Below are positions 1 through 64,000 of a DNA stretch of 64,000 bases, one piece after another. Under the pieces are notes generated by a model. The model was not told the DNA's origin. It saw only the letters and a list, made by a program, of their open reading frames with translations, and did not search any database. Each line of letters begins with the position of its first letter. Positions within the stretch are counted from its first letter, which is position 1. The DNA is from Falsochrobactrum tianjinense (GTDB lineage Bacteria > Pseudomonadota > Alphaproteobacteria > Rhizobiales > Rhizobiaceae), in the NCBI RefSeq assembly GCF_019100495.1, contig NZ_JAHRVA010000002.1:243834-307833 (forward strand), read 5' to 3'. Position numbers and translations under genes: made by a program.

Positions 1-1036
1 CATTGCGCCCGCCGAAACGCTCTGCCAGCGTAACAACGCCAACGGGCAGCGACGTCCATGCCGTAATATGTTCGGCAAGGCGAGGGGAGCGGCGCTGAGA
101 CACGTCGATCAAGGCAATTTCCGATGAGCCGCCGCCAATATCGAAGAGCACCACCGCATCCGTGTCGCGCGCAACCAGCGTGCCACAACCGGAAACGGCA
201 AGCCGCGCTTCGGTCTGGCGGTCAACGATTTCAAGCTCAAGCCCGGTTTCCTCGCGAACGCGGGTAAGAAATTCCTCGCCATTTGCGGCCGAGCGGCAGG
301 CTTCGGTCGCAATCAGCCGCGCGCGCCTGATCTTGCGCGCGACGAGCTTATCGGCACAGATTTTCAGCGCATCGATAGCGCGCTGCATCGCCTGATCGCT
401 GAGTCGTCCCGTGGCGCTCAGACCTTCACCAAGTCGAACGATGCGCGAGAATGCATCCACGACGCGAAACTGTCCCGGCCTGGTCGGGGTAGCAATCAGC
501 AGACGGCAATTATTGGTGCCCAGATCGAGTGCGGCATAAAGCGGTACTTCACGATGGCCATGGCGTGTCGGATGTGCCGAACCAGGAATCCGCTTGTTCT
601 GCTGGGGCTGCGCGTGCTGGCTGTCTGGTTTGGCGACAACGCTCTGCTGCATGGCCGTATTATCCGCCAGAGTGGCGGCGTCATTTTGCTGGCGAGCCTG
701 TTTCTTCTTGCGGGCGCGGCGGCGGCGATTCGATATTTTTCCAGAAGGCTTCACGTCCGCCAGTTTCATGTCGGCGACTGACGCTTCTGCCACGATTGGC
801 TTTTGCACAACACCATCCGCTGCGCGGGCCGTTTTCCCGCGATGGCGGCGGCGGGCGCGCTTGCGCTGGCTTTGTGAGCCCTTGCTTTCCGTCTCCGGGC
901 GTCCTGAATCGGATGCGTCAGGCGCATTGCCGACTTCTGAAGCGGCTTCCTTGCGCGGTTGGCGCTGGCCGTTCTCGAACGGATTCCGAGCCTGAATTTT
1001 GCCCGACCGTCCGTTGGACGCCCCTTGATGCGCCAT
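1..1036 (-). CDS. ppx: Exopolyphosphatase, Ppx/GppA family (C-terminus beyond left edge)
   Basis: Ppx/GppA enzymes release phosphate from polyphosphate or hydrolyse pppGpp in the cytoplasm. The reading frame is open from an ATG at 1036 to the window edge. The first ~170 residues are Arg/Lys/Gln-rich and low in complexity, with runs such as RRRRARKKK. The phosphatase domain then begins with ALDLGTNNCRLLIA, the acetate-kinase-like phosphate-1 motif, followed by ATEACRSAANG and DIGGGSSEIALID, both typical of the family. GAGGAG lies just upstream of the ATG. An in-frame TTG 24 bases upstream is an alternative start. The basic extension is unusual; E. coli Ppx has none. Family assignment is secure, the choice between Ppx and GppA less so. 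Confidence 0.85.
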   Translation of the reverse strand, partial: MAHQGASNGRSGKIQARNPFENGQRQPRKEAASEVGNAPDASDSGRPETESKGSQSQRKRARRRHRGKTARAADGVVQKPIVAEASVADMKLADVKPSGKISNRRRRARKKKQARQQNDAATLADNTAMQQSVVAKPDSQHAQPQQNKRIPGSAHPTRHGHREVPLYAALDLGTNNCRLLIATPTRPGQFRVVDAFSRIVRLGEGLSATGRLSDQAMQRAIDALKICADKLVARKIRRARLIATEACRSAANGEEFLTRVREETGLELEIVDRQTEARLAVSGCGTLVARDTDAVVLFDIGGGSSEIALIDVSQRRSPRLAEHITAWTSLPVGVVTLAERFGGRN

Positions 1037-1278
1037 AGCTGCGTGGCGCTCCTCGGGGTTTTTCAAGGTTCATGTCCTTATGGCGCCGCGCGAACCGATG
1101 AGGACGCAAGCAAGGCGCTTTTAATTTTACGTTGCCCTTAATGTAACAGCGCTTGGGAGATTTACCAAGGGGCAGACCGCGAAGGTCGAGAGAAAGTTTT
1201 CAAATGACGAATTTTGCGGAACCGAAAAGCGCTCTCGGTATGATTTAAGAACGCAAACCCCTTTCTGTTTCAATGGCT

Positions 1279-2040
1279 TCAGATATCATAACTATGAGCG
1301 GCGTTGATCGTGGCCACGAATTGTTTGGTCCGTTCGCGGGAAGGGCGCGAGAAAACATCCTGCGCCGACCCGGTTTCGACCACATTGCCAGACTCGAGGA
1401 AGACCACATTCTTCGCAATCTTCGAGGCGAGGCGCAGGTCATGCGTGGCAATGACCATGGTGGTGCCTTCTTGCGCGAGCTTGCTCAGAACATCCACGAC
1501 TTCCGAAGCCAGTTCCGGGTCCAGCGCCGAGGTTGGTTCGTCGCACAAAAGCACGCGCGGAGAGGGCGCGAGCGCCCGAGCAATGGCGATGCGCTGCTGC
1601 TGCCCGCCGGAAAGCGTGGAGGGCCAGGCATCCGCCTTGTGCGCCATGCCGACTTTCGTCAGCAACTCCATTGCGCGGGTCGTGGCCTTTTCCTTCGGCC
1701 ATTTGAGAACCGTGACAAGGCCCTCCATGACATTCTGAATGGCTGTCTGGTGCGGAAAAAGCTGGAAGTTCTGGAATACCATGCCGGTCTGGCGGCGAAT
1801 GGACTGGATCGCCTGCCAGCTTGGCTTGCGGTCCGGCTCGAATGACAGGCTTTGCCCGCCGAGCACCAGCGTACCGGATGTCGGCACTTCCAGCAGGTTT
1901 ATGCAGCGCAGCAGCGTGCTTTTGCCGCCGCCCGAAGGGCCTACAAGCGCCGTGACAGTGCCTTCGGCAATCTTGACGTTGATATCGTTGAGAATCACCG
2001 CGTCATCGAAACGCTTTACGATATGTTGAAGCTCAATCAT
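1279..2040 (-). CDS. Amino acid ABC transporter ATP-binding protein (cystine-type)
   Basis: This is the ATPase of a polar amino acid importer. At 253 residues it has the usual length. It shows Walker A GPSGGGKST (~residues 35-43), the Q-loop region FQNFQLFPH, the signature [15 protein letters not shown], Walker [15 protein letters not shown] and the H-loop ATHD. Its ATG overlaps the stop of the permease gene by ATGA, so the two are translationally coupled. It is the last gene of a binding protein-permease-ATPase operon. By eye the operon most resembles E. coli TcyJLN (FliY-YecS-YecC). The ATPase alone does not define the substrate. Confidence 0.93.
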   Translation of the reverse strand: MIELQHIVKRFDDAVILNDINVKIAEGTVTALVGPSGGGKSTLLRCINLLEVPTSGTLVLGGQSLSFEPDRKPSWQAIQSIRRQTGMVFQNFQLFPHQTAIQNVMEGLVTVLKWPKEKATTRAMELLTKVGMAHKADAWPSTLSGGQQQRIAIARALAPSPRVLLCDEPTSALDPELASEVVDVLSKLAQEGTTMVIATHDLRLASKIAKNVVFLESGNVVETGSAQDVFSRPSRERTKQFVATINAAHSYDI

Positions 2041-2717
2041 GCGTTCGTCTCCAGCGTTCCGCCATAGCGCCCGAAGCGTCGTTCCAGCCGCACCTGAAGC
2101 TGCGACAGGATCGTGCTCAGTGCCAGATAGATGAGTGCTGCTTCGATATAGAGGATCAGCGGTTCATAGGTGGTGGCCACGATACGTTGCGCCGACTGGA
2201 AAAGCTCCGGCACGGTGATCGCGGCTGCAAGCGAGGTGTCTTTCACCAGTGATATGAACGTGTTTGAAAGTGGCGGTACGGCGGTTCGGCTGGCCTGCGG
2301 CAGAACCGTGCGCCTGAGTGCCTGCGACCAGCTCATGCCGATGGAATAAGCCGCTTCCCATTGCCCCTTGGGTACCGATGAGATGACCGCACGAATGACT
2401 TCCGAACTATAGGCGCCGACATTCAGCGAAAAGCCAATGACGGCAGCGGAGAATGCGTCGAGATAAATGCCGGCACTGGGTAGTCCGTAAAAGATGACGA
2501 ACAGCTGTACGAGCATCGGCGTACCGCGAAAAATCCAGACATAGAACCGGGCGATGGACGAGACCCAGATCGGTGCGAACAAGCGCACCAATGCCGTGAT
2601 TAGACCCAGCGTCAATCCAAAGATGAAGGACAGAATGGTCAGGGGAATGGTGAATATCAATCCGGCCCATAGCAGGGTCGGCAGAGATTCTGCCATAAGT
2701 TGAAGCCAGTTGGGCAC
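2037..2717 (-). CDS. Amino acid ABC transporter permease (TcyL/YecS-like)
   Basis: Inner-membrane permease of 226 residues in the HisM family with about five hydrophobic segments. The EAA loop reads KGQWEAAYSIGMSWSQALRRTVLPQA. Motifs FRGTPMLVQLFVIFYGLP and SNTFISLVKDTSLAAAITVPELFQ match E. coli YecS closely by eye, which supports L-cystine transport, probably with related sulfur or diamino acids. It overlaps the ATPase gene by four bases. It is separated from the binding-protein gene by ~124 bases carrying a perfect hairpin, so the permease is probably made in smaller amounts than the binding protein. Confidence 0.92.
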   Translation of the reverse strand: MPNWLQLMAESLPTLLWAGLIFTIPLTILSFIFGLTLGLITALVRLFAPIWVSSIARFYVWIFRGTPMLVQLFVIFYGLPSAGIYLDAFSAAVIGFSLNVGAYSSEVIRAVISSVPKGQWEAAYSIGMSWSQALRRTVLPQASRTAVPPLSNTFISLVKDTSLAAAITVPELFQSAQRIVATTYEPLILYIEAALIYLALSTILSQLQVRLERRFGRYGGTLETNA

Positions 2718-2790
2718 GTATCCGGTTCCTTTGCTCGGAAATTCGTGAAGCTACACGCGTGAAATAAGTTCATATAGCCACAAGATAAGG

Positions 2791-2814
2791 AAGCCGGAAA
2801 CAGAGTTCCGGCTT
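2791..2814 (-). terminator. Intercistronic hairpin between binding protein and permease genes
   Basis: A perfect 9-bp inverted repeat (2791-2799 with 2806-2814, loop of six) lies in the 3' untranslated part of the binding-protein gene. There is no strong U-tract on the minus strand. It fits an mRNA-stabilising or partially terminating element better than a full terminator. The stem is seen; the role is inferred. Confidence 0.55.
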
Positions 2815-2841
2815 CGCTTCGCATTCTCCGGTAATCGGAAA

Positions 2842-3615
2842 TTACCTGGAAACGTCCTGACCAAAATATTTCTGCGAAATCTTGTCATAGGTGCCATCGG
2901 TCTTGATTTCGTCAAGCGCCTTGTTGAGGGCTGCGACCAGATCATCATCGCCCTTGCGCACGATAATGCCAGATGCGTCTGCATTTTCCTTTTCCGCTAC
3001 GACTTTTACCGGAGCGTCCGGCTGCTGTTTCTTGAAGTCAAGATAAGAGAGGCTGTCGTTGAGCGTCGCATCCGCACGACCGGTCAGGACAAGCTGGATG
3101 GACTGGTCGAAGCCATCGGTGGCGACCAGTTCGGCACCGGATTCCTTGGCTAGCTTGCCATAATTGCTCGTCAGCGACTGTGCCGCCTTCTTGCCCTTGA
3201 GGTCTGCGAAATTCTTGATGGTGTCGTTCTTGTCATTGACGATAAGGACGACCTTGGAAACGATATAGGGATTGGAGAAATTGAATTTTTTCTGGCGTTC
3301 TTCGGTGATGCCGACCTGATTGATCACGGCATCATAACGTTTGGAGTCGAGACCGGCGATCAGCCCGTCCCACTTGCCTTCAACGAATTGAGGCTTCACG
3401 CCGAGCTTAGCAGCCACGGCTTCGCCGATTTCCACATCGAAGCCGACAAGCTTGTTGTCCTTGTCATGATAGGTGAACGGTGCATAGGTGCCTTCCGTCC
3501 CGATCTTGAGCACGCCAGCGGCCTTGATGGCGTCGAGATTTTCACCCGCCAGCGCAGCGGAAAGAAATGCGGTCTGAAGGATGCCGACCGTGGCGAGGAC
3601 TTGAACGAGTTTCAT
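2842..3615 (-). CDS. Amino acid ABC transporter substrate-binding protein (cystine-type)
   Basis: Periplasmic binding protein of 257 residues in the SBP_bac_3 family. The start at 3615 is chosen because it gives a clean signal peptide (MKLVQVLATVGIL to ALAGE) and has AGG about ten bases upstream; the frame is open further upstream. Motifs WDGLIAGLDSKRYDAVINQVGIT and GTNY-like LTSNYGKLAKESG resemble E. coli TcyJ (FliY), which binds L-cystine. It is the first gene of the operon, and a hairpin follows it. Ligand identity is inferred from resemblance only. The neighbouring 5-oxoprolinase gene makes a link to glutathione or cysteine turnover attractive but unproven. Confidence 0.92.
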   Translation of the reverse strand: MKLVQVLATVGILQTAFLSAALAGENLDAIKAAGVLKIGTEGTYAPFTYHDKDNKLVGFDVEIGEAVAAKLGVKPQFVEGKWDGLIAGLDSKRYDAVINQVGITEERQKKFNFSNPYIVSKVVLIVNDKNDTIKNFADLKGKKAAQSLTSNYGKLAKESGAELVATDGFDQSIQLVLTGRADATLNDSLSYLDFKKQQPDAPVKVVAEKENADASGIIVRKGDDDLVAALNKALDEIKTDGTYDKISQKYFGQDVSR

Positions 3616-3804
3616 TTTGGCTACCTGTAAAAATATTCGATTGAAAGCAAAATACAGGAATTTCATTCTAATGGAGCGTTCAAAAATACCACGATTGAGT
3701 ACGAAAGAGAATTTCTTTTTAGAAACTATCTTTTATCTGCAATAAAATTTCGCGCAGGCTTTTGAGGTATTGTCGGAACTTTTGAGATATTGGAATATGC
3801 AATG

Positions 3805-3830
3805 AAAACGCCGCCTCGCGGCGGCGTTTT
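3805..3830 (-). terminator. Intrinsic terminator of the 5-oxoprolinase gene (bidirectional form)
   Basis: A GC-rich stem (CGCCGCC and GGCGGCG) with a four-base loop is flanked by AAAA on one side and TTTT on the other. It can therefore end transcription in both directions. It lies 10 bases beyond the stop of the minus-strand oxoprolinase gene, upstream of the cystine operon. Confidence 0.85.
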
Positions 3831-3839
3831 GCTGGTTGT

Positions 3840-7463
<3,624 letters not shown>

Positions 7464-7529
7464 TCCTGGCTCCTGATATAAAACAGATGGTGTCTTCTGA
7501 GAACTTTTCAGAATTTAATGGTCCCACTT

Positions 7530-7548
7530 TATTGACAAAATGTCGATA
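7530..7548. promoter_or_regulatory. Palindromic operator candidate with overlapping -35 box
   Basis: A 19-base near-perfect palindrome centred on 7539 reads TAT-t-GACA-aaa-TGTC-g-ATA in the gap between the divergent oxoprolinase and MarR-like genes. It contains TTGACA (7532-7537), a good -35 hexamer for the plus-strand gene. Binding of the neighbouring MarR-like protein would block that promoter and could also control the oxoprolinase gene. The palindrome is seen; the regulator pairing is inferred. Confidence 0.6.
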
Positions 7549-7590
7549 AGATGGTGACATAAAATACACAAAATTACAGGTGCAGCAAGA

Positions 7591-8199
7591 ATGGGGAATA
7601 TGAGAAAGGCAGAAAAAATGGTGCAATCATCAGCAGAGCCGCAGGGGACGGACTTTGATGAGGTCACGCTGCCCAAGCATCTGCGTTCGGTTGTGTCGCT
7701 CGGCCCCATTGTTTCTTCCGCCCATCTTGCCGATGGCGGCTCGCCTGCCATGTCTGAGATCGAATATGGCCTCATTCTCGCCTCGCACGCGTTTTCGCGC
7801 TGGATGGTGCGCTGTATGGCAGCGGCGGGCGTGCCGGGGCTTTCGCCTGTAGAAGTGTTGATTCTGCATTCCATCCGGCACCGTGGACGTGAGAAAAAGC
7901 TTGCAGATATCTGTCTCGTATTAGATATCGAAGATACGCATATTGCCACCTATGCCATTCGCAAGCTTGAAAAGGCGGGCTTGCTGACAACGGGCAAGGC
8001 GGCGAAGGAAAAGACGGTGAAAATCACTGCAAAGGGTGCGGAAGCCTGTACGCGTTATGGTCAAATCCGCGAACGTTTGCTGGTCGATTCCACTGCCAAT
8101 GCACGGCCTTCCGAAGAAACGCTTTCAGAAGTCGCAGCTCTTTTGCGTTTCATGTCCGGTGCATTCAATCAGGCCACGCGGTCTGCCATTACGTTATAG
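7591..8199 (+). CDS. MarR-like winged-helix transcriptional regulator
   Basis: Cytoplasmic DNA-binding protein of up to 202 residues. The centre (~residues 60-150) has the winged-helix pattern, with SPVEVLILHSIRHRGREKKLADICLVLDIEDTHIATYAIRKLEKAGLL as the helix-turn-helix and GKAAKEKTVKITAKG as the wing. The N-terminal ~45 residues are extra and probably flexible. Starts at 7591, 7600 or 7618 are possible; each has weak purine-rich sequence upstream. It is the first gene of a peptide ABC transporter operon (25 bases to the next start) and divergent from 5-oxoprolinase. The most likely role is local repression of both sides. Confidence 0.82.
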   Translation: MGNMRKAEKMVQSSAEPQGTDFDEVTLPKHLRSVVSLGPIVSSAHLADGGSPAMSEIEYGLILASHAFSRWMVRCMAAAGVPGLSPVEVLILHSIRHRGREKKLADICLVLDIEDTHIATYAIRKLEKAGLLTTGKAAKEKTVKITAKGAEACTRYGQIRERLLVDSTANARPSEETLSEVAALLRFMSGAFNQATRSAITL

Positions 8200-8224
8200 A
8201 ATTTTAAAATTGAATGGAGCCGAG

Positions 8225-10057
8225 TTGAGCGAAGCTGTGTCGAAGCCTCTTTTGACCGTTGATGGACTGAGCGTCGAATTCGGCGCCAGTCGCGTGGTTG
8301 ACGATCTGAGTTTTTCTGTTGCCCCCGGCCGCACTTTGGCGGTTGTCGGTGAATCGGGGTCTGGCAAGTCGATCACCTCGCTTTCCATCATGCGGCTTGC
8401 CGATATGAGCGGCGCGAAGTTCCCAGCCGGACGCATTCTGTTTGGCGGCCCCAGCGGTGAGCGCGATCTTCTGAAAGCCGACCAAAACACTATGCGCAGC
8501 ATTCGCGGCAAGGAGATCGCAATGATCTTCCAGGAGCCGATGACATCGCTCAATCCGGTATTCACCATCGGCAACCAGATTGCGGAAGTGCTGATGCTGC
8601 ATGAGGGTATGACCAAGCGCGCGGCCCTTGCGGAAGGCAAACGCCTTCTCGAAATGGTACGCCTGCCGGATGCCGAAGGGCTGCTCAAGCGCTATCCGCA
8701 CCAGCTTTCCGGCGGCATGCGCCAGCGCGTAATGATCGCCATGGCGCTGGCCTGCCGCCCCAAGCTGCTGATCGCGGACGAGCCGACCACGGCGCTCGAC
8801 GTAACCATTCAGGCCCAGATACTGCATATTATCAAGGATTTGCAGCAAGAGCTTGAAATGGCAGTTATTTTTATCACCCACGATATGGGTGTGGTGGCAG
8901 AGATGGCTGATGATGTTGTCGTGATGTGGAAGGGCAGGAAGGTCGAGGAAGGTCCGGTCGGACGCATCTTCGAAGCTCCTCAGCATCCCTATACGCAGAC
9001 GCTTCTTTCGGCTGTGCCGAAGCTGGGCAGCATGACGGGACAGGCCTATCCCAAGCGTATGCCGGTGATGGTCATGCGTGACGGCGTTCCGGTTCTTTCC
9101 GGCGAAGAGCGTATTCAGGACACGGCGCGTTATGGGATCAAACCGGTGCTGGCCGTGGATGACCTTTATGTTCGTTTCCCGATCAGGAAGAATATTTTCG
9201 GCAGGACGACGCATGTCTGCAATGCCGTCTCCAAAGTGGCCTTCGATATTTATCCGGGCGAGACGCTGGCGCTTGTTGGTGAGTCCGGCTCGGGAAAATC
9301 GACCATCGGGCGCACGATCCAGCAATTGCAGGATCCGCTTGCAGGCGACATCCGCTTCAATGGGAAAGCCTATTCGCAGATGAGTTCGGCCGAACGCTAT
9401 GCCATGCGCCGCGAAGTGCAATATATCTTTCAGGACCCGTTCGCCTCGCTCGACCCACGCAAGACGGTCGGCTTTTCCATTGCCGAGCCTATCCGCACCC
9501 ATGGGCTTCTCGATAGCGACAAGGCGATCAATGCCCGCGTTGCCGAATTGCTCGAACGCGTCGGTCTGGGGCCGGAACATGCCGGGCGCTATCCGCATGA
9601 GTTTTCCGGCGGCCAGCGCCAGCGCGTCTGCATCGCCCGCGCACTGGCGTCAAAGCCGAAGCTCATCATTGCCGATGAAGCATTGTCGGCGCTGGATGTT
9701 TCCATTCAGGCGCAGGTCATCAACCTGTTCATGGATCTTCAGAAAGAGCATGAACTGGCCTATCTCTTTATCAGCCATGATATGGCAGTCGTTGAGAAAA
9801 TGAGCCATCGCGTGGCCGTTCTCTATCTGGGACAGATCATGGAACTGGGCTCGCGTGCCCAGGTATTCGAAACTCCATCGCATCCCTATACGAAGCGGCT
9901 TCTCTCCGCGGTGCCCGTTGCCGATCCTTCGGCGCGCGCTGCGCGCCCGATGCTGGAAGGCGAAATTCCGAGCACCACGCGCCGGATTGAGGATGAACCG
10001 ATCATTTATAATCATCGCGAGATCGTCTCCGGCCATTTCGTGGCGACAGGCGGCTGA
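8225..10057 (+). CDS. Peptide ABC transporter, fused dual ATP-binding protein (DppDF-type)
   Basis: A 610-residue cytoplasmic ATPase with two complete ABC domains in one chain. Domain 1 (~10-270) has [26 protein letters not shown] and [14 protein letters not shown]. Domain 2 (~315-580) has [27 protein letters not shown] and [14 protein letters not shown]. Both end with the peptide-transporter-specific motif HPYT. In the second Walker B region the usual Pro of DEP is Ala. The start is taken as TTG at 8225, with GGAG five bases upstream; the frame is open further upstream inside the preceding gene. It energises the permeases at 11679-13458. Confidence 0.93.
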
Positions 10058-10092
10058 GACATAAGTTCAATCGAACCCAAAGGGGAAAACTA

Positions 10093-11622
10093 ATGATAAG
10101 GAAAACCTTGAAAGCCGTTCTTCTGGCTTCTGCTGTTTCAGCGGCAATGCTGGCTTCCGCTCCGGCGTTTGCTGCCGGCAAGCTGACTGTCTCATCGCCG
10201 CAGGATCCAGGCAGCTGGGATCCCATCGATACGTTCCTGGTGAACTGGGCTTCGGTTGCGACCAACATTTTCGATGGTCTTGTCTATCGTGGCCCGGATT
10301 TGAAAATCGTGCCAGCCCTTGCCACTTCGTGGGAAGAACTGGACGAGGGCAAGCGGATCCGTTTTCATCTGCGCGAAAACGTGAAATTCCATAATGGCGA
10401 GCCGTTCAATGCGGAAGCCGTCAAGTTCACTTTTGATCGCCTGCTCGGTGATGAAGGCGCGAAAGGCCCGCAGCGCTCCAACTATATCGCCATCGAGAAG
10501 GTCGAGGTCATCGACGAAAAGACGGTTGATTTCCATCTTACAGAACCCGATCCGGTTCTCATCACCAAGCTTGCCGCCTATGGCGGCATGATCGTTCCGC
10601 CCAAATATATCGCGGAAAAAGGTGACGATCATTTCAACATGAATCCGGTCGGCACCGGTCCGTTCAAATTCGTTTCCTACCAGCCGAAAGTAAATATCAA
10701 GCTTGAGGCTTTTGCCGATCATTGGGGCGGCGCACCGAAGCTTTCGGAACTCGAATTTCGCTTCATCACCGAGCCCTCCACAGCGGTTGCCGAACTTCAG
10801 GCTGGTCGCGTCGATCTGGTCATTCCGCCCACCATTCCCATCGGCATGATCCCGACCATTGAAGGCGATCCCAACCTTGAACTGGTGACGACCTCCGGTC
10901 CGACCGTTTACGCCTTGCGTTTCAATACACGCGACGGCATTACCAAGGATGAGCGCGTTCGCAAGGCGCTGATCATGGCCGTTGACCGCGACGCGATCAT
11001 CCAGTCGATCCTTGCCGGTCAGGCCGAACCGATCGCGAGCTTCCAGAGTGCGCTTTCCTTCGGCTACGATCCCGAACTCAAGCCGCTGCCTTACGATCCG
11101 GAGCAGGCGAAGAAGCTGCTTGAGGAAGCAGGCGTGCAGCCGGGAGCGACGGTACAGATCGATGTGCGCGGCAATGATGCAAGCTTCAACGAAGTGGCGC
11201 AGGCAGTGGCAAGCTTCCTGCAAATGGTCGGAATAAATGCCACCATCAAGCCCTATGATACCAATGTAATGCTCAACGACATCATCCCACAGGGTAAGAC
11301 AGGCACCATGTTCCAGCAGAAATGGGGCGGCTGGACTCTCGATTATGACAACACCGCCTATGCGATGTATCATTCGGGCGAGAAGTGGAATCCTTACGAT
11401 AAGGATGAAAAGCTCGACGAGATGCTGGAAGCACAGCGTTCTGTTCGTGACCGCGGCGAGCGTGAAAAGCTGCTTCAGCAGATTGCGCATTACGCAGCCG
11501 GTCGCGCGCTGGAAATGCCGCTCTATAACCTCAAGGAGATATTCGGCATTAACAAGCGCGTGAAGAATTTCGTGCCTGCACCGGATAGCCGCCTGCGTCT
11601 GACGGACGTGACTGTCGAATAA
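10093..11622 (+). CDS. Peptide ABC transporter substrate-binding protein
   Basis: Periplasmic SBP_bac_5 family protein of 509 residues. The signal peptide runs from MIRKTLKAVLLASAV to about APAFAA. The mature part starts KLTVSSPQDPGSWDPIDTF and has the family segment FHLRENVKFHNGEPFNAEAVKFTFDRL, then NPVGTGPFKF and VRKALIMAVDRDAI. RBS AAAGGGG precedes the ATG. It lies 35 bases after the ATPase gene and is followed by a perfect 10-bp hairpin before the permease genes. The family takes oligopeptides, glutathione, nickel or opines, so the ligand cannot be read from sequence. Confidence 0.92.
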   Translation: MIRKTLKAVLLASAVSAAMLASAPAFAAGKLTVSSPQDPGSWDPIDTFLVNWASVATNIFDGLVYRGPDLKIVPALATSWEELDEGKRIRFHLRENVKFHNGEPFNAEAVKFTFDRLLGDEGAKGPQRSNYIAIEKVEVIDEKTVDFHLTEPDPVLITKLAAYGGMIVPPKYIAEKGDDHFNMNPVGTGPFKFVSYQPKVNIKLEAFADHWGGAPKLSELEFRFITEPSTAVAELQAGRVDLVIPPTIPIGMIPTIEGDPNLELVTTSGPTVYALRFNTRDGITKDERVRKALIMAVDRDAIIQSILAGQAEPIASFQSALSFGYDPELKPLPYDPEQAKKLLEEAGVQPGATVQIDVRGNDASFNEVAQAVASFLQMVGINATIKPYDTNVMLNDIIPQGKTGTMFQQKWGGWTLDYDNTAYAMYHSGEKWNPYDKDEKLDEMLEAQRSVRDRGEREKLLQQIAHYAAGRALEMPLYNLKEIFGINKRVKNFVPAPDSRLRLTDVTVE

Positions 11623-11633
11623 TCAGCAATCAA

Positions 11634-11659
11634 ACGGCAAGCCGATCAAGGCTTGCCGT
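11634..11659 (+). terminator. Intercistronic hairpin after the peptide-binding protein gene
   Basis: Perfect 10-bp inverted repeat (11634-11643 with 11650-11659) around a six-base loop, 12 bases after the stop codon and followed by CTATTTC. The weak U-run suggests partial termination or protection of the binding-protein mRNA end rather than a complete stop. Confidence 0.55.
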
Positions 11660-11678
11660 CTATTTCGGAGACGCGGTC

Positions 11679-12602
11679 GTGGCCGGATTTCTCATAAAAC
11701 GAATTTTGCAGGCGTTGTTCGTGCTTGTCGCGATGACGTTGCTGGTCGCTTTTGCGATCCGCCTGACCGGCGACCCGGCCCTGATGCTGACGCAAGGGGC
11801 GGGCAGCATCACCGAAGCTGATCTGGAACGCATCCGCGAGGGGCTTGGCCTTAACCAGCCATTTCTTGTGCAATATTGGCAGTTTTTCAAGGGCCTGTTC
11901 ACATTCGATCTCGGACGCAGCTTCCTTGGCGGAACCTCGGTTTCGCTGCTTGTCGGAAATGCGCTTCCCGCGACATTGATGCTGGCCTTCGCCTCACTTT
12001 TCGTTTCCATCGTGATTTCCGTTCCGTTGGGCATCAAGGCTGCCGTCTCGCGCGGAAAATGGGCGGATCAGCTCATCCGTATCTGCTCGCTTGTTGGCCT
12101 GTCCTTCCCGAACTTCTGGCTTGCCACCATGCTGGTGCTGCTGTTTGGCATTTGGCTGCAATGGCTGCCGCCAAGTGGCATGAGCGGCATTGCAAGCTTC
12201 ATCATGCCAGCCTTGACGATGGGCATCATTCTGACCGCCACCAATGTCCGCCTCGTACGCACGTCCATGCTGGAAACGCTGCAATCGCAATATATCATGG
12301 TGGCGCGCGCCAAGGGCCTGAGCGAAAATAAGGTTCTTTACAAGCACGCGCTGCGCAATTGCGCCATTCCGCTGATTACATATATCGGGCTTCAGTTTGG
12401 CGGTCTTCTCGGCGGTATCGTTGTGGTTGAGCGCGTGTTCAACTGGCCAGGCATGGGTACGCTTGCCTTTGATGCGGTTGCAAGCCGTGACTATCCGGTT
12501 CTGCAAGCCACGATCGCAATCCTGTCGATGCTCATCATCGGCGTCAATCTTCTCGTGGACATTGCCTATGGCCTTGTCGACCCGCGTATTCGCACGGAGT
12601 AG
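11679..12602 (+). CDS. Peptide ABC transporter permease (DppB-type)
   Basis: Inner-membrane protein of 307 residues with six predicted membrane segments. It starts MAGFLIKRILQALFVLVAMTL from a GTG codon with CGGAG upstream. The N-terminal periplasmic loop has the typical LERIREGLGLNQPFLVQYWQF and DLGRSFLGGTSV. The EAA loop is MVARAKGLSENKVLYKHALRNCAIPLITY. It pairs with the DppC-type permease that starts five bases after its stop. Confidence 0.93.
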   Translation: MAGFLIKRILQALFVLVAMTLLVAFAIRLTGDPALMLTQGAGSITEADLERIREGLGLNQPFLVQYWQFFKGLFTFDLGRSFLGGTSVSLLVGNALPATLMLAFASLFVSIVISVPLGIKAAVSRGKWADQLIRICSLVGLSFPNFWLATMLVLLFGIWLQWLPPSGMSGIASFIMPALTMGIILTATNVRLVRTSMLETLQSQYIMVARAKGLSENKVLYKHALRNCAIPLITYIGLQFGGLLGGIVVVERVFNWPGMGTLAFDAVASRDYPVLQATIAILSMLIIGVNLLVDIAYGLVDPRIRTE

Positions 12603-12606
12603 AGCC

Positions 12607-13458
12607 ATGGCGACCAAAACTTCATCCATACTCTCTTCACGCTTCACGAGCTTCGAATTCATTTTTGGCGTCCTGCTGACGGGGGCTATCTGTCTGGCAG
12701 TGGTTTTCTCCGGCTATCTGTTTCCGGGCGGCGCCAACAAGATCGACCTTCTGGCGCGCCTGACACCGCCATTTGCCAATCCGGCACATATTTTCGGCAC
12801 CGATCCGCTTGGCCGCGACGTGCTGGCCCGAGTCGTCACCGGCGGCAAGATTTCGCTGTTTGTGGGCTTTGTCTCGGTTATCGGGTCGGTCATCATCGGC
12901 ACGATCATGGGACTTGTCGCAGGCTATTATCGCGGGTTCTGGGATATGGCGCTGATGCGTTTCGTCGATGTCCAACTCGCCATGCCCTTCATCCTGCTCG
13001 CCATTACTGTCATGGCGATCTTTGGCGCCGGACTGTTCAACACGATCCTTCTGCTGATTGTCTCGCAATGCGTGCAATATGCGCGTCTGGTGCGTGGTTC
13101 AGTATTATCACTGCGTGAGCGCGAGTTCATCCTTTCCGCGCGCGCCATCGGCGTTAAGGACTGGCGCATCATTTTCCAGCATCTGCTGCCCAATTTGCTT
13201 GGCCCCGTCATCGTTCTGATGACGCTCAATGTAGCCAACAATATCCTGCTCGAATCCAGCCTGACGTTCCTCGGCCTCGGCGTTGACCCGACGATCCCGA
13301 GCTGGGGCGGCATGCTGGCCGATGGGCGTACGTATCTACAGACTGCGTGGTGGGTGAGTGTATTCCCCGGCCTCGCCATTCTGTTCACCGTGCTTGGCCT
13401 CAATCTTCTTGGCGACTGGCTGCGCGACAGTCTCGATCCGACGGGCAGAACCCGATGA
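12607..13458 (+). CDS. Peptide ABC transporter permease (DppC-type)
   Basis: Second inner-membrane permease, 283 residues. The motif HIFGTDPLGRDVLARVVTGGKISL is diagnostic for DppC/OppC proteins. The EAA loop reads LSARAIGVKDWRIIFQHLLPNLLGP, and the C-terminal part has LLESSLTFLGLGVDPTIPSWGGMLADGR. The ATG at 12607 follows the DppB stop by four bases; the frame is open far upstream within dppB but without support. Its stop overlaps the peptidase start as ATGA. Confidence 0.93.
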   Translation: MATKTSSILSSRFTSFEFIFGVLLTGAICLAVVFSGYLFPGGANKIDLLARLTPPFANPAHIFGTDPLGRDVLARVVTGGKISLFVGFVSVIGSVIIGTIMGLVAGYYRGFWDMALMRFVDVQLAMPFILLAITVMAIFGAGLFNTILLLIVSQCVQYARLVRGSVLSLREREFILSARAIGVKDWRIIFQHLLPNLLGPVIVLMTLNVANNILLESSLTFLGLGVDPTIPSWGGMLADGRTYLQTAWWVSVFPGLAILFTVLGLNLLGDWLRDSLDPTGRTR

Positions 13459-15200
13459 GCGTAATTCTTGAAAAGACCTATCCGCGCACCATTGATGCTT
13501 TGATCGCCCGCTTTTCCAGGCCGGAAATGCGGGGCGCAAAGGTCGATGCCTGGCTGTTCGATGATCAGCCGAGCCGTTTTTTGGCTGAAACGACGTTGCG
13601 TGAAGCGGGTGTAAGCGCAAGGCTGCGCTCAGCCTATAAGCCGCTTTTGCACTTCTTTCTCGAAGAAGTGGACGGCGCAGCGCTCAAATCGGCGCTGATC
13701 CGCTATCCGCGCCACAAGGCTTGCATCAAAAACCGCTTTTTGCTCGAAACCTATCCACTGTCCGCGCTTCTGCCTCATGCGGATATCAGTTTTGTGGCTT
13801 CGACCAAGGATGGTTTTTTCTATGAGGTCGAACTGACCTTCAAGAATGGCAGCGCTCAAAATCATCGGGTATTTGCGCCCAACCGGGTGCATGAGGATTT
13901 CATCGGCGAAACGCTTGTCTCTCCGACTGGCTGGCTGATTGTCGAGCACGGCGGCGCGACGGAAAACAGGCGTTATGAAACGGCCTATGAAAAGCTCTTT
14001 CATGAGACGGTTTCCGCAATTGCCAATCATGACTGGGGCAGGGGCGAGCCTTATTTTGATGAGTTGAACATTGCTGTGAGCCTGCCGGTTGCAGATCGTC
14101 GCCTGTCTTACGGCGAAGAGGCGCTGAGCCTCACTGAAGCCATGCATGAGGATATTTATTTCTCGTTGCTGGAGGTTTTTCAAAAGAAATCTGGTCGTCC
14201 AGTGGGTGATCGTGGGCTTCAGCCCGGCCAGATCGTGCCGGAAATCCGGTTTAGCGAGGCCGATCCAGCGGTGAAGGTCGAAACGCGCCCCCTTTCCACA
14301 ATCGATATATTGACCGCCGAACAGGTGCTGGAAAAGGCACAGGCTCCGCTATCCGCCGATCAGATACGCCGTGAGATAGGCAAACTCGGCGGCGCAGCTT
14401 TTTATGCGACAACCCGTTCGGGGCGCACGGTTCGCGCCACCTATATCAAGGGCAGCGACGCGCCCATGATGATCAGCGGCGGACAGCACGCCAATGAAAC
14501 GACCGGTGTCGTCGGTGCATTGCGTGCCGCTAACCGGCTTGCCGCGCGCGATGGCGCACATTTTACGATCTCGCCGCAGGAAAACCCGGACGGATACGAA
14601 ATTCACAAGCGCCTTTGCAAGTTGCAGCCGCACCACATGCATCATGCGGCGCGCTATACAGCGTTGGGTGACGATCTCGAATATCGCAGCGGCGGGGGGC
14701 TTTACGAAAAAGCCATTCGCAGCGAGGCAGAAGCGCAAAGCAACTCTAAACTGCACGTCAATCTGCATGGTTATCCCTCGCATGAATGGACGCGCCCGCT
14801 ATCGGGTTATGTGCCGCGCTCCTTCGCCATGTGGACGCTGCCCAAGGGGTTTTTCCTGATCATCCGCCATCATGCCTCATGGGAAAAAGAGGCAGAAGAA
14901 CTGATCGATCGCGTGACGAAGCATCTGGCTGCAATCGACGGACTGGTCGATTACAATAATGCGCAGATTGCGCTATTCGAGCAACATGCAGGAGAAACGG
15001 GTTTCCGTATCATCAACGGTTTTCCATGCCTTGTCGGCATTGATGACCGGCATACGGTTCCGCTGACGCTGATTACCGAATATCCGGACGAAACAATCTA
15101 TGGCGATGCCTTTGTGAAAGGGCACACGGCGCAGATGGAAACCGTGCTTGCTGCCTATGACGCGTTGCAGGTGCTTCTTCCCTCAAAGCCCATCGCGTAA
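13455..15200 (+). CDS. M14 family zinc metallopeptidase
   Basis: A 581-residue protein whose C-terminal third is a zinc carboxypeptidase-like domain. The zinc ligands appear as HANE (His345 and Glu348) and His438 in LHGYPSHEW; the catalytic Glu is likely Glu542 in ITEYPDE. No signal peptide is seen, so it should act in the cytoplasm. The first ~300 residues match nothing I recognise. It is translationally coupled to the peptide permease, so it most likely trims imported peptides. Some M14 enzymes, for example E. coli MpaA, cut gamma-D-glutamyl bonds, which would suit the divergent 5-oxoprolinase. The exact substrate is unknown. Confidence 0.85.
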   Translation: MSVILEKTYPRTIDALIARFSRPEMRGAKVDAWLFDDQPSRFLAETTLREAGVSARLRSAYKPLLHFFLEEVDGAALKSALIRYPRHKACIKNRFLLETYPLSALLPHADISFVASTKDGFFYEVELTFKNGSAQNHRVFAPNRVHEDFIGETLVSPTGWLIVEHGGATENRRYETAYEKLFHETVSAIANHDWGRGEPYFDELNIAVSLPVADRRLSYGEEALSLTEAMHEDIYFSLLEVFQKKSGRPVGDRGLQPGQIVPEIRFSEADPAVKVETRPLSTIDILTAEQVLEKAQAPLSADQIRREIGKLGGAAFYATTRSGRTVRATYIKGSDAPMMISGGQHANETTGVVGALRAANRLAARDGAHFTISPQENPDGYEIHKRLCKLQPHHMHHAARYTALGDDLEYRSGGGLYEKAIRSEAEAQSNSKLHVNLHGYPSHEWTRPLSGYVPRSFAMWTLPKGFFLIIRHHASWEKEAEELIDRVTKHLAAIDGLVDYNNAQIALFEQHAGETGFRIINGFPCLVGIDDRHTVPLTLITEYPDETIYGDAFVKGHTAQMETVLAAYDALQVLLPSKPIA

Positions 15201-15959
15201 TCATAAATAATAGACGCCAATGCGTTTGCCGCCGATCATCTCGACAGCAATTTCCATGTGGTAGATATCCTGCAAGATTTCCGGGCGAATGAGTTCGTCC
15301 GGAGTACCCTGATGCACGACCTTGCCGTGACGCATCGCGACGATATGGTCGGAATAGCAGGATGCAAAATTGATGTCATGCAGCACCAGCACAACCGTCT
15401 TGCCCAGTTCGTCGGCAGCGCGCCGCAACAGCTTCATCATCGTTGCCGAATGTTTCATGTCGAGATTGTTGAGCGGCTCGTCCAGCAGCACATAATCGGT
15501 GTTCTGGCATAAAACCATGGCCACGAATGCCCGTTGGCGCTGTCCCCCAGAAAGCTCGTCCAGAAAGCGATCTTCCAGATCTTCAAGCTCCAGATAGCCT
15601 ATGGCCTGCTCGACATGCTTGCGGTCTTCGCTGTTGGGGCGCCCTTTGGAATAGGGATAACGGCCAAAGGCGATCAGGTCGCGTACGGTCAGGCGCGAAT
15701 TGATAGCATTTTCCTGCCGCAGGATGGAAAGGCGCTTCGCCAGCACATCGCCAGACGTCTTGGTGATATCGAGCCCATCCACGGTGACGCGACCCTTATC
15801 CATCGGCAAAAGCCTGCTGATCATGGAAAGAAGCGTGGATTTTCCCGCGCCGTTCGGCCCGATGATCGAGGTAATGCCGCATGCAGGCAATTTGAGCGAT
15901 ACATCATCGACGACAAGATTGGCACTGTAGGACTTGCTGACTTGGCTGATTTCGATCAA
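15201..15959 (-). CDS. Siderophore ABC transporter ATP-binding protein
   Basis: Cytoplasmic ATPase of 252 residues in the FecE/FepC family. Walker A is GPNGAGKST, the signature [15 protein letters not shown], Walker B YVLLDEPLNNLD. The start is taken as TTG at 15959 with GGGGA eight bases upstream; the TTG overlaps the permease stop as TTGA. A longer reading upstream lacks family similarity. It is the last gene of the siderophore operon. Its stop codon abuts the stop codon of the convergent peptidase gene with no spacer. Confidence 0.92.
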   Translation of the reverse strand: MIEISQVSKSYSANLVVDDVSLKLPACGITSIIGPNGAGKSTLLSMISRLLPMDKGRVTVDGLDITKTSGDVLAKRLSILRQENAINSRLTVRDLIAFGRYPYSKGRPNSEDRKHVEQAIGYLELEDLEDRFLDELSGGQRQRAFVAMVLCQNTDYVLLDEPLNNLDMKHSATMMKLLRRAADELGKTVVLVLHDINFASCYSDHIVAMRHGKVVHQGTPDELIRPEILQDIYHMEIAVEMIGGKRIGVYYL

Positions 15960-16909
15960 CGTGCATTTCCCCTGACGAGAAGAATGATAAAGACAAGCCC
16001 GCCCAGGAACTCGATGATGACGCTGAGTGCCGTGTTGAAGGCAAACACCCGTTCCAGAACGGTCTGTCCCCCGACGATGCACAGGATCGCCAGAAGCACG
16101 GCCACCGGCAATACGACACGATGTTTCCCAGAGCCTGCGATCATATAGGCGAGATTGGCAACAAGGAGGCCAAAAAAAGTGATCGGGCCGACAAGGGCCG
16201 TGGATACGGAAACGAGTATCGTCACCATAAGCAGAATTTTATGGACCACCCGGCGATGCTCGACGCCAAGATTGATTGCCGGATCACGGCCAAGCGCGAG
16301 CACATCGAATACATGCATGAAGCGCAGGCCATACAGCGTGACAACTGCCACGATGATGGCCGCAAGCAGAAGAATATCGGCATTGACGCTATTGAAGCTC
16401 GCGAAGAACCTGTCTTGCAGGACCGCAAAAAGATTGGGGTCGAGCATACGCTGCATGAGATTCGAGAAACTGCGAAAGAAAACACCAAATACGATGCCTA
16501 CAAGCATGACAAGATGGAGACTTCGGGCGGGACCTGAAAAGAGCCATGCATAAAGAAAACCAGCGAAAACCGTCATGATGGCCGCTTCAGCAAGAAAACG
16601 ACTGTTGGGTCCGATGCCCTCGATATGAACCGCGCCGAAAACGAAGACTGCGAGTGTCTGAATGAGGATGTAAAGTGAATCGAAGCCCATGATCGAGGGT
16701 GTGAGAATACGATTATTGGTGATGGTCTGAAACAGCACTGTTGAAACGGCGATCGAATAGGCGACAAGCACCATTGCCGCGAGCTTCGTGCCGCGGAACG
16801 AGAGGATGAAAAACCAGTCCCCTTTCGCACCAATCGTCATGAACGCGGCACACGAAAGTGTGACAAGGGCTGAGAGAAAAATGACGATGGCCACCGGACG
16901 TTTAAGCAA
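15956..16909 (-). CDS. Iron-siderophore ABC transporter permease 2 (FecCD family)
   Basis: Inner-membrane permease of 317 residues, almost entirely hydrophobic with about nine membrane segments. Recognisable family stretches are ALGRDPAINLGVEHRRVVHKILL and LVGPITFFGLLVANLAYMIAGSGKHR, the FecCD segment that contacts the ATPase. It starts at TTG 16909 inside the end of the first permease gene (8-base overlap), so the two are coupled. Order and sequence resemble the CeuC/FatC permeases for catecholate siderophores. Confidence 0.9.
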   Translation of the reverse strand: MLKRPVAIVIFLSALVTLSCAAFMTIGAKGDWFFILSFRGTKLAAMVLVAYSIAVSTVLFQTITNNRILTPSIMGFDSLYILIQTLAVFVFGAVHIEGIGPNSRFLAEAAIMTVFAGFLYAWLFSGPARSLHLVMLVGIVFGVFFRSFSNLMQRMLDPNLFAVLQDRFFASFNSVNADILLLAAIIVAVVTLYGLRFMHVFDVLALGRDPAINLGVEHRRVVHKILLMVTILVSVSTALVGPITFFGLLVANLAYMIAGSGKHRVVLPVAVLLAILCIVGGQTVLERVFAFNTALSVIIEFLGGLVFIILLVRGNAR

Positions 16910-17864
16910 GGTGCGAACCCCGCCGCAAGAGCAGATAAAGGAAGATCACGCTGCCCACGACACCCATCATTGTGCCGATAGGTATCTCGTAAGGAAAGCG
17001 GATCAACCGCCCGGCAATGTCGCAGGCGAGGACCAGCCCAGCGCCCAAAACCGCGACCCATGGCACGGCGCGGCGCATATTATCGCCGATGAACATGCTC
17101 ACCACATTGGGTACGATGAGACCAAGAAAAGGAATCATGCCGACCGTCACCACGACCGACGCGCTCACCATTGAAACGATGACGAGGCCGAGGGTGACGA
17201 CGCGGCGATAATTGAGACCGAGATTGGTGGTAAAATCCTCGCCAAGCCCTGCAACCGTGAAGCGGTCGGCGGCGATATAGGCAATCACTGTAAGAAAGAA
17301 GGAAAGCCATAAAAGCTCGTAACGCCCGCGCAATACGCCGGAAAAATCGCCCGTCGTCCAGGAATTGAGCGATTGCAGCAGATCAAAACGATAGGCGATA
17401 AAAGTCGTCACCGCACTGATGACCCCGCCAAGCATGATGCCGACGAGCGGGACCACCAGAATGGAGCGTAACGGAATGGCGCGCAGGATACGCAGGAAGA
17501 GTGCTGTGCCTGCAAGCGCGGTGAGGGACGCCACCAGCATCTTGCCGAAGACAGAAGTTTCGGGCGCGAGCAGGATCACGAAAAGGATGCCGAGGCTAGC
17601 CGATTCCACCGTCCCGGCAGTGGAAGGTTCAACGAAGCGGTTGCGGGTGAGCATCTGCATGATCATGCCTGCCACTGCCATCGACATTCCAGCAAGAATG
17701 ATGGCCAACGTGCGCGGTATGCGGCTTATTAGCAGCACTTGTGTTGCGCGATCGGTGCTGCCTGCTCTGAAAAGCGTATCCAGCGACACATTGCTGACGC
17801 CGATAAACAGGCTGATGACAGCCAGCACGGCGACAACGAATGTGGCTGCTGCAAGTCCCTTCAC
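16902..17864 (-). CDS. Iron-siderophore ABC transporter permease 1 (FecCD family)
   Basis: First inner-membrane permease, 320 residues from a GTG start. Family segments are STAGTVESASLGILFVILL, WTTGDFSGVLRGRYELLW, GLGEDFTTNLGLNYRRVVTLGL and GMIPFLGLIVPNVVSMFIGDN. It resembles CeuB/FatD of catecholate-type importers and should form the channel with the second permease. It lies 83 bases after the binding-protein stop, and that gap carries an 8-bp inverted repeat. Confidence 0.9.
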   Translation of the reverse strand: MKGLAAATFVVAVLAVISLFIGVSNVSLDTLFRAGSTDRATQVLLISRIPRTLAIILAGMSMAVAGMIMQMLTRNRFVEPSTAGTVESASLGILFVILLAPETSVFGKMLVASLTALAGTALFLRILRAIPLRSILVVPLVGIMLGGVISAVTTFIAYRFDLLQSLNSWTTGDFSGVLRGRYELLWLSFFLTVIAYIAADRFTVAGLGEDFTTNLGLNYRRVVTLGLVIVSMVSASVVVTVGMIPFLGLIVPNVVSMFIGDNMRRAVPWVAVLGAGLVLACDIAGRLIRFPYEIPIGTMMGVVGSVIFLYLLLRRGSHLA

Positions 17865-17897
17865 GCTATGATCCTGTATCTTGCCTTGTCACGATAA

Positions 17898-17929
17898 CGG
17901 GCCATCTGCTTTTGCGCATAAATGGCCCG
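17898..17929 (-). terminator. Intercistronic hairpin after the siderophore-binding protein gene
   Basis: Perfect 8-bp inverted repeat (CGGGCCAT at 17898-17905, ATGGCCCG at 17922-17929) with a 16-base loop between the binding-protein stop and the permease start. No U-tract. Likely an mRNA-stabilising or attenuating stem. Confidence 0.45.
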
Positions 17930-17947
17930 CATGGACTGGGTCTGAAT

Positions 17948-18877
17948 TTATTCTGCCTTCTCGAACGCCTGTGAAAGCTGCTCGATGGTGCCATGCAACG
18001 CGCCCAGGCCTCCGCCAACGAGATACCAGTTCTGCGAGTTCAGATAAACGATCTGATCTTTCTTCCAGGCATTGGTCTGGCGGACGAGATCATTGTCGAG
18101 AACCTGCTTGGCCGAATTGCCTTCACGGCCGATTGCTGCGTCACGATCAATCACGAACAGCCAATCGGGATTGGTTTCGAGAATGAATTCCGAGCTGATC
18201 GGCTGGCCATGACTGCCGATGGCAAGGTCAGGCGCTGCCGGTTCTACACCAAAGCTGTCATGAATGACGCCAAAACGGGAACCAGGACCATAGGCGCTCA
18301 TCTTGCCGCCAGAAGTCAGTATCATCAGACCCTTGCCCTTGCCGACAGCCTTTTCCTTAAGCGCCGCAAGTGCCGCATCAAGCTTTTCGATTTCCGCCTT
18401 GGCTTCCGTTTCCTTGCCGAAAATCTGGCCGAGTTTTTCGACATTGGCTTCAGTGTCGGCGATGAAATTCTTTGCCGCAACAGTTACGTCGATGGTCGGT
18501 GCAATTTTTGCCAGTTCGCCATATTTCGCTGCCGAACGGCCGCCAACGATAATCAGTTCGGGTTCTACGGCATTCACTGCTTCATAATCAGGCTCAAAGA
18601 GCGTGCCAACCTTGGTGTAATCATCGCCCTCATACTTTTTCAGATAGTCCGGAAAAGGGATGTTGCCCGGAATGCCGATAATCTTGACGCCGAGACGGTT
18701 GAGATTGTCGAGGGTAGCAAAATCAAACACCACGATCTTTTCAGGATTGGCGGTGACGACCGTTTCACCCTGTGCATGCTTGACGGTGATGTCAGCCGCG
18801 CTGGTGGTCGAGGTGAGGGCGGCTGCAACAAGTGCCGCACCGCAAAGACGGACGAAATTCCGGCTGAGGTTCAACAT
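17948..18877 (-). CDS. Siderophore ABC transporter substrate-binding protein (CeuE/FatB-like)
   Basis: Periplasmic binding protein of 309 residues, PF01497 type (class III). Start at 18877 is chosen for the AGGA eight bases upstream and a clean signal peptide ending TSTTSAADI. Motifs: PEKIVVFDFATLDNLNRLGV, EPDYEAVNAVEPELIIVGGRSA, GVIHDSFGVEPA and NSQNWYLVGGGLGALHGTIEQL. The last is the segment that carries the iron-contacting Tyr in CeuE and YclQ. Catecholate siderophores are the likely ligands. No lipobox is present, as expected for a soluble Gram-negative protein. Confidence 0.91.
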   Translation of the reverse strand: MLNLSRNFVRLCGAALVAAALTSTTSAADITVKHAQGETVVTANPEKIVVFDFATLDNLNRLGVKIIGIPGNIPFPDYLKKYEGDDYTKVGTLFEPDYEAVNAVEPELIIVGGRSAAKYGELAKIAPTIDVTVAAKNFIADTEANVEKLGQIFGKETEAKAEIEKLDAALAALKEKAVGKGKGLMILTSGGKMSAYGPGSRFGVIHDSFGVEPAAPDLAIGSHGQPISSEFILETNPDWLFVIDRDAAIGREGNSAKQVLDNDLVRQTNAWKKDQIVYLNSQNWYLVGGGLGALHGTIEQLSQAFEKAE

Positions 18878-19017
18878 GGCGTTCGATCCTTTCATCAATC
18901 CTGTGCTTTATAGTCTGGTTTTCTTCCAGTCAAAGCAGGAAGTTAAAAATTAATAGTTTTTTGGCCTGAATGGAGTGCCCGACAGTGAGAACATTTAATG
19001 AACCACGCCGTAAACAA

Positions 19018-19046
19018 GGGCGGGCGATTTAACTGGTCGCCCGCCC
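19018..19046 (-). terminator. Terminator-like hairpin downstream of the TonB receptor gene
   Basis: Perfect 10-bp GC-rich stem (19018-19027 with 19037-19046) and nine-base loop, 20 bases beyond the stop of the receptor gene. On the minus strand it is followed by CTTGTTTA, a short and imperfect U-run. It separates the receptor from the binding-protein operon. Confidence 0.6.
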
Positions 19047-19065
19047 ACCGATCAGCAATCTTTAA

Positions 19066-21201
19066 TCAAAACTTGGATGTGAGGGAGATAAAGTAGCTTC
19101 TGCCGTTCTCCACGTAATTGGATTCTGTTTTTGGCTGCTTATCGAAAATATTGTTCACACCGAGGCGGAGGGTTACATATTCTGAAGGGTCATATTTGAA
19201 GGAAACATTGGCAACCGCGTAAGGTGATACATTCTGGGCGACAAGAGTTTCTGGCGACAGAACGTAATCAACCTGCTTGCCGTAATAATCGACCGATCCG
19301 GTAACACTGAAGTCTTCGCGCGCCTGCCATGTGACTTCCGAATGGACGGAGTACTCCGGGTCTGCGGAGAGTGGCAGTCCTGTTTCAAGGTTTTTGGATT
19401 CAAACAGGTATGTGAATGAGTTCGTCCAAGTCCAGTCTTGATGAGGATAGACCGTCAATCCACCTTCCAGCCCTTGTGTGCGAGCGCGATCGATGTTGAC
19501 CTGCTGCACATATTTGGTACCCTCGCCAGTGATAAGCGACGCTTGGCGGGCCGAGGTGATCTTGTCGTCAATCTCATTATAGAAATAGGTCAGGTTGGCT
19601 TCCCATATGCCATTCTGGTAAACGCCGCCAAGCTCGAAGCTGTTGCTCGTTTCCGGCTTCAGGTCCGGATTGCCCACCATTTCGCAAGGGCCACCAACAG
19701 CACCGCAACCGCGGCCACGAGAAGTCTGCACCCAGTTCGGGTTTAGCTGGCGCATGTTTGGTGCCTTGAATGCCTGCGCCCACCCGGCTTTGAAAGTCAG
19801 ATTGTCGCTGAAGTCATAATTGAGATAGACGCGAGGGCTTGCGTGGGTACCGAATTTCTCGTGCTGATCGATGCGAAGACCGGCAGTCAGCTTCAAATCT
19901 TCCCGAAGTCTGATCTGGTCCTCGACAAATACCGCCCCGGTCCACATACTCGTTTCAGTGGAGCCGGAAGTGCCAGTTACGGAATTTGCCTTGCCAAGAT
20001 TTTCCGGGTCGCTCATTTCTTCGTAACGAAGCTCGCCGCCAATCGTCAAATCCTGTTCAAACCAGAAGTCCAAAGGCATGGAAAGTTTGCCATCGAGCGT
20101 ATAGCTACGCACATTGATAGTGGTGTCGCCGGTTACAATGCCGCTGCGGTCAAGAGTATTATGATGGTTGTCGGCATTTTCGATAAATGCTGTGATTGTT
20201 GATGTGCCGAAGTCCCACTCGCCGACATGCCGGAGAGAACCAGTGGTGCGGCGGATGGATGTTTTACTCGTGTCAATCTCGCCATCGGCCAGATAAGGAC
20301 GGTATTTCTCCTGCCCTGTGCTTCCTTCAATTTCAAACAACTGGTTGGAGGTAGGCGTCCAGGAGAATTTTGCAGTAATATCATAATCATCGACGCCGCG
20401 CGGCGTCTGGATGTCATCATGTTCTGTTGGATTAGAGGGTTTTTGTTTGCCAATGCTACCGTAAGCGGTGAAAGTCAATTCATCAGGTACAATAGGCCCG
20501 CTTACATATGCGCTTACTTTTTTGGTAGCACCCGTAGCCTTGCTTTCGGGCTGAATCCATTCAGTGGTAAGCGATCCAGTCCAGCTATCCCTGGATTTCT
20601 TGGTGATAATATTTACCACGCCGCCCAGCGCATCTGAACCATATAACGTGGACATTGGGCCGCGGACAATTTCAATGCGCTCGATCGCGTCCAAAGGAAC
20701 CCAGTCAAGATCGCCATTATAATGGCGCAAGGTGGTAAGGCCAGCATTTACGCGCTTTCCATCAATAAGAATAAGCGTGTATCCGCTGCCCATGCCGCGC
20801 ATACTAATACCACGCGTCCCATCGCTGCCAAAACCTACATTGACGCCCGGTACGGTTCGCAATGCTTCCGTTATATCGGGTGCTGCCCGTTGCTGAAGTT
20901 TTTCCTGGCTCAAAACAGAGATGCTTGCTGGCGCATCCTTCGCGGTCGTTGCGATTGAAGAGGCAGTAACAACAATCTGATCAAGTACGATCCCGCCGCC
21001 ATTCTCGGTTGCCTGCGCAACTTCGTTACTCGTTTCGCCGGAACCTGGTGCGCTTTGTGCAAGAGCCATTGCGCTACCAAGAATGAGCGTCGTCGAAAGA
21101 CATGTGCCCGCGAGGATCGCTTTTACGAAAAGCGACTTGCTGGCTAATTGCCTGCTCTGTGTGCTATTCGTCGCCCACAATCCCCGAAACAAGCTGGTCA
21201 T
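19066..21201 (-). CDS. TonB-dependent outer-membrane siderophore receptor
   Basis: Outer-membrane receptor of ~711 residues in the FepA/CirA/IrgA class. A long N-terminal leader ends near SAMALAQSAPG. A TonB-box-like DQIVVTAS follows, then the plug (APASISVLSQEKLQQR, RTVPGVNV, ISMRGMGSGYTLILIDGKRVN, ERIEIVRGPMSTLYGSDALGGVVNIITKK) and the beta-barrel ending in SLTSKF with terminal Phe. A Cys pair in RGCGAVGGPCEMVG probably forms an extracellular-loop disulfide, as in FepA. The start at 21201 has GGTGA upstream; an in-frame ATG at 21270 is possible. The adjacent CeuE-like ABC genes point to catecholate-iron uptake. Confidence 0.93.
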   Translation of the reverse strand: MTSLFRGLWATNSTQSRQLASKSLFVKAILAGTCLSTTLILGSAMALAQSAPGSGETSNEVAQATENGGGIVLDQIVVTASSIATTAKDAPASISVLSQEKLQQRAAPDITEALRTVPGVNVGFGSDGTRGISMRGMGSGYTLILIDGKRVNAGLTTLRHYNGDLDWVPLDAIERIEIVRGPMSTLYGSDALGGVVNIITKKSRDSWTGSLTTEWIQPESKATGATKKVSAYVSGPIVPDELTFTAYGSIGKQKPSNPTEHDDIQTPRGVDDYDITAKFSWTPTSNQLFEIEGSTGQEKYRPYLADGEIDTSKTSIRRTTGSLRHVGEWDFGTSTITAFIENADNHHNTLDRSGIVTGDTTINVRSYTLDGKLSMPLDFWFEQDLTIGGELRYEEMSDPENLGKANSVTGTSGSTETSMWTGAVFVEDQIRLREDLKLTAGLRIDQHEKFGTHASPRVYLNYDFSDNLTFKAGWAQAFKAPNMRQLNPNWVQTSRGRGCGAVGGPCEMVGNPDLKPETSNSFELGGVYQNGIWEANLTYFYNEIDDKITSARQASLITGEGTKYVQQVNIDRARTQGLEGGLTVYPHQDWTWTNSFTYLFESKNLETGLPLSADPEYSVHSEVTWQAREDFSVTGSVDYYGKQVDYVLSPETLVAQNVSPYAVANVSFKYDPSEYVTLRLGVNNIFDKQPKTESNYVENGRSYFISLTSKF

Positions 21202-21317
21202 TTTTGTCACCGTTAAAGTTGAGTTTCTTGCTCCTCTTAAGTATGGCAAGATGGTGACGTCAATCTTCATGTTTTATAAACGTTCCAAGTTGCAGAAAAT
21301 GCAATTGAGTGGGTGCT

Positions 21318-22799
21318 ATGGCGATGATGAGCAAACATAGAAAAACACAGGCAGATGCAGAGAATGCGAATGGTGAGACGTCACGCCTAGGTCAATTACG
21401 CCTGTTGATTGCACTTGATGCTCTTCTTGTGGAAGGAAGTGTTGGTGGAGCCGCAAAGCAGATGGGACTGAGCACGGCCGCCATGAGCCGCCTGCTTGGG
21501 CAGATTCGTGAAAAATTTGATGATCCCATTCTGGTGCGCTCTGGGCGCAGCATGGTTGCCACACCTAAAGCCGAGGCTTTGCGAGGCCGCCTTCGCCGCC
21601 TTGCCAACGAAGCCGAAGCTTTGATGAAACTCGATAACGGAGAGATCGCTGCTCCATCCGGCAAGGGGCACCAGAGTTGGAGATATACCAGTGCCATCAC
21701 CATTCCGCCCCCGCTCAGCATCCGCAAGGTTCCAGAACTGGAAAATCACCCGACGCCAGAGCAGGTCGCAGCGCAGTTCGCCAATATTCAAAGCGAGAAT
21801 GATCCTGTCCGGCGATTAGCGAAATATATTGCCATAACGGGCCGTAAGATCGGTCATGCGCGCCCGCTTGAAATCCATGAAGCGGAAGATGCATTCGCCA
21901 CAATCCTTGCTGGTGAGGCTGACCCGATGCAGATCAGCGCCTTGCTACGTCTCATTCATTATCGAGGGGAAACCGCACCGGAACTTGCTGGCATGGCGCT
22001 CGCCGCTCACAAATATTGTTCCACAGCCACCGCTTTTCCAGCACCTGCCCTGGACTGGCCTGCGCATCTGTCGCCCAATTCCCAGCAATCGCCGTGGTTC
22101 ATGCAGGCCGCATTACTGGTCGCGCGCGCGGGTTATCCAGTCGTACTGCATGGAAATTGCGGCACGGGCGAGTTTGCGGGTAAGCTGGAACTGGCAGCAG
22201 AAGCGGTCAACATACCTATTGCGACATCGCTGGCGCAGGCGAAAAGCTCAATTGCCGCCCATCATATCTGCTTTATGCCGCTGGCCGGATTTGCGCCGCA
22301 GATTCACGCACTGCTTGCGCTTTATCCGCTTTTTGAATCGCGCTCCCCAATCAACAGCTTGGTTCATCTTCTCAATCCCATGCAAATGCCTGCATCATTT
22401 CTCGGTGTTACACAGCCCGCCTATCGGGAGTTGCATCGCGATGCCGCAGGATTGCTGGGCTGGCATTCAGTCTCGGTCGTTTCGACTAGCCGCGATGTGG
22501 CGGAGCTCGTCCCGCATCGCCCGCACACCATCCATCGTCTGGTTGACGGCCAGAAGACCAATCTGATGTTGCCATCATTGTCGAAAGCCGTGTCAGACAA
22601 ACACGCAAGCCTTAGCGCTTTTGAGTATTGGCATGCGATCTGGTCGGGGACGGCCGCCGACAAGCGGGCCACACACACGATCATCGCGACAGCCGCCATG
22701 GCTTTGATGACAGTGCTGGGAGCAGACGATGAGAGCTACGGACAATTCTACGCCAGGGCCGAGGAGTTGTGGTGCAGGCGCCATCAGCGCGCTGCTTGA
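21318..22799 (+). CDS. LysR-type HTH fused to a TrpD2/YbiB-like (glycosyltransferase family 3) domain
   Basis: About 493 residues with two parts. Residues ~24-90 are a LysR-type helix-turn-helix (LLIALDALLVEGSVGGAAKQMGLSTAAMSRLLGQIREKF, then DDPILVRSGRSMVATPKAEAL). The usual LysR effector domain is absent. From ~130 to the end there is an anthranilate-phosphoribosyltransferase fold: EDAFATILAGEADPMQISALLRLIHYRGET, VVLHGNCGTGEF, HHICFMPLAGFAPQIHALL, RSPINSLVHLLNP. The GTGGD PRPP loop of true TrpD is missing, as in the nucleic-acid-binding TrpD2/YbiB proteins. Divergent from the siderophore receptor, so it may control it. ATGs at 21318, 21324 and 21327 are all possible. Confidence 0.82.
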   Translation: MAMMSKHRKTQADAENANGETSRLGQLRLLIALDALLVEGSVGGAAKQMGLSTAAMSRLLGQIREKFDDPILVRSGRSMVATPKAEALRGRLRRLANEAEALMKLDNGEIAAPSGKGHQSWRYTSAITIPPPLSIRKVPELENHPTPEQVAAQFANIQSENDPVRRLAKYIAITGRKIGHARPLEIHEAEDAFATILAGEADPMQISALLRLIHYRGETAPELAGMALAAHKYCSTATAFPAPALDWPAHLSPNSQQSPWFMQAALLVARAGYPVVLHGNCGTGEFAGKLELAAEAVNIPIATSLAQAKSSIAAHHICFMPLAGFAPQIHALLALYPLFESRSPINSLVHLLNPMQMPASFLGVTQPAYRELHRDAAGLLGWHSVSVVSTSRDVAELVPHRPHTIHRLVDGQKTNLMLPSLSKAVSDKHASLSAFEYWHAIWSGTAADKRATHTIIATAAMALMTVLGADDESYGQFYARAEELWCRRHQRAA

Positions 22800-22859
22800 G
22801 GCTTTTTTGCCATAAGCGCAGGAATGAGTTCAACCAAAAGAAGCAGTCAAATACGTAAG

Positions 22860-22942
22860 CCTGTTCCTTGACGATAAAGGCTGCTGCCCTGTGTTGCCGC
22901 CAAGGAACAGGTGGGGGTACGAATGTATTTTCCCCCGTTTTA
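22860..22942. other. Structured intergenic segment (two consecutive hairpins)
   Basis: In the 203-base gap after the HTH-TrpD2 gene there is a perfect 11-bp inverted repeat (22860-22870 with 22901-22911), then a second stem of five G (22913-22917) with five C (22932-22936), followed on the plus strand by GTTTTA. The second could be a terminator. The first could be an extended 3' UTR structure or a small RNA. No known RNA family is recognised. Confidence 0.4.
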
Positions 22943-23002
22943 TCCGCCCGGCAAGCTGGCAATGCTGGCACAGGAATAAAAGCGCCGGGAAGCCGTTGTC
23001 TT

Positions 23003-23407
23003 CTATTCGTTATCGTAGGCTTCGGTATCGATACCGAGTGCGGCTAGCCCTTCCTCTATATAGTCGCCCAGAAGCGGCGTTCCGAGGAGGTATTTTGCCT
23101 CGCGCCCATTATGACGCTCACTCGCGGTATTCAATGCGTCTTGCCACTCATCGGCGCTGAAATCGCCGCGCCCGACCCACATCAATGCCAGAAGTTCGAT
23201 TCTTTCGTCTTCATTGAGCGAACGGATCGCGGCAACCAGTTCCTTGCGGGTTGGATTGTCGGGTGAAGCGTCGAGAATGTCGACATCGCCGTCATCGGTT
23301 GAATTGGAGCCGGAGTTTTCGTCGACGGTCGGCACCTGCACATCATATTCCCGTGCCTTGGAGATGATATATTCGAGGTTTTCGATATTATTTGCCAACT
23401 CGACCAT
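23003..23407 (-). CDS. DUF3775 domain protein
   Basis: Small acidic protein of 134 residues, probably cytoplasmic. The start at 23407 is set by GGAGG six bases upstream; the frame is open a further 27 codons without support. The conserved pattern of DUF3775 is visible: LEYIISKAREYDVQVP, an acidic Asp/Ser-rich linker, then NEDERIELLALMWVGRGDF and DEWQDALNTA. Function of the family is unknown to me. It follows the TSUP exporter gene by ~73 bases on the same strand and may be co-transcribed with it. Confidence 0.8.
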   Translation of the reverse strand: MVELANNIENLEYIISKAREYDVQVPTVDENSGSNSTDDGDVDILDASPDNPTRKELVAAIRSLNEDERIELLALMWVGRGDFSADEWQDALNTASERHNGREAKYLLGTPLLGDYIEEGLAALGIDTEAYDNE

Positions 23408-23480
23408 AATGCGCCTCCGTTGCTCCCCGCGCACAAAGTATGGTGACGGAGGCGGACAAGCTTGGCAAGCGGGAAATGAT

Positions 23481-24239
23481 TTATCCAAGAAAAGGCAGAA
23501 CCCAGTCGGCGATCAGCTTTATGGACAGGCCGAAAAGAGTGAGCTGAACCAGCAGGAAGAACGGGCCGGGCGGCATGATGCGGGTAAGCTTAGCGCCGAC
23601 CAAAGTGCCGATGACCGCAGCGGGGATCAACCAGTAGCCCAGCGACCAGTCCAGATGCGAGAACTGCTGCAATTCCCAATAAGGCACAAGTTTGACCGCA
23701 TTGACGACGGCGAAAAGTATGGTCGAAGTTCCGGCAAAAACCAGCTTTTCGAGATGCTGCGGGAGCACATACATCTGAAAAGGCGGCGCGCCGGAATGGG
23801 ATACAAAGCTGGTCAGCCCCGTCAATATGCCCCAAAAAACTCCGCCGGGAATATCAGCCTTGCGCGCCTGCCTGCGATAGCGGGCGCCGATCCATGCATT
23901 GACGCAGAAGAAAATGCCGACCAGTCCGACCAGCATTCCGATGAATGTGCTCGAAAGATGCGAACTGAACATCCAGCCTACGCCAACACCAACTGTCGCC
24001 GCCGGTATGAGGATCGCAAGGTTTCGCGCGGAAAAATGGTGGCGATAGAGATAAAGGCCGAACATGTCGCTGATGACATAGATGGGCAGCAGAAGGGCTG
24101 CGGCCGTCACTGGCGATATGACCAGCGCCATCAGCGGCACAGCGAGGGTGCCAACAGAAGGAAGACCGCCTTTTGACAACCCTACCAGAAATGCCGCGCC
24201 GATCGCGATAGACAGAAAAAGAGGTGTATGCTCAAGCAT
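23481..24239 (-). CDS. TSUP family membrane transporter (TauE/SafE-like)
   Basis: Inner-membrane protein of 252 residues with about seven or eight membrane segments. The family start AAFLVGLSKGGLPSVGTLAVPLMAL and the second-half repeat FWGILTGLTSFVSHSGAPPFQMYVLPQHL are characteristic of TSUP proteins. These export sulfite or sulfoacetate, or move other small organic anions. No sulfur-metabolism gene is adjacent, so the substrate is open. It precedes the DUF3775 gene on the same strand. Confidence 0.88.
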   Translation of the reverse strand: MLEHTPLFLSIAIGAAFLVGLSKGGLPSVGTLAVPLMALVISPVTAAALLLPIYVISDMFGLYLYRHHFSARNLAILIPAATVGVGVGWMFSSHLSSTFIGMLVGLVGIFFCVNAWIGARYRRQARKADIPGGVFWGILTGLTSFVSHSGAPPFQMYVLPQHLEKLVFAGTSTILFAVVNAVKLVPYWELQQFSHLDWSLGYWLIPAAVIGTLVGAKLTRIMPPGPFFLLVQLTLFGLSIKLIADWVLPFLG

Positions 24240-24260
24240 GGGCGAGGCGCAATCGGCCGC

Positions 24261-25115
24261 TCATCCGTGCGCCCATTCCCAGTAAAGAGCCCGCGCGCGC
24301 TTCGTCATCGGTCCATATTCGAGCGTCTTCTGATCAAACCCGATGATCGGAACCACCTTGCTCATATTGCCGCTGGAGAAGATTTCGTCCGCTTCGCGGA
24401 AGTCCTCGATTGTGAGCGTCGTTTCATGGACACTCACACCCGCTTCGCGCAGAAGCCCGATGACGCGCTGACGCGTAATGCCATTGAGGAAGGTGCCGTT
24501 GGCCACCGGGGTGAAGACTTCGCTGCCGCGCACCATGAAAACGTTCGAGGTCGCGGTTTCAGCTACATTTCCCAGCACATCCGTCACAAGAGCGTTATGA
24601 AAACCTCTCGCTTTCGCCTCGCGCAGCATGCGCGCATTATTGGGGTAAAGGCAGGCCGCTTTAGCATTGACCGGCATGACTTCGAGATAGGGCCTGCGAA
24701 AAGAAGTCGTTGTAATAGTGAAGCCCTTGGGTTCCGCCATCGGAATGGCTTCAAGGCACAATGCGAAATCGGTGGATTCGGGCAGAGCGGCAACCGTGCT
24801 AGCATCGCCTTCCTCGGCCCAATACATGGGGCGGATATAAACATCCGTACCGGGCGCGAATTTCTTGAGCCCTTCGCGGGCGAGCGCTTCAATATCATTG
24901 GCCGAAAACATCGGTTCAAGCCCCAGCGCGCGAGCGGAATCGTTTGCACGGGCGCAGTGGCGGTCGAGATCGGGCGTGACGCCTTCAAACAGGCGCGCAC
25001 CGTCAAATATGAGCGAGCCGAGCCATGTCGCGTGCGATGAGGCACCGAGGATACGCACATCGCCCTCACGCCACTCGCCCTTGTAATAGGTCCACATAGC
25101 ACGGCTTCCGGTCAT
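24261..25115 (-). CDS. Class IV PLP aminotransferase (branched-chain amino acid type)
   Basis: Cytoplasmic PLP enzyme of 284 residues. Family signatures: IFDGARLFEGVTPDLDRHCARA near the N-terminus, the likely Schiff-base Lys in MPVNAKAACLYPNN, and DVLGNVAETATSNVFMVRG followed by TFLNGITRQRVIGLL. Fold class IV covers branched-chain and D-amino acid aminotransferases and aminodeoxychorismate lyase. NVAETATSNVF and the overall length favour a branched-chain-like aminotransferase. AAGG lies eight bases before the ATG at 25115; another in-frame ATG is at 25124. It lies 91 bases after the EamA transporter gene and may form a unit with it. Confidence 0.87.
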   Translation of the reverse strand: MTGSRAMWTYYKGEWREGDVRILGASSHATWLGSLIFDGARLFEGVTPDLDRHCARANDSARALGLEPMFSANDIEALAREGLKKFAPGTDVYIRPMYWAEEGDASTVAALPESTDFALCLEAIPMAEPKGFTITTTSFRRPYLEVMPVNAKAACLYPNNARMLREAKARGFHNALVTDVLGNVAETATSNVFMVRGSEVFTPVANGTFLNGITRQRVIGLLREAGVSVHETTLTIEDFREADEIFSSGNMSKVVPIIGFDQKTLEYGPMTKRARALYWEWAHG

Positions 25116-25206
25116 TGTTTTCATCCTTCGTCAGTCATATTCCCGCGCGCAGACCCGCAGCGGGCGTGCATATCTATATCATCTTGCCGGAAACTGAAAA
25201 CCGGTT

Positions 25207-26121
25207 TCAGTTCTGCGTTTCATCCAACAGAACCGGGGTTGCTTCCGCCGATGCAACCGCCGGTGGTCCCTCGACACCGCGCTGGCGCTCGCGGATGAAG
25301 GTGAACAGACCGGATATGGTGATAAGCACGATGCCGATGAGCATCGGCATGTCGATCCGGTCATTGAAGATGAAATAGCCGAACAATATGGCCCACAGCA
25401 TCTGGCTATATTGCGGAGACGCGATAGCGCTGGCGGGCGCATACTGGGCCGCAAGCATGAGCAGGATATTTGCAAGCGCCGCCAGAAGCCCATATCCGGC
25501 CAGATAGAGCCATTGTTGCGCGCCGGGCGTCTGATAGCCGGGGATCATCAACAGCCCGCATATAATGATTGGACCGATCAGGCCAGCGGTATAAAGGGAT
25601 ATGCGCTTTTCGCTTTTGCCCATCACGCGGAAAATCACGATGCTCATCGCCCCGCCAAAACCGCCGCCAAGAGCCCCCAGATGGCCGATGGAAAGCTCGC
25701 GAAATCCGGGGCGAAGCACAATCATAACGCCCAGAAAACCGATCGCAACCGCCGACCAGCGCCGCCAGCCGACCTGCTCCTTGAGAAAAAGCACCGACAA
25801 TATGGTGACAAAGGCAGGCAGCAGGAAAATAAGCGCAAAAGCTTCGGCCATGGAAAGATGGGTGAAGGCGACGACACTGCCGATGACGCCCATTGTGGCA
25901 GTCACAGTCCGCAACAGCCACAATCTGATATTGGTGGTCCGAAACATATCGGACCATGCATCTTCGGGCTTCTTGGTGAAAGGGATCGCGAGTACACCCA
26001 GAACCGCGCCGTAGAAAGCGATTTCGTAAGGCGAAAGCGTGCCGTCGATAAACTTGACGCAGGCGTCGCTGACAGCGAATGCGGCGTAAGAGGCAAACGC
26101 CAGGAAAATACCGTAAAGCAT
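25207..26121 (-). CDS. EamA/DMT family transporter
   Basis: Inner-membrane protein of 304 residues with about ten membrane segments arranged as two EamA repeats. The first has YAAFAVSDACVKFIDGTLSPYEIAFYGAVLG and HLSMAEAFALIFLLPAFVTILSVLFLKEQVGWRRWSAVAIGFLGVMIV. The second has LLMLAAQYAPASAIASPQYSQMLWAILFGYFIFNDRIDMPMLIGIVLI. Members export metabolites or amino acids. The aminotransferase gene next to it hints at an amino-acid-related solute, but that is only context. A weak CTGAAA/TTTCAG stem overlaps its stop. Confidence 0.88.
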   Translation of the reverse strand: MLYGIFLAFASYAAFAVSDACVKFIDGTLSPYEIAFYGAVLGVLAIPFTKKPEDAWSDMFRTTNIRLWLLRTVTATMGVIGSVVAFTHLSMAEAFALIFLLPAFVTILSVLFLKEQVGWRRWSAVAIGFLGVMIVLRPGFRELSIGHLGALGGGFGGAMSIVIFRVMGKSEKRISLYTAGLIGPIIICGLLMIPGYQTPGAQQWLYLAGYGLLAALANILLMLAAQYAPASAIASPQYSQMLWAILFGYFIFNDRIDMPMLIGIVLITISGLFTFIRERQRGVEGPPAVASAEATPVLLDETQN

Positions 26122-26368
26122 GATGATTCCGAAAAATGGGAGGCGTTCTTCTCTATTCCGGCATTAATCGATCAGCAGTGATTTGGCAAAAGGCATTTTC
26201 TTGTCGAGTTAGGAAGATCAATATGCCGCAGTGCCTTATGGCATAGGCGATTACGGTCTTTTCAAGGTCGCGAGTTCCCGCGAAAATGCATGCCTCATTT
26301 GCAATCATATCCGTAGTGAAAATTCAGGCAAAAGCCTATCTACTGATCATCCAACGAGGAGAAAGCAA

Positions 26369-26506
26369 ATGAACATTCGTCAGAAATTCAACCAGTATGT
26401 TTCCCGTCGTCGCGCTGTGCGTGAATTGGGTGCGATGGACGATTATCTTCTTGCCGATATCGGTGTGTCGCGTTCCCAGATTCAGAGCGCAGTTTTCGGT
26501 AAATAA
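26369..26506 (+). CDS. DUF1127 small protein
   Basis: A 45-residue basic protein: MNIRQKFNQYVSRRRAVREL followed by GAMDDYLLADIGVSRSQIQSAVFGK. The motif L..M.D..L.DIGV.R..I..A is the DUF1127 signature of alphaproteobacterial small Arg-rich proteins. Some relatives affect RNA turnover or carbon and phosphate metabolism. The start is fixed by AGGAGAAAGCAA before the ATG; the frame is open further upstream without support. A strong terminator follows, so it is a single-gene transcript. Confidence 0.9.
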   Translation: MNIRQKFNQYVSRRRAVRELGAMDDYLLADIGVSRSQIQSAVFGK

Positions 26507-26561
26507 GAACATATGGTGCGGCTTTTAAACCATCGCCCCATAGTTGAAACCAGACTAAAAT

Positions 26562-26597
26562 AAAAAGCGTCGGCATCCAGTCCGGCGCTTTTTTTTT
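26562..26597 (+). terminator. Intrinsic terminator of the DUF1127 gene
   Basis: Stem AAAAGCGTCGG with CCGGCGCTTTT (one G-U pair) around an eight-base loop, ending in a run of nine T. A textbook Rho-independent terminator, ~55 bases after the stop. Confidence 0.88.
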
Positions 26598-26745
26598 GAC
26601 TGTTCTTTCCGCAGTGCCCATGTTGCCTTTCATAGTCCACATTACTTTCTTCAGGTATCAGGAATATTACCCAAAGGCATGATAAGGCTTGTATACTGGC
26701 CCGCTTCGCGGTTATGTGGCTACCCGATGCTGCAAGGACGCGAAC

Positions 26746-27246
26746 ATGCTCGATCTCATCATAAATGGAATTCTGATTGGGGCAGGCGCGACCATCGTCA
26801 TGGACGTCTGGGCGCTCATTCTTGCGCAATTACCGGGGCAGGCGGCTCCCAATTGGGGCCCGGTCGGACGCTGGTTCTGGCATCTGCGCGATGGGCAGGT
26901 ATTTCACGAGGATATTGCCGAATCCGAACCCTACAAATATGAAGTCGCGCTGGGCTGGATCGGCCATTATGTCGTCGGCATTGTTTATGGCATCGTCTTT
27001 GCTCTGTATGGCGGCGCGGAATGGTTCGCGAATCCAAGCTTTTTGCCCGCGTGGATATTCGGCATACTGACGGTCGCGGCTGGTTGGTTTTTGCTGCAAC
27101 CGGGACTGGGAATCGGCTGGGCCGCATCGCGTCTGCCTCATGCCCGGCGCGTGCGTGTTCTCAATCTGGTTGCACATACATTTTTCGCATTGGGCATGTA
27201 TGCAACCGCGCTTCTTATTAAAACCCCAATAGATTCAATAAATTAA
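26746..27246 (+). CDS. DUF2938 membrane protein
   Basis: Inner-membrane protein of 166 residues with about four hydrophobic segments (NGILIGAGATIVMDVWALIL, HYVVGIVYGIVFALYGG, FGILTVAAGWFLLQPGLGIGWAASRLP, VLNLVAHTFFALGMYATALLI). The pattern GATIVMDVWA, GRWFWHLRDGQVFHEDI and GWFLLQPGLGIGWAASR.P matches DUF2938. AGGA sits seven bases before the ATG at 26746. Function unknown. Confidence 0.82.
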   Translation: MLDLIINGILIGAGATIVMDVWALILAQLPGQAAPNWGPVGRWFWHLRDGQVFHEDIAESEPYKYEVALGWIGHYVVGIVYGIVFALYGGAEWFANPSFLPAWIFGILTVAAGWFLLQPGLGIGWAASRLPHARRVRVLNLVAHTFFALGMYATALLIKTPIDSIN

Positions 27247-27274
27247 AGAATCAATACTATTCATGTCTGCTTGC

Positions 27275-27297
27275 TTTTTTGAAGGTCTTTCAAAAAA
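27275..27297 (+). other. A/T-rich hairpin in the leader of the purine permease gene
   Basis: Perfect 9-bp stem TTTTTTGAA / TTCAAAAAA with a five-base loop, 28 bases after the DUF2938 stop. It has few G-C pairs, so as a terminator it would be weak. It begins the 310-base gap before the NCS2 permease. Confidence 0.4.
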
Positions 27298-27475
27298 TTT
27301 ACGTGAATGACTGGCTGGCATAATAGGCACTGGCGGTCCAGATTAAATCGTGTCAATAAATAGGCATTCTTGCGGCAGAACTGTGCTTTTCTGTGCAATG
27401 GGTGTATGGGGAACAATTCGTTCGCGCGTAATGCGCTTGCGATCAACAATACGGCAATCGCTTGAGGCTGCTCCA

Positions 27476-27530
27476 ATCCGGTTTTGTGTCCGGCCATCTC
27501 GGCCGCGCAGTTGCGAAGCGGAGACCGGAT
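27476..27530 (+). promoter_or_regulatory. Candidate structured 5' leader of the purine permease gene
   Basis: A 7-bp closing stem (ATCCGGT at 27476-27482, ACCGGAT at 27524-27530) encloses a clear hairpin (CGGCC/GGCCG, 27491-27505) and a weaker one (CGC/GCG around 27506-27515). It ends ~17 bases before the RBS. The arrangement is junction-like, as in a cis-regulatory RNA. The conserved nucleotides of the guanine riboswitch are not visible to me. The rest of the 27247-27556 gap shows nothing else clear. Confidence 0.3.
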
Positions 27531-27556
27531 AGCGAATTTTCTGCCCTGGAGGAACT

Positions 27557-28852
27557 ATGCTGGAAAAGCTGTTCAAATTACAGGAACACGGCACGTCTGT
27601 AAGAACGGAAATAATCGCCGGTCTGACGACCTTCCTGACTATGTCTTACATCATCTTCGTCAATCCCGACATTCTGTCCACGACGGGTATGGACCGTAAC
27701 GCGGTTTTCGTTGCGACCTGTCTTGCCGCAGCGCTCGGATCGTTCGTGATGGCCTTCGTCGCGAACTGGCCAATCGGCATGGCGCCTGGCATGGGGCTGA
27801 ACGCCTTCTTTGCCTTCACGGTTGTCGGCGCCATGGGCTTTTCGTGGCAGCAGGCACTTGGAGCGGTTTTCATCTCCGGCGTCATCTTTCTGATTTTGAC
27901 CGTGACAGGCATCCGCCGCTGGCTCGTCGATGGCATTCCTATTTCGCTGCGCAGCGCCATTGCCGCCGGTATTGGTATGTTCCTGGCGCTGATCGGATTG
28001 AAGAGCGCGGGCATCGTCGTCGGCAATGAGGCGACCCTTGTCGCGCTCGGCGACCTGACTCATGCTGGCACTCTGCTCGCGATAATCGGCTTCTTCATCA
28101 TTGCCGCTCTCGATGCGCTCAAAATACGCGGCGCGATCCTGATCGGCGTTCTGGTCGTGACGGTCATCTCCATCGTTCTGGGGATCAGCCAGTTCGGCGG
28201 CGTCTTCTCTGCACCGCCCAGCCTCGCACCCACATTGCTGCAACTCGACATCATGGGTGCGCTGCATACCGGCATCATGCACGTCATTCTGGTATTCGTG
28301 CTGGTCGAGGTTTTCGATGCAACAGGCACCCTGATCGGTGTCGCAAAGCGCGGCAAGCTGATCGAGCCGGGCAAGCCCAACCGTCTGGGCCGTGCCCTGT
28401 TTGCCGACAGCACTGCGATCCTCGGCGGCTCGCTTCTGGGTACATCATCGACGACCGCCTATGCGGAAAGTGCGTCCGGCGTGCAAGCAGGCGGGCGCAC
28501 GGGCCTGACGGCACTTGTCGTCGCCGTGATGTTTCTGGCAGCGCTCTTCATTTCGCCGCTGGCTGGTTCCGTACCCGCTTTTGCGACGGCCCCGGCACTG
28601 GTCTATGTCGCCTGTCTGATGATGCGCGAGCTGTCTGAAATCGAATGGGATGAAATCACCGACGCGGCTCCGGCAGCTCTGACGGCTCTGGCAATTCCGC
28701 TGACCTATTCGATCGCCAATGGCCTGGCGTTCGGCTTCATCAGCTATGTCGTATTGAAAACCGTGACCGGCAAGGTGCGCGAAGTGCACCCGGCGACGTG
28801 GGTTGTAGCGGCTCTGTTTGTGATCCGCTTTGCTTTCTTCCCTGAAGGGTAA
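27557..28852 (+). CDS. NCS2 family purine permease (AzgA-like)
   Basis: Inner-membrane nucleobase:proton symporter of 431 residues. AzgA-type features: N-terminal FKLQEHGTSVRTEIIAGLTTFLTMSYIIFVNPDIL, NWPIGMAPGMGLNAFFAFTVV, HVILVFVLVEVFDATGTLIGVA and GTSSTTAYAESASGVQAGGRTGLTALVVA. The last two contain the conserved purine-site Glu/Asp pattern. Probable substrates are adenine, guanine or hypoxanthine. TGGAGG precedes the ATG. It is a single-gene unit with a long leader and its own terminator. Adenine deaminase at 43547 would act on one such substrate but is not linked. Confidence 0.92.
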   Translation: MLEKLFKLQEHGTSVRTEIIAGLTTFLTMSYIIFVNPDILSTTGMDRNAVFVATCLAAALGSFVMAFVANWPIGMAPGMGLNAFFAFTVVGAMGFSWQQALGAVFISGVIFLILTVTGIRRWLVDGIPISLRSAIAAGIGMFLALIGLKSAGIVVGNEATLVALGDLTHAGTLLAIIGFFIIAALDALKIRGAILIGVLVVTVISIVLGISQFGGVFSAPPSLAPTLLQLDIMGALHTGIMHVILVFVLVEVFDATGTLIGVAKRGKLIEPGKPNRLGRALFADSTAILGGSLLGTSSTTAYAESASGVQAGGRTGLTALVVAVMFLAALFISPLAGSVPAFATAPALVYVACLMMRELSEIEWDEITDAAPAALTALAIPLTYSIANGLAFGFISYVVLKTVTGKVREVHPATWVVAALFVIRFAFFPEG

Positions 28853-28876
28853 AGCAGGAGACAATGCTGAGTATCA

Positions 28877-28920
28877 AAACAAAATACCGCATATCCTTGA
28901 GGGATATGCGGTATTGTTTT
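28877..28920. terminator. Bidirectional terminator between convergent genes
   Basis: A perfect 14-bp stem (28883-28896 with 28902-28915) with five-base loop is flanked by AAAACAAA on the left and GTTTT on the right. It serves both the purine permease (plus) and the FAH-family gene (minus). Confidence 0.9.
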
Positions 28921-28944
28921 AATCTATCTCTTTAATCTACTGAC

Positions 28945-30114
28945 TTAGATATTATCGAGCAGATTACGCTTTTGCAGATTCTGGATCAGCGCGCGGATGC
29001 CAAAGGTCCATTCTGGACATTTATCAGTGCGCTCCACCCAGTTGATAAGACTTCCGAGTTTCGGGGTCGAGATTTCCACCCGATCGCCGATTTCATGAGT
29101 AAAGCCCTGTCCTGCGCCACGGCGATCCTTGACCGGGGCGAACATGGTTCCGAGGAAGAGAACGGCACCATCGGGATATTGATGATTGCGGTTCATCATC
29201 TGGCCTGCCAGATCTTCCGGGTCGCGGCTGATTGCTTCCATCGGACTTTCACCGGTCATCTCGAAACCGTCTTCACCCTGAACCTTCAGCGAAAGCTTGA
29301 GCTTGCGCAAAACATCCATGGTGAAATCGCCATCGAACAGGCGGATGAACGGCCCAACTGCGCAGGAGGCATTATTGTCCTTTGCCTTGCCGAGCAGCAA
29401 TGCAGAACGGCCTTCGACGTCACGCAAATTGACGTCATTGCCAAGCGTCGCGCCGACGATACGGCCGTCCGAGGCCACGGCCAGAACGACTTCCGGTTCC
29501 GGATTGTTCCACTCGGAAATCGGCAGAATACCTACCGTTGCTCCACAACCGACAGCCGACATGGGCTGCGATTTCGTGAAAATTTCGGCATCAGGCCCGA
29601 TACCGACTTCCAGATATTGCGACCAGAGGTCCATTTCCTGCAACAGGGTCTTGACCTGAGCAGCCTTCTCGGAACCTGCCACGACGCCGCGCAGATTATC
29701 ACCGATGACGGGAGCCAGACGCTCGCGAATTTCACGAGCGCGGGTGGGGTCGCCCTTGGCCTGTTCCTCGATGACGCGTTCCAGCATACTGTCGGCGAAC
29801 GTTACACCTGCCGCCTTGATCGCCTGAAGATCGACGGGGGCGAGCAATTCGCCTTTCTCGCCGGACAGGAAATCATCCAGCTTGCCCAGATCGTTGAAAC
29901 GGCTCGTGTCTTTCAGTTCGCCCACGAGGGTTTTACGCTCCAGCAGGCCGGAGGCAGTCGCCGACAGGCTGGAAAGGTCATGCACACGGCCATTCGACAC
30001 AAGGACGGGGCAGGGGCCATTCTCGGCTTTGGACCAGACGCGCCCGATCAGCAGCGCCGAAGAACTGTCTTCAGGCAGGATCAGGGTCGAGCTCAAAACA
30101 GGCTTGTCTTGCAC
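28945..30114 (-). CDS. Fumarylacetoacetate hydrolase family protein, AraD1-type sugar-acid dehydratase
   Basis: Cytoplasmic enzyme of 389 residues with the FAH fold in its C-terminal half: YLEVGIGPDAEIFTKSQPMSAVG, PISEWNNPEPEVVLAV, GATLGNDVNLRDVEGR (metal ligand region) and RNHQYPDGAVLFLGTMFAP. This pattern is that of AraD1-like 2-keto-3-deoxy-sugar-acid dehydratases (arabinonate or xylonate routes), not fumarylacetoacetase. The start is GTG at 30114, with GGGAG seven bases before it; the open frame extends upstream without an RBS. Divergent from a GntR regulator and a gluconokinase gene, which supports sugar-acid catabolism. Confidence 0.85.
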   Translation of the reverse strand: MQDKPVLSSTLILPEDSSSALLIGRVWSKAENGPCPVLVSNGRVHDLSSLSATASGLLERKTLVGELKDTSRFNDLGKLDDFLSGEKGELLAPVDLQAIKAAGVTFADSMLERVIEEQAKGDPTRAREIRERLAPVIGDNLRGVVAGSEKAAQVKTLLQEMDLWSQYLEVGIGPDAEIFTKSQPMSAVGCGATVGILPISEWNNPEPEVVLAVASDGRIVGATLGNDVNLRDVEGRSALLLGKAKDNNASCAVGPFIRLFDGDFTMDVLRKLKLSLKVQGEDGFEMTGESPMEAISRDPEDLAGQMMNRNHQYPDGAVLFLGTMFAPVKDRRGAGQGFTHEIGDRVEISTPKLGSLINWVERTDKCPEWTFGIRALIQNLQKRNLLDNI

Positions 30115-30252
30115 GGATATATCTCCCGGTTTGGTTATTAAAGCGAAGGGGTTTCTCGATGTGAAGGACTCATGGCTTCTCCCACCTTTTTGGCCCGATA
30201 ACGGTTCACACATTCGGGCCGATGCATAAGCCTTCCAAAAACCATTTGTAAG

Positions 30253-30265
30253 GTTGTCTGATAAC
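30253..30265. promoter_or_regulatory. Operator candidate for the GntR regulator
   Basis: GTTGTC-T-GATAAC is a 13-base palindrome with one mismatch, in the gap between the divergent FAH and GntR genes. FadR-subfamily regulators often bind short palindromes of TTGTC-x-GACAA shape. The site is seen; binding is inferred. Confidence 0.5.
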
Positions 30266-30385
30266 TATATATTCAGCGCTTGGAAACCGTTTTCTGTGTG
30301 AAGCGGCAATATTGGGTCGAAAAAGGCGGACTGGGGAATAAACCCATCCACGAGACACGGAGTGAGTCACGTGAGAAAGGCTGGC

Positions 30386-31093
30386 ATGTTTGTCGAAATC
30401 AAGCGCAATAAGCAACTTCCAGCCCGTATCGCGACACAGATCCTGCATGAGATAAACGAAGGTAACTGGCAGCCGGGCCATAAATTGCCCACCGAGCATA
30501 GTCTGGCGCAGAGTTTCGGCGTCAGCCGTTCGGTGATCCGCGAGGCTATCGCGCAATTGCGCAATGAAGGACTGATCGAAACCCGACAGGGTGTCGGTGC
30601 CTTCGTGACTGAGCCGGACCGGCGGCAAGCCATCCGCATAGAACCGGAAACGCTGGCTGACCTTGACCATTTCCGCAGCCTGTTCCAGTTACGCATGGCG
30701 CTTGAAATCGAAGCGGCAGGGCTTGCAGCCGTGCATTACGAGGCGGAAGACCTGCACAAGCTGGACGAGACGCTTGCGCAGATGAGTGGAGCGCAGAAAT
30801 GGACCGATGAGGGCATTGTGGCTGATCTTGCCTTTCATCGCGCTATCGCAGCCGCAACCCACAACGAATATTTCTCGCTGGTGCTCGGTTTCATCACCGA
30901 GCGTATCAATCAAGCGATCAGGGCAGCGCGTGCGCGTGCAGTTCTGGAAGAGATCGTTGATATTACCATTGCCGAGCACGAACGTATTCGCGATGCGATC
31001 GCCATGCGCGATCCGCTACAGGCGCGTGCCCTGATGCGCCACCATATTGTGGAAGCCGCAGGCCGGGTCAATCTCACGCTGGAAACATTCTGA
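30386..31093 (+). CDS. GntR family transcriptional regulator (FadR/FCD subfamily)
   Basis: DNA-binding regulator of 235 residues. The winged helix (~1-75) shows LPARIATQILHEINEGNWQPGHKLPTEHSLAQSFGVSRSVIREAIAQLRNEGLIETRQGVGAFV. The all-helical FCD effector domain (~95-230) has LRMALEIEAAGLAA, DLAFHRAIAAATHNEYF and EHERIRDAIAMRDPLQARALMRHHI, with the metal-binding Asp and His residues typical of FCD. ATG 30386 has AAAGG five bases before it; GTG 30371 and 30362 are alternatives. It probably senses a sugar acid and controls the divergent dehydratase gene and the downstream gluconokinase. Confidence 0.9.
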   Translation: MFVEIKRNKQLPARIATQILHEINEGNWQPGHKLPTEHSLAQSFGVSRSVIREAIAQLRNEGLIETRQGVGAFVTEPDRRQAIRIEPETLADLDHFRSLFQLRMALEIEAAGLAAVHYEAEDLHKLDETLAQMSGAQKWTDEGIVADLAFHRAIAAATHNEYFSLVLGFITERINQAIRAARARAVLEEIVDITIAEHERIRDAIAMRDPLQARALMRHHIVEAAGRVNLTLETF

Positions 31094-31181
31094 CTACAGC
31101 GCCGTGTGGTTTTTCTGTCTTGTTAATAGCCGGAATTTGCCTATTGATGCCGCGACAAAGCGAGAGCGTGTGAGGATATCG

Positions 31182-31682
31182 ATGTTGCGTATGATAGTGA
31201 TGGGCGTTTCCGGTTCCGGAAAATCAACCGTGGGCGAGAAGTTGGCCGAAGCCCTTGAACTGCCTTTTCTGGAAGGCGATTCACTGCACCCCAAAGCAAA
31301 TGTCGACAAGATGTCCTCGGGCATTCCCTTGCAGGACGAAGACCGCTGGCCATGGCTGGATAAGATCGGCGAGCGTTTGACATCGGCAGAAAACGGCATC
31401 ATCATTTCCTGCTCTGCGCTCAAAAAAAGCTATCGCGATCATCTGCGCGCGGCTTCCAGAGAAGCGCTTATATTCATCTTCCTTGATGGTAGCTTTGAGG
31501 TGCTGCACGAGCATATGGGACACCGCACCGGCCATTTCATGCCGGTTTCGATGCTGGAAAGCCAGCTTGCGACTTTGGAAAGCCCGGTCGGCGAGCCGCT
31601 CGTTTTCCGGGCTGATGTGGCCGACCCGATCATGGCCATTGTTTCTCAAAGCCTTGAGTGGATTCGTTCCATCCGAAAATAA
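31182..31682 (+). CDS. gntK: Gluconokinase
   Basis: Phosphorylates gluconate to 6-phosphogluconate in the cytoplasm. At 166 residues it has the usual length. P-loop GVSGSGKSTVGEKLAEAL lies at the N-terminus, followed by FLEGDSLHPKANVDKMSSGIPLQDEDRWPWL, SCSALKKSYRDHLR and FLDGSFEVLHEHMGHRTGHFMPVSMLESQ, all diagnostic of GntK/IdnK. GAGG lies six bases upstream of ATG 31182. It follows the GntR gene by 88 bases, so it is probably in the same unit. Confidence 0.94.
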   Translation: MLRMIVMGVSGSGKSTVGEKLAEALELPFLEGDSLHPKANVDKMSSGIPLQDEDRWPWLDKIGERLTSAENGIIISCSALKKSYRDHLRAASREALIFIFLDGSFEVLHEHMGHRTGHFMPVSMLESQLATLESPVGEPLVFRADVADPIMAIVSQSLEWIRSIRK

Positions 31683-31690
31683 ATTCGGCC

Positions 31691-33463
31691 CTACTGTAGC
31701 GGCCAGAAATACATCAGCGTAGGAACAGCAACCAGGGCGATAAGAATTGAAAGCGGCAGGCCCAGACGCGGATAATCACTGAATTTGTATCCGCCCGGCC
31801 CCATAACCAATGTATTGCACTGATGGCCTATGGGGGTGAGAAAATCGCAGCCTGCACCAATCGCGACCGCCATCAGGAAAGCCTCCGGCTTGAAACTAAG
31901 TCCGGATGCGAAGCTGGTCGCAATCGGGGCCATAACCAGCACGGTGGCGGCGTTATTGAGAAATGGCGTAACGATCATTGCGGTCACGAGAATAAGCGCC
32001 AAAGCCCCTGCAGACGGCAATTGATGGCCAATACTGGCCAGTCCTTCCGCAATCAGATCCGTGCCGCCTGTGGTCCGCAAGGCATCAGAGACAGGAATGA
32101 GAGCGGCGAGCATGACCAGAATCGGGCCATCGATTTCGTCATAGACCTCGTTGAGAGGAATGACCTTGAATACGAGCATGGCCACGGCTGCGGCAAAGAA
32201 TGCGATTGCCACTGGAACAATGCTGGAAGCGGTCGCAGCAACAGCAGCAATCAGGATTGCCAACGGAATTAACCCGCGTCTTACGCTGCCAAGCATCAGC
32301 TTGCGGCGAGCAAGTGGCAGCAGCTCGAATTCGGGAAGGTAGTTCGAAAGCTTGGCTTGCCGTCCCTGCAACACGATCACATCACCAAACCGCAAGACCA
32401 CTTCGCTAGGCCGTTCGGTAATGCGCTCTCCGGGGCGGCTTACGGCCAGAAGATTGACATCATAACGGGCATAAAGCTCAAGCTTTTGCGCCGTCAGGCC
32501 GACGAGTCGCGAGTTTTTTCCGATCACGGCCTCCACGACTTCTATATCTGTCGAGCCGCTCGTATCCGAAGGATTACGATTCTCATTCAGCGTCAGCTTT
32601 CCTGAGCTAACGACAAGATCAAGCGCTTTGGGGTCGCCTTCAAGCAGCACCACGTCGCCCTCCGAAAGCACTGTATCGGGAAGGGGCGTCATGCGCTGTT
32701 TCTTGCGGATGATCGCCGTCACCATCGCTTCACCCTCGGCGGGCTTGATAAGATCGGTGACACGCTTTCCGATGAGCGACGAACCTTTGGGGACACGGGC
32801 TTCAGAAGCATAGTTCTTGATCTTGATCGCATCGTTCAGCGATACGTTTCCCCGGCTGCGCTGCGGCACGAGCCAGTAAAACAGAACCAGATAAATCAGA
32901 CCAACAACAGATAAGACAGCAGCCACTGGCGTGAAATCGAACATGGTGAAAGGTTCTCCCACCATTTCGCCGCGAATACGTGAAACAACTATATTGGGCG
33001 AGGTCCCCACTTGGGTCATCAACCCGCCTAACAGCGCGCCGAAGGCCATCGGCATCAGGAAAGTTGACGGCGAAACATTGGAACGGCGCGCAAACTGGAA
33101 GGCGACCGGTATCATGATCGCCAATGCGCCGACATTTTTCACGAAGGCAGAGAGAACGGTGACGATTGCGACAAGCACTGCAAGCTGTAACCGGACACTG
33201 TTGATTTCCGGCAGAAAGCGCTGCACCGCTTCCTGCATCAGGCCCGAGCGGGCGACACCTGCGCTGACGACGAGCGCGCTCCCCACAATAATGACGATAT
33301 CGTCGCTGAAGCCCGTGAAAGCCTGATCGAAAGGTACGACGCCCACCGCAACGGCGAGAAGGAGCGCGCAAAGTGCGACCACGTCATAGCGAAACCTGCC
33401 CCAGATAAACGCCCCCATCATGAGAATGATTACCGCAAAGGACAATATCTGCTGATGGGTCAT
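31691..33463 (-). CDS. SLC13/DASS family permease with two RCK-C domains
   Basis: Inner-membrane anion transporter of 590 residues. Hydrophobic N-terminal half (ILSFAVIILMMGAFIWGRFRYDVVALCALLLAVAVGVVP; SALVVSAGVARSGLMQEAV; GALLGGLMTQVGTSPNIVVS). Two soluble TrkA-C (RCK-C) domains follow at ~205-290 and ~295-375 (VTAIIRKKQRMTPLPDTVLSEGDVVLLEG; LLAVSRPGERITERPSEVVLRFGDVIVLQG). The membrane part then resumes, ending with AIGAGCDFLTPIGHQCNTLVMGPGGY. This layout is found in sulfate or dicarboxylate transporters of the citMHS/SLC13 group. The substrate is not evident. It is convergent with gluconokinase, 8 bases apart. Confidence 0.88.
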   Translation of the reverse strand: MTHQQILSFAVIILMMGAFIWGRFRYDVVALCALLLAVAVGVVPFDQAFTGFSDDIVIIVGSALVVSAGVARSGLMQEAVQRFLPEINSVRLQLAVLVAIVTVLSAFVKNVGALAIMIPVAFQFARRSNVSPSTFLMPMAFGALLGGLMTQVGTSPNIVVSRIRGEMVGEPFTMFDFTPVAAVLSVVGLIYLVLFYWLVPQRSRGNVSLNDAIKIKNYASEARVPKGSSLIGKRVTDLIKPAEGEAMVTAIIRKKQRMTPLPDTVLSEGDVVLLEGDPKALDLVVSSGKLTLNENRNPSDTSGSTDIEVVEAVIGKNSRLVGLTAQKLELYARYDVNLLAVSRPGERITERPSEVVLRFGDVIVLQGRQAKLSNYLPEFELLPLARRKLMLGSVRRGLIPLAILIAAVAATASSIVPVAIAFFAAAVAMLVFKVIPLNEVYDEIDGPILVMLAALIPVSDALRTTGGTDLIAEGLASIGHQLPSAGALALILVTAMIVTPFLNNAATVLVMAPIATSFASGLSFKPEAFLMAVAIGAGCDFLTPIGHQCNTLVMGPGGYKFSDYPRLGLPLSILIALVAVPTLMYFWPLQ

Positions 33464-33594
33464 GAAACGCGGGTTCCCCAGAAGAGAAATTATGGAGAGA
33501 ATTATTCCACGTTTGTGTAGCGCATAAACTTTAAAACGGAAAACGTTTATTCAAGCGCATATCCATATGCCGCACAGGGCAGAAGGGGAAGGGC

Positions 33595-33622
33595 GCTTTG
33601 CGTCCGCTGCAAGACGCAAAGC
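33595..33622 (-). terminator. Hairpin at the end of the ugp operon
   Basis: Perfect 10-bp stem (33595-33604 with 33613-33622), eight-base loop, ten bases after the ugpC stop. No U-tract on the minus strand. It marks the transcript end or protects it. Confidence 0.5.
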
Positions 33623-33631
33623 TTTCTGAAA

Positions 33632-34687
33632 TCAATCGATAGCGCGCCGTCCGTTCGCATCGAAAATATGAATATTGCGCGCCGATGCACCGATTCTAAC
33701 CACCTCATCGACAGTGTGACCGGAACGGCCCGCAATACGAAAGATCAATGGTTTGCCATCAGGCAATGCGCTGTGAATATAGCTCTCCGCCCCGATAAGC
33801 TCGATAGCGTCGATCCGGGCCTTCGCATTAAAGCCGTCTGCGGCAGGATCGCCTTCTTCAAGAATGTGAATATCTTCCGGGCGTATGCCAAGGGTAAATT
33901 TATCCGTAGGCAGCGTGACCGCTTCCCCTGGCTGCCAAGTTATAGATTCGCTGCGTTCAAACAAGTTCATCGAAGGCGAGCCGATGAAAGTTGCGACGAA
34001 AGTCGTGGCCGGTTTTTCATAGAGCTCTATCGGCGTTCCGACCTGTTCGATATTGCCTGCATTGAGCACTACCAGTCGGTCCGCCATGGTCATGGCTTCC
34101 ATCTGGTCGTGGGTTACATAAACGCTCGTCGTGTCCAGCGATCGTTGCAGGCGTTTGATTTCGACACGCATCTGCACTCGCAATTTAGCGTCGAGATTGG
34201 AAAGGGGCTCGTCGAAAAGGAAAACCGCAGGTTCGCGCACGATGGCGCGCCCCATCGCAACGCGCTGCCGCTGTCCGCCGGACAATTGCCGAGGCTTGCG
34301 TTCCAGAAACTGCTCTATTTCAAGCGCAGTTGCTGCCTTTGTAATGCGGCGCTCGATTTCGTCTTTCGGTGTTCTGCGGTTTTTCAGCCCATAGGCGAGA
34401 TTGTCGCGAACGGACATATGCGGATAAAGTGCGTAATTCTGGAAAACCATGGCGATGTCGCGCTGAGCCGGTTCCACATCGTTTACGATGCGCTCGCCAA
34501 TGGCGATCGTACCCCCGCTGATACCTTCAAGCCCCGCGATCATGCGTAGAAGCGTGGACTTGCCGCAACCGGAAGGGCCGACAAGGACGACGAATTCACC
34601 GTCCTGAATTTCCAGAGAAACGCCTTTAATGACGTCAACATTGCCGCCATAGCTCTTGCGGACATTATCAAGAACGATCTTGCTCAT
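33632..34687 (-). CDS. ugpC: sn-Glycerol-3-phosphate ABC transporter ATP-binding protein
   Basis: Cytoplasmic MalK-type ATPase of 351 residues. ABC domain (~1-235): [85 protein letters not shown]-terminal TOBE-type domain (~240-351) with GIRPEDIH. Order ugpB-A-E-C and close similarity of the binding protein to E. coli UgpB support glycerol-3-phosphate or glycerophosphodiester uptake. Its start overlaps the ugpE stop by one base. Confidence 0.93.
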
Positions 34688-35535
34688 TATTTTTCCGTTT
34701 CAACGAGACCTTTGACGAACCAGCGCTGCATCAGCACAACTACCAGGATCGGCGGCAGGATGGCCAGAATGGCTGTTACCATGACGTAGTTCCATGGGGT
34801 GGATGCATCAGCGAAATCCACCATGCGGCGCAGGCCGATAATGATAGTGTTCATCTTCGCGTCATTGGTGACGAGCAGCGGCCACAGATATTGGGTCCAG
34901 CCATAGATGAAGAGAATGACAAAAAGTGCTGCGATATTCGTCTTCGACAGCGGCAGCAAAATATCGCGCATGAAGCGCAAGGGACCGGCATTGTCCATGC
35001 GCGCCGCCTCGACCAGTTCGCCGGGAATAGTGAGGAAAAACTGCCGGAATAAAAAGGTAGCTGTGGCGGAAGCGATAAGCGGCAGCGTCAATCCCGCATA
35101 GGTGTCGATCATTCCAAGATCGACGATAACCTTGTAGGTCGGCAATATGCGCACTTCCACCGGCAGCATAAGCGTCACGAAGATCATCCAGAAGAAGAAC
35201 ATGCGGAAGGGAAAGCGAAAGAAGACAATCGCAAATGCTGACATGAAGGAAATGATGATTTTGCCAACCGCAATCACCATGGCCACAACGAAGGAATTCC
35301 ATAACAGCCGCTCGAGGCTGACGCCGACAACGCGCTCGACGCCGCCGAAAATTGCCTCATTGTAATTCTCGAGCATGTGCCCGCCAGGCAGCAGCGAGAT
35401 TGGCGGGCGGAGAATATCGCCCGAAGTTATGGTCGAAGCGACATAGGTGTAATAAATCGGAAAGGCTACAATTATGACCCCGATAATGAGGACCAGATGG
35501 CTGATCAGATTTGAGACTGGACGTTTTTCGATCAT
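34687..35535 (-). CDS. ugpE: sn-Glycerol-3-phosphate ABC transporter permease
   Basis: Inner-membrane permease of 282 residues, MalG class. It has six membrane segments, and the EAA loop is [35 protein letters not shown]. The N-terminal segments ([26 protein letters not shown]) and the end ([10 protein letters not shown]) resemble E. coli UgpE. It is coupled to ugpC and lies ten bases after ugpA. Confidence 0.93.
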
Positions 35536-35545
35536 GCTCGCCTCA

Positions 35546-36427
35546 TTATGAATAGTGTACCCGCTTCTCGATGAAGCGGAACTGGAATGCGGTCAGGGCA
35601 ATCACGATAATCATCAGAATGACCGACTGGGCAGAAGACGAACCAAGGTTGAGGTTGACGAAACCATCATTATAAACCTTGTAGACCAGAGTTTCGGTCG
35701 CTCTGGCTGGACCGCCGCCAGTCACTGCATGGATGATGCCGAAAGTGTCGAAGAATGCGTAAACCGTATTGACCACCAGAAGAAAGAATGTCGTCGGCGC
35801 AAGCAGCGGAAACACGATGGTCCAGAAGCGCCGCGCACCGCGTGCGCCATCAATGGCCGCAGCTTCAATCAGAGATTTAGGAATTGCCTGTAAGCCCGCA
35901 ACAAAAAACAGAAAATTATAGGAAATCTGTTTCCATGCAGCTGCAACCACAACCAGTCCCATGGCCTGATTGCCATTGAGCAACGGATCCCAATCAAAAC
36001 CATTGCGGCGCAGGATATAAGCCAATGTACCCATCGCCGGATTGAACATGAACAGCCACAGCATACCCGCGACAGCGGGCGCGACGGCATAGGGCCAGAT
36101 CAGAAGCGTACGGTAGAAGGTCTTGCCGCGTATGACCCGGTCGGCAGATGTGGCGAGCAGCAACGCCGCGCCCATGGCAAGAAGCGCGGTCAAAAGATTG
36201 AAGACAATCGTTATCTTGATGGAATGCATATAGCTGGGGTCGGTCAGCACGGTCGTGAAGTTGGCAAACCCGATAAAGGTGGACTTCAGCCCGAAAGGAT
36301 CCTCCCGCATGAATGACTGATAGATGGCCTGACTTGCCGGCCAGAAAAAGAAAATCACCGTGAGGATGATCTGCGGAGCAAGCAGGAAATAGGGCAATAT
36401 CTTGTTTGGAAACGTGACTTTCTGCAC
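35546..36427 (-). CDS. ugpA: sn-Glycerol-3-phosphate ABC transporter permease
   Basis: Inner-membrane permease of 293 residues, MalF class, with [32 protein letters not shown] and [19 protein letters not shown] as in E. coli UgpA. The EAA loop is [34 protein letters not shown]. The start is GTG at 36427 with GAGGAAA six bases upstream; the frame continues eight codons further without RBS. A hairpin separates it from ugpB. Confidence 0.93.
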
Positions 36428-36452
36428 GGGCAGTTTCCTCGCGGACAGCAAA

Positions 36453-36480
36453 GCCGCCTGACTTTTCGGAGCCAGGCGGC
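36453..36480 (-). terminator. Intercistronic hairpin between ugpB and ugpA
   Basis: Perfect 8-bp GC-rich inverted repeat (GCCGCCTG at 36453-36460, CAGGCGGC at 36473-36480) with a 12-base loop, 18 bases after the ugpB stop. On the minus strand it is followed by TTTGCTG, so partial termination is possible. Confidence 0.5.
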
Positions 36481-36498
36481 GTACTTCAATTCATTCCG

Positions 36499-37800
36499 TT
36501 ACTGTGCGGCTGCGATCGCTTCGTTAGCGCGCTTGACGGCATTGTCCAGCGCGGTTTTCGCATCCTGCTTGCCTCCGAGCATAGCCTCGAATTCCTCATT
36601 GAGAATATCGCGCACCTGCGGCAGATTGACGAGGCGCACGCCCTTGGAATTTTCGGTCGGCTCCTTGCCCATCATCTGAAGGATCGGCGTTTCGCGGCCC
36701 GGATTCTTTTCATAGAAATCCGACTTCTTCGTTTCTTCATAGGCGGCCATCGTCACTGGAAGATAGCCTGATTTTTCATGCAGCTTGACCTGTATCTTGG
36801 TTTGCGACAGGAAATTAAAGAACTCAGCGATGCCCTTGTACTGTTCGTCACCCAAGCCCGCAAAGACCCAGAGGCTCGCGCCGCCCGGAATGGTATTCTG
36901 AGGGCCATGGCCCTCATAGTAGGGCAACTGGCCGATACCATAATTGATGCCGGATTTCACCACGTCACCGAGGCCGCCGGAAGATTCGGTCAGCATGGCG
37001 CATTCACCCGACGTGAAGAGCTGCTTGGCTTCGGACGTGCGTCCGCCATAACGGAAGATGTCGTCCTTGGCGAGATCAGCAATAGCCTGAAAATGTTCAA
37101 CATAAAGCGGCGAATTGATTTCAAGCTTTACGTCCGTGCCGCCAAGGCCATTTTCATTCGTGCCGTAAGGAACATTGTTCCAGGCGGCGAAGTTTTCGGT
37201 CTGAATCCAAGTAAGCCAGGTCGATGTGAAGCCGCATTTCGACGCGCCGCTGGCCTTGATTTTCTTCGCAGCTTCAAAAACCTCCGGCCAGGTTTTTGGC
37301 GGGGTATTTTCGTCAAGCCCGGCCTTCTTGAAAGTATCCTTATTGTAATAAAGGATCGGCGAAGAAGAATTGTAAGGGAAAGACAGCATTGTGCCGTCAG
37401 GCTTGGAATAATAAGCCACAATACCAGGGAGATATTGTGACTTGTCGAATTTATAGCCACCCTTCTCGAGAACTTCGGCGGCAGGAACAACCGCGCCTTC
37501 GGCAGCCATCATCACGCCGCTACCGGCATCGAATACCTGAATGATCGCCGGCGGCTGCTTTGAACGGAATGCGGCAATACCGGCATTGAGCGTTTCCGGG
37601 TAGCTGCCCTTATATACCGGTACGATCTTGTATTCGCTCTGGCTTTCATTGAACTCACTGGAGAGTTCGTTGATCATTTCGTTATTGGCGCCGGTCATGG
37701 CGTGCCACCATGCCAGTTCCGTCTGGGCGAAAGCCTGCGAACCGATGGTGAAGGCAAGTGCGCCCGCAAGCGCCGAAGTCGTAATCAGACGGGTAAGCAT
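36499..37800 (-). CDS. ugpB: sn-Glycerol-3-phosphate-binding periplasmic protein
   Basis: Periplasmic binding protein of 433 residues with a signal peptide ending SQAFAQTELAWWHAM. Matching E. coli UgpB: EYKIVPVYKGSYPETLNAGIAAFRSKQPPAIIQVFDAG, LYYNKDTFKKAGLDENTPPKTWPE, GGASLWVFAGL, KSGYLPVTMAAYE and FYEKNPGRETPILQMM. The start at 37800 has GAGGAGG upstream; an upstream in-frame start lacks one. First gene of ugpBAEC. No PhoB box was recognised upstream; a palindrome at 37881-37902 and a divergent LacI regulator suggest a different control. Confidence 0.94.
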   Translation of the reverse strand: MLTRLITTSALAGALAFTIGSQAFAQTELAWWHAMTGANNEMINELSSEFNESQSEYKIVPVYKGSYPETLNAGIAAFRSKQPPAIIQVFDAGSGVMMAAEGAVVPAAEVLEKGGYKFDKSQYLPGIVAYYSKPDGTMLSFPYNSSSPILYYNKDTFKKAGLDENTPPKTWPEVFEAAKKIKASGASKCGFTSTWLTWIQTENFAAWNNVPYGTNENGLGGTDVKLEINSPLYVEHFQAIADLAKDDIFRYGGRTSEAKQLFTSGECAMLTESSGGLGDVVKSGINYGIGQLPYYEGHGPQNTIPGGASLWVFAGLGDEQYKGIAEFFNFLSQTKIQVKLHEKSGYLPVTMAAYEETKKSDFYEKNPGRETPILQMMGKEPTENSKGVRLVNLPQVRDILNEEFEAMLGGKQDAKTALDNAVKRANEAIAAAQ

Positions 37801-38196
37801 GTTTCCTCCTCGGAGATGAGATTGCTTGAACATCAAGAACAGCTTGCGCTGCTCTCAGGTCCGGAACCTGCATTATCGTTATTGCACTTATATGAATGCA
37901 ATTTTTGACGAAGTATCAACCTTCTATTTCTTCAATGGCAGAATAAATACGAAAGCGGTAGCGGTCAAAGTGAAAAAAAGCGAAAAAGAATCGATAATAA
38001 TGAAGATAATCCGTGGATAGATTTGAATCACCGGCGGTAAGCTTGGTCAGGCAACAGGTTTTAAAGGAGATGGATTGACCCATCGACGTGTCTGCACTGT
38101 TATATATGCGCCCGAATCTGTCCCAACCGATTTCGGGGTATCTTCAGAAAGCCGGTTCTTGGTTGCCCGGTGAGAAGCAATATGACGGGCAGGAAT
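37801..38196. other. 396-base divergent regulatory gap with palindromic operator at 37881-37902
   Basis: Between ugpB and the LacI-type gene. It holds a 22-base imperfect palindrome with perfect outer arms ATTGCA (37881-37886) and TGCAAT (37897-37902), 18 of 22 positions symmetric, ~80 bases before the ugpB start. This is a plausible operator for the neighbouring LacI-type protein. The rest is A/T-rich promoter-like sequence; no convincing small gene is seen. Confidence 0.5.
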
Positions 38197-39231
38197 ATGA
38201 GCACTCACGATCACAGGAAAAGCCGGATTACATTACTGGATGTGGCGCGCCATGCGAATGTGTCGCGGGCCACGGCGTCACTTGTCATACGCAAAAGTCC
38301 GCTCGTGGGGGCGGCGACGCGCGAGAAGGTCGAACAGGCGCTCAAGGAACTTGGCTATGTCTATAATATGGGGGCGGCCAGCCTGCGTGCCGAGCGCTCC
38401 AATACGATTGGAGTGATCGTTCCGACCCTCGGCAATCCTTTTTATGGCGAGCTTCTCTCCGGCATAGACAATATTGTCGGCGAAGCAGAAATGGTGGTCA
38501 TTCTTGCCAATAGCGGTGAACAATTTTCGCGCCAGAGCTTGTTGTTGCAGCGTATGCGCGAACACGGGGTCGATGGGGTGATCGCCTCTTTGACTGCGGA
38601 AACACAACCCGATTGCATCGAGCAGATCGCGGATTGGGGGCTTCCGGTTGTACAGGTTCTGCGCCATGTAACCGGCAAGCTGGACTATGCGGGCGTGGAC
38701 TATGCAGGTGGTATGCAGCAGGCGGTGGATTACCTTGCATCCCTTGGTCATGAGGACATTGCCTTTGCAGTGCATGGACCTGTTCATTCCGCCTACCGCC
38801 ACCGTGTGGACGGTTTTCGAGGTGCGATGCTGGAGCGCGGACTCGATCCGGAACTGATTGTACGCGTCCCCATGACCATGCCGCAAATTGCCCAAGCGGC
38901 ACCGCTTTTGTTCGAGCAGGAACGCCAACCCACTGCTGCGATCTGCTTCAACGATGTGATCGCATTGGGGCTTGCAGCGGGGCTTTACGATTGCGGGCGC
39001 ACGGTAGGTCATGATTTTTCACTGGTCGGTTTTGACGATGTTGCCGATGCGGAAGCGACCCGACCAAGACTGACTTCCGTCTCAAGCACGCCCGTCACTG
39101 TCGGGCAGAACGCTGCGCGCCTGTTGTTGGAGCGCATAGCGGAACCTCACAGGGCACCCCAGCAAATCGTCAGCAAAACATATCTGAAAATCCGCCAGTC
39201 CTGTGGACCTGCCAAGGCTTTTGCTATCTAA
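38197..39231 (+). CDS. LacI family transcriptional regulator
   Basis: Regulator of 344 residues. The LacI helix-turn-helix and hinge occupy ~10-65 (ITLLDVARHANVSRATASLVIRKSPLVGAATREKVEQALKELGYVYN then AASLRAERSNTIGVIVP). The periplasmic-binding-protein-like effector domain follows (NPFYGELLSGIDNI; GVDGVIASL; GHEDIAFA; PTAAICFNDVIALGL; FSLVGFDDVADAEATRPRLTSV). The ATG at 38197 has AGGA five bases upstream; ATG 38182 and GTG 38170 are alternatives. Divergent from ugpBAEC and 111 bases before an amino acid ABC operon. Which side it controls is undecided; the operator-like palindrome upstream of ugpB favours that operon. Confidence 0.9.
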   Translation: MSTHDHRKSRITLLDVARHANVSRATASLVIRKSPLVGAATREKVEQALKELGYVYNMGAASLRAERSNTIGVIVPTLGNPFYGELLSGIDNIVGEAEMVVILANSGEQFSRQSLLLQRMREHGVDGVIASLTAETQPDCIEQIADWGLPVVQVLRHVTGKLDYAGVDYAGGMQQAVDYLASLGHEDIAFAVHGPVHSAYRHRVDGFRGAMLERGLDPELIVRVPMTMPQIAQAAPLLFEQERQPTAAICFNDVIALGLAAGLYDCGRTVGHDFSLVGFDDVADAEATRPRLTSVSSTPVTVGQNAARLLLERIAEPHRAPQQIVSKTYLKIRQSCGPAKAFAI

Positions 39232-39259
39232 TCCTTAAACACTGATTAATGATTGACTG

Positions 39260-39303
39260 CCTGCTACAATAGATTTAGATCGATCTAAATCTATTGTAGC
39301 AGG
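39260..39303. repeat. 44-base perfect palindrome before the amino acid ABC operon
   Basis: Every base from 39260 to 39281 pairs with 39303 to 39282, centred on GATC|GATC. It sits between the LacI-type stop and the TTG start of the first permease. As RNA it would make a ~20-bp hairpin. There is no U-tract after it, so it may be an operator, a terminator of unusual type, or both. Confidence 0.75.
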
Positions 39304-39342
39304 AGACGGATCAGGCCGGTTCCATGCTGGGAGGCACACCAC

Positions 39343-40011
39343 TTGTATAATTTTAATTTTGCACCGGTGTTTGCATCAATGGACAAGTTGCTTGTCGGTG
39401 CTTGGCAGACAATCCAGCTATCCTGCATCGCGATGTTGCTCGGATTAATCGTCTCGATCATTTGCGCATGGGGCAAAACGTCTGGACCCAGACCCGTACG
39501 GTTCGTCATTGACGCTTATGTCGAGATCATCCGCAACACACCCTTTCTGGTCCAGATTTTCTTCATCTTCTTCGGCTTGCCAGCAATCGGCCTGCGGCTT
39601 TCGCCCAATAGTGCGGCATTGCTTGCGCTTGTTGTGAATTTCGGGGCTTACGGCACGGAAATCATCCGCGCAGGTATCGAATCTATTCACCGGGGACAGA
39701 TGGAGGCAGGCACGGCACTCGGCCTCTCGAAATTGCAGGTCTTTCGCTATATCGTCATGAAGCCTGCACTACGGACGGTCTATCCTTCGCTGACCAGCCA
39801 GTTTATCTATCTGATGCTGACATCGAGTGTGGTTTCGGTGATTTCCGCCAGCGAGCTTGCTGCGGCGGGCAATGACCTGCAATCGGCGACCTTCGCCAGC
39901 TTTGAAGTCTATATCGTCATCACGTTCCTTTATTTCGTGCTGTCTATCGGCTTTTCAACGATCTTCTCGATCATCGAAAAGATGGCATTCAAATACCCCC
40001 TGAGCCGATAG
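39343..40011 (+). CDS. Amino acid ABC transporter permease 1
   Basis: Inner-membrane permease of 222 residues in the HisM/GlnP family. Motifs EIIRNTPFLVQIFFIFFGLPAIG, FGAYGTEIIRAGIESIHRGQMEAGTALGLSKLQVFRYIVMKPA (EAA loop) and YPSLTSQFIYLMLTSSVVSVISASEL. Start TTG 39343 has GGGAGG eight bases upstream. It is the first gene of a permease-permease-binding protein-ATPase-dehydrogenase operon. The permease starting nine bases after its stop should be its partner. Confidence 0.92.
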   Translation: MYNFNFAPVFASMDKLLVGAWQTIQLSCIAMLLGLIVSIICAWGKTSGPRPVRFVIDAYVEIIRNTPFLVQIFFIFFGLPAIGLRLSPNSAALLALVVNFGAYGTEIIRAGIESIHRGQMEAGTALGLSKLQVFRYIVMKPALRTVYPSLTSQFIYLMLTSSVVSVISASELAAAGNDLQSATFASFEVYIVITFLYFVLSIGFSTIFSIIEKMAFKYPLSR

Positions 40012-40020
40012 GAGCGGACC

Positions 40021-40677
40021 ATGATCAGACCTTTTGGCTTTAATGAATTTCTCATCATCGTCTATGCGGCCCAATGGACGATCGCGCTTTCGGCGCTTGC
40101 TTTTGTCGGTGGGGGCTTGGGTGGAATTCTCGTCGCACTCATGCGCGTAGCAGACGCGCGAGTGCCGCGCTTCTTCGCGCTCGGTTTCATCCGGATATTT
40201 CAAGGAACGCCGCTTTTGATGCAGCTTTTCCTGGTGTTTTTCGGCCTCAACATTTTCGGCTTCGGTATCAATCCATGGGTCGCCGCCTCCATTGCGCTTA
40301 CGTTGCATGCGAGTGCGTTTCTGGGTGAAATCTGGCGTGGTTGTATCAACGCCGTGCCGCCGGGCCAGCGGGAGGCAGCTACTGCGCTTGGGCTGCGTTA
40401 TTTCAACCGCATGCGTTATGTGATTCTGCCGCAGGCAAGCCGCATCGCCGTTGCGCCCACCGTTGGTTTTCTGGTGCAGCTCATCAAGGGTACGTCACTG
40501 GCCGCGATCATCGGTTTCACCGAACTGACCCGGCAAGGGCAGATCATTAATAATGCGACATTCAGCCCCTTTCTGGTGTTCGGCACCGTGGCGGCCATTT
40601 ATTTCATCCTGTGCTGGCCGCTTTCGATCCTCGCGCGCCGCATGGAATCAAGGTTCTCTCGTGCAACAGCTCGTTAA
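40021..40677 (+). CDS. Amino acid ABC transporter permease 2
   Basis: Inner-membrane permease of 218 residues, same family: FIRIFQGTPLLMQLFLVFFGLNIFG, LHASAFLGEIWRGCINAVPPGQREAATALGLRYFNRMRYVILPQASR (EAA loop) and VQLIKGTSLAAIIGFTELTRQGQIINNATFSPF. GGAG precedes the ATG. With permease 1 it probably forms a heterodimeric channel. Confidence 0.92.
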   Translation: MIRPFGFNEFLIIVYAAQWTIALSALAFVGGGLGGILVALMRVADARVPRFFALGFIRIFQGTPLLMQLFLVFFGLNIFGFGINPWVAASIALTLHASAFLGEIWRGCINAVPPGQREAATALGLRYFNRMRYVILPQASRIAVAPTVGFLVQLIKGTSLAAIIGFTELTRQGQIINNATFSPFLVFGTVAAIYFILCWPLSILARRMESRFSRATAR

Positions 40678-40740
40678 TCGGGAGCTTTGACGGGACTTAA
40701 TGCCGGCGAGGAGACCGGCCAACTCAGGGAAGGAAATAAT

Positions 40741-41553
40741 ATGAACGTTACCAGACGTATGGCCCTTATCGGGGCAGGAGCTCTTATCGGGGCGGGTACG
40801 CTCGCCACCACTTTTGCGCCTGCCGCTTTTGCGCAGACAGTCGAAGGCATCAAATCCGCCGGAGAGATCAAAATCGGTATGCTCGTCGATTTCCCGCCTT
40901 TCGGCATCATGAACACAAGCAACGAGCCTGATGGCTATGATGCGGATGTGGCGAAGCTTCTTGCCAAGGAACTGGGCGTCGAAGCCAAAATCGTTCCGGT
41001 AACCGGCCCCAACCGCATTCCGTATCTGCAAAGCGGACAGGTCGATGTTCTGGTCGCCTCGCTGGGAATTACCGAAGAGCGCGCCAAAAATGTCGATTTC
41101 TCGCAGCCTTATGCGGGTATTTCGATCGGCATTGTGGGGCCGAAAGATACGGCAGCCTCCAAACCTGAAGATCTTTCCGGCAAGAGCATCGGCGTAGCGC
41201 GCGCCAGCACGCAGGATACGGCTGTGACCAAGGTTGCGCCAAAGGATGCCACAATCCGCCGCTTCGACGATGACGCCAGCGCTGTGCAGGCCCTGCTGTC
41301 GGGACAAGTCGATCTGATAGGCCTTTCCAATGTGGTTGCAGCGGAAATCGAAAAGGCGGCTCCCGGCCGTTACGAGCAGAAAATTCAGCTCAGCCAGCAG
41401 GTTCAGGGCATTGCCGTGAAGAAAGGCTCTACGGAAATGCTCGAATTCGTTAACAAGTTCCTCGAAAAAGTGAAGGGCGATGGTGAGTTGAACAAGATTC
41501 ATGAAAAGTGGCTTGGTTCGCCGCTGCCCGATTTCGTGACAGACGCAAAGTAA
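40741..41553 (+). CDS. Amino acid ABC transporter substrate-binding protein
   Basis: Periplasmic SBP_bac_3 protein of 270 residues. The leader MNVTRRMALIGAGALIGAG carries an Arg pair and is long, so Tat export is possible as well as Sec; cleavage near AAFAQT. Mature motifs: IKIGMLVDFPPFGIMNTSNEPDGYDADVAKLLAKELGV, VTGPNRIPYLQSGQVDVLVASLGITEERAKNVDFSQPYAG. The ligand is not evident. GAAGGAA precedes the ATG. A strong hairpin follows the stop. Confidence 0.92.
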   Translation: MNVTRRMALIGAGALIGAGTLATTFAPAAFAQTVEGIKSAGEIKIGMLVDFPPFGIMNTSNEPDGYDADVAKLLAKELGVEAKIVPVTGPNRIPYLQSGQVDVLVASLGITEERAKNVDFSQPYAGISIGIVGPKDTAASKPEDLSGKSIGVARASTQDTAVTKVAPKDATIRRFDDDASAVQALLSGQVDLIGLSNVVAAEIEKAAPGRYEQKIQLSQQVQGIAVKKGSTEMLEFVNKFLEKVKGDGELNKIHEKWLGSPLPDFVTDAK

Positions 41554-41564
41554 GATCAAAATTT

Positions 41565-41590
41565 CCATGTCCGGGATTACCCGGGCATGG
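41565..41590 (+). terminator. Intercistronic hairpin after the amino acid-binding protein gene
   Basis: 11-bp stem with one G-U pair (41565-41575 with 41580-41590), tetraloop ATTA, 12 bases after the stop. The following sequence is GCTCAATTTG with no U-run. Likely mRNA stabiliser or attenuator before the ATPase gene. Confidence 0.55.
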
Positions 41591-41625
41591 GCTCAATTTG
41601 AAATGATGGAAGGACGTTTCTCATC

Positions 41626-42399
41626 ATGAACCAGACGGCTCAGAACAAAGCGCAACGGGGAGAGACTTCCGGTCCCGCAGTGCTGATGGAAGATGTCAAC
41701 AAATGGTATGGCACCTATCACGCACTGCGCGACATCGAACTCACCGTCGAGAGTGGCGAACGCATCGTCGTTTGCGGGCCTTCCGGCTCTGGTAAATCGA
41801 CGCTTATTCGCTGTATCAACCAGCTTGAGACCATCCAGAAGGGTCGTATCGTTGTCGATGGCCTCGACCTGACGGCAGGCGGCAGAAATGTCGATATCGT
41901 GCGACAGGAAACCGGCATGGTTTTCCAGCAATTCAATCTGTTCCCTCATATGACAGTTCTGGAAAACTGCACGCTTGCACCCATGAAGGTGCGCGGCGTT
42001 TCCAAGGTCGAGGCCGAAAAGACCGCGCGCAAATATCTTGAGCGCGTTCGCATTCCCGAACAGGCAGATAAATATCCGGCGCAGCTTTCCGGTGGCCAGC
42101 AGCAGCGTGTGGCGATTGCCCGCGCACTGTGTATGAACCCCAAGATCATGCTGTTTGACGAGCCAACCTCGGCCCTTGATCCGGAAATGGTCAAGGAAGT
42201 GCTCGATACCATGATCGATTTGGCCAAAGAAGGCATGACTATGCTTTGCGTGACCCATGAAATGGGTTTTGCGCGGCAAGTGGCCGATCGGGTGATCTTC
42301 ATGGATCAGGGTGCAATTCTCGAAATGGCCCCGCCCGATGAGTTCTTCGACAATCCAAGGCATGAGAGAACCCGCGCCTTTATCGGCCAGATTTCCTGA
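41626..42399 (+). CDS. Amino acid ABC transporter ATP-binding protein
   Basis: Cytoplasmic ATPase of 257 residues of the GlnQ/HisP type. Walker [39 protein letters not shown], signature [19 protein letters not shown], Walker [17 protein letters not shown]-loop [25 protein letters not shown] precedes the ATG. It is in the operon with the two permeases and binding protein upstream and the dehydrogenase downstream. Confidence 0.94.
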
Positions 42400-42431
42400 T
42401 ATAAGCCAATAGCTTGGCGATGGAGCTTGAA

Positions 42432-43370
42432 GTGACGCACGAAATTCTGCTCGTGGAACCTATGATGCCGTTGATCGAAGAGGAGCTTGATGCTGCCTAT
42501 AAGGTATATCGGCTCTATAAAGCGGGTGAAAAAGCAGCGATCGAGGCAGCTCTTAGCACGATCCGTGCGGTTATTACTGGCGGTGGAGCGGGCCTTTCCA
42601 ATGAGTGGATCGAACGCCTGCCAGCGCTCGGCCTGATCGCGATCAACGGGGTTGGTACGGATAAGGTCGATCTCGACTTTGCGCGCAGCCGGAATATTCA
42701 TGTCAGCACCACACCGGGCGTTCTCACCGACGATGTTGCTGATATCGGCATTGCGCTGATGCTGGCGGTGCTGCGCCACCTTCCTCAGGGGGACCAATTC
42801 GTGCGTAATGGCGATTGGATGCAGCGCAAGGCATTTCCGCTGGGAACCAGCCCCAAGGGCAAGCGTATCGGCATTCTCGGCCTGGGGCAGATCGGCAAAG
42901 CGGTGGCGAAACGTGCCGAAGCCTTTGGCATGAATGTTCATTACTGGAACCGTTCCCTGGTTTCGGACACGCCTTGGACCGCACATCCTTCTCCGGTCGA
43001 ACTAGCGCGCAATAGCGATGTGCTCGTCGTTTGCGTTGCGGCCAATGCGGAAACGCAAAATATCGTCAATGTGGATGTGCTGACGGCCCTCGGCGGCAAT
43101 GGCGTTATCGTTAATGTCGCGCGCGGCAGTGTGATTGATGAGGACGCATTGCTGGCGGCCCTCGAGAAAGGCGTGATCGCGGGAGCAGGCCTTGATGTTT
43201 TCGTCAACGAACCGGCAATTCGCGGGGGATTCTTTACCGCACCCCATACGGTTCTGATGCCTCATCAGGGCAGCGCCACATTTGAAACGCGCATGGGCAT
43301 GGGTGCGCTCGTTCTGTCCAATCTGAAGGCATATTTTGCGGGCGATGTCCCGCCCACCAAAGTCAATTGA
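42432..43370 (+). CDS. NAD(P)-dependent 2-hydroxyacid dehydrogenase
   Basis: Cytoplasmic oxidoreductase of 312 residues in the D-isomer-specific 2-hydroxyacid family. Nucleotide fold GKRIGILGLGQIGKAVAKRAEAFG (~140-165). Catalytic Arg in NVARGSVIDEDALLAAL, Glu in DVFVNEPA and His in LMPHQGSATFETR. Resembles glyoxylate/hydroxypyruvate reductases. The start is taken as GTG 42432 with GGAG six bases upstream; ATG 42420 is an alternative. Lying 32 bases after the ABC ATPase gene, it may reduce or oxidise a keto or hydroxy acid derived from the imported compound. Confidence 0.89.
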   Translation: MTHEILLVEPMMPLIEEELDAAYKVYRLYKAGEKAAIEAALSTIRAVITGGGAGLSNEWIERLPALGLIAINGVGTDKVDLDFARSRNIHVSTTPGVLTDDVADIGIALMLAVLRHLPQGDQFVRNGDWMQRKAFPLGTSPKGKRIGILGLGQIGKAVAKRAEAFGMNVHYWNRSLVSDTPWTAHPSPVELARNSDVLVVCVAANAETQNIVNVDVLTALGGNGVIVNVARGSVIDEDALLAALEKGVIAGAGLDVFVNEPAIRGGFFTAPHTVLMPHQGSATFETRMGMGALVLSNLKAYFAGDVPPTKVN

Positions 43371-43464
43371 GTTTCGATGATCGTCAGGCAAGCGTTTTGA
43401 AGGCCGTATCCACCATCGCGCTCTAACGCGTGATTGTGATAGTTTCAGCCAATCGATTCTGGAC

Positions 43465-43525
43465 AGGGCATTTCCAACAAAAGTGTAAAGCGGTTTTGTG
43501 CCCGGAAATGCGTAAAGCGAAAACA
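43465..43525. repeat. Intergenic mosaic-type repeat with inverted arms
   Basis: GCATTTCC (43468-43475) and GGAAATGC (43504-43511) flank a core containing AAAAGTG and CGGTTTTG. From memory, this arrangement is a common dispersed intergenic element in Brucella and Ochrobactrum, related to rhizobial mosaic elements. It lies in the gap before adenine deaminase. Confidence 0.6.
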
Positions 43526-43546
43526 CGTTGATGGCGGAGCAGACAG

Positions 43547-45238
43547 ATGCTGGAACGGATGATCGATCAGGGTGCGGGTCGCGAGCCTGCCGATATCGTG
43601 CTCAAGGGCGGTCGCTTTTTTGATCTGGTGAGCGGTGAGCTGATCGAGAGCGATATCGCCATCAGCGGCGACCGGATCGTCGGTACTTTCGGCACTTATG
43701 AAGGCACGCGCGAAATCGATATTTCCGGCCGCATCGTCGTGCCAGGTTTCATCGACACGCATCTGCATATCGAATCCTCCAACGTCACACCGCATGAGTT
43801 TGACCGCTGTGTTCTGCCACAAGGCGTCACAACTGTTATCTGCGACCCGCATGAGATCGCCAATGTGCTTGGTGCCGAAGGAATCCAATACTTCCTCGAC
43901 AGCACGCTTGAAACCATCATGGATATTCGCGTGCAGCTTTCAAGCTGTGTACCGGCCACCCATATGGAAACCTCGGGCGCGGAATTGCTGGTCGACAATC
44001 TTCTGCCTTTTGCCGGCCATCCCAAGGTGATCGGGCTGGCGGAATTCATGAATTTTCCGGGTGTTCTCGCTAAAGACCCTGAATGCATGGCGAAGCTGAA
44101 GGCATTTCAGGGACGCCATATTGATGGACATGCGCCGCTTCTGCGCGGGTTTGATCTCAACGGCTATATTTCGGCAGGCATACGCACCGAGCACGAAGCG
44201 ACGAGCGCCGAAGAAGCACTCGAAAAAATGCGCAAAGGAATGCATGTTCTGGTGCGCGAAGGCTCCGTCTCGAAAGATCTGGCAGCGTTAATGCCGATCA
44301 TCACCGAGCGGCACGCACAGTTTCTTGCGCTCTGCACCGATGATCGCAACCCGCTTGATATCGCCGATCAGGGCCATCTCGATTATCTGATCCGCACTGC
44401 GATTGCGGGCGGGGTGGAACCGATTGCCATCTATCGTGCGGCCAGCATTTCGGCGGCTCGGGCTTTCGGCCTGTTTGACCGCGGCCTCGTCGCTCCCGGC
44501 CAGCGCGCCGACCTCGTCGTCATCGACAGTCTTGAAGGCTGTCATGCAGAAATCGTGCTTTCAGCAGGCAGGGTGGTTTCGGAAGAACTGTTTGCCAGCC
44601 GCAAATCCATCGCGCCTGTCGGACGTAACAGCGTGAAGGCCCCGCGCGTCAGTGCATCGAACTTCCGTTCCCAATCCAATAGCGGCAAGACGCGCGCAAT
44701 CGGGATTGTTCCAGGCAAGATCATTACTGAAAGCCTCGAATTCGACCTCAAGGTCGGCCCGCATGGCGTCGAGCCCGATTTGGAACATGATGTGGTGAAA
44801 ATCTCGGTCGTGGAGCGGCATGGCAAAAATGGCAATATCGCCACGGGCTTCGTACATGGTTTCGGCTTGAAAGCCGGAGCCATTGCTTCGACCGTCAGCC
44901 ATGACAGTCATAATATTTGCGTGGTTGGTGTTTCTGACGACGATATCGCCGTTGCGGTCAACCGGCTAGGCGAAATCGAGGGCGGGTTTGTTGTTGTGTC
45001 CGATGGCAAGGTGCTCGCAGAAATGCCGCTGCCTATTGCAGGACTGATGAGCATGGAGCCTTATGAAACCGTGCGCGACCAGCTACGTGATCTACGCCAT
45101 GCGGCAGATCTGCTCGGAACCAAGCTGGAAGAACCATTCCTGCAACTGGCCTTTGTTGCCTTGCCGGTCATCCCGCATCTCAAGATTACGGACCGTGGAC
45201 TTGTCGATGTCGACAAGTTTGAATTTGTAGGGAATTAG
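43547..45238 (+). CDS. ade: Adenine deaminase
   Basis: Converts adenine to hypoxanthine and ammonia in the cytoplasm. At 563 residues it has AdeC length. Amidohydrolase fold with metal ligands in [46 protein letters not shown] and [16 protein letters not shown] holds the catalytic Asp. The C-terminal domain has [27 protein letters not shown], typical of adenine deaminases. It starts 176 bases after the dehydrogenase gene, with a repeat between, so it probably has its own promoter. Convergent with the Lrp gene, 11 bases apart, no terminator seen. Confidence 0.95.
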
Positions 45239-45249
45239 CACCACCGCCC

Positions 45250-45678
45250 TTATCGATCGATGCGCGTCGAAAGAATAATCGAGGACATGGTCCGCTCGAC
45301 GCCTTCCAATGCGCCAATTCTGTCGAGAATGATATCGAGTTCCTGAATAGATGGTGCTTCCACGACCACGATCATGTCGAAATGACCACTAACTGAATGT
45401 AATGTGCGTACGGCCATGATGCTGCGCAAGGCGTTTTCAACCTTGGGTGCAAATTTTGGCAGTGCTGTCACCAGTACATGAGCACGCACCAGATCACGCT
45501 CGAATTCCGGTGCGATTCGCACCGTATAGCCCTCGATCACTCCGCGTTTTTCCAGCTTTTCCAGCCGGCTTTGCACGGTCGTTCGCGATACGCCCAACCG
45601 TCTTGCGAGGTCGGCGGTAGAGGCACGCGCATTCTCACGTAGAAGGGCTATCAGGGCAAGGTCAGCGTTTGTCGTCAT
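45250..45678 (-). CDS. Lrp/AsnC family transcriptional regulator
   Basis: DNA-binding regulator of 142 residues. Helix-turn-helix at ~1-60 (DLALIALLRENARASTADLARRLGVSRTTVQSRLEKLEKRGVIEGYTVRI). The RAM effector domain follows (AHVLVTALPKFAPKVENALRSIMAVRTLHSVSGHFDMIVVVEA, then LDRIGALEGVERTMSSIILSTRIDR). It is divergent from the dehydrogenase gene at 45802 and most likely regulates it in response to an amino acid, plausibly lysine. Confidence 0.92.
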   Translation of the reverse strand: MTTNADLALIALLRENARASTADLARRLGVSRTTVQSRLEKLEKRGVIEGYTVRIAPEFERDLVRAHVLVTALPKFAPKVENALRSIMAVRTLHSVSGHFDMIVVVEAPSIQELDIILDRIGALEGVERTMSSIILSTRIDR

Positions 45679-45801
45679 AATGGATATTAATTACGTCATT
45701 TCGTTTAAACAAACAACGTTAATTCGTCAGTTTGCATGCTTCTTTTCGCCGAAATTTATGCGACTCTTTATATATCCGAATTGCATTCCAAGGGGAAAGA
45801 A
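45679..45801. promoter_or_regulatory. Divergent A/T-rich regulatory gap for Lrp and dehydrogenase genes
   Basis: It contains GTTTAAAC (45703-45710) flanked by ATTAATTACG and CGTTAATT, which are nearly inverse to each other. An A/T-rich symmetric site is what Lrp/AsnC proteins bind. The exact operator cannot be defined from one copy. Confidence 0.4.
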
Positions 45802-46905
45802 ATGAAAGAGATCGTAGTTGTCGGCGCAGGAAAAATCGGTGCAACCATTGCCGATCTTCTGGCCGCGACGGGCGACTATTCCGTCACTGTTGTAGACCGT
45901 TCGCAGGCACAGCTCGACGCGCTGGAAACCGCAGCAGCAGTCAAGACGCAGGCGCTCGATATCAAGGATGCGGACGCGCTTCAAGCCGTTCTTGCTGGTA
46001 AGTTCGCAGTGCTAAGTGCTGCTCCTTTCCAGCTTACGACCCTGATCGCAGAAGCTGCCGCCAAGACCGGCGTGCACTATCTCGATCTTACCGAAGACGT
46101 AGCCAGCACCAAGCGCGTCATGGAACTGGCCAAGGATTCCAAGTCGGCTTTCATTCCGCAATGCGGCCTTGCTCCGGGCTTCATTTCCATCGCGGCTTAT
46201 GACCTGGCAAAGCGTTTTGAAACGCTCGACAGCGTGCGTATGCGCGTTGGTGCCCTGCCGCAATATCCGTCCAACGCGCTCAATTACAACCTTACATGGA
46301 GCACGGACGGCCTCATCAACGAATATATCGAGCCATGCGAAGCCATTGTGAATGGCAAGCTTACCAAAGTCCCGGCACTTGAGGAGCGCGAAGAATTTTC
46401 GCTCGATGGCGTAACCTATGAAGCGTTCAATACGTCTGGCGGACTGGGTACTTTGTGCGAAACACTGGAAGGCAAGGTTCGCACGCTCAATTATCGCACC
46501 ATTCGTTATCCGGGCCATGTCGCTCTGATGAAGGCTTTGCTCAACGATCTTGGCCTGCGTCATCGCCGCGAAGTGCTCAAGGACATTTTTGAAAATGCCC
46601 TGCCATCGACCTTGCAGGACGTGATTGTGATCTTCGTTACCGTTTCAGGCATGAAGAATGGCCGTCTCGTGCAGGAAACCTATGCGAACAAGGTTTATGC
46701 CAACCAGATTGGCAAGATCATGCGTTCGGGTATCCAGATCACGACGGCTTCGGCAATCTGTGCCGTTCTCGATATGCTTGCCAAGGGCGAGCTTCCGCAG
46801 CAGGGCTTCGTCCGTCAGGAAGATATTGCGCTCGATGCGTTCCTCGCCAATCGTTTTGGTAAGGCTTACGCTCAGGACGATAACTGCTCGCGTCTGGTCG
46901 CCTGA
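45802..46905 (+). CDS. Saccharopine dehydrogenase family protein (possible lysine 6-dehydrogenase)
   Basis: Cytoplasmic NAD(P)-dependent enzyme of 367 residues. N-terminal Rossmann fold EIVVVGAGKIGATIADLLAATGDY, then QALDIKDADALQAVLAGKFAVLSAAPF, VHYLDLTEDVASTKRVMELAKDS and IPQCGLAPGFISIAAYDLAKRFE. The length equals that of single-domain saccharopine and lysine dehydrogenases. The start at 45802 has AAGGGGAAAGAA before it. Lysine 6-dehydrogenase or saccharopine dehydrogenase is likely; carboxynorspermidine-type reductases share the fold. The divergent Lrp regulator and following basic-amino-acid-type binding proteins favour lysine catabolism. Confidence 0.85.
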   Translation: MKEIVVVGAGKIGATIADLLAATGDYSVTVVDRSQAQLDALETAAAVKTQALDIKDADALQAVLAGKFAVLSAAPFQLTTLIAEAAAKTGVHYLDLTEDVASTKRVMELAKDSKSAFIPQCGLAPGFISIAAYDLAKRFETLDSVRMRVGALPQYPSNALNYNLTWSTDGLINEYIEPCEAIVNGKLTKVPALEEREEFSLDGVTYEAFNTSGGLGTLCETLEGKVRTLNYRTIRYPGHVALMKALLNDLGLRHRREVLKDIFENALPSTLQDVIVIFVTVSGMKNGRLVQETYANKVYANQIGKIMRSGIQITTASAICAVLDMLAKGELPQQGFVRQEDIALDAFLANRFGKAYAQDDNCSRLVA

Positions 46906-47064
46906 TTTTACCCTTGTAGGAATGCTGATCCGTTGTGCTATTTAAGTGCAACGGATTTCGCGTTTTCATGTTTTGTTTGAAAACTGACCAAAATTGCGAT
47001 TGAAACAAGTTAGCATCCGCTGTGTTGAAAGCGGAGCGTGAGTGCGTAAAGAAATAGGTAAACC

Positions 47065-47829
47065 ATGCTGAAATCAATTTTGCTGGCCGCTTTGGCCTCT
47101 TCCGTTCTTGCTTTACCAGTACAGGCAAAAGAGTGGAAAGAAATCCGCATTGCCAGCGAAGGCGCATACCCGCCTTTCAATTATATGTCTCCGGATGGAA
47201 AACTGATCGGCTTCGATCTCGATATCGCCCATGCGCTGTGCGAGGCGATGGAGGCCGAATGTGAGATTGTGGCCAATGACTGGGATGGCATGATCCCCGG
47301 CTTGCAAGCCAACAAATTCGATGCGGTCATCGCCTCAATGGCGATCACTGAAGAGCGCGCAAAACAAGTGGCCTTCACCGATCGTTATTACACCACGCCG
47401 CTGGCCGTTGTGGTGCCCAAGGATAGCGATATCATCTCGCTCGACCCGGCAGCGTTCGATGGCAAGGCTGTTGGTGCGCAGGCTGGCAGCACGCAAGGCA
47501 TGTACGCCGACGATGTTTATGGCAAGGCTGGCGCGGATGTGCGGCTTTACCCGACCGCCGATGAAGCCAATGCCGATCTCGAAAGCGGTCGTCTTGATGC
47601 AATCGCAGCCGACAAATTTCTCGCAGCAGACTGGCTGAAGAATGCGGCGGGGGCCGACTGCTGTAAGTTCCTCGGTGATATTCCGGGTTCCGAAACGCAG
47701 ATTTCGGTGGCGCTGCGTAAAGGCGATGACGATCTGCGTGAGCAGTTCAATGCGGCGATCAAGAAAATCCGCGAAGACGGCACTTACGATACGATTCGCA
47801 AGAAATACTTCGATTTCGACATCTATTGA
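47065..47829 (+). CDS. Amino acid ABC substrate-binding protein, copy 1
   Basis: Periplasmic SBP_bac_3 protein of 254 residues of the ArgT/HisJ/OccT kind. Signal peptide MLKSILLAALASSVLALPVQA; the mature part starts KEWKEIRIASEGAYPPFNYMS and has ANDWDGMIPGLQANKFDAVIASMAITEER. The Cys pair ADCCKF and the Cys residues in CEAMEAEC suggest disulfides, as in HisJ. No permease or ATPase gene is adjacent. Copy 2 starts 126 bases downstream and is clearly homologous along its whole length. Likely ligands are lysine, arginine, ornithine or an opine. Confidence 0.91.
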   Translation: MLKSILLAALASSVLALPVQAKEWKEIRIASEGAYPPFNYMSPDGKLIGFDLDIAHALCEAMEAECEIVANDWDGMIPGLQANKFDAVIASMAITEERAKQVAFTDRYYTTPLAVVVPKDSDIISLDPAAFDGKAVGAQAGSTQGMYADDVYGKAGADVRLYPTADEANADLESGRLDAIAADKFLAADWLKNAAGADCCKFLGDIPGSETQISVALRKGDDDLREQFNAAIKKIREDGTYDTIRKKYFDFDIY

Positions 47830-47840
47830 TGCGTAAAAAA

Positions 47841-47886
47841 CATCGGGTGCCTTCTATTCTTCACTTGAAGCGGAAAGCGCCCGGTG
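47841..47886 (+). terminator. Hairpin between the tandem binding-protein genes
   Basis: 10-bp stem with two G-U pairs (47841-47850 with 47877-47886). The loop holds a small inner stem CTTC/GAAG. It lies 11 bases after the first stop. No U-tract; likely a 3' protecting or attenuating element. Confidence 0.4.
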
Positions 47887-47955
47887 CTTCATTTGTTCTG
47901 CATATGCAGAGCAATGCTTCAAAACAAAATAATATCAGGCAACAAGGGGAACATC

Positions 47956-48717
47956 ATGTTAAAATCTATCCTGTTCGCAGGGGTGGCATCCATTCTCGCT
48001 GCATTTCCGGCGCAAGCGAAGGAATGGAAAGAAATCCGCATTGCCACCGAAGGCGCTTACCCGCCCTTCAACTTCGTTGCGGCCGATGGCTCGCTACAGG
48101 GGCTTGATGTCGATATTGCGCAAGCGCTTTGTAAAGCCATGGAAGCCAAGTGCGAGATTGTCGCCAATGATTGGGACGGCATGATTCCGGGCCTTCAGGC
48201 AAACAAGTTCGATGCCGTCATTGCATCCATGAGCATTACGGAAGACCGTAAGAAGCAAGTCGCATTCACCGACAAATACTATTCCACGCCGCTTTCCGTT
48301 GTGGTGCCAAAAGACAGCCCGATCACATCGCTTGATCCATCAGCCTTCGATGGCAAGACCATCGGCACACAAGGCTCGACAACGCAGAGCGCCTATGCCG
48401 AAGATGTCTACGGCAAGGCCGGCGCAGAGGTGAGGCTTTATCCAACCGCCGATGAAGCCAATGCCGATCTCAAAAACGGGCGGCTGGATGCGGTCGCATC
48501 GGATAAATTTCCGATCTCGGAATGGATCAAGGGGGATGGTGCGGATTGCTGCAAGCTGCTCGGCGACATACCGGGAACGCAGACAGATACGGCCATAGCT
48601 CTTCGCCAGGGAGACGATGACTTGCGTGAGCAGTTCAATGCGGCGATCAAGAAAATCCGCGAAGACGGCACTTACGCGACCATTGTGGAGAAATATTTCG
48701 ATTTCGACATTTATTGA
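47956..48717 (+). CDS. Amino acid ABC substrate-binding protein, copy 2
   Basis: Periplasmic protein of 253 residues, tandem paralogue of the preceding gene. The leader MLKSILFAGVASILAAFPAQA and the mature start KEWKEIRIATEGAYPPFNF are nearly the same, as are WDGMIPGLQANKFDAVIASM and the end FDFDIY. They differ mainly around residues 55-65 and 150-210 (for example GTQGSTTQSAYAEDV against GAQAGSTQGMYADDV), which suggests different ligand preference. The start at 47956 follows AAGGGG. A frame extension to 47884 has no support. Confidence 0.91.
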   Translation: MLKSILFAGVASILAAFPAQAKEWKEIRIATEGAYPPFNFVAADGSLQGLDVDIAQALCKAMEAKCEIVANDWDGMIPGLQANKFDAVIASMSITEDRKKQVAFTDKYYSTPLSVVVPKDSPITSLDPSAFDGKTIGTQGSTTQSAYAEDVYGKAGAEVRLYPTADEANADLKNGRLDAVASDKFPISEWIKGDGADCCKLLGDIPGTQTDTAIALRQGDDDLREQFNAAIKKIREDGTYATIVEKYFDFDIY

Positions 48718-48746
48718 TCGCTTGAAAAGAAGTTTTTTCTTTGCTG

Positions 48747-48788
48747 TATGAAAGAGCGCACTGGCATTAACCGGTGCGCTCTTTCATA
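48747..48788 (+). terminator. Strong hairpin after the second binding-protein gene
   Basis: 18-bp stem with one G-U pair (48747-48764 with 48771-48788) and six-base loop CATTAA. It ends beside a possible ATG at 48789 of the next gene. No U-tract, but stability should stop or pause transcription. It could also mask upstream starts of the oxidase gene. Confidence 0.6.
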
Positions 48789-48809
48789 ATGGGAACTGGC
48801 GGGGCAATC

Positions 48810-50060
48810 ATGCGACAAGAAGATGTCATCGTTTTGGGCGCAGGCATTGTCGGCGTTTCCACCGCTCTTCATTTGCAGGCCAGAGGGCGTTCGGTCTGTC
48901 TTATTGATCGTGGTGAACCGGGGCAGGGTACGAGTTTCGGCAATGCTGGTCTCATCGAACGCTCAAGCGTCATCCCATATTCTTTCCCACGCGGCTTCTG
49001 GACCCTGCTGCGCTATGGATTAAACCGCCGTTCCGATGTGCGATATGATCCATTCTATGTGCCGCGCATGGCGCGCTGGCTTTTCCAATATTGGCGCGAA
49101 TCCTCGCCCGAAAGGCTGAAGATCGCAACCGACGCCATGCTACCGCTCATCGAAGCCAGTGTGAGTGAGCATGACGCTCTTGTCGCACAGGCAGAATGTC
49201 AGAGGCTGGTGCGCGCACAAGGCTGGATTGAGGTTTTTCGCCATCAGCCAGCCTTCGATAAAGCCATCCGGCGTCTGCCGCAATTGCAACGCTTCAATCT
49301 TGCCTACGATGTCCTGGATAGCATGGCGCTTCGGGAGCGCGAGAAAACGCTTGATGTGGTAGCGGGCGGCATTCATTGGCTCGACCCCAAAACAATCGTC
49401 AATCCGGGAGGTCTGGTCCAGGCTTATGCGGATCTCTTCCGCAAAAATGGCGGATGTTTCGTTCAAGGCGATGCTGCTATGCTTACGGAAAATAACAACC
49501 GCTGGCAGATAGCCACTGCGGAAGGGATCGTGGCCGCGCGCGATGTCGTCGTCGCGCTTGGGCCGCAATCTGGCATTACTTTCAAGAAATTCGGCTATTC
49601 GCTACCGCTTGGTATCAAAAGGGGACACCATCAGCATTTCGAGATGCGCGATGGTGCGCGGCTTGGCCATACGGTGGTCGATGAGGAGGCGGGCTACGTA
49701 CTCGCACCTATGGTGCAAGGTGTAAGACTGTCCACTGGCATCGAGTTTGCATCCCCTGATGCTAGCGCCAACCGCATTCAGCTTGCGCGCGCCGAAAAAA
49801 TTGCCCGCCGTCTCGTGCCGCAATTGGGCGAGCCGGTCGAAACGAGCCCGTGGTTGGGTCTTCGCCCCTGCATGCCCGATATGCGACCGGTGATTGGGCA
49901 AGCGTCGCGCCATCGGGGGCTGTGGTTCAATTTTGGCCACGCCCATCATGGATTGACACTTGGGCCCGCCAGTGGCCGTTTACTTGCTGAAATGATGACC
50001 GGAGAGCGGCCATTTACCGATCCGGCACCTTATTCGGCAGACCGATTCCTGCGGCGCTAA
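48810..50060 (+). CDS. FAD-dependent oxidoreductase, D-amino acid dehydrogenase-like
   Basis: About 416 residues of the DadA/DAO family. FAD-binding GAGIVGVSTALHLQARGRSVCLIDRGEPGQGTSFGNAGLIE at the N-terminus and C-terminal LRPCMPDMRPVIGQASRHRGLWFNFGHAHHGLTLGPASGRLLAEMMTG. The family oxidises D-amino acids, glycine-type or cyclic amino acids to imines at the membrane or in the cytosol. The start is uncertain: ATG 48810 has GGGG nine bases before it; ATG 48789 abuts the preceding hairpin. Position after two amino-acid-binding proteins suggests oxidation of a related amino acid or opine. Confidence 0.87.
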   Translation: MRQEDVIVLGAGIVGVSTALHLQARGRSVCLIDRGEPGQGTSFGNAGLIERSSVIPYSFPRGFWTLLRYGLNRRSDVRYDPFYVPRMARWLFQYWRESSPERLKIATDAMLPLIEASVSEHDALVAQAECQRLVRAQGWIEVFRHQPAFDKAIRRLPQLQRFNLAYDVLDSMALREREKTLDVVAGGIHWLDPKTIVNPGGLVQAYADLFRKNGGCFVQGDAAMLTENNNRWQIATAEGIVAARDVVVALGPQSGITFKKFGYSLPLGIKRGHHQHFEMRDGARLGHTVVDEEAGYVLAPMVQGVRLSTGIEFASPDASANRIQLARAEKIARRLVPQLGEPVETSPWLGLRPCMPDMRPVIGQASRHRGLWFNFGHAHHGLTLGPASGRLLAEMMTGERPFTDPAPYSADRFLRR

Positions 50061-50426
50061 GTATCGCAATCTGGCTTAGGTGAAGCAACAGCCGGACGGG
50101 GTAGGAACTCGTCTGCCATTTCGTTGGCCGCAGTAAGAAACCGAAAAAATCCCTGCGTTTTCCGGTGCCGTCGCGTTCGGTTAACACGGCTGTCGCTCCT
50201 GTAAGGAAATGACATCCTTGCGCATCTGGTTCCATTAAAGTTGCGGTTGCGATAACAACTAAAACGCCTGCCATCATTATTCCGTGAAGAGATTGAAAAA
50301 GAACGTCATCTCTATCTCTTTTCCTAAAGCGAAGCGTATTTACTCATACTCATATGGCACGCTTTAACTTTTTGTTTTGCGCATGTCCTTATCGGAAAAA
50401 CAGTTCCCACTTTTCCGCGACATGCT
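50061..50426. other. 366-base gap with a mosaic-type repeat at 50381-50425
   Basis: The right end holds an imperfect inverted repeat: GCATGTC and CGGAAAA (50381-50399) against TTTTCCG and GACATGC (50411-50425). It abuts the stop codon of the small membrane protein gene at 50427. This is of the dispersed-repeat kind seen in Ochrobactrum and rhizobia. An 87-codon minus-strand frame (50014-50277) overlaps the oxidase gene and has no family similarity. Nothing else is seen. Confidence 0.5.
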
Positions 50427-50657
50427 TTAGTGCGCCGCTGCCTTTCGCTTTTGCCAATAGCGGTTGCGCATACGCGGCGCAATAAACCAAGACACTATGG
50501 GCGTAATCAAAAAGCTGAAAATGATGACGGCGGGTAGCCAGAATTTTGCGTGTTCCGATAGGGCAGGGATGGAAAGCACAGTGATCGCACCCATGCCAAA
50601 GAGGACGGCATTGACCACAACACTAAGAATGACTGCAATTTGAAAACGAACAGACAT
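50427..50657 (-). CDS. Small membrane protein of unknown function
   Basis: A 76-residue protein with two hydrophobic segments (IAVILSVVVNAVLFGMGAITVLSI and FWLPAVIIFSFLITPIVSWFIAP) and a basic C-terminal tail RMRNRYWQKRKAAAH, predicted to face the cytoplasm. GGGAGA lies six bases before the ATG. Not recognised as a known family. It is a single gene; a repeat element abuts its stop codon. Confidence 0.75.
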   Translation of the reverse strand: MSVRFQIAVILSVVVNAVLFGMGAITVLSIPALSEHAKFWLPAVIIFSFLITPIVSWFIAPRMRNRYWQKRKAAAH

Positions 50658-50728
50658 TTTGGTCTCCCTTTATAAGGAGACAAACGTTTTACGATAGAGA
50701 TTGTTCCGAATGCGTCGCGTGGATGTCG

Positions 50729-51793
50729 TCAGGTTCCGGTCGCGAATCTTGCCACCCACCGATGCCATTGGTCTTCATTGCCATGGAAGACATTAAGGTC
50801 GATTTTGCCCTTTACCCCTTGCGACAGACCCGAGCCGGAATATTGCCAAAAGACCCAGCGGCGACCGGGATAGACCTTGGAAGGATGCTTGGCGACGGAG
50901 CGTAGCCAGAAGGGATAGTCGATAAATGCCCCCTTTAGATTATCGGCATAGAAATCAGGCGCGGTATAGATAACGGGCCGCTTTCCATAGTGGCGTTCCA
51001 GTCTGTCCATGAAGACCTGCATTTTCTCCAGAACATGTTTGCGCGATGGACGCCGCTTGCACGATGAATCGCCATTCCATTCCACATCGATAACGGGCGG
51101 TAGGGCATCGGGGTCATTGGGCACGTTACGGATGAACCAGTCGGCCTGCTGGCTGGCAACCCGGCACCAGTAGAAGAAGTGATAAGCACCGCGTTTCAGG
51201 CCGGCAGCCTTTGCGTCGCGCCAATTCTTGCGAAACATCGGATCAAGATGGTCTCCGCCATCGGTCGCCTTTATATAGGCAAAGTTAGCCCCTTGCTTGC
51301 GCAGGGTTGCCCAATCGATATTTCCCTGCCAGCGCGAGACATCGACACCATGTACCGCATGTTTGCGCGGCGAGGTGCGGCCAAAATTGATCGGCATGGC
51401 GTCACGAAAGCGCTGGCGGTAAACTTTCGAGTGCTGCTGCGGTGCCAGACGTACAGCCGGATAGGCCGCCACTTCCGGTCGGGGAAGGGAAACCGGGACA
51501 GTGGTTGCCTGTTCCGGCCTGTATTCGGGGAGAGGGGCCGGCGGCTGGCTTTTGAAGGGTGCCGCGTCGGGTATCGGCCCGGCCCATGCAAGAACTTCTT
51601 CCTGCGGGACAGCCGCAATTGCCGGTTCGCGACTGGCCATGTCGGTCAAAGGCACGGGCGGCATAGGCCGGACAACCGAGCTGGTCGTCTCATCGGACGG
51701 TTGCAACATGATGCTGTCAATACCGGAACTCGACGTGCAACCCGCCAGAGCAGTGCAGGCAAGCGCTATCGCTGACACAACCATAAAACGCAT
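50729..51793 (-). CDS. GH25 family lysozyme-like lipoprotein
   Basis: Probable muramidase of 354 residues anchored as a lipoprotein. Start 51793 gives MRFMVVSAIALACTALAGC with a lipobox LAGC at ~residue 19. A Pro-rich linker follows to ~residue 140, then the GH25 domain: HGVDVSRWQGNIDWATLRKQG, FAYIKATDGGDHLDPMFRKNW, GAYHFFYWCRVASQQADWFI, and the catalytic Asp-x-Glu in PPVIDVEWNG; WVFWQYSGSG near the end. Such enzymes cut peptidoglycan; in this setting it would act in the periplasm on the cell's own wall. A longer upstream frame lacks support. Confidence 0.9.
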   Translation of the reverse strand: MRFMVVSAIALACTALAGCTSSSGIDSIMLQPSDETTSSVVRPMPPVPLTDMASREPAIAAVPQEEVLAWAGPIPDAAPFKSQPPAPLPEYRPEQATTVPVSLPRPEVAAYPAVRLAPQQHSKVYRQRFRDAMPINFGRTSPRKHAVHGVDVSRWQGNIDWATLRKQGANFAYIKATDGGDHLDPMFRKNWRDAKAAGLKRGAYHFFYWCRVASQQADWFIRNVPNDPDALPPVIDVEWNGDSSCKRRPSRKHVLEKMQVFMDRLERHYGKRPVIYTAPDFYADNLKGAFIDYPFWLRSVAKHPSKVYPGRRWVFWQYSGSGLSQGVKGKIDLNVFHGNEDQWHRWVARFATGT

Positions 51794-51979
51794 GATACTC
51801 GCACACAACCCAGGCACCCGGCCGCCTCTAAATGGGCGCCACATGCCATCGACCAACACTTGCAACGCTCGTCCCGAGCTAATTGCTAATCAAAAATTAC
51901 CGGATAAAGCTGAATCCAAAGTTTACGAAATGCTTATAAGGGCCACGTGGACAATTTCTATTCCGCGGAGCGGAAGCAT

Positions 51980-52261
51980 TCACGCGCGTTTGGCAGGAAG
52001 GATAAAGGGCTGTTCAAAAACCTGTTTGATCAAGGGCTTAGATTTGACGCTTTCAACCTGGAGCATAAGCTGGGCAATCTTGTCGGGATTGAAAATACCG
52101 CATTCATAAATCTGAATGATCTCACGCGCCATCTCGTCCTTTTGTGGTGATGTCACGGAGCAGCGCCCAAGCACTTGGCACGACTTGAGATAAGCGGCCT
52201 GTAGCATTTCAAGCTCGGCAGTATTGAAACGCTTGAAATAGTAATCTCTCGAAAAAGGCAT
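51980..52261 (-). CDS. Small protein of unknown function, paralogue 1
   Basis: A 93-residue protein with no recognised domain. It begins MPFSRDYYFKRFNTAELEML and then QAAYLKSCQVLGRC. It shares a pattern with the gene at 52386: MPF at the start, F(N/T)..(E/D)L..LQAAY..C..L.R, then K...AR.II...(E/Q).G...P.KIAQ. The two are tandem paralogues. Predicted mostly helical and soluble. The pattern is reminiscent of short rhizobial proteins of unknown role. RBS is weak. It has a ~20-residue C-terminal extension the other lacks. Confidence 0.7.
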   Translation of the reverse strand: MPFSRDYYFKRFNTAELEMLQAAYLKSCQVLGRCSVTSPQKDEMAREIIQIYECGIFNPDKIAQLMLQVESVKSKPLIKQVFEQPFILPAKRA

Positions 52262-52385
52262 GACATTTCACAATACGGTCGGAAGCGACGCTCGTAACTA
52301 TGATAATGCCTTCAATGACATCTCCATAGCGGCGACGGATAGATCGCTATTCAAGCATGGAAAAGTTTATAATCTGTAGCTGTTC

Positions 52386-52610
52386 TTAATTACGGAGAAA
52401 CTCGGAAGACGCCACGATTTGCGCTATTTTTTCCGGCACATGCTCACCAGACTGAAATACTCTGATAATGGTACGAGCGAGCTTTTCTTTGTCTTCATCG
52501 GCGGCGGGGGAGCGGTTCAACAAAACACAGCAATGATTATATGCAGCCTGCAACACCTGCAAATCTTCAGGCGTGAAAGTTCCGTGATACTGGCTATTCC
52601 GAAATGGCAT
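52386..52610 (-). CDS. Small protein of unknown function, paralogue 2
   Basis: A 74-residue helical protein (MPFRNSQYHGTFTPEDLQVL, QAAYNHCCVLLNRSP, DKEKLARTIIRVFQSGEHVPEKIAQIVASSEFLRN). GGGAGAG precedes the ATG, a good RBS. Homologous to the gene at 51980 over ~60 residues. The 124-base gap between them has no clear terminator, so they could be co-transcribed, this one first. Function unknown. Confidence 0.75.
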   Translation of the reverse strand: MPFRNSQYHGTFTPEDLQVLQAAYNHCCVLLNRSPAADEDKEKLARTIIRVFQSGEHVPEKIAQIVASSEFLRN

Positions 52611-52744
52611 CCTGCTCTCCCTTTCGGGATTGAAGCGCGAGTTTGGCCGGAAAGCAACAGCATTTTCGCGGCCTTATATAGGTTCCTCAGGCTGTAAGCT
52701 TCACAAGGTTCGGGCCGGAGAGTATAAACTCTGCCGGAAGCGAT

Positions 52745-53278
52745 ATGAAAGGATATGCCGTGAAAATCGGAATCGTCACCGTGTCCGACCGCGCCGCTCA
52801 CGGCGAATATGAGGATTTGAGCGGTCCTGCGATTGAAGTCTGGCTCAAGAGCGCTCTGATCCCGCCATATGAAGTGGTTAAACGCGTCATTCCCGATGGA
52901 ATGGCATCCGTGCGCGACACACTTATAGAGCTGTGCGACGATCTGGCTTGCGATCTCGTTCTGACAACGGGCGGCACAGGCCCATCGCCGCGCGACGAGA
53001 CGCCAGAGGCGATGCAGGCCATATTACATAAGGAACTGGCCGGCTTTGGAGAATTGATGCGACGCAAGAGCCTCGAACAGACGCCGACAGCCATTCTTTC
53101 GCGTCAGACCGCGGGTATCCGCGGCAAGAGTTTCATTCTCAACCTGCCGGGCAAACCTGCCTCCATCGCGATGACCCTGCAGGCGGTGTTCCCAGCAGTA
53201 CCTTATTGTCTCGATCTTATCGGAGCGGGCCGTATCGAGACGGATCCATCCATTGTCAAGACGCACAGGCCGGGCTGA
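52745..53278 (+). CDS. mogA: Molybdopterin adenylyltransferase
   Basis: Adenylylates molybdopterin before Mo insertion in cofactor synthesis. It has up to 177 residues. It aligns well with E. coli MogA: KIGIVTVSDRAAHGEYEDLSGPAIEVWL, DLVLTTGGTGPSPRDETPEAM, GFGELMRRKSLEQTPTAILSRQTAGIRGKSFILNLPGKPASI and PYCLDLIGAGRIET. ATG 52745 has GGAAG before it; GTG 52760, with AAGGA six bases upstream, is equally good and gives MKIGIV. It ends at a strong terminator and is a single-gene unit. Confidence 0.94.
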   Translation: MKGYAVKIGIVTVSDRAAHGEYEDLSGPAIEVWLKSALIPPYEVVKRVIPDGMASVRDTLIELCDDLACDLVLTTGGTGPSPRDETPEAMQAILHKELAGFGELMRRKSLEQTPTAILSRQTAGIRGKSFILNLPGKPASIAMTLQAVFPAVPYCLDLIGAGRIETDPSIVKTHRPG

Positions 53279-53291
53279 AAGTACTCATAAT

Positions 53292-53328
53292 AAAAGCCGG
53301 ATGCGAAATATTCGTATCCGGCTTTTTT
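53292..53328. terminator. Bidirectional terminator between mogA and the nitroreductase gene
   Basis: Stem AAAAGCCGGAT with ATCCGGCTTTT plus inner CGAA/TTCG pairs, ending in six T on the plus strand and with AAAA on the other side. Serves both convergent genes. Confidence 0.9.
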
Positions 53329-53368
53329 CATGCGGCTTGACTATCAAGTCTTTTAGAGCGCGAAAAGA

Positions 53369-53968
53369 TTAGAAGAAAGCCTTGAAACGCTCGGAATCAT
53401 CCATGAATTCCTTCTCAGGGAACGGCTGCTCATGGGAACCGAATGGCATCTGCGCGCGCAGCTTCCAGGAAGCAGGTATATTCCATTCCTTAGCTACTTC
53501 TGTGTCGATCAGCGGATTGTAGTGCTGAAGACTCGCGCCGATACCGGCATGAGAGAATGCCAGCCAGACAGCAAATTGCGCCATGCCGCCAGCCTGCTCG
53601 GACCAGATTGGGAAGTTATCCGCGTAAAGCGCAAAGTTTTCTTGCAAATTCTTGACCACATCCTGATCTTCAAAGAACAGGACCGTGCCGGCACCGGAAG
53701 CAAAGCTGTCGACCTTGGCTTCAGTAGCAGCGAAGGAATCGGCAGGAACGATCTTGCGAAGCTCTTCCTTGACAAGACCCCATAGTTTTTCGCTTTGGGC
53801 GCCAAACAGGACGATAGCGCGCGAGCTTTGTGAATTGAAAGACGAAGGCGCATGCTTGATCGCGTCACGGATCAGGTTCGCGACAGCTTCTTGAGAGAGC
53901 GGAAGGGTCTTGCCAAGAGCATATTGGGTCCGGCGTTTCTTGAGAGAATCGATAAAGCTGTTGCTCAT
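53369..53968 (-). CDS. Nitroreductase family protein (Hbn1/Frm2-like)
   Basis: Probable FMN-dependent oxidoreductase of 199 residues. The N-terminal SLKKRRTQYALGKTLPLSQEAVANLIRDAIKHAPSSFNSQSSRAIVLFG has the FMN-contact Arg and Ser/Asn residues. The central GTVLFFEDQDVVKNLQ and WSEQAGGMAQFAVWLAFSHAGIGASLQHYNPLID are typical of the YdgI/Hbn1 subgroup. The start at 53968 has AGGA before it. The substrate is unknown; related proteins reduce nitro compounds or take part in redox stress responses. Confidence 0.89.
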   Translation of the reverse strand: MSNSFIDSLKKRRTQYALGKTLPLSQEAVANLIRDAIKHAPSSFNSQSSRAIVLFGAQSEKLWGLVKEELRKIVPADSFAATEAKVDSFASGAGTVLFFEDQDVVKNLQENFALYADNFPIWSEQAGGMAQFAVWLAFSHAGIGASLQHYNPLIDTEVAKEWNIPASWKLRAQMPFGSHEQPFPEKEFMDDSERFKAFF

Positions 53969-54257
53969 TCTTCTATCCTGTTCTTGCAATGATTATGCCC
54001 CTTCGGGAATGAGAGGCGGAAAGATGTGTCGCTATGAATATTGTGATTGTGGCGTCTAAACCAACCTGATTTTCTGAAACACACTGTCAACATATAGGGA
54101 TGCTGCATGAGATCATCGCCGCTGTGAGACGAAGGCACCGAAACTGCCACCTTGAACACCACTGTTTAACTGGGAGCACCGCTTTGGGGCTTTTACCCTT
54201 GCGAAAAATCTGATCGAATTGATGGGATTATGACCGCAAGACCAAGGTGCGAGCGAT

Positions 54258-55583
54258 TTGAAGTCTTTCATGATTATCGGGGGAGGCGCGAGTGGTGTGC
54301 TCATGGCCGCACAATTGCTGGGCCAGTCATCCGATACCACGGTGCAGATTTTCGAAAGCACGGGCAAGATCGGTGCGGGCATCGCCTATTCAACGCAGAA
54401 TCCAAATCATCTGCTCAATGTCCGCGCGGGCAATATGAGTGCCTTTCCCAACAAGCCGGAAGACTTTCTCGACTGGTTGCGAACAAATTCGCGCGATGTC
54501 GGAGAACAGGGCTGGCAAGCGCAATCTTTTGCTCCGCGCGGCCTGTATCGCCATTATCTGAATGCTCTGCTCGCGCCATATCTGGATATGAACCCGCCGC
54601 GCGTTTTCATTGAGGCCATGCAGGCGGTCGATATTGCTCTGATCGAGGGCAAGCCGCAAGTGACGAGCATGTCGGGCGAGAAGTTTTCCGCCGAGGCGCT
54701 CATCATCGCCACGGGCAATGAAACGGCAATTGCCGCCTCTGGCGAGCATGTGGCCGAATATTGGTCCAGCAACGGCTATTTCGGCATTCCGGCAGACAAG
54801 CCGGTGGCAATATTCGGCACCGGCCTGTCAATGATCGACAGCGTGATTTCGTTGCTTGATAAAGGACATAGAGCCGAGATCCATGCCATTTCCAGACGCG
54901 GCCTGTTGCCTGCGCGCCATATTTCAGCACAACCGCTCTCCATAGCCGAGAAGGATCTGCCCATTGCGAACGGCTTGCCTGCCCTGGCGCGCCATATCCG
55001 TGCTCTGGTCGGGAGCAGCGGGGATTGGCGAAGCATCATAGACGGATTACACCCACATATGCAGCATATATGGGCAAATCTTCTGCCCGCCGAAAAGCAG
55101 AGTTTTTTGCAACATTTGCGGCCCTGGTGGGACGTGCATCGGCACCGCATGGCACCTGCGACTGCGGACCGGATCGAAGGCGCGCGTGCATCGGGGCAGC
55201 TTCGAATTACGGCGGCCCATCTCGTCGCCGTGCACAATAAAGATCGGCAAGTCATGGTCCGCTATCGCAAAAGGCGCGAGAGGACTGTGGAGGAAATCGA
55301 CGTTGCCACCATCATCGACTGCCGGGGCGGCAATCCGCGCTTTTCAACCACGCGCAATCCCGCGCTCATAAGCCTCATGGAAAATGGGTTAGCCAGGCCC
55401 GATGTCACTGATCTGGGTCTGGATATTTCCAGCGATCTGCAAATCCTTGATGCGCGCGGAAAGACTGCCGGATCACTCTTCGCTCTTGGGCCGGTCACGA
55501 AAGGTGCTTTCTGGGAGGTAACGGCCATTCCGGATATCCGCGTACAGGCGCAACGATTGGCTCAGATTCTGCTGGAAGAATAA
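54258..55583 (+). CDS. FAD/NAD(P)-binding protein (HpyO-like)
   Basis: A 441-residue flavoprotein of the NAD_binding_9 type (COG4529-like). N-terminal dinucleotide fold SFMIIGGGASGVLMAAQLL, then GAGIAYSTQNPNHLLNVRAGNMSAFPNKPEDFLDWL, a second motif AIFGTGLSMIDSVISLLDKGH and the end FALGPVTKGAFWEVTAIPDIRVQA. Related proteins include FAD-dependent urate hydroxylase HpyO and hydroxyacylglutathione-type oxidoreductases; the exact reaction is open. Start TTG 54258 has AAGGTG ten bases upstream; ATG 54270 is an alternative. Single-gene unit. Confidence 0.82.
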   Translation: MKSFMIIGGGASGVLMAAQLLGQSSDTTVQIFESTGKIGAGIAYSTQNPNHLLNVRAGNMSAFPNKPEDFLDWLRTNSRDVGEQGWQAQSFAPRGLYRHYLNALLAPYLDMNPPRVFIEAMQAVDIALIEGKPQVTSMSGEKFSAEALIIATGNETAIAASGEHVAEYWSSNGYFGIPADKPVAIFGTGLSMIDSVISLLDKGHRAEIHAISRRGLLPARHISAQPLSIAEKDLPIANGLPALARHIRALVGSSGDWRSIIDGLHPHMQHIWANLLPAEKQSFLQHLRPWWDVHRHRMAPATADRIEGARASGQLRITAAHLVAVHNKDRQVMVRYRKRRERTVEEIDVATIIDCRGGNPRFSTTRNPALISLMENGLARPDVTDLGLDISSDLQILDARGKTAGSLFALGPVTKGAFWEVTAIPDIRVQAQRLAQILLEE

Positions 55584-55910
55584 AACTGGGAGCATAGTGA
55601 TCGCCGCTAAATTGGATAGCTCATGTCATTCATTTGCAAAATATGCGCGGCAATATGTCCGCTATTTAGCGCTTGTTCGGGAAATCTAATCGCAAGGATA
55701 TGATTTCCTGATCGTTCGTAGGATAAAACGATTCAAATTATCGCGATAAGTCATTGAAAGCTATTGCCATAATATCTGTTAGCCGGTCATAATAAGGTCA
55801 TCGGAATATATGATTCCTCTCGACAACCTACCGGAGCGTTCCTGTTGCTGTTTTCATGAGCGGTGCCTGCTTCGGATCAACCCTGATTACGGAATGGAGG
55901 CCAGTGGCGC
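55584..55910. other. 327-base gap upstream of the Mrp antiporter operon
   Basis: A/T-rich in its first half, presumably carrying the antiporter promoter. No inverted repeat of note, no small gene and no terminator for the preceding gene was found. Confidence 0.5.
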
Positions 55911-58826
55911 ATGACGACGGACGGCAGAATGCTTTTTTTGCTTGTCCTTCTTCCCTTTCTGGGTAGCGCCGTAACCGGACTTTTCAAGGGAGTGGACCGC
56001 ACCGGGTCCGCATGGTTTACCGCAGCCATAGCACTCGTGGCTTTCGTGATCACCGCCAGTCTCTATCCTGTGGTTTCAGATGGCCGTGTCCTGCGCGGCA
56101 CCATCGAATGGGTGCCAGCCTACGGCCTCAACGTTACCTTGCGCATGGATGGTTTTTCTTGGCTTTTCGCCATGCTGATAACCGGTATCGGCCTGTTGGT
56201 TGTGATCTATGCGCGCTATTATATGTCGCCGGACGACCCAGTTCCGCGTTTCTTTTCCTTTTTGCAAGCTTTCATGGGCGCAATGCTCGGCATTGTCCTT
56301 TCGGGCAATATCATTCTGCTCGCTGTCTTCTGGGAACTGACCAGCATTTTCTCGTTCCTGCTGATAGGTTACTGGTATCAGAACGCCAGCGCCCGCGACG
56401 GCGCGCGCATGGCGCTGACAGTCACCGGTATTGGCGGCTTTTGCTTGCTTGCCGGGGTCATATTGCTTGGCCATATCGTCGGCAGTTATGATCTCGACAA
56501 GGTGCTGGCATCGGGTAATCTCGTTCGCCAGCATCCGCTTTATACCGTCGCATTCCTTCTCATCCTGATGGCTGCTTTCACGAAAAGCGCGCAGTTCCCG
56601 TTCCATTTCTGGCTGCCGAATGCCATGGCTGCACCAACGCCGGTTTCCGCCTATCTGCATTCGGCAACCATGGTGAAAGCCGGAGTGTTCCTGCTTGCGC
56701 GTCTTTGGCCCGTCTTTGCAGGCACAGAAGAATGGTTCTGGATTTTGGGGGTCGGCGGGCTCACGACGCTGCTGATTGCAAGTTTCTTCGCTGTGTTCCA
56801 GCAGGATCTGAAAGGGCTTCTGGCCTATTCGACGATCAGCAATCTCGGCCTGATAACAGCGCTTTTAAGCTTGGGAAGCCCGCTTGCGACCGTTGCGGCA
56901 ATCTTCCATATGGTCAACCATGCTATCTTCAAAGCATCGCTCTTTATGGCGGCAGGCATTATTGATCACGAAACCGGCACACGCGACATGCGCAAGCTGA
57001 GTGGCCTGTTGCGAGCGATGCCCTATACGGCCACCCTTGCAATGGTCGCCAGTGCCTCCATGGCCGGTGTTCCGCTTCTCAACGGCTTCATCTCCAAAGA
57101 AATGTTCTTCGCCGAAGCTGTTGAAACGCATATGGTTTCATGGCTTGACACGGTCACGCCCTATGTCGCGACGCTGGCGAGCATCTTCACAGTCGCCTAT
57201 TCGATACGTTTCATCTATTCGACCTTTTTCGGTCCGCCGCCGGTCGACCTGCCGAAGGAGGCGCACGAGCCGCCTGCCTGGATGCGCCGGCCGATTGAGC
57301 TGCTCGTTTTGTTGTGTCTACTGATTGGAATCGTTCCCGGCCTTGCCATTGGACCGTTTCTACATTCGGCTGTGGTGTCGGTTCTAGGCGATGCAACACC
57401 AAATTATAGCCTCGCCGTCTGGCACGGCTTGAACTTGCCGCTCATGATGAGCTTCATCGCCATGATCGGCGGCATCTTCCTGCATTGGATGCTGAAAAAT
57501 TACCTGGCGTCGAGCGAGGATGGCCCGCCGCTGTTCCGCCATCTTCAGGGACAGAGAATCTTTGAGCGGGTGCTTGTCACACTGTCGTGGAACTGGGCAC
57601 GTAAGGCGGAAAGCTTCCTGAGTACACGCCGACTTCAGCCACAGCTGCGTATCGTGGTGGCCGTTGCCCTGGTCGCGGCTGCATGGCCTATTCTCGATAG
57701 CGGCATCAAGGCGGGTGTCCTTGCAGTACAGCCTGTCGACCCAATTTTTGCGGCTTTGTGGATATTGGGCGGCGCATGCGCAATCGGCGCGGCTTATCAG
57801 GCAAAGTATCATCGGCTGGCAGCCCTGATTCTTCTCGGCGGGGCAGGGCTTGTCACCTGCATTACCTTCATCTGGATGTCTGCACCGGATCTTGCCGTGA
57901 CGCAATTGCTCGTCGAGATCGTCACCACCGTTCTACTTTTGCTGGGCCTGCGCTGGCTGCCCAAGCGCTGGCAGGACCCCGATCCGGTTCCGGCCAGAAT
58001 TGGACCGAAAATTCGCCGCTATCGAGATTTCCTGTTGGCTATAACCAGTGGGGTTGGCGTTTTCATCATCGCTTACGCGACGATGACACGTCCGCTGCCC
58101 GATAGTATTGGCAATTTTTTCCTTGAGCATGCCTATTCAGGCGGCGGCGGCAGGAATGTTGTCAACGTCATTCTGGTCGATTTCCGCGCCTTCGATACGT
58201 TCGGAGAAATTGCTGTTCTGGGTATTGTCGGCCTAACGGTCTTCGCGCTTCTGCGACGATTCCGTCCAGCCCCCGACAGCACCGGATCGACTGAGCAGCA
58301 GAGAATTCAGGATGCCTATGACGAAGCCATGCCCGACCGCAGAACGGGCGAAACATTGATGGATTATCTGGCCGTACCTTCGGTCATCATGCAATGGCTG
58401 TTCCCGGTCATCATCGTGCTGGCGGTGCATTTGTTCCTGCGCGGGCACGACCTGCCAGGCGGCGGTTTTGCAGCCGGCATCACGCTGGCGATCGCCTTCC
58501 TGTTGCAATATCTGACCGCAGGAACCCGCTGGGTGGAAGACAGGTTGCGCATTCTTCCAGTGCGCTGGATCGGGATCGGGCTTTTATGCGCTGCTGCCAC
58601 GGGCTCGGGGGCGTGGCTGTTTGGTTATCCGTTCCTCACCTCCTTCTTCCAGTATATCGACATACCTCATATCGGAAGAATGCCTGCCGCAAGCGCTCTT
58701 CTTTTCGATTTCGGTGTTTTCGCGCTCGTCGTCGGCGCGACAGTCCTGATCCTGATCGCTCTTGCGCACCAGTCGATCCGCAAACATCGCGTTGAAAAAA
58801 TCGCGGCTGCGAAGGAGGAGAACTGA
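55911..58826 (+). CDS. phaAB: Monovalent cation/H+ antiporter, fused subunits A and B
   Basis: A 971-residue polytopic membrane protein. The ND5/MrpA part (~1-650) has HSATMVKAGVFLLARLWPVF, FAVFQQDLKGLLAYSTISNLGLI and HAIFKASLFMAAGIIDHE, with the conserved Glu and Lys of proton-translocating subunits. MbhD/DUF4040-type segments follow (~650-750). The C-terminal ~150 residues are an MrpB domain (LFPVIIVLAVHLFLRGHDLPGGGFAAGITLAIAFLLQYL). Fusion of A and B is the group-2 layout known from rhizobial Pha systems, which exchange K+ or Na+ for protons. Its stop overlaps the next start (ATGA-type). Confidence 0.94.
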   Translation: MTTDGRMLFLLVLLPFLGSAVTGLFKGVDRTGSAWFTAAIALVAFVITASLYPVVSDGRVLRGTIEWVPAYGLNVTLRMDGFSWLFAMLITGIGLLVVIYARYYMSPDDPVPRFFSFLQAFMGAMLGIVLSGNIILLAVFWELTSIFSFLLIGYWYQNASARDGARMALTVTGIGGFCLLAGVILLGHIVGSYDLDKVLASGNLVRQHPLYTVAFLLILMAAFTKSAQFPFHFWLPNAMAAPTPVSAYLHSATMVKAGVFLLARLWPVFAGTEEWFWILGVGGLTTLLIASFFAVFQQDLKGLLAYSTISNLGLITALLSLGSPLATVAAIFHMVNHAIFKASLFMAAGIIDHETGTRDMRKLSGLLRAMPYTATLAMVASASMAGVPLLNGFISKEMFFAEAVETHMVSWLDTVTPYVATLASIFTVAYSIRFIYSTFFGPPPVDLPKEAHEPPAWMRRPIELLVLLCLLIGIVPGLAIGPFLHSAVVSVLGDATPNYSLAVWHGLNLPLMMSFIAMIGGIFLHWMLKNYLASSEDGPPLFRHLQGQRIFERVLVTLSWNWARKAESFLSTRRLQPQLRIVVAVALVAAAWPILDSGIKAGVLAVQPVDPIFAALWILGGACAIGAAYQAKYHRLAALILLGGAGLVTCITFIWMSAPDLAVTQLLVEIVTTVLLLLGLRWLPKRWQDPDPVPARIGPKIRRYRDFLLAITSGVGVFIIAYATMTRPLPDSIGNFFLEHAYSGGGGRNVVNVILVDFRAFDTFGEIAVLGIVGLTVFALLRRFRPAPDSTGSTEQQRIQDAYDEAMPDRRTGETLMDYLAVPSVIMQWLFPVIIVLAVHLFLRGHDLPGGGFAAGITLAIAFLLQYLTAGTRWVEDRLRILPVRWIGIGLLCAAATGSGAWLFGYPFLTSFFQYIDIPHIGRMPAASALLFDFGVFALVVGATVLILIALAHQSIRKHRVEKIAAAKEEN

Positions 58827-59164
58827 TGGAACTGGTTCTCTCTGTCGCAATCGGCGTTCTGATGGCTTCGGGCGTGTGGCTCATTCTGCGCCCACGCACT
58901 TTTCAGGTCGCCATCGGCTTGTCACTCGTATCCTATGCCGTCAACCTGTTCATCTTTTCCATGGGCAGATTGCGCACCAACGCGCCGCCCGTGCTTGAAT
59001 CCGGCCTCGATGTTCAAGCGGCGCAATATACGGACCCGGTTCCGCAAGCTCTGGTGCTGACTGCCATTGTTATCGGTTTTGCAATGACCGCACTTTTCCT
59101 TGTCGTGCTGCTCGCTTCACGCGGGCTGACACGCACCGATCATGTTGATGGCAAGGAGAATTGA
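58826..59164 (+). CDS. phaC: Monovalent cation/H+ antiporter subunit C
   Basis: A 112-residue membrane protein of the NuoK/MrpC family with three hydrophobic segments. Conserved GVWLILRPRTFQVAIGLSLVSYAVNLFIFSMGRL and DPVPQALVLTAIVIGFAMTALFLVVLL. GGAGG precedes the ATG. It overlaps both neighbours by one base, so the operon is tightly coupled. Confidence 0.94.
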   Translation: MELVLSVAIGVLMASGVWLILRPRTFQVAIGLSLVSYAVNLFIFSMGRLRTNAPPVLESGLDVQAAQYTDPVPQALVLTAIVIGFAMTALFLVVLLASRGLTRTDHVDGKEN

Positions 59165-60795
59165 TGATGGACTGGAAATCGCATCTTATCATCGCCCCCA
59201 TTCTCCTGCCGCTTGTAACTGCGGCGCTGCTGCTCATGTTCGATGAGCGCAAGCGCAAGCTGAAAATGGCAATCAACTCCATTTCGATCCTCATGCTGAT
59301 CGTAATCGCCTTCACGCTACTCAATATTGCACGGGAAATGGCTCCACGCGCCGATGTCTACCTGATTGGCAACTGGCCTGCGCCGTTCGGCATTGTGCTG
59401 GTGCTCGATCAGTTGGCAGCGCTCATGCTCGTTCTCTCCAGCTTGCTGGGAATGGCAGCACTGAGCTTCGCACTGGCGCACTGGCACAAGGCAAGCCCGC
59501 ATTTTCATACGATTTTCCAACTCTTGCTGATGGGGCTGAACGGCGCATTCCTTACCGGTGATCTGTTCAATCTCTTCGTCTTCTTTGAGGTTCTGCTGGC
59601 CGCATCATATGGCTTGGCGCTGCACGGTTCCGGTCCGGCACGCGTGAAGGCTGGCCTGCATTATATCGCGATCAATCTGGTGTCTTCGTCGCTGTTTCTG
59701 ATTGGCGTCAGCCTGATTTACGGCGTGACCGGCACTCTCAATATGGCCGATCTTGCCCAGCGTATTTCACAGGTAGCTGCCGAAGATCGCATGCTTCTGG
59801 AAGCAGGGGCCGCGACTCTTGGCGTAGCTTTCCTCATCAAGGCAGGCATGTGGCCTCTCAATTTCTGGCTCGCTCCAACCTATACCGCCGCCGCTGCACC
59901 CGTCGCCGCGATCTTCGTTATCATGAGCAAGGTTGGCATCTATGTGCTGCTGCGCCTTTCGCCCCTGATGTTCGGCATCGGCGCAGGCTCGTCCTACGGG
60001 TTCGGCAATGACTGGCTCTATTATGGCGGCATGGTCACGCTTGCTTTCGGGCTGATCGGTGTAGTCGCATCGCAGGCAATGGGCCGTCTTGCCAGTTACA
60101 GCATTTTGGTCTCATCCGGCACGCTGCTGGCCGCAATCGGCAGCGGCAATACAACGATGACCGGCGCAGCCCTTTTCTATATGATCAGCTCCACCCTGAC
60201 GATTGCCGCCTTTTTTCTGCTGATCGAGCTTGTCGAGCGTGGTCAGGACGCCGCTGCAAACGTTCTCGCCGTGACGATGGAAGCCTATGGCGATGACGAG
60301 GAAGAAGAAGAGGAAGAGGAAGTGGGGGCTGTTCTGCCCGCAACGCTCGCCATTCTTGGAACCTTCTTTGCCATTTGCGCCATATTGCTGATTGGCCTGC
60401 CGCCATTTTCAGGCTTTATTGCCAAATTTCTTCTGCTTGCAGCCGTGTTCAACGGCGAAGGCAGCACGCCGCAACTGGCCATGCCGGTCAGCCCAGCAAG
60501 CTGGGTGTTCATTACACTCATTCTTCTGTCCGGCCTCTCGGCGCTGATTGCGATGACGCGTACCGGCATACGCACGTTCTGGGCATCGCTGGAAGGCAAT
60601 GTGCCACGCGTCCTGGTGCGCGAAGCGGTGCCGATTGCCGGCCTGCTGGCCGTGTGTTTGGCATTGACCATCGCAGCCGGACCGGCCATGCAGTATATGG
60701 ATGCGACCGCGCGCGCCCTGCATAGTCCGGAGGATTATATTGATAGCGTCCTCAGCGCACCGCGCGCAGGAGGAGAAAGGGTGGAGGCGCAATGA
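59164..60795 (+). CDS. phaD: Monovalent cation/H+ antiporter subunit D
   Basis: A 543-residue polytopic protein, homologous to NuoN/NuoM-type subunits. Conserved LMGLNGAFLTGDLFNLFVFFEVLL, LGVAFLIKAGMWPLNFWLAPTYTAAAAPVAAIFVIMSKVGIYVLLR and GLIGVVASQAMGRLASYSILVSSG. An acidic tract DDEEEEEEEE at residues 377-386 sits in a loop between membrane segments, which is unusual. AAGGAG lies before the ATG; TTG 59161 and ATG 59167 are minor alternatives. C-terminal tail ~45 residues longer than the last membrane segment. Confidence 0.94.
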   Translation: MMDWKSHLIIAPILLPLVTAALLLMFDERKRKLKMAINSISILMLIVIAFTLLNIAREMAPRADVYLIGNWPAPFGIVLVLDQLAALMLVLSSLLGMAALSFALAHWHKASPHFHTIFQLLLMGLNGAFLTGDLFNLFVFFEVLLAASYGLALHGSGPARVKAGLHYIAINLVSSSLFLIGVSLIYGVTGTLNMADLAQRISQVAAEDRMLLEAGAATLGVAFLIKAGMWPLNFWLAPTYTAAAAPVAAIFVIMSKVGIYVLLRLSPLMFGIGAGSSYGFGNDWLYYGGMVTLAFGLIGVVASQAMGRLASYSILVSSGTLLAAIGSGNTTMTGAALFYMISSTLTIAAFFLLIELVERGQDAAANVLAVTMEAYGDDEEEEEEEEVGAVLPATLAILGTFFAICAILLIGLPPFSGFIAKFLLLAAVFNGEGSTPQLAMPVSPASWVFITLILLSGLSALIAMTRTGIRTFWASLEGNVPRVLVREAVPIAGLLAVCLALTIAAGPAMQYMDATARALHSPEDYIDSVLSAPRAGGERVEAQ

Positions 60796-61325
60796 AAAAA
60801 ATCCTGCCTTACCCGCTGCTGTTTGGTTCGCTGGTTCTGTTCTGGCTCCTGCTCAGCGGCTTTACGCGCGCGCAGTTTCTGCTTGGCGTACTCATCGCAT
60901 TGCTTGCATGCCATGCCATGACCGCGCTGGAGCCAAAGAAAAACCATATACGCTCCATTCCGGCAATCGTATCACTGTTCGCAGCGGTCAGTCTGGATAT
61001 TCTGAACTCGAATATCGCTGTAGTGAAGCTGATTCTGTCGCCGCGACGAGAACGTCACCCGGGGTTCGTCATCATTCCGCTTGAGCTGGAAAACAGCGCG
61101 GGGCTGGCCGTGCTTGCCTGTATAATCACGGCCACGCCCGGAACGGCCTGGGTGGACTATAATGTGGCACGCCGAACCCTTACGATCCATGTGCTCGATC
61201 TGGAGGACGCGAAAGCCTGGCGCGATACGGTCAAGCAGCGTTACGAGCTGCCGCTGATCCGCATATTCGGTGCAAAAGAAGCAATCGAAGATGGACAGCC
61301 AGCCAAAGAGGAGAAATCGGCATGA
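60792..61325 (+). CDS. phaE: Monovalent cation/H+ antiporter subunit E
   Basis: A 177-residue MrpE-family protein with two N-terminal membrane segments (LLFGSLVLFWLLLSGFTRAQFLLGVLIALLAC) and a cytoplasmic part having SNIAVVKLILSPRRERHPGFVIIPLELENSAGLAVLACIITATPGTAWVDY, the conserved family signature. Overlaps phaD and phaF by four bases each. Confidence 0.94.
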   Translation: MKKILPYPLLFGSLVLFWLLLSGFTRAQFLLGVLIALLACHAMTALEPKKNHIRSIPAIVSLFAAVSLDILNSNIAVVKLILSPRRERHPGFVIIPLELENSAGLAVLACIITATPGTAWVDYNVARRTLTIHVLDLEDAKAWRDTVKQRYELPLIRIFGAKEAIEDGQPAKEEKSA

Positions 61326-61603
61326 GCGCAGTTATTATCTTCTGGTCTCTGCTTGCCGCCCAGCTCATGCTTGTCGCGGCCATGGGGTGTAGTGTCTATC
61401 GGCTGTTGGTCGGCCCGCGCGCGCAGGACCGCATTCTGGCTACCGATGCGCTTTATCTCAATTCGCTGCTGCTGCTGCTCACATTCGGTATCCGCACAGG
61501 AAACATCATCTATTTCGAGGCTGCTCTGATCATTGCGCTGCTTAGTTTTGTCGGAACGGTGGCGCTTGCCAAATTTCTGATGCGCGGGGAGGTGATCGAA
61601 TGA
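61322..61603 (+). CDS. phaF: Monovalent cation/H+ antiporter subunit F
   Basis: A 93-residue MrpF-family membrane protein with three segments and the conserved YRLLVGPRAQDRILATDALYLNSLLLLL and FEAALIIALLSFVGTVALAKFLMRGEVIE. Coupled to phaE and phaG by four-base overlaps. Confidence 0.94.
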   Translation: MSAVIIFWSLLAAQLMLVAAMGCSVYRLLVGPRAQDRILATDALYLNSLLLLLTFGIRTGNIIYFEAALIIALLSFVGTVALAKFLMRGEVIE

Positions 61604-61953
61604 TCGGAGCCGCTGACTTGCCCGTCTGGGCTGCTATTCTCGTTTCGCTTTTTCTTGTCGCCGGTGCACTCCTGACCTTAATCGGATGCATCGGACTTGT
61701 GCGCTTCACAAGCTTTTATGAGCGCCTGCATGCCCCTACCATCGGTTCTACATTCGGAGCCGGGGGAATATTGATCGCATCGATCATATTTTTCTCCATC
61801 TTGCAATCCAAGCCGATTTTGCATGAAGTGCTGATTGCTGTCTTTGTGGTCGTCACAACGCCGGTAACGCTCATGCTGTTAAGCCGCGCCGTGATCCACC
61901 GCGATCAGACGCATGACAGCAAGGAGCTTCCTTCATCTTCCGACCTTCAGTGA
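61600..61953 (+). CDS. phaG: Monovalent cation/H+ antiporter subunit G
   Basis: A 117-residue MrpG-family membrane protein with three segments. Conserved LVAGALLTLIGCIGLVRFTSFYERLHAPTIGSTFGAGGI and EVLIAVFVVVTTPVTLMLLSRAVIHRD. Last gene of the six-gene Pha operon. A modest CCGCAT/ATGCGG stem (61974-61979 with 61988-61993) after the stop may mark the transcript end. Confidence 0.94.
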   Translation: MIGAADLPVWAAILVSLFLVAGALLTLIGCIGLVRFTSFYERLHAPTIGSTFGAGGILIASIIFFSILQSKPILHEVLIAVFVVVTTPVTLMLLSRAVIHRDQTHDSKELPSSSDLQ

Positions 61954-62066
61954 AGGACGGAAGCTTGGAGCGTCCGCATTTGGAGGGATGCGGGATCTGC
62001 GGCTAAGTGTCCATATGCATCTTGCAATCGGACATGCAGGTTGAAGTGGTGGAGAAACTGATTTAT

Positions 62067-62103
62067 CTGAATTTTCAGTAATTTCTGAAAATTCAGAAAT
62101 TAC
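62067..62103. promoter_or_regulatory. Nested palindromes, operator candidate for the GbsR-like gene
   Basis: A perfect palindrome of two 12-base arms with a two-base centre (62078-62089 and 62092-62103) lies just before the RBS of the regulator gene. Overlapping it, CTGAATTTTCAG (62067-62078) is the reverse complement of CTGAAAATTCAG (62085-62096). This is the shape of an autoregulatory operator bound by a dimer, possibly two. Confidence 0.65.
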
Positions 62104-62115
62104 GGGAGAGAGAGC

Positions 62116-62700
62116 TTGGAATTATCGCCAATCGTTCAGTCGTTCGTGCTTCATTTCGGGGAGATGGGTAGCCGGTGGGGCATCAATCGCACGGTGGGGC
62201 AGATTTATGCACTGCTTTACCTTTCGACCGAACCACTATGTGCTGATGAGATCGTGGACGCACTCCGCGTTTCACGTTCGAATGTCTCTATGGGTATCCG
62301 CGAGTTGCAGGGCTGGAACCTTGTCATCCTCAAGCACATACCCGGCGATCGCCGTGATTTTTACACAACGCCCGAGGATGTATGGCAGATTTTACGCACG
62401 CTGGCGGAAGAACGCAAGAAGCGCGAGATTGACCCGACCTTGAGCGTGCTGCGAGAAGTACTCATGGAGCAGCCACAAGACGACAAGGACCGCTACGCAC
62501 AGGACCGCATGAAGGACATGTATGCTCTGATCGAGCGGCTGACCAACTGGTATGATGACGTCAAGAAGCTCGACACGGACAGATTGACCAGCCTTCTGGC
62601 ACTTGGCGCCAAGGTGACTCGGTTCCTTGAAACCACAGACAAAATCGTGGCGCTGGGACGCGGGAGGACATCGGCCAAAAAGGAGCCTAAACAAGAGTGA
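62116..62700 (+). CDS. GbsR/MarR family transcriptional regulator
   Basis: DNA-binding regulator of 194 residues. Typical GbsR start FGEMGSRWGINRTVGQIYALLYLS, helix-turn-helix in ADEIVDALRVSRSNVSMGIRELQGWNLV and wing HIPGDRRDFYTTPEDVW; the C-terminal part is helical and charged. The start is TTG 62116 with GGGAGAG just upstream. It overlaps the cydD start, so the regulator and the thiol exporter genes are co-transcribed and it probably controls them. Confidence 0.9.
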   Translation: MELSPIVQSFVLHFGEMGSRWGINRTVGQIYALLYLSTEPLCADEIVDALRVSRSNVSMGIRELQGWNLVILKHIPGDRRDFYTTPEDVWQILRTLAEERKKREIDPTLSVLREVLMEQPQDDKDRYAQDRMKDMYALIERLTNWYDDVKKLDTDRLTSLLALGAKVTRFLETTDKIVALGRGRTSAKKEPKQE

Positions 62701-64000
62701 CATCCGTTGCCCCCCGAACGGAAGAAGCGGCCCGGCAGAAAAGCGGAGCAACAGGCGAAAAGCCTCGCCAACGCCGCCGTCAGGTTCCGTTGCCGCTCAA
62801 GAGGGGGGCAAGGCTACAGGCTTTGGCCGCGCTTTTATGGCTGCCGCAGGCCGCACTTCTGGCCTATGGCGTCGGCCAGCTTGCCGATACCGGCTTTGAT
62901 GCCACCATATATTATCTCGCCAGCGGCTTGTTCTTAATCGGTTGCCTCCGCAGCATGCTGGACGGGCGCGGTGCGATAATGGCTTATGATGCAGCGCGAG
63001 TGGAACTGACCCGGTTGCGGGGAAGGGCTATTGCTACCCTCTCGCAGCGCTCACCGCTCGACATATCGCGGCCTGCCTCCGGCGTAGCTGCCAGCGTGCT
63101 TGCCGAGCAAGCGGAAATGGTCGTTCCTTATCTGTCGCGTTTCGTGCCGGTACGCATTCGCATCATGCTTGTTCCGCTGGCTATTTTTGCCACTGTCTTG
63201 TGGTTCTCATGGGTGGCAGCACTGATTTTGCTCATAGCCGCGCCTTTGATCCCACTTTTCATGGCCTTGATTGGCTGGCGCGCGCAGGCAGCAAGCGAAA
63301 AGCAGCTTGTGGCGCTCGGCGATATGAACGGGTTTTTGCTCGACCGCCTGCGTGGGCTTGCGACAATCCGCAGTTTTCATGCGGTTGATATGACGGCTTT
63401 GCGCCTGCGCGCCAATGCGGAAACGCTGCGCGCAAAAACAATGATCGTGTTGCGTATTGCCTTTTTGTCATCGGCTGTTCTGGAACTTTTTTCGGCGCTC
63501 GGTGTCGCCATGGTCGCGGTCTATATCGGCTTTCATCTTCTAGGCCCCCTGAGTTTCGGCGCGTGGGGGGATAAGCTCAGCTTGGCCGAAGGCCTGTTCA
63601 TCCTACTGCTTTCGCCTGCATTTTTCGAGCCTCTGCGCGATCTGTCCGCCGTCTGGCACGACCGGGCATCGGGCGAAGCCGCAATCGATGCGCTTGAAGA
63701 TTTGGCTCGACATGAAATGCCCATCGTCGGCAGCACCAAGATGGAAGTTAAAGCCGATATGGCCTCCTCCATTATGCTGCGTGATATTGGTTTTCGATAT
63801 GCCGATGGTGCGAAGGTTTTCACCAATTTCAGCTTGGATATAAAGCCGGGCGAGCATGTCGCACTACTCGCGCCAAGCGGTTGCGGGAAATCGACATTGC
63901 TGGCGCTGATTGCCGGTCTGGCCGCACCCCAGCGAGGCGAAATCAAAATCGGCAACGTAACCCTACAGGATGAAACCGCCGCAACCTTGCGGGGCCAGAT
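62697..64000 (+). CDS. cydD: Thiol reductant ABC exporter subunit CydD (C-terminus beyond right edge)
   Basis: Half of the CydDC exporter, which moves glutathione or cysteine to the periplasm and is needed to assemble cytochrome bd. Starts at GTG 62697, overlapping the regulator stop by GTGA, with AAGGAG upstream. A basic tail of ~45 residues precedes the first membrane segment, then the exporter membrane domain (RIRIMLVPLAIFATVLWFSWVAALILLIAAPLIPLFMALIGWRAQ; ALGDMNGFLLDRLRGLATIRSFHAV). The ABC domain begins ~residue 360 with Walker [10 protein letters not shown], where the usual first Gly is Ala. Open to the window end. cydC and cydAB are expected next. Confidence 0.9.
   Translation, partial: MTSVAPRTEEAARQKSGATGEKPRQRRRQVPLPLKRGARLQALAALLWLPQAALLAYGVGQLADTGFDATIYYLASGLFLIGCLRSMLDGRGAIMAYDAARVELTRLRGRAIATLSQRSPLDISRPASGVAASVLAEQAEMVVPYLSRFVPVRIRIMLVPLAIFATVLWFSWVAALILLIAAPLIPLFMALIGWRAQAASEKQLVALGDMNGFLLDRLRGLATIRSFHAVDMTALRLRANAETLRAKTMIVLRIAFLSSAVLELFSALGVAMVAVYIGFHLLGPLSFGAWGDKLSLAEGLFILLLSPAFFEPLRDLSAVWHDRASGEAAIDALEDLARHEMPIVGSTKMEVKADMASSIMLRDIGFRYADGAKVFTNFSLDIKPGEHVALLAPSGCGKSTLLALIAGLAAPQRGEIKIGNVTLQDETAATLRGQ

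What the first reader, a model, noticed from the sequence alone, without database searches (positions are those of the whole stretch)
21318..22799. Fusion of a LysR-type HTH with a TrpD2/YbiB-like domain next to a siderophore receptor
The usual LysR sensor domain is replaced by a phosphoribosyltransferase-like fold lacking the PRPP loop. TrpD2/YbiB proteins bind nucleic acids without sequence preference. The gene is divergent from a TonB receptor, a classical place for a regulator. This could be a new regulator type in which the TrpD2 domain binds DNA, RNA or a nucleotide ligand.
Basis: partly seen in the sequence, partly recalled or inferred. Interest (0 to 1): 0.7.

Follow-up and report, generated by a model that had tools for sequence, protein, structure and literature searches.

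The report
Fused switch for siderophore iron uptake
A gene beside an iron-scavenging receptor joins a DNA-gripping switch part to a dead enzyme fold, and its relatives in many soil bacteria sit in the same place beside a shared DNA signal, so it is probably a so far undescribed type of iron-uptake regulator.

Summary
ORF 21309/21318-22799(+) is one frame with a LysR-type HTH_1 and a TrpD-like half. That half is the PRK09071 family (415 bits, cut-off 257), not YbiB itself (74.6, cut-off 185). The model (mean pLDDT 83.5) matches YbiB and anthranilate phosphoribosyltransferases. Fusions form one clade. Siderophore importer and/or TonB receptor genes lie beside 87 of 90 fusion loci and 0 of 37 stand-alone PRK09071 genes. 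A composite DNA element (Irr-box-like half plus T-N11-A, TTCYAARTT-N9-GCAA) lies upstream: at least 12/13 positions in 37 of 49 non-redundant fusions, at least 11/13 in 5 of 6 loci not used to derive it, and upstream of the receptor in 12 of 13 loci where that gene lies elsewhere. Best reading: a dedicated LysR-type regulator whose repurposed TrpD pocket senses a ligand, perhaps a catechol. Binding, ligand and regulation are inferred, not shown.

The parts
21318..22799 (+). LysR-HTH/TrpD2 (PRK09071) fusion gene, ATG start; longest frame begins at GTG 21309
21396..21575 (+). HTH_1 domain (winged helix-turn-helix, LysR type); model helices within 15-67 and linker helix 83-103 of the 493-aa protein
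21627..21755 (+). low-confidence linker, residues about 104-146
21756..22775 (+). TrpD2-fold domain, residues about 147-486
22062..22085 (+). former PRPP loop (residues 249-256): GTGGD replaced; S252 49 of 49 and P253 46 of 49 in fusions, A 36 of 37 and G 33 of 37 in stand-alones
22323..22325 (+). Tyr336, in the column of the anthranilate-binding Arg (Arg193 of M. tuberculosis AnPRT): Tyr 40, His 9 of 49 fusions; Arg 31, Lys 5, His 1 of 37 stand-alones
22491..22496 (+). Arg392-Asp393 next to the former Mg loop: R 49 of 49 and D 48 of 49 in fusions; Gly 30 of 37 and 37 of 37 in stand-alones
21273..21304 (+). composite element: Irr-box-like TTTATAA-ACG-TTCCAAG (21273-21289) overlapping T-N11-A element TTCCAAGTTGCAGAAAATGCAA (21283-21304); dyad AGTTGC-N7-GCAATT 21288-21306
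21255..21269 (+). IRO-box-like site TGACGTCAATCTTCA (RirA consensus TGA-N9-TCA)
19066..21270 (-). TonB-dependent siderophore receptor, FepA/CirA-like by best NCBIfam hits (below their cut-offs); conserved start at 21201
17948..18898 (-). periplasmic siderophore-binding protein (Peripla_BP_2; best NCBIfam hit SstD, catechol, below cut-off)
16902..17864 (-). FecCD-type permease 1
15956..16909 (-). FecCD-type permease 2, by match to annotated relatives; not itself scanned
15201..16082 (-). siderophore ABC transporter ATPase, by match to annotated relatives; not itself scanned

Best explanation
A dedicated local transcription regulator. The LysR-type winged HTH binds, as a dimer or tetramer, the T-N11-A part of the composite element at 21283-21304 and switches the divergent TonB receptor gene, and probably the ABC importer genes and itself, on under low iron together with Irr and RirA, whose likely boxes lie in or next to the same element. 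The C-terminal TrpD2-fold half replaces the usual LysR effector domain: a former phosphoribosyltransferase pocket, stripped of its PRPP loop, that senses a small ligand. The most likely ligand is a catechol: the imported siderophore or a breakdown product such as 2,3-dihydroxybenzoate, which resembles anthranilate. Shown: domains, predicted fold, single clade, linked genes, the conserved element and its presence at the receptor gene where that lies elsewhere, loss of the PRPP loop and of most YbiB-type DNA-binding arginines. Inferred: binding to the element, activation, oligomer, ligand.
For: Domains and fold. Linkage: siderophore importer and/or TonB genes in 87 of 90 fusion loci (60 receptor directly divergent, 13 receptor 3' and convergent), 0 of 37 stand-alone PRK09071 loci; in the 49 non-redundant loci receptor 44, importer 37, divergent 36. 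Element: at least 12 of 13 positions in 37 of 49, shuffles of two-base blocks mean 0.05; 0 of 37 stand-alone upstreams reach 11; random 500-base windows from the same loci reach 12 in 16 of 960. Perfect copy only once in the own 3.5-Mb genome. In 18 of 21 genomes of the genus (own included) a perfect copy lies just upstream of the fusion; 4 other perfect sites occur in those 21, 6 with the pattern read backwards. Loci not used to derive it: at least 11 of 13 in 5 of 6, 36-134 bases upstream of the match. Where the receptor gene lies 3' of the fusion, the element is upstream of the receptor in 12 of 13 loci (four at 13, four at 12, four at 11 of 13). Pocket: 4 of 11 fusion-only fixed positions (S252, P253, R392, D393), and the Tyr/His at 336, fall at the loops that hold PRPP, anthranilate and Mg in AnPRT. 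Single clade: 29 fusion rows one side of a branch, SH-aLRT 100. Catechol link: the window's receptor scores best with FepA and CirA models; of 5 receptors scanned beside other fusions 4 score best with PRK13483 and 1 with Fiu, none over those cut-offs; an esterase-like gene lies in 13 of 49 loci (PF00756 checked in 3), not in the window.
Against: No binding, expression or ligand data. The left half of the element fits the Irr box (consensus recalled), so Irr may explain half of its conservation. The pattern was drawn from the same 49 loci; 6 of 49 score under 11: three at 10 (L064, L068, L069) and three at 8 (L100, L101, L107, Azospirillum and Roseomonas), and held-out L276 has none. With one mismatch allowed the own genome has 10 sites against 9 for the backward pattern, so only near-perfect sites mean anything. 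An IRO box is kept in 12 of 13 of the window's group but in 5 of the other 36 against 2.5 by shuffling. 7 of the 11 fusion-only fixed positions lie outside the old active-site loops, and the Mg-binding Glu column is still E 32 or Q 17 of 49. The anthranilate-binding Arg is gone, so a carboxylate would need other contacts; the catechol ligand rests on gene context.
Confidence: 0.65

Rival explanations
1. The TrpD2 half binds DNA or RNA without sequence preference, as YbiB does, and adds affinity or RNA-level control to the HTH.
For: Foldseek's best match is YbiB. Basic residues lie within two columns of Arg123 in 14 of 17 fusions tested (27 of 37 stand-alones) and of Arg92 in 10 of 17 (36 of 37 stand-alones).
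Against: Arg at the Arg92 and Arg123 columns themselves in only 2 of 49 and 3 of 49 fusions, much commoner in stand-alones; scores far below the YbiB model cut-off.
Confidence: 0.12
2. It is a regulator, but the pocket senses another molecule than a catechol, e.g. a tetrapyrrole, an iron-linked metabolite or a nucleotide.
For: Stand-alone PRK09071 genes lie within 5 kb of families represented by siroheme synthase (17 of 37 loci), nitrate reductase (13 of 37), NirB (13 of 37) and TusD (6 of 37), each named from one representative; the Cereibacter fusion lies near a heme oxygenase gene. The anthranilate Arg is replaced by Tyr or His.
Against: None of the 37 stand-alone loci has siderophore genes, so the fusion has changed its pathway; receptors and the binding protein beside fusions score best with catecholate models, below cut-offs.
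Confidence: 0.2
3. The element is an Irr (and RirA) site only, and the fusion protein acts elsewhere or on the membrane or transport machinery, not at this promoter.
For: The TTTAGAA-N3-TTCTAAA half matches the recalled Irr box; of 7 loci with similar sites whose neighbours I scanned, 3 lie by ferritin, a rubrerythrin-VIT1 protein or imelysin.
Against: The 8 Irr-box-like sites of the own genome lack TT-N9-GCAA (8 sites is no excess, the backward pattern gave 13). The GCAA block is as fixed as the Irr half and is found at the receptor gene where that lies elsewhere. In 397 order genomes the full composite with one mismatch allowed occurs 13 times (backward pattern 0): 3 at fusion loci, and in 9 of the other 10 the mismatch falls in the TT or GCAA part, as if these were plain Irr boxes.
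Confidence: 0.15
4. An enzyme (phosphoribosyltransferase) that is targeted to or regulated through DNA.
For: Homology to AnPRT.
Against: GTGGD lost in 49 of 49 (its first Gly and Asp columns hold A/C/V/S and P/A), anthranilate Arg lost; trpD model 74.4 bits against a cut-off of 199.05.
Confidence: 0.03

Closest known systems
PRK09071 / NF006564 'glycosyl transferase family protein' (stand-alone)
   Same: C-half scores 415 bits against a cut-off of 257; shared D246, W247, P259, W260, H278, G279, R342, P354, W485
   Different: 0 of 57 stand-alone matches L121-L177 has the HTH in its ORF; they keep a basic residue at the AnPRT Arg193 column (Arg or Lys 36 of 37) and lie by siroheme and nitrate assimilation genes
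YbiB, defining member of the TrpD2 family of nucleic-acid-binding proteins (E. coli)
   Same: fold, no PRPP motif (family description from passages of PMC10123104 and PMC9835598)
   Different: no HTH in YbiB; YbiB's Arg92 and Arg123 are mostly absent here; below the YbiB model cut-off
LysR-type transcriptional regulators, in particular the irgB-irgA arrangement of Vibrio cholerae
   Same: LysR-type HTH, regulator divergent from a siderophore receptor gene, T-N11-A element. IrgB as activator of the IrgA enterobactin receptor: passage of PMC7600106; that IrgB is LysR-type and divergent is recalled
   Different: the LysR effector domain is replaced by a TrpD2-fold domain
ModE (recalled, no call confirms it)
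   Same: a LysR-like HTH with a sensor domain other than the LysR effector domain
   Different: ModE carries molybdate-binding domains, not a TrpD fold

Membership tests
LysR-type transcriptional regulators | N-terminal HTH_1 winged helix-turn-helix with linker helix | tested here: met
   HTH_1 4.1e-11, 43.1 bits against 26.6; model helices within 15-67 and 83-103; its fold was not searched apart
LysR-type transcriptional regulators | C-terminal LysR effector (periplasmic-binding-protein-like) domain | tested here: not met
   no such family among Pfam hits to E 1; C-half is Glycos_trans_3N/Glycos_transf_3 and TrpD fold
LysR-type transcriptional regulators | T-N11-A operator near -60 of a target promoter | tested here: inconclusive
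   TTCYAARTT-N9-GCAA conserved; binding and transcription start not measured; typical T-n11-A and a -60 site described in passages of PMC12609908
TrpD2 (YbiB) family | TrpD fold without PRPP motif | tested here: met
TrpD2 (YbiB) family | YbiB equivalog model PRK08136 cut-off | tested here: not met
   74.6 bits, cut-off 185
TrpD2 (YbiB) family | conserved Arg92/Arg123 used for nucleic acid and ObgE | tested here: not met
   Arg in 2 of 49 and 3 of 49 fusions; window Ser and Ala
TrpD2 (YbiB) family | sequence-independent nucleic-acid binding | not testable with these tools
   needs a shift assay
PRK09071 (NF006564) | model cut-off over nearly the whole profile | tested here: met
   415.3 bits, positions 2-333 of 335, cut-off 257
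Anthranilate phosphoribosyltransferase (TrpD) | GTGGD PRPP motif and anthranilate Arg | tested here: not met
   trpD model 74.4 bits, cut-off 199.05

The most novel reading that the evidence does not exclude
A new class of siderophore-responsive regulator in alphaproteobacteria in which the anthranilate/PRPP pocket of a phosphoribosyltransferase fold has been turned into an intracellular catechol-siderophore sensor. It works through an operator that overlaps the Irr box, so one DNA element reads both iron status (Irr) and presence of the siderophore (fusion).
Probability: 0.3. Interest if true: 0.8.

Novelty: new variant of a known kind. Interest (0 to 1): 0.62.

Why it matters
If right, a family annotated 'glycosyl transferase family protein' or 'hypothetical protein' in most annotated records listed here is a regulator family of catecholate siderophore uptake. 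It would be a clear case of a dead enzyme fold becoming a sensor by one gene fusion, and would add a ligand-specific layer on top of Irr and RirA, which mediate iron-responsive regulation in rhizobia (passage of PMC6386902). It also gives a way to ask what the puzzling stand-alone PRK09071 and TrpD2 proteins bind.

Tried and rejected
Defence system: no PADLOC hit. Phosphoribosyltransferase activity: PRPP loop lost. First motif tries: dyad counts gave weak signals; AGTTGC-N7-GCAACT was partly right; TTCYAARTT-N10 had the gap one base too long; N9 is the pattern reported, so it was chosen after looking at these sites. The dyad CTTAT-N8-ATAAG common in the window's group is not kept in the window and was dropped. 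The element is not a plain promoter: no -10 at a fitting distance in the wider set (read by eye). Rows dropped before counts: L061, L062, L096, L111 (truncated, split, or frames with a doubtful start) from the 49-locus set, and near-copies at 88% identity or more; L096 (Arenibaculum) shows neither receptor nor importer and counts as a miss among the 90. Of 40 fetched 'stand-alone' places, L190 and L191 proved to be fusions and L214 gave no ORF match, leaving 37. The promoter alignment holds the window and 21 of 23 chosen loci (L047 and L082 gave no anchor). The alignment used 17 of 49 fusions; one search used all 49. The VIA-align list shows only AnPRT among its 50 rows; YbiB is not in it but is Foldseek's top hit. 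Papers: no description of such a fusion was seen in the listings of searches (open-licence PMC library only; listings capped; PRK09071 and one search gave 0 papers). The defining YbiB paper (PMC4528117) and the alphaproteobacterial regulon paper (PMC1698941) are not held. What I saw of papers: passages of PMC10123104, PMC7600106, PMC6386902, PMC3413700, PMC7762939, PMC12609908, PMC12815270, PMC5445326; passages and section 7 of PMC9835598; in PMC8822346 my terms gave no passage. Recalled, from no call: the Irr-box consensus, LysR class of IrgB, ModE, likeness of anthranilate and 2,3-dihydroxybenzoate.

Full report

2. Spread. 31 of 34 same-genus genomes carry a full-length fusion in one frame; G001 has it in two pieces, G013 a fragment, G026 none. 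The nearest named relative is Falsochrobactrum shanghaiense (77% identity). A scan of one genome per species kept the best 80 of 113 relatives, among them Brucellaceae, Rhizobiaceae, Phyllobacteriaceae, Microvirga, Azorhizobium and Azospirillum; plasmid records add Cereibacter, Shinella, Pannonibacter and, by match range, Sulfitobacter. In an even sample of the order 7 of 397 genomes (6 of 142 genera) match at E 1e-60 or better, so it is patchy. Annotated records in the listings call it 'glycosyl transferase family protein', 'hypothetical protein' or, in one listed row, LysR family regulator.

3. One clade. In a quick maximum-likelihood tree of 68 TrpD2 domains (29 fusions, 37 stand-alones, YbiB, own TrpD) all fusions are one side of a branch (SH-aLRT 100, no bootstrap), on a long stem (1.43), among alphaproteobacterial stand-alones. 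Of the 57 stand-alone matches L121-L177 none has the HTH in the same ORF.

4. Gene neighbourhood. With the window's receptor, binding protein, two permeases and ATPase as queries, 87 of 90 fusion loci have at least one of these within the fetched stretch (up to about 10 kb each side; some contigs end sooner); in 60 the receptor is directly divergent, in 13 it lies 3' and convergent. The three without are L061 (truncated), L096 and L098 (a 3.4-kb contig). None of 37 stand-alone PRK09071 loci has any; families recurring within 5 kb of these are, each named from one representative, siroheme synthase (17 of 37 loci), NirB (13), nitrate reductase (13) and TusD (6). The 90 are partly near-copies; in the 49 non-redundant loci the receptor is present in 44, the importer in 37 and neither in 1. 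The receptor type varies while the regulator stays: the window's receptor scores 899 bits or more against the receptors of 6 other loci (L033, L039, L040, L060, L094, L119) but about 250-385 against most others. The window's receptor scores best with FepA and CirA models; of 5 receptors scanned beside other fusions 4 score best with PRK13483 and 1 with Fiu, none over those cut-offs. An esterase-like gene lies in 13 of 49 loci (PF00756 checked in 3), not in the window.

5. DNA element. The divergent region is strongly conserved in the window's group (22 sequences). A pattern TTCYAARTT-N9-GCAA was found upstream of fusions: 13 of 13 positions in 28 of 49, at least 12 in 37 of 49, at least 11 in 43 of 49; shuffles of two-base blocks gave means of 0.05 (12 or more) and 0.89 (11 or more); of 37 stand-alone upstreams none reaches 11; random 500-base windows from the same loci reach 12 in 16 of 960. 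The pattern was chosen on these loci, so an outside test matters: of 6 fusion loci not used for it (L275-L280, two of them the L190 and L191 places), 5 have at least 11 of 13, 36-134 bases upstream of the match; L276 has none. In the window it is 21283-21304. It is the only perfect copy in the 3.5-Mb genome; with one mismatch there are 10 sites against 9 for the backward pattern, so weak sites mean nothing. In 18 of 21 same-genus genomes a perfect copy sits just upstream of the fusion, and 4 other perfect sites occur in those 21, against 6 for the backward pattern.

6. It follows the receptor. In 13 loci the receptor gene lies on the far side of the fusion. In 12 of these a copy (four at 13, four at 12, four at 11 of 13) lies 19-83 bases upstream of the receptor ORF, often in the fuller form ATGTTTTAGAA-N3-TTCYAARTT-N9-GCAA; L039 has none. 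Some of the 12 are close relatives. This links the element to control of the receptor.

7. What the element is. Its left part, TTTAGAA-N3-TTCYAA, fits the Irr box (consensus recalled). Of 7 loci with similar sites whose neighbours I scanned, 3 lie by iron genes: ferritin with a monooxygenase and a TonB receptor gene, a rubrerythrin-VIT1 protein, imelysin; the number of such sites in the own genome (8) is no excess over the backward pattern (13). Those 8 lack TT-N9-GCAA. In 397 order genomes the composite with one mismatch allowed occurs 13 times (backward 0): 3 at fusion loci with the mismatch in the left half, and in 9 of the other 10 the mismatch is in the TT or GCAA part. So the right part is special to this locus. 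Left and right together read T-N11-A, the usual LysR-type spacing (passages of PMC12609908). If the TTGACG at 21258-21263 (minus strand) is the receptor's -35 box, which is my reading, the element would centre about 65 bases upstream of the receptor's transcription start, near where such a site is expected. A RirA-type IRO box (TGA-N9-TCA, passage of PMC6386902) is at 21255-21269; it is kept in 12 of 13 of the window's group but in only 5 of the other 36, against 2.5 by shuffling.

8. The TrpD2 half. GTGGD is gone in all 49 fusions. The column of the AnPRT Arg that holds the anthranilate carboxylate (PMC9835598 section 7) is Tyr 40, His 9 in fusions and Arg 31, Lys 5, His 1 in 37 stand-alones. 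Of 11 positions fixed only in fusions, S252 and P253 lie in the former PRPP loop and R392 and D393 next to the former Mg loop; the other 7 lie elsewhere, and the Mg Glu column is still E 32 or Q 17. YbiB's Arg92 and Arg123, which bind nucleic acid and ObgE (passages of PMC10123104), are Arg in 2 of 49 and 3 of 49 fusions. Basic residues within two columns remain in 10 of 17 and 14 of 17 fusions, against 36 of 37 and 27 of 37 stand-alones. I read this as a pocket rebuilt for another ligand rather than a nucleic-acid groove.

9. Mechanism. Most likely a LysR-type regulator of catecholate siderophore uptake, its effector domain exchanged for a TrpD2 sensor, acting on an operator that overlaps an Irr box. 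Regulation, binding and ligand are inferred; the catechol ligand is the weakest step. The Azospirillum-type loci without the element are a warning that operators there differ or that the reading is incomplete.

10. Verdict. Not chance, not an artefact, not a lone curiosity: a conserved regulator-like family in one clade, without a description in the paper listings I saw. A new variant of a known kind (LysR-type regulation with an unusual sensor).

Noticed in passing
L037:8968-11055, L083:9992-12040, L085:9971-12025: In these Rhizobiaceae-type loci the fusion frame runs on for about 190 residues; in L037 this holds a hydrophobic stretch and an IalB domain (PF06776, 1.1e-15): a possible membrane-anchored form with an outside domain.
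   Followed up: partly
L178-L217 (stand-alone PRK09071 loci): Stand-alone PRK09071 genes cluster with siroheme synthase CysG, NirB, nitrate reductase and TusD families, which suggests a role in siroheme/nitrate assimilation.
   Followed up: partly
L062, L061, G001, G013: Copies of the fusion that are split, truncated or fragmentary (Brucella cytisi, Mesorhizobium sp. RMAD-H1, two unnamed same-genus genomes).
   Followed up: no
window 23003-23488 (-): DUF3775 protein of unknown function downstream of the fusion (PF12616, 2.7e-31).
   Followed up: no
G000:C16:190933-190975 (L253, L254): Two Irr-box-like palindromes 26 bases apart between a ferritin-like gene and an ABM monooxygenase plus TonB receptor gene.
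   Followed up: partly
window 19066-21270 against L041-L059: The receptor beside the same regulator is of a different type in the window and Falsochrobactrum than in most loci of the genus, an apparent receptor exchange.
   Followed up: no
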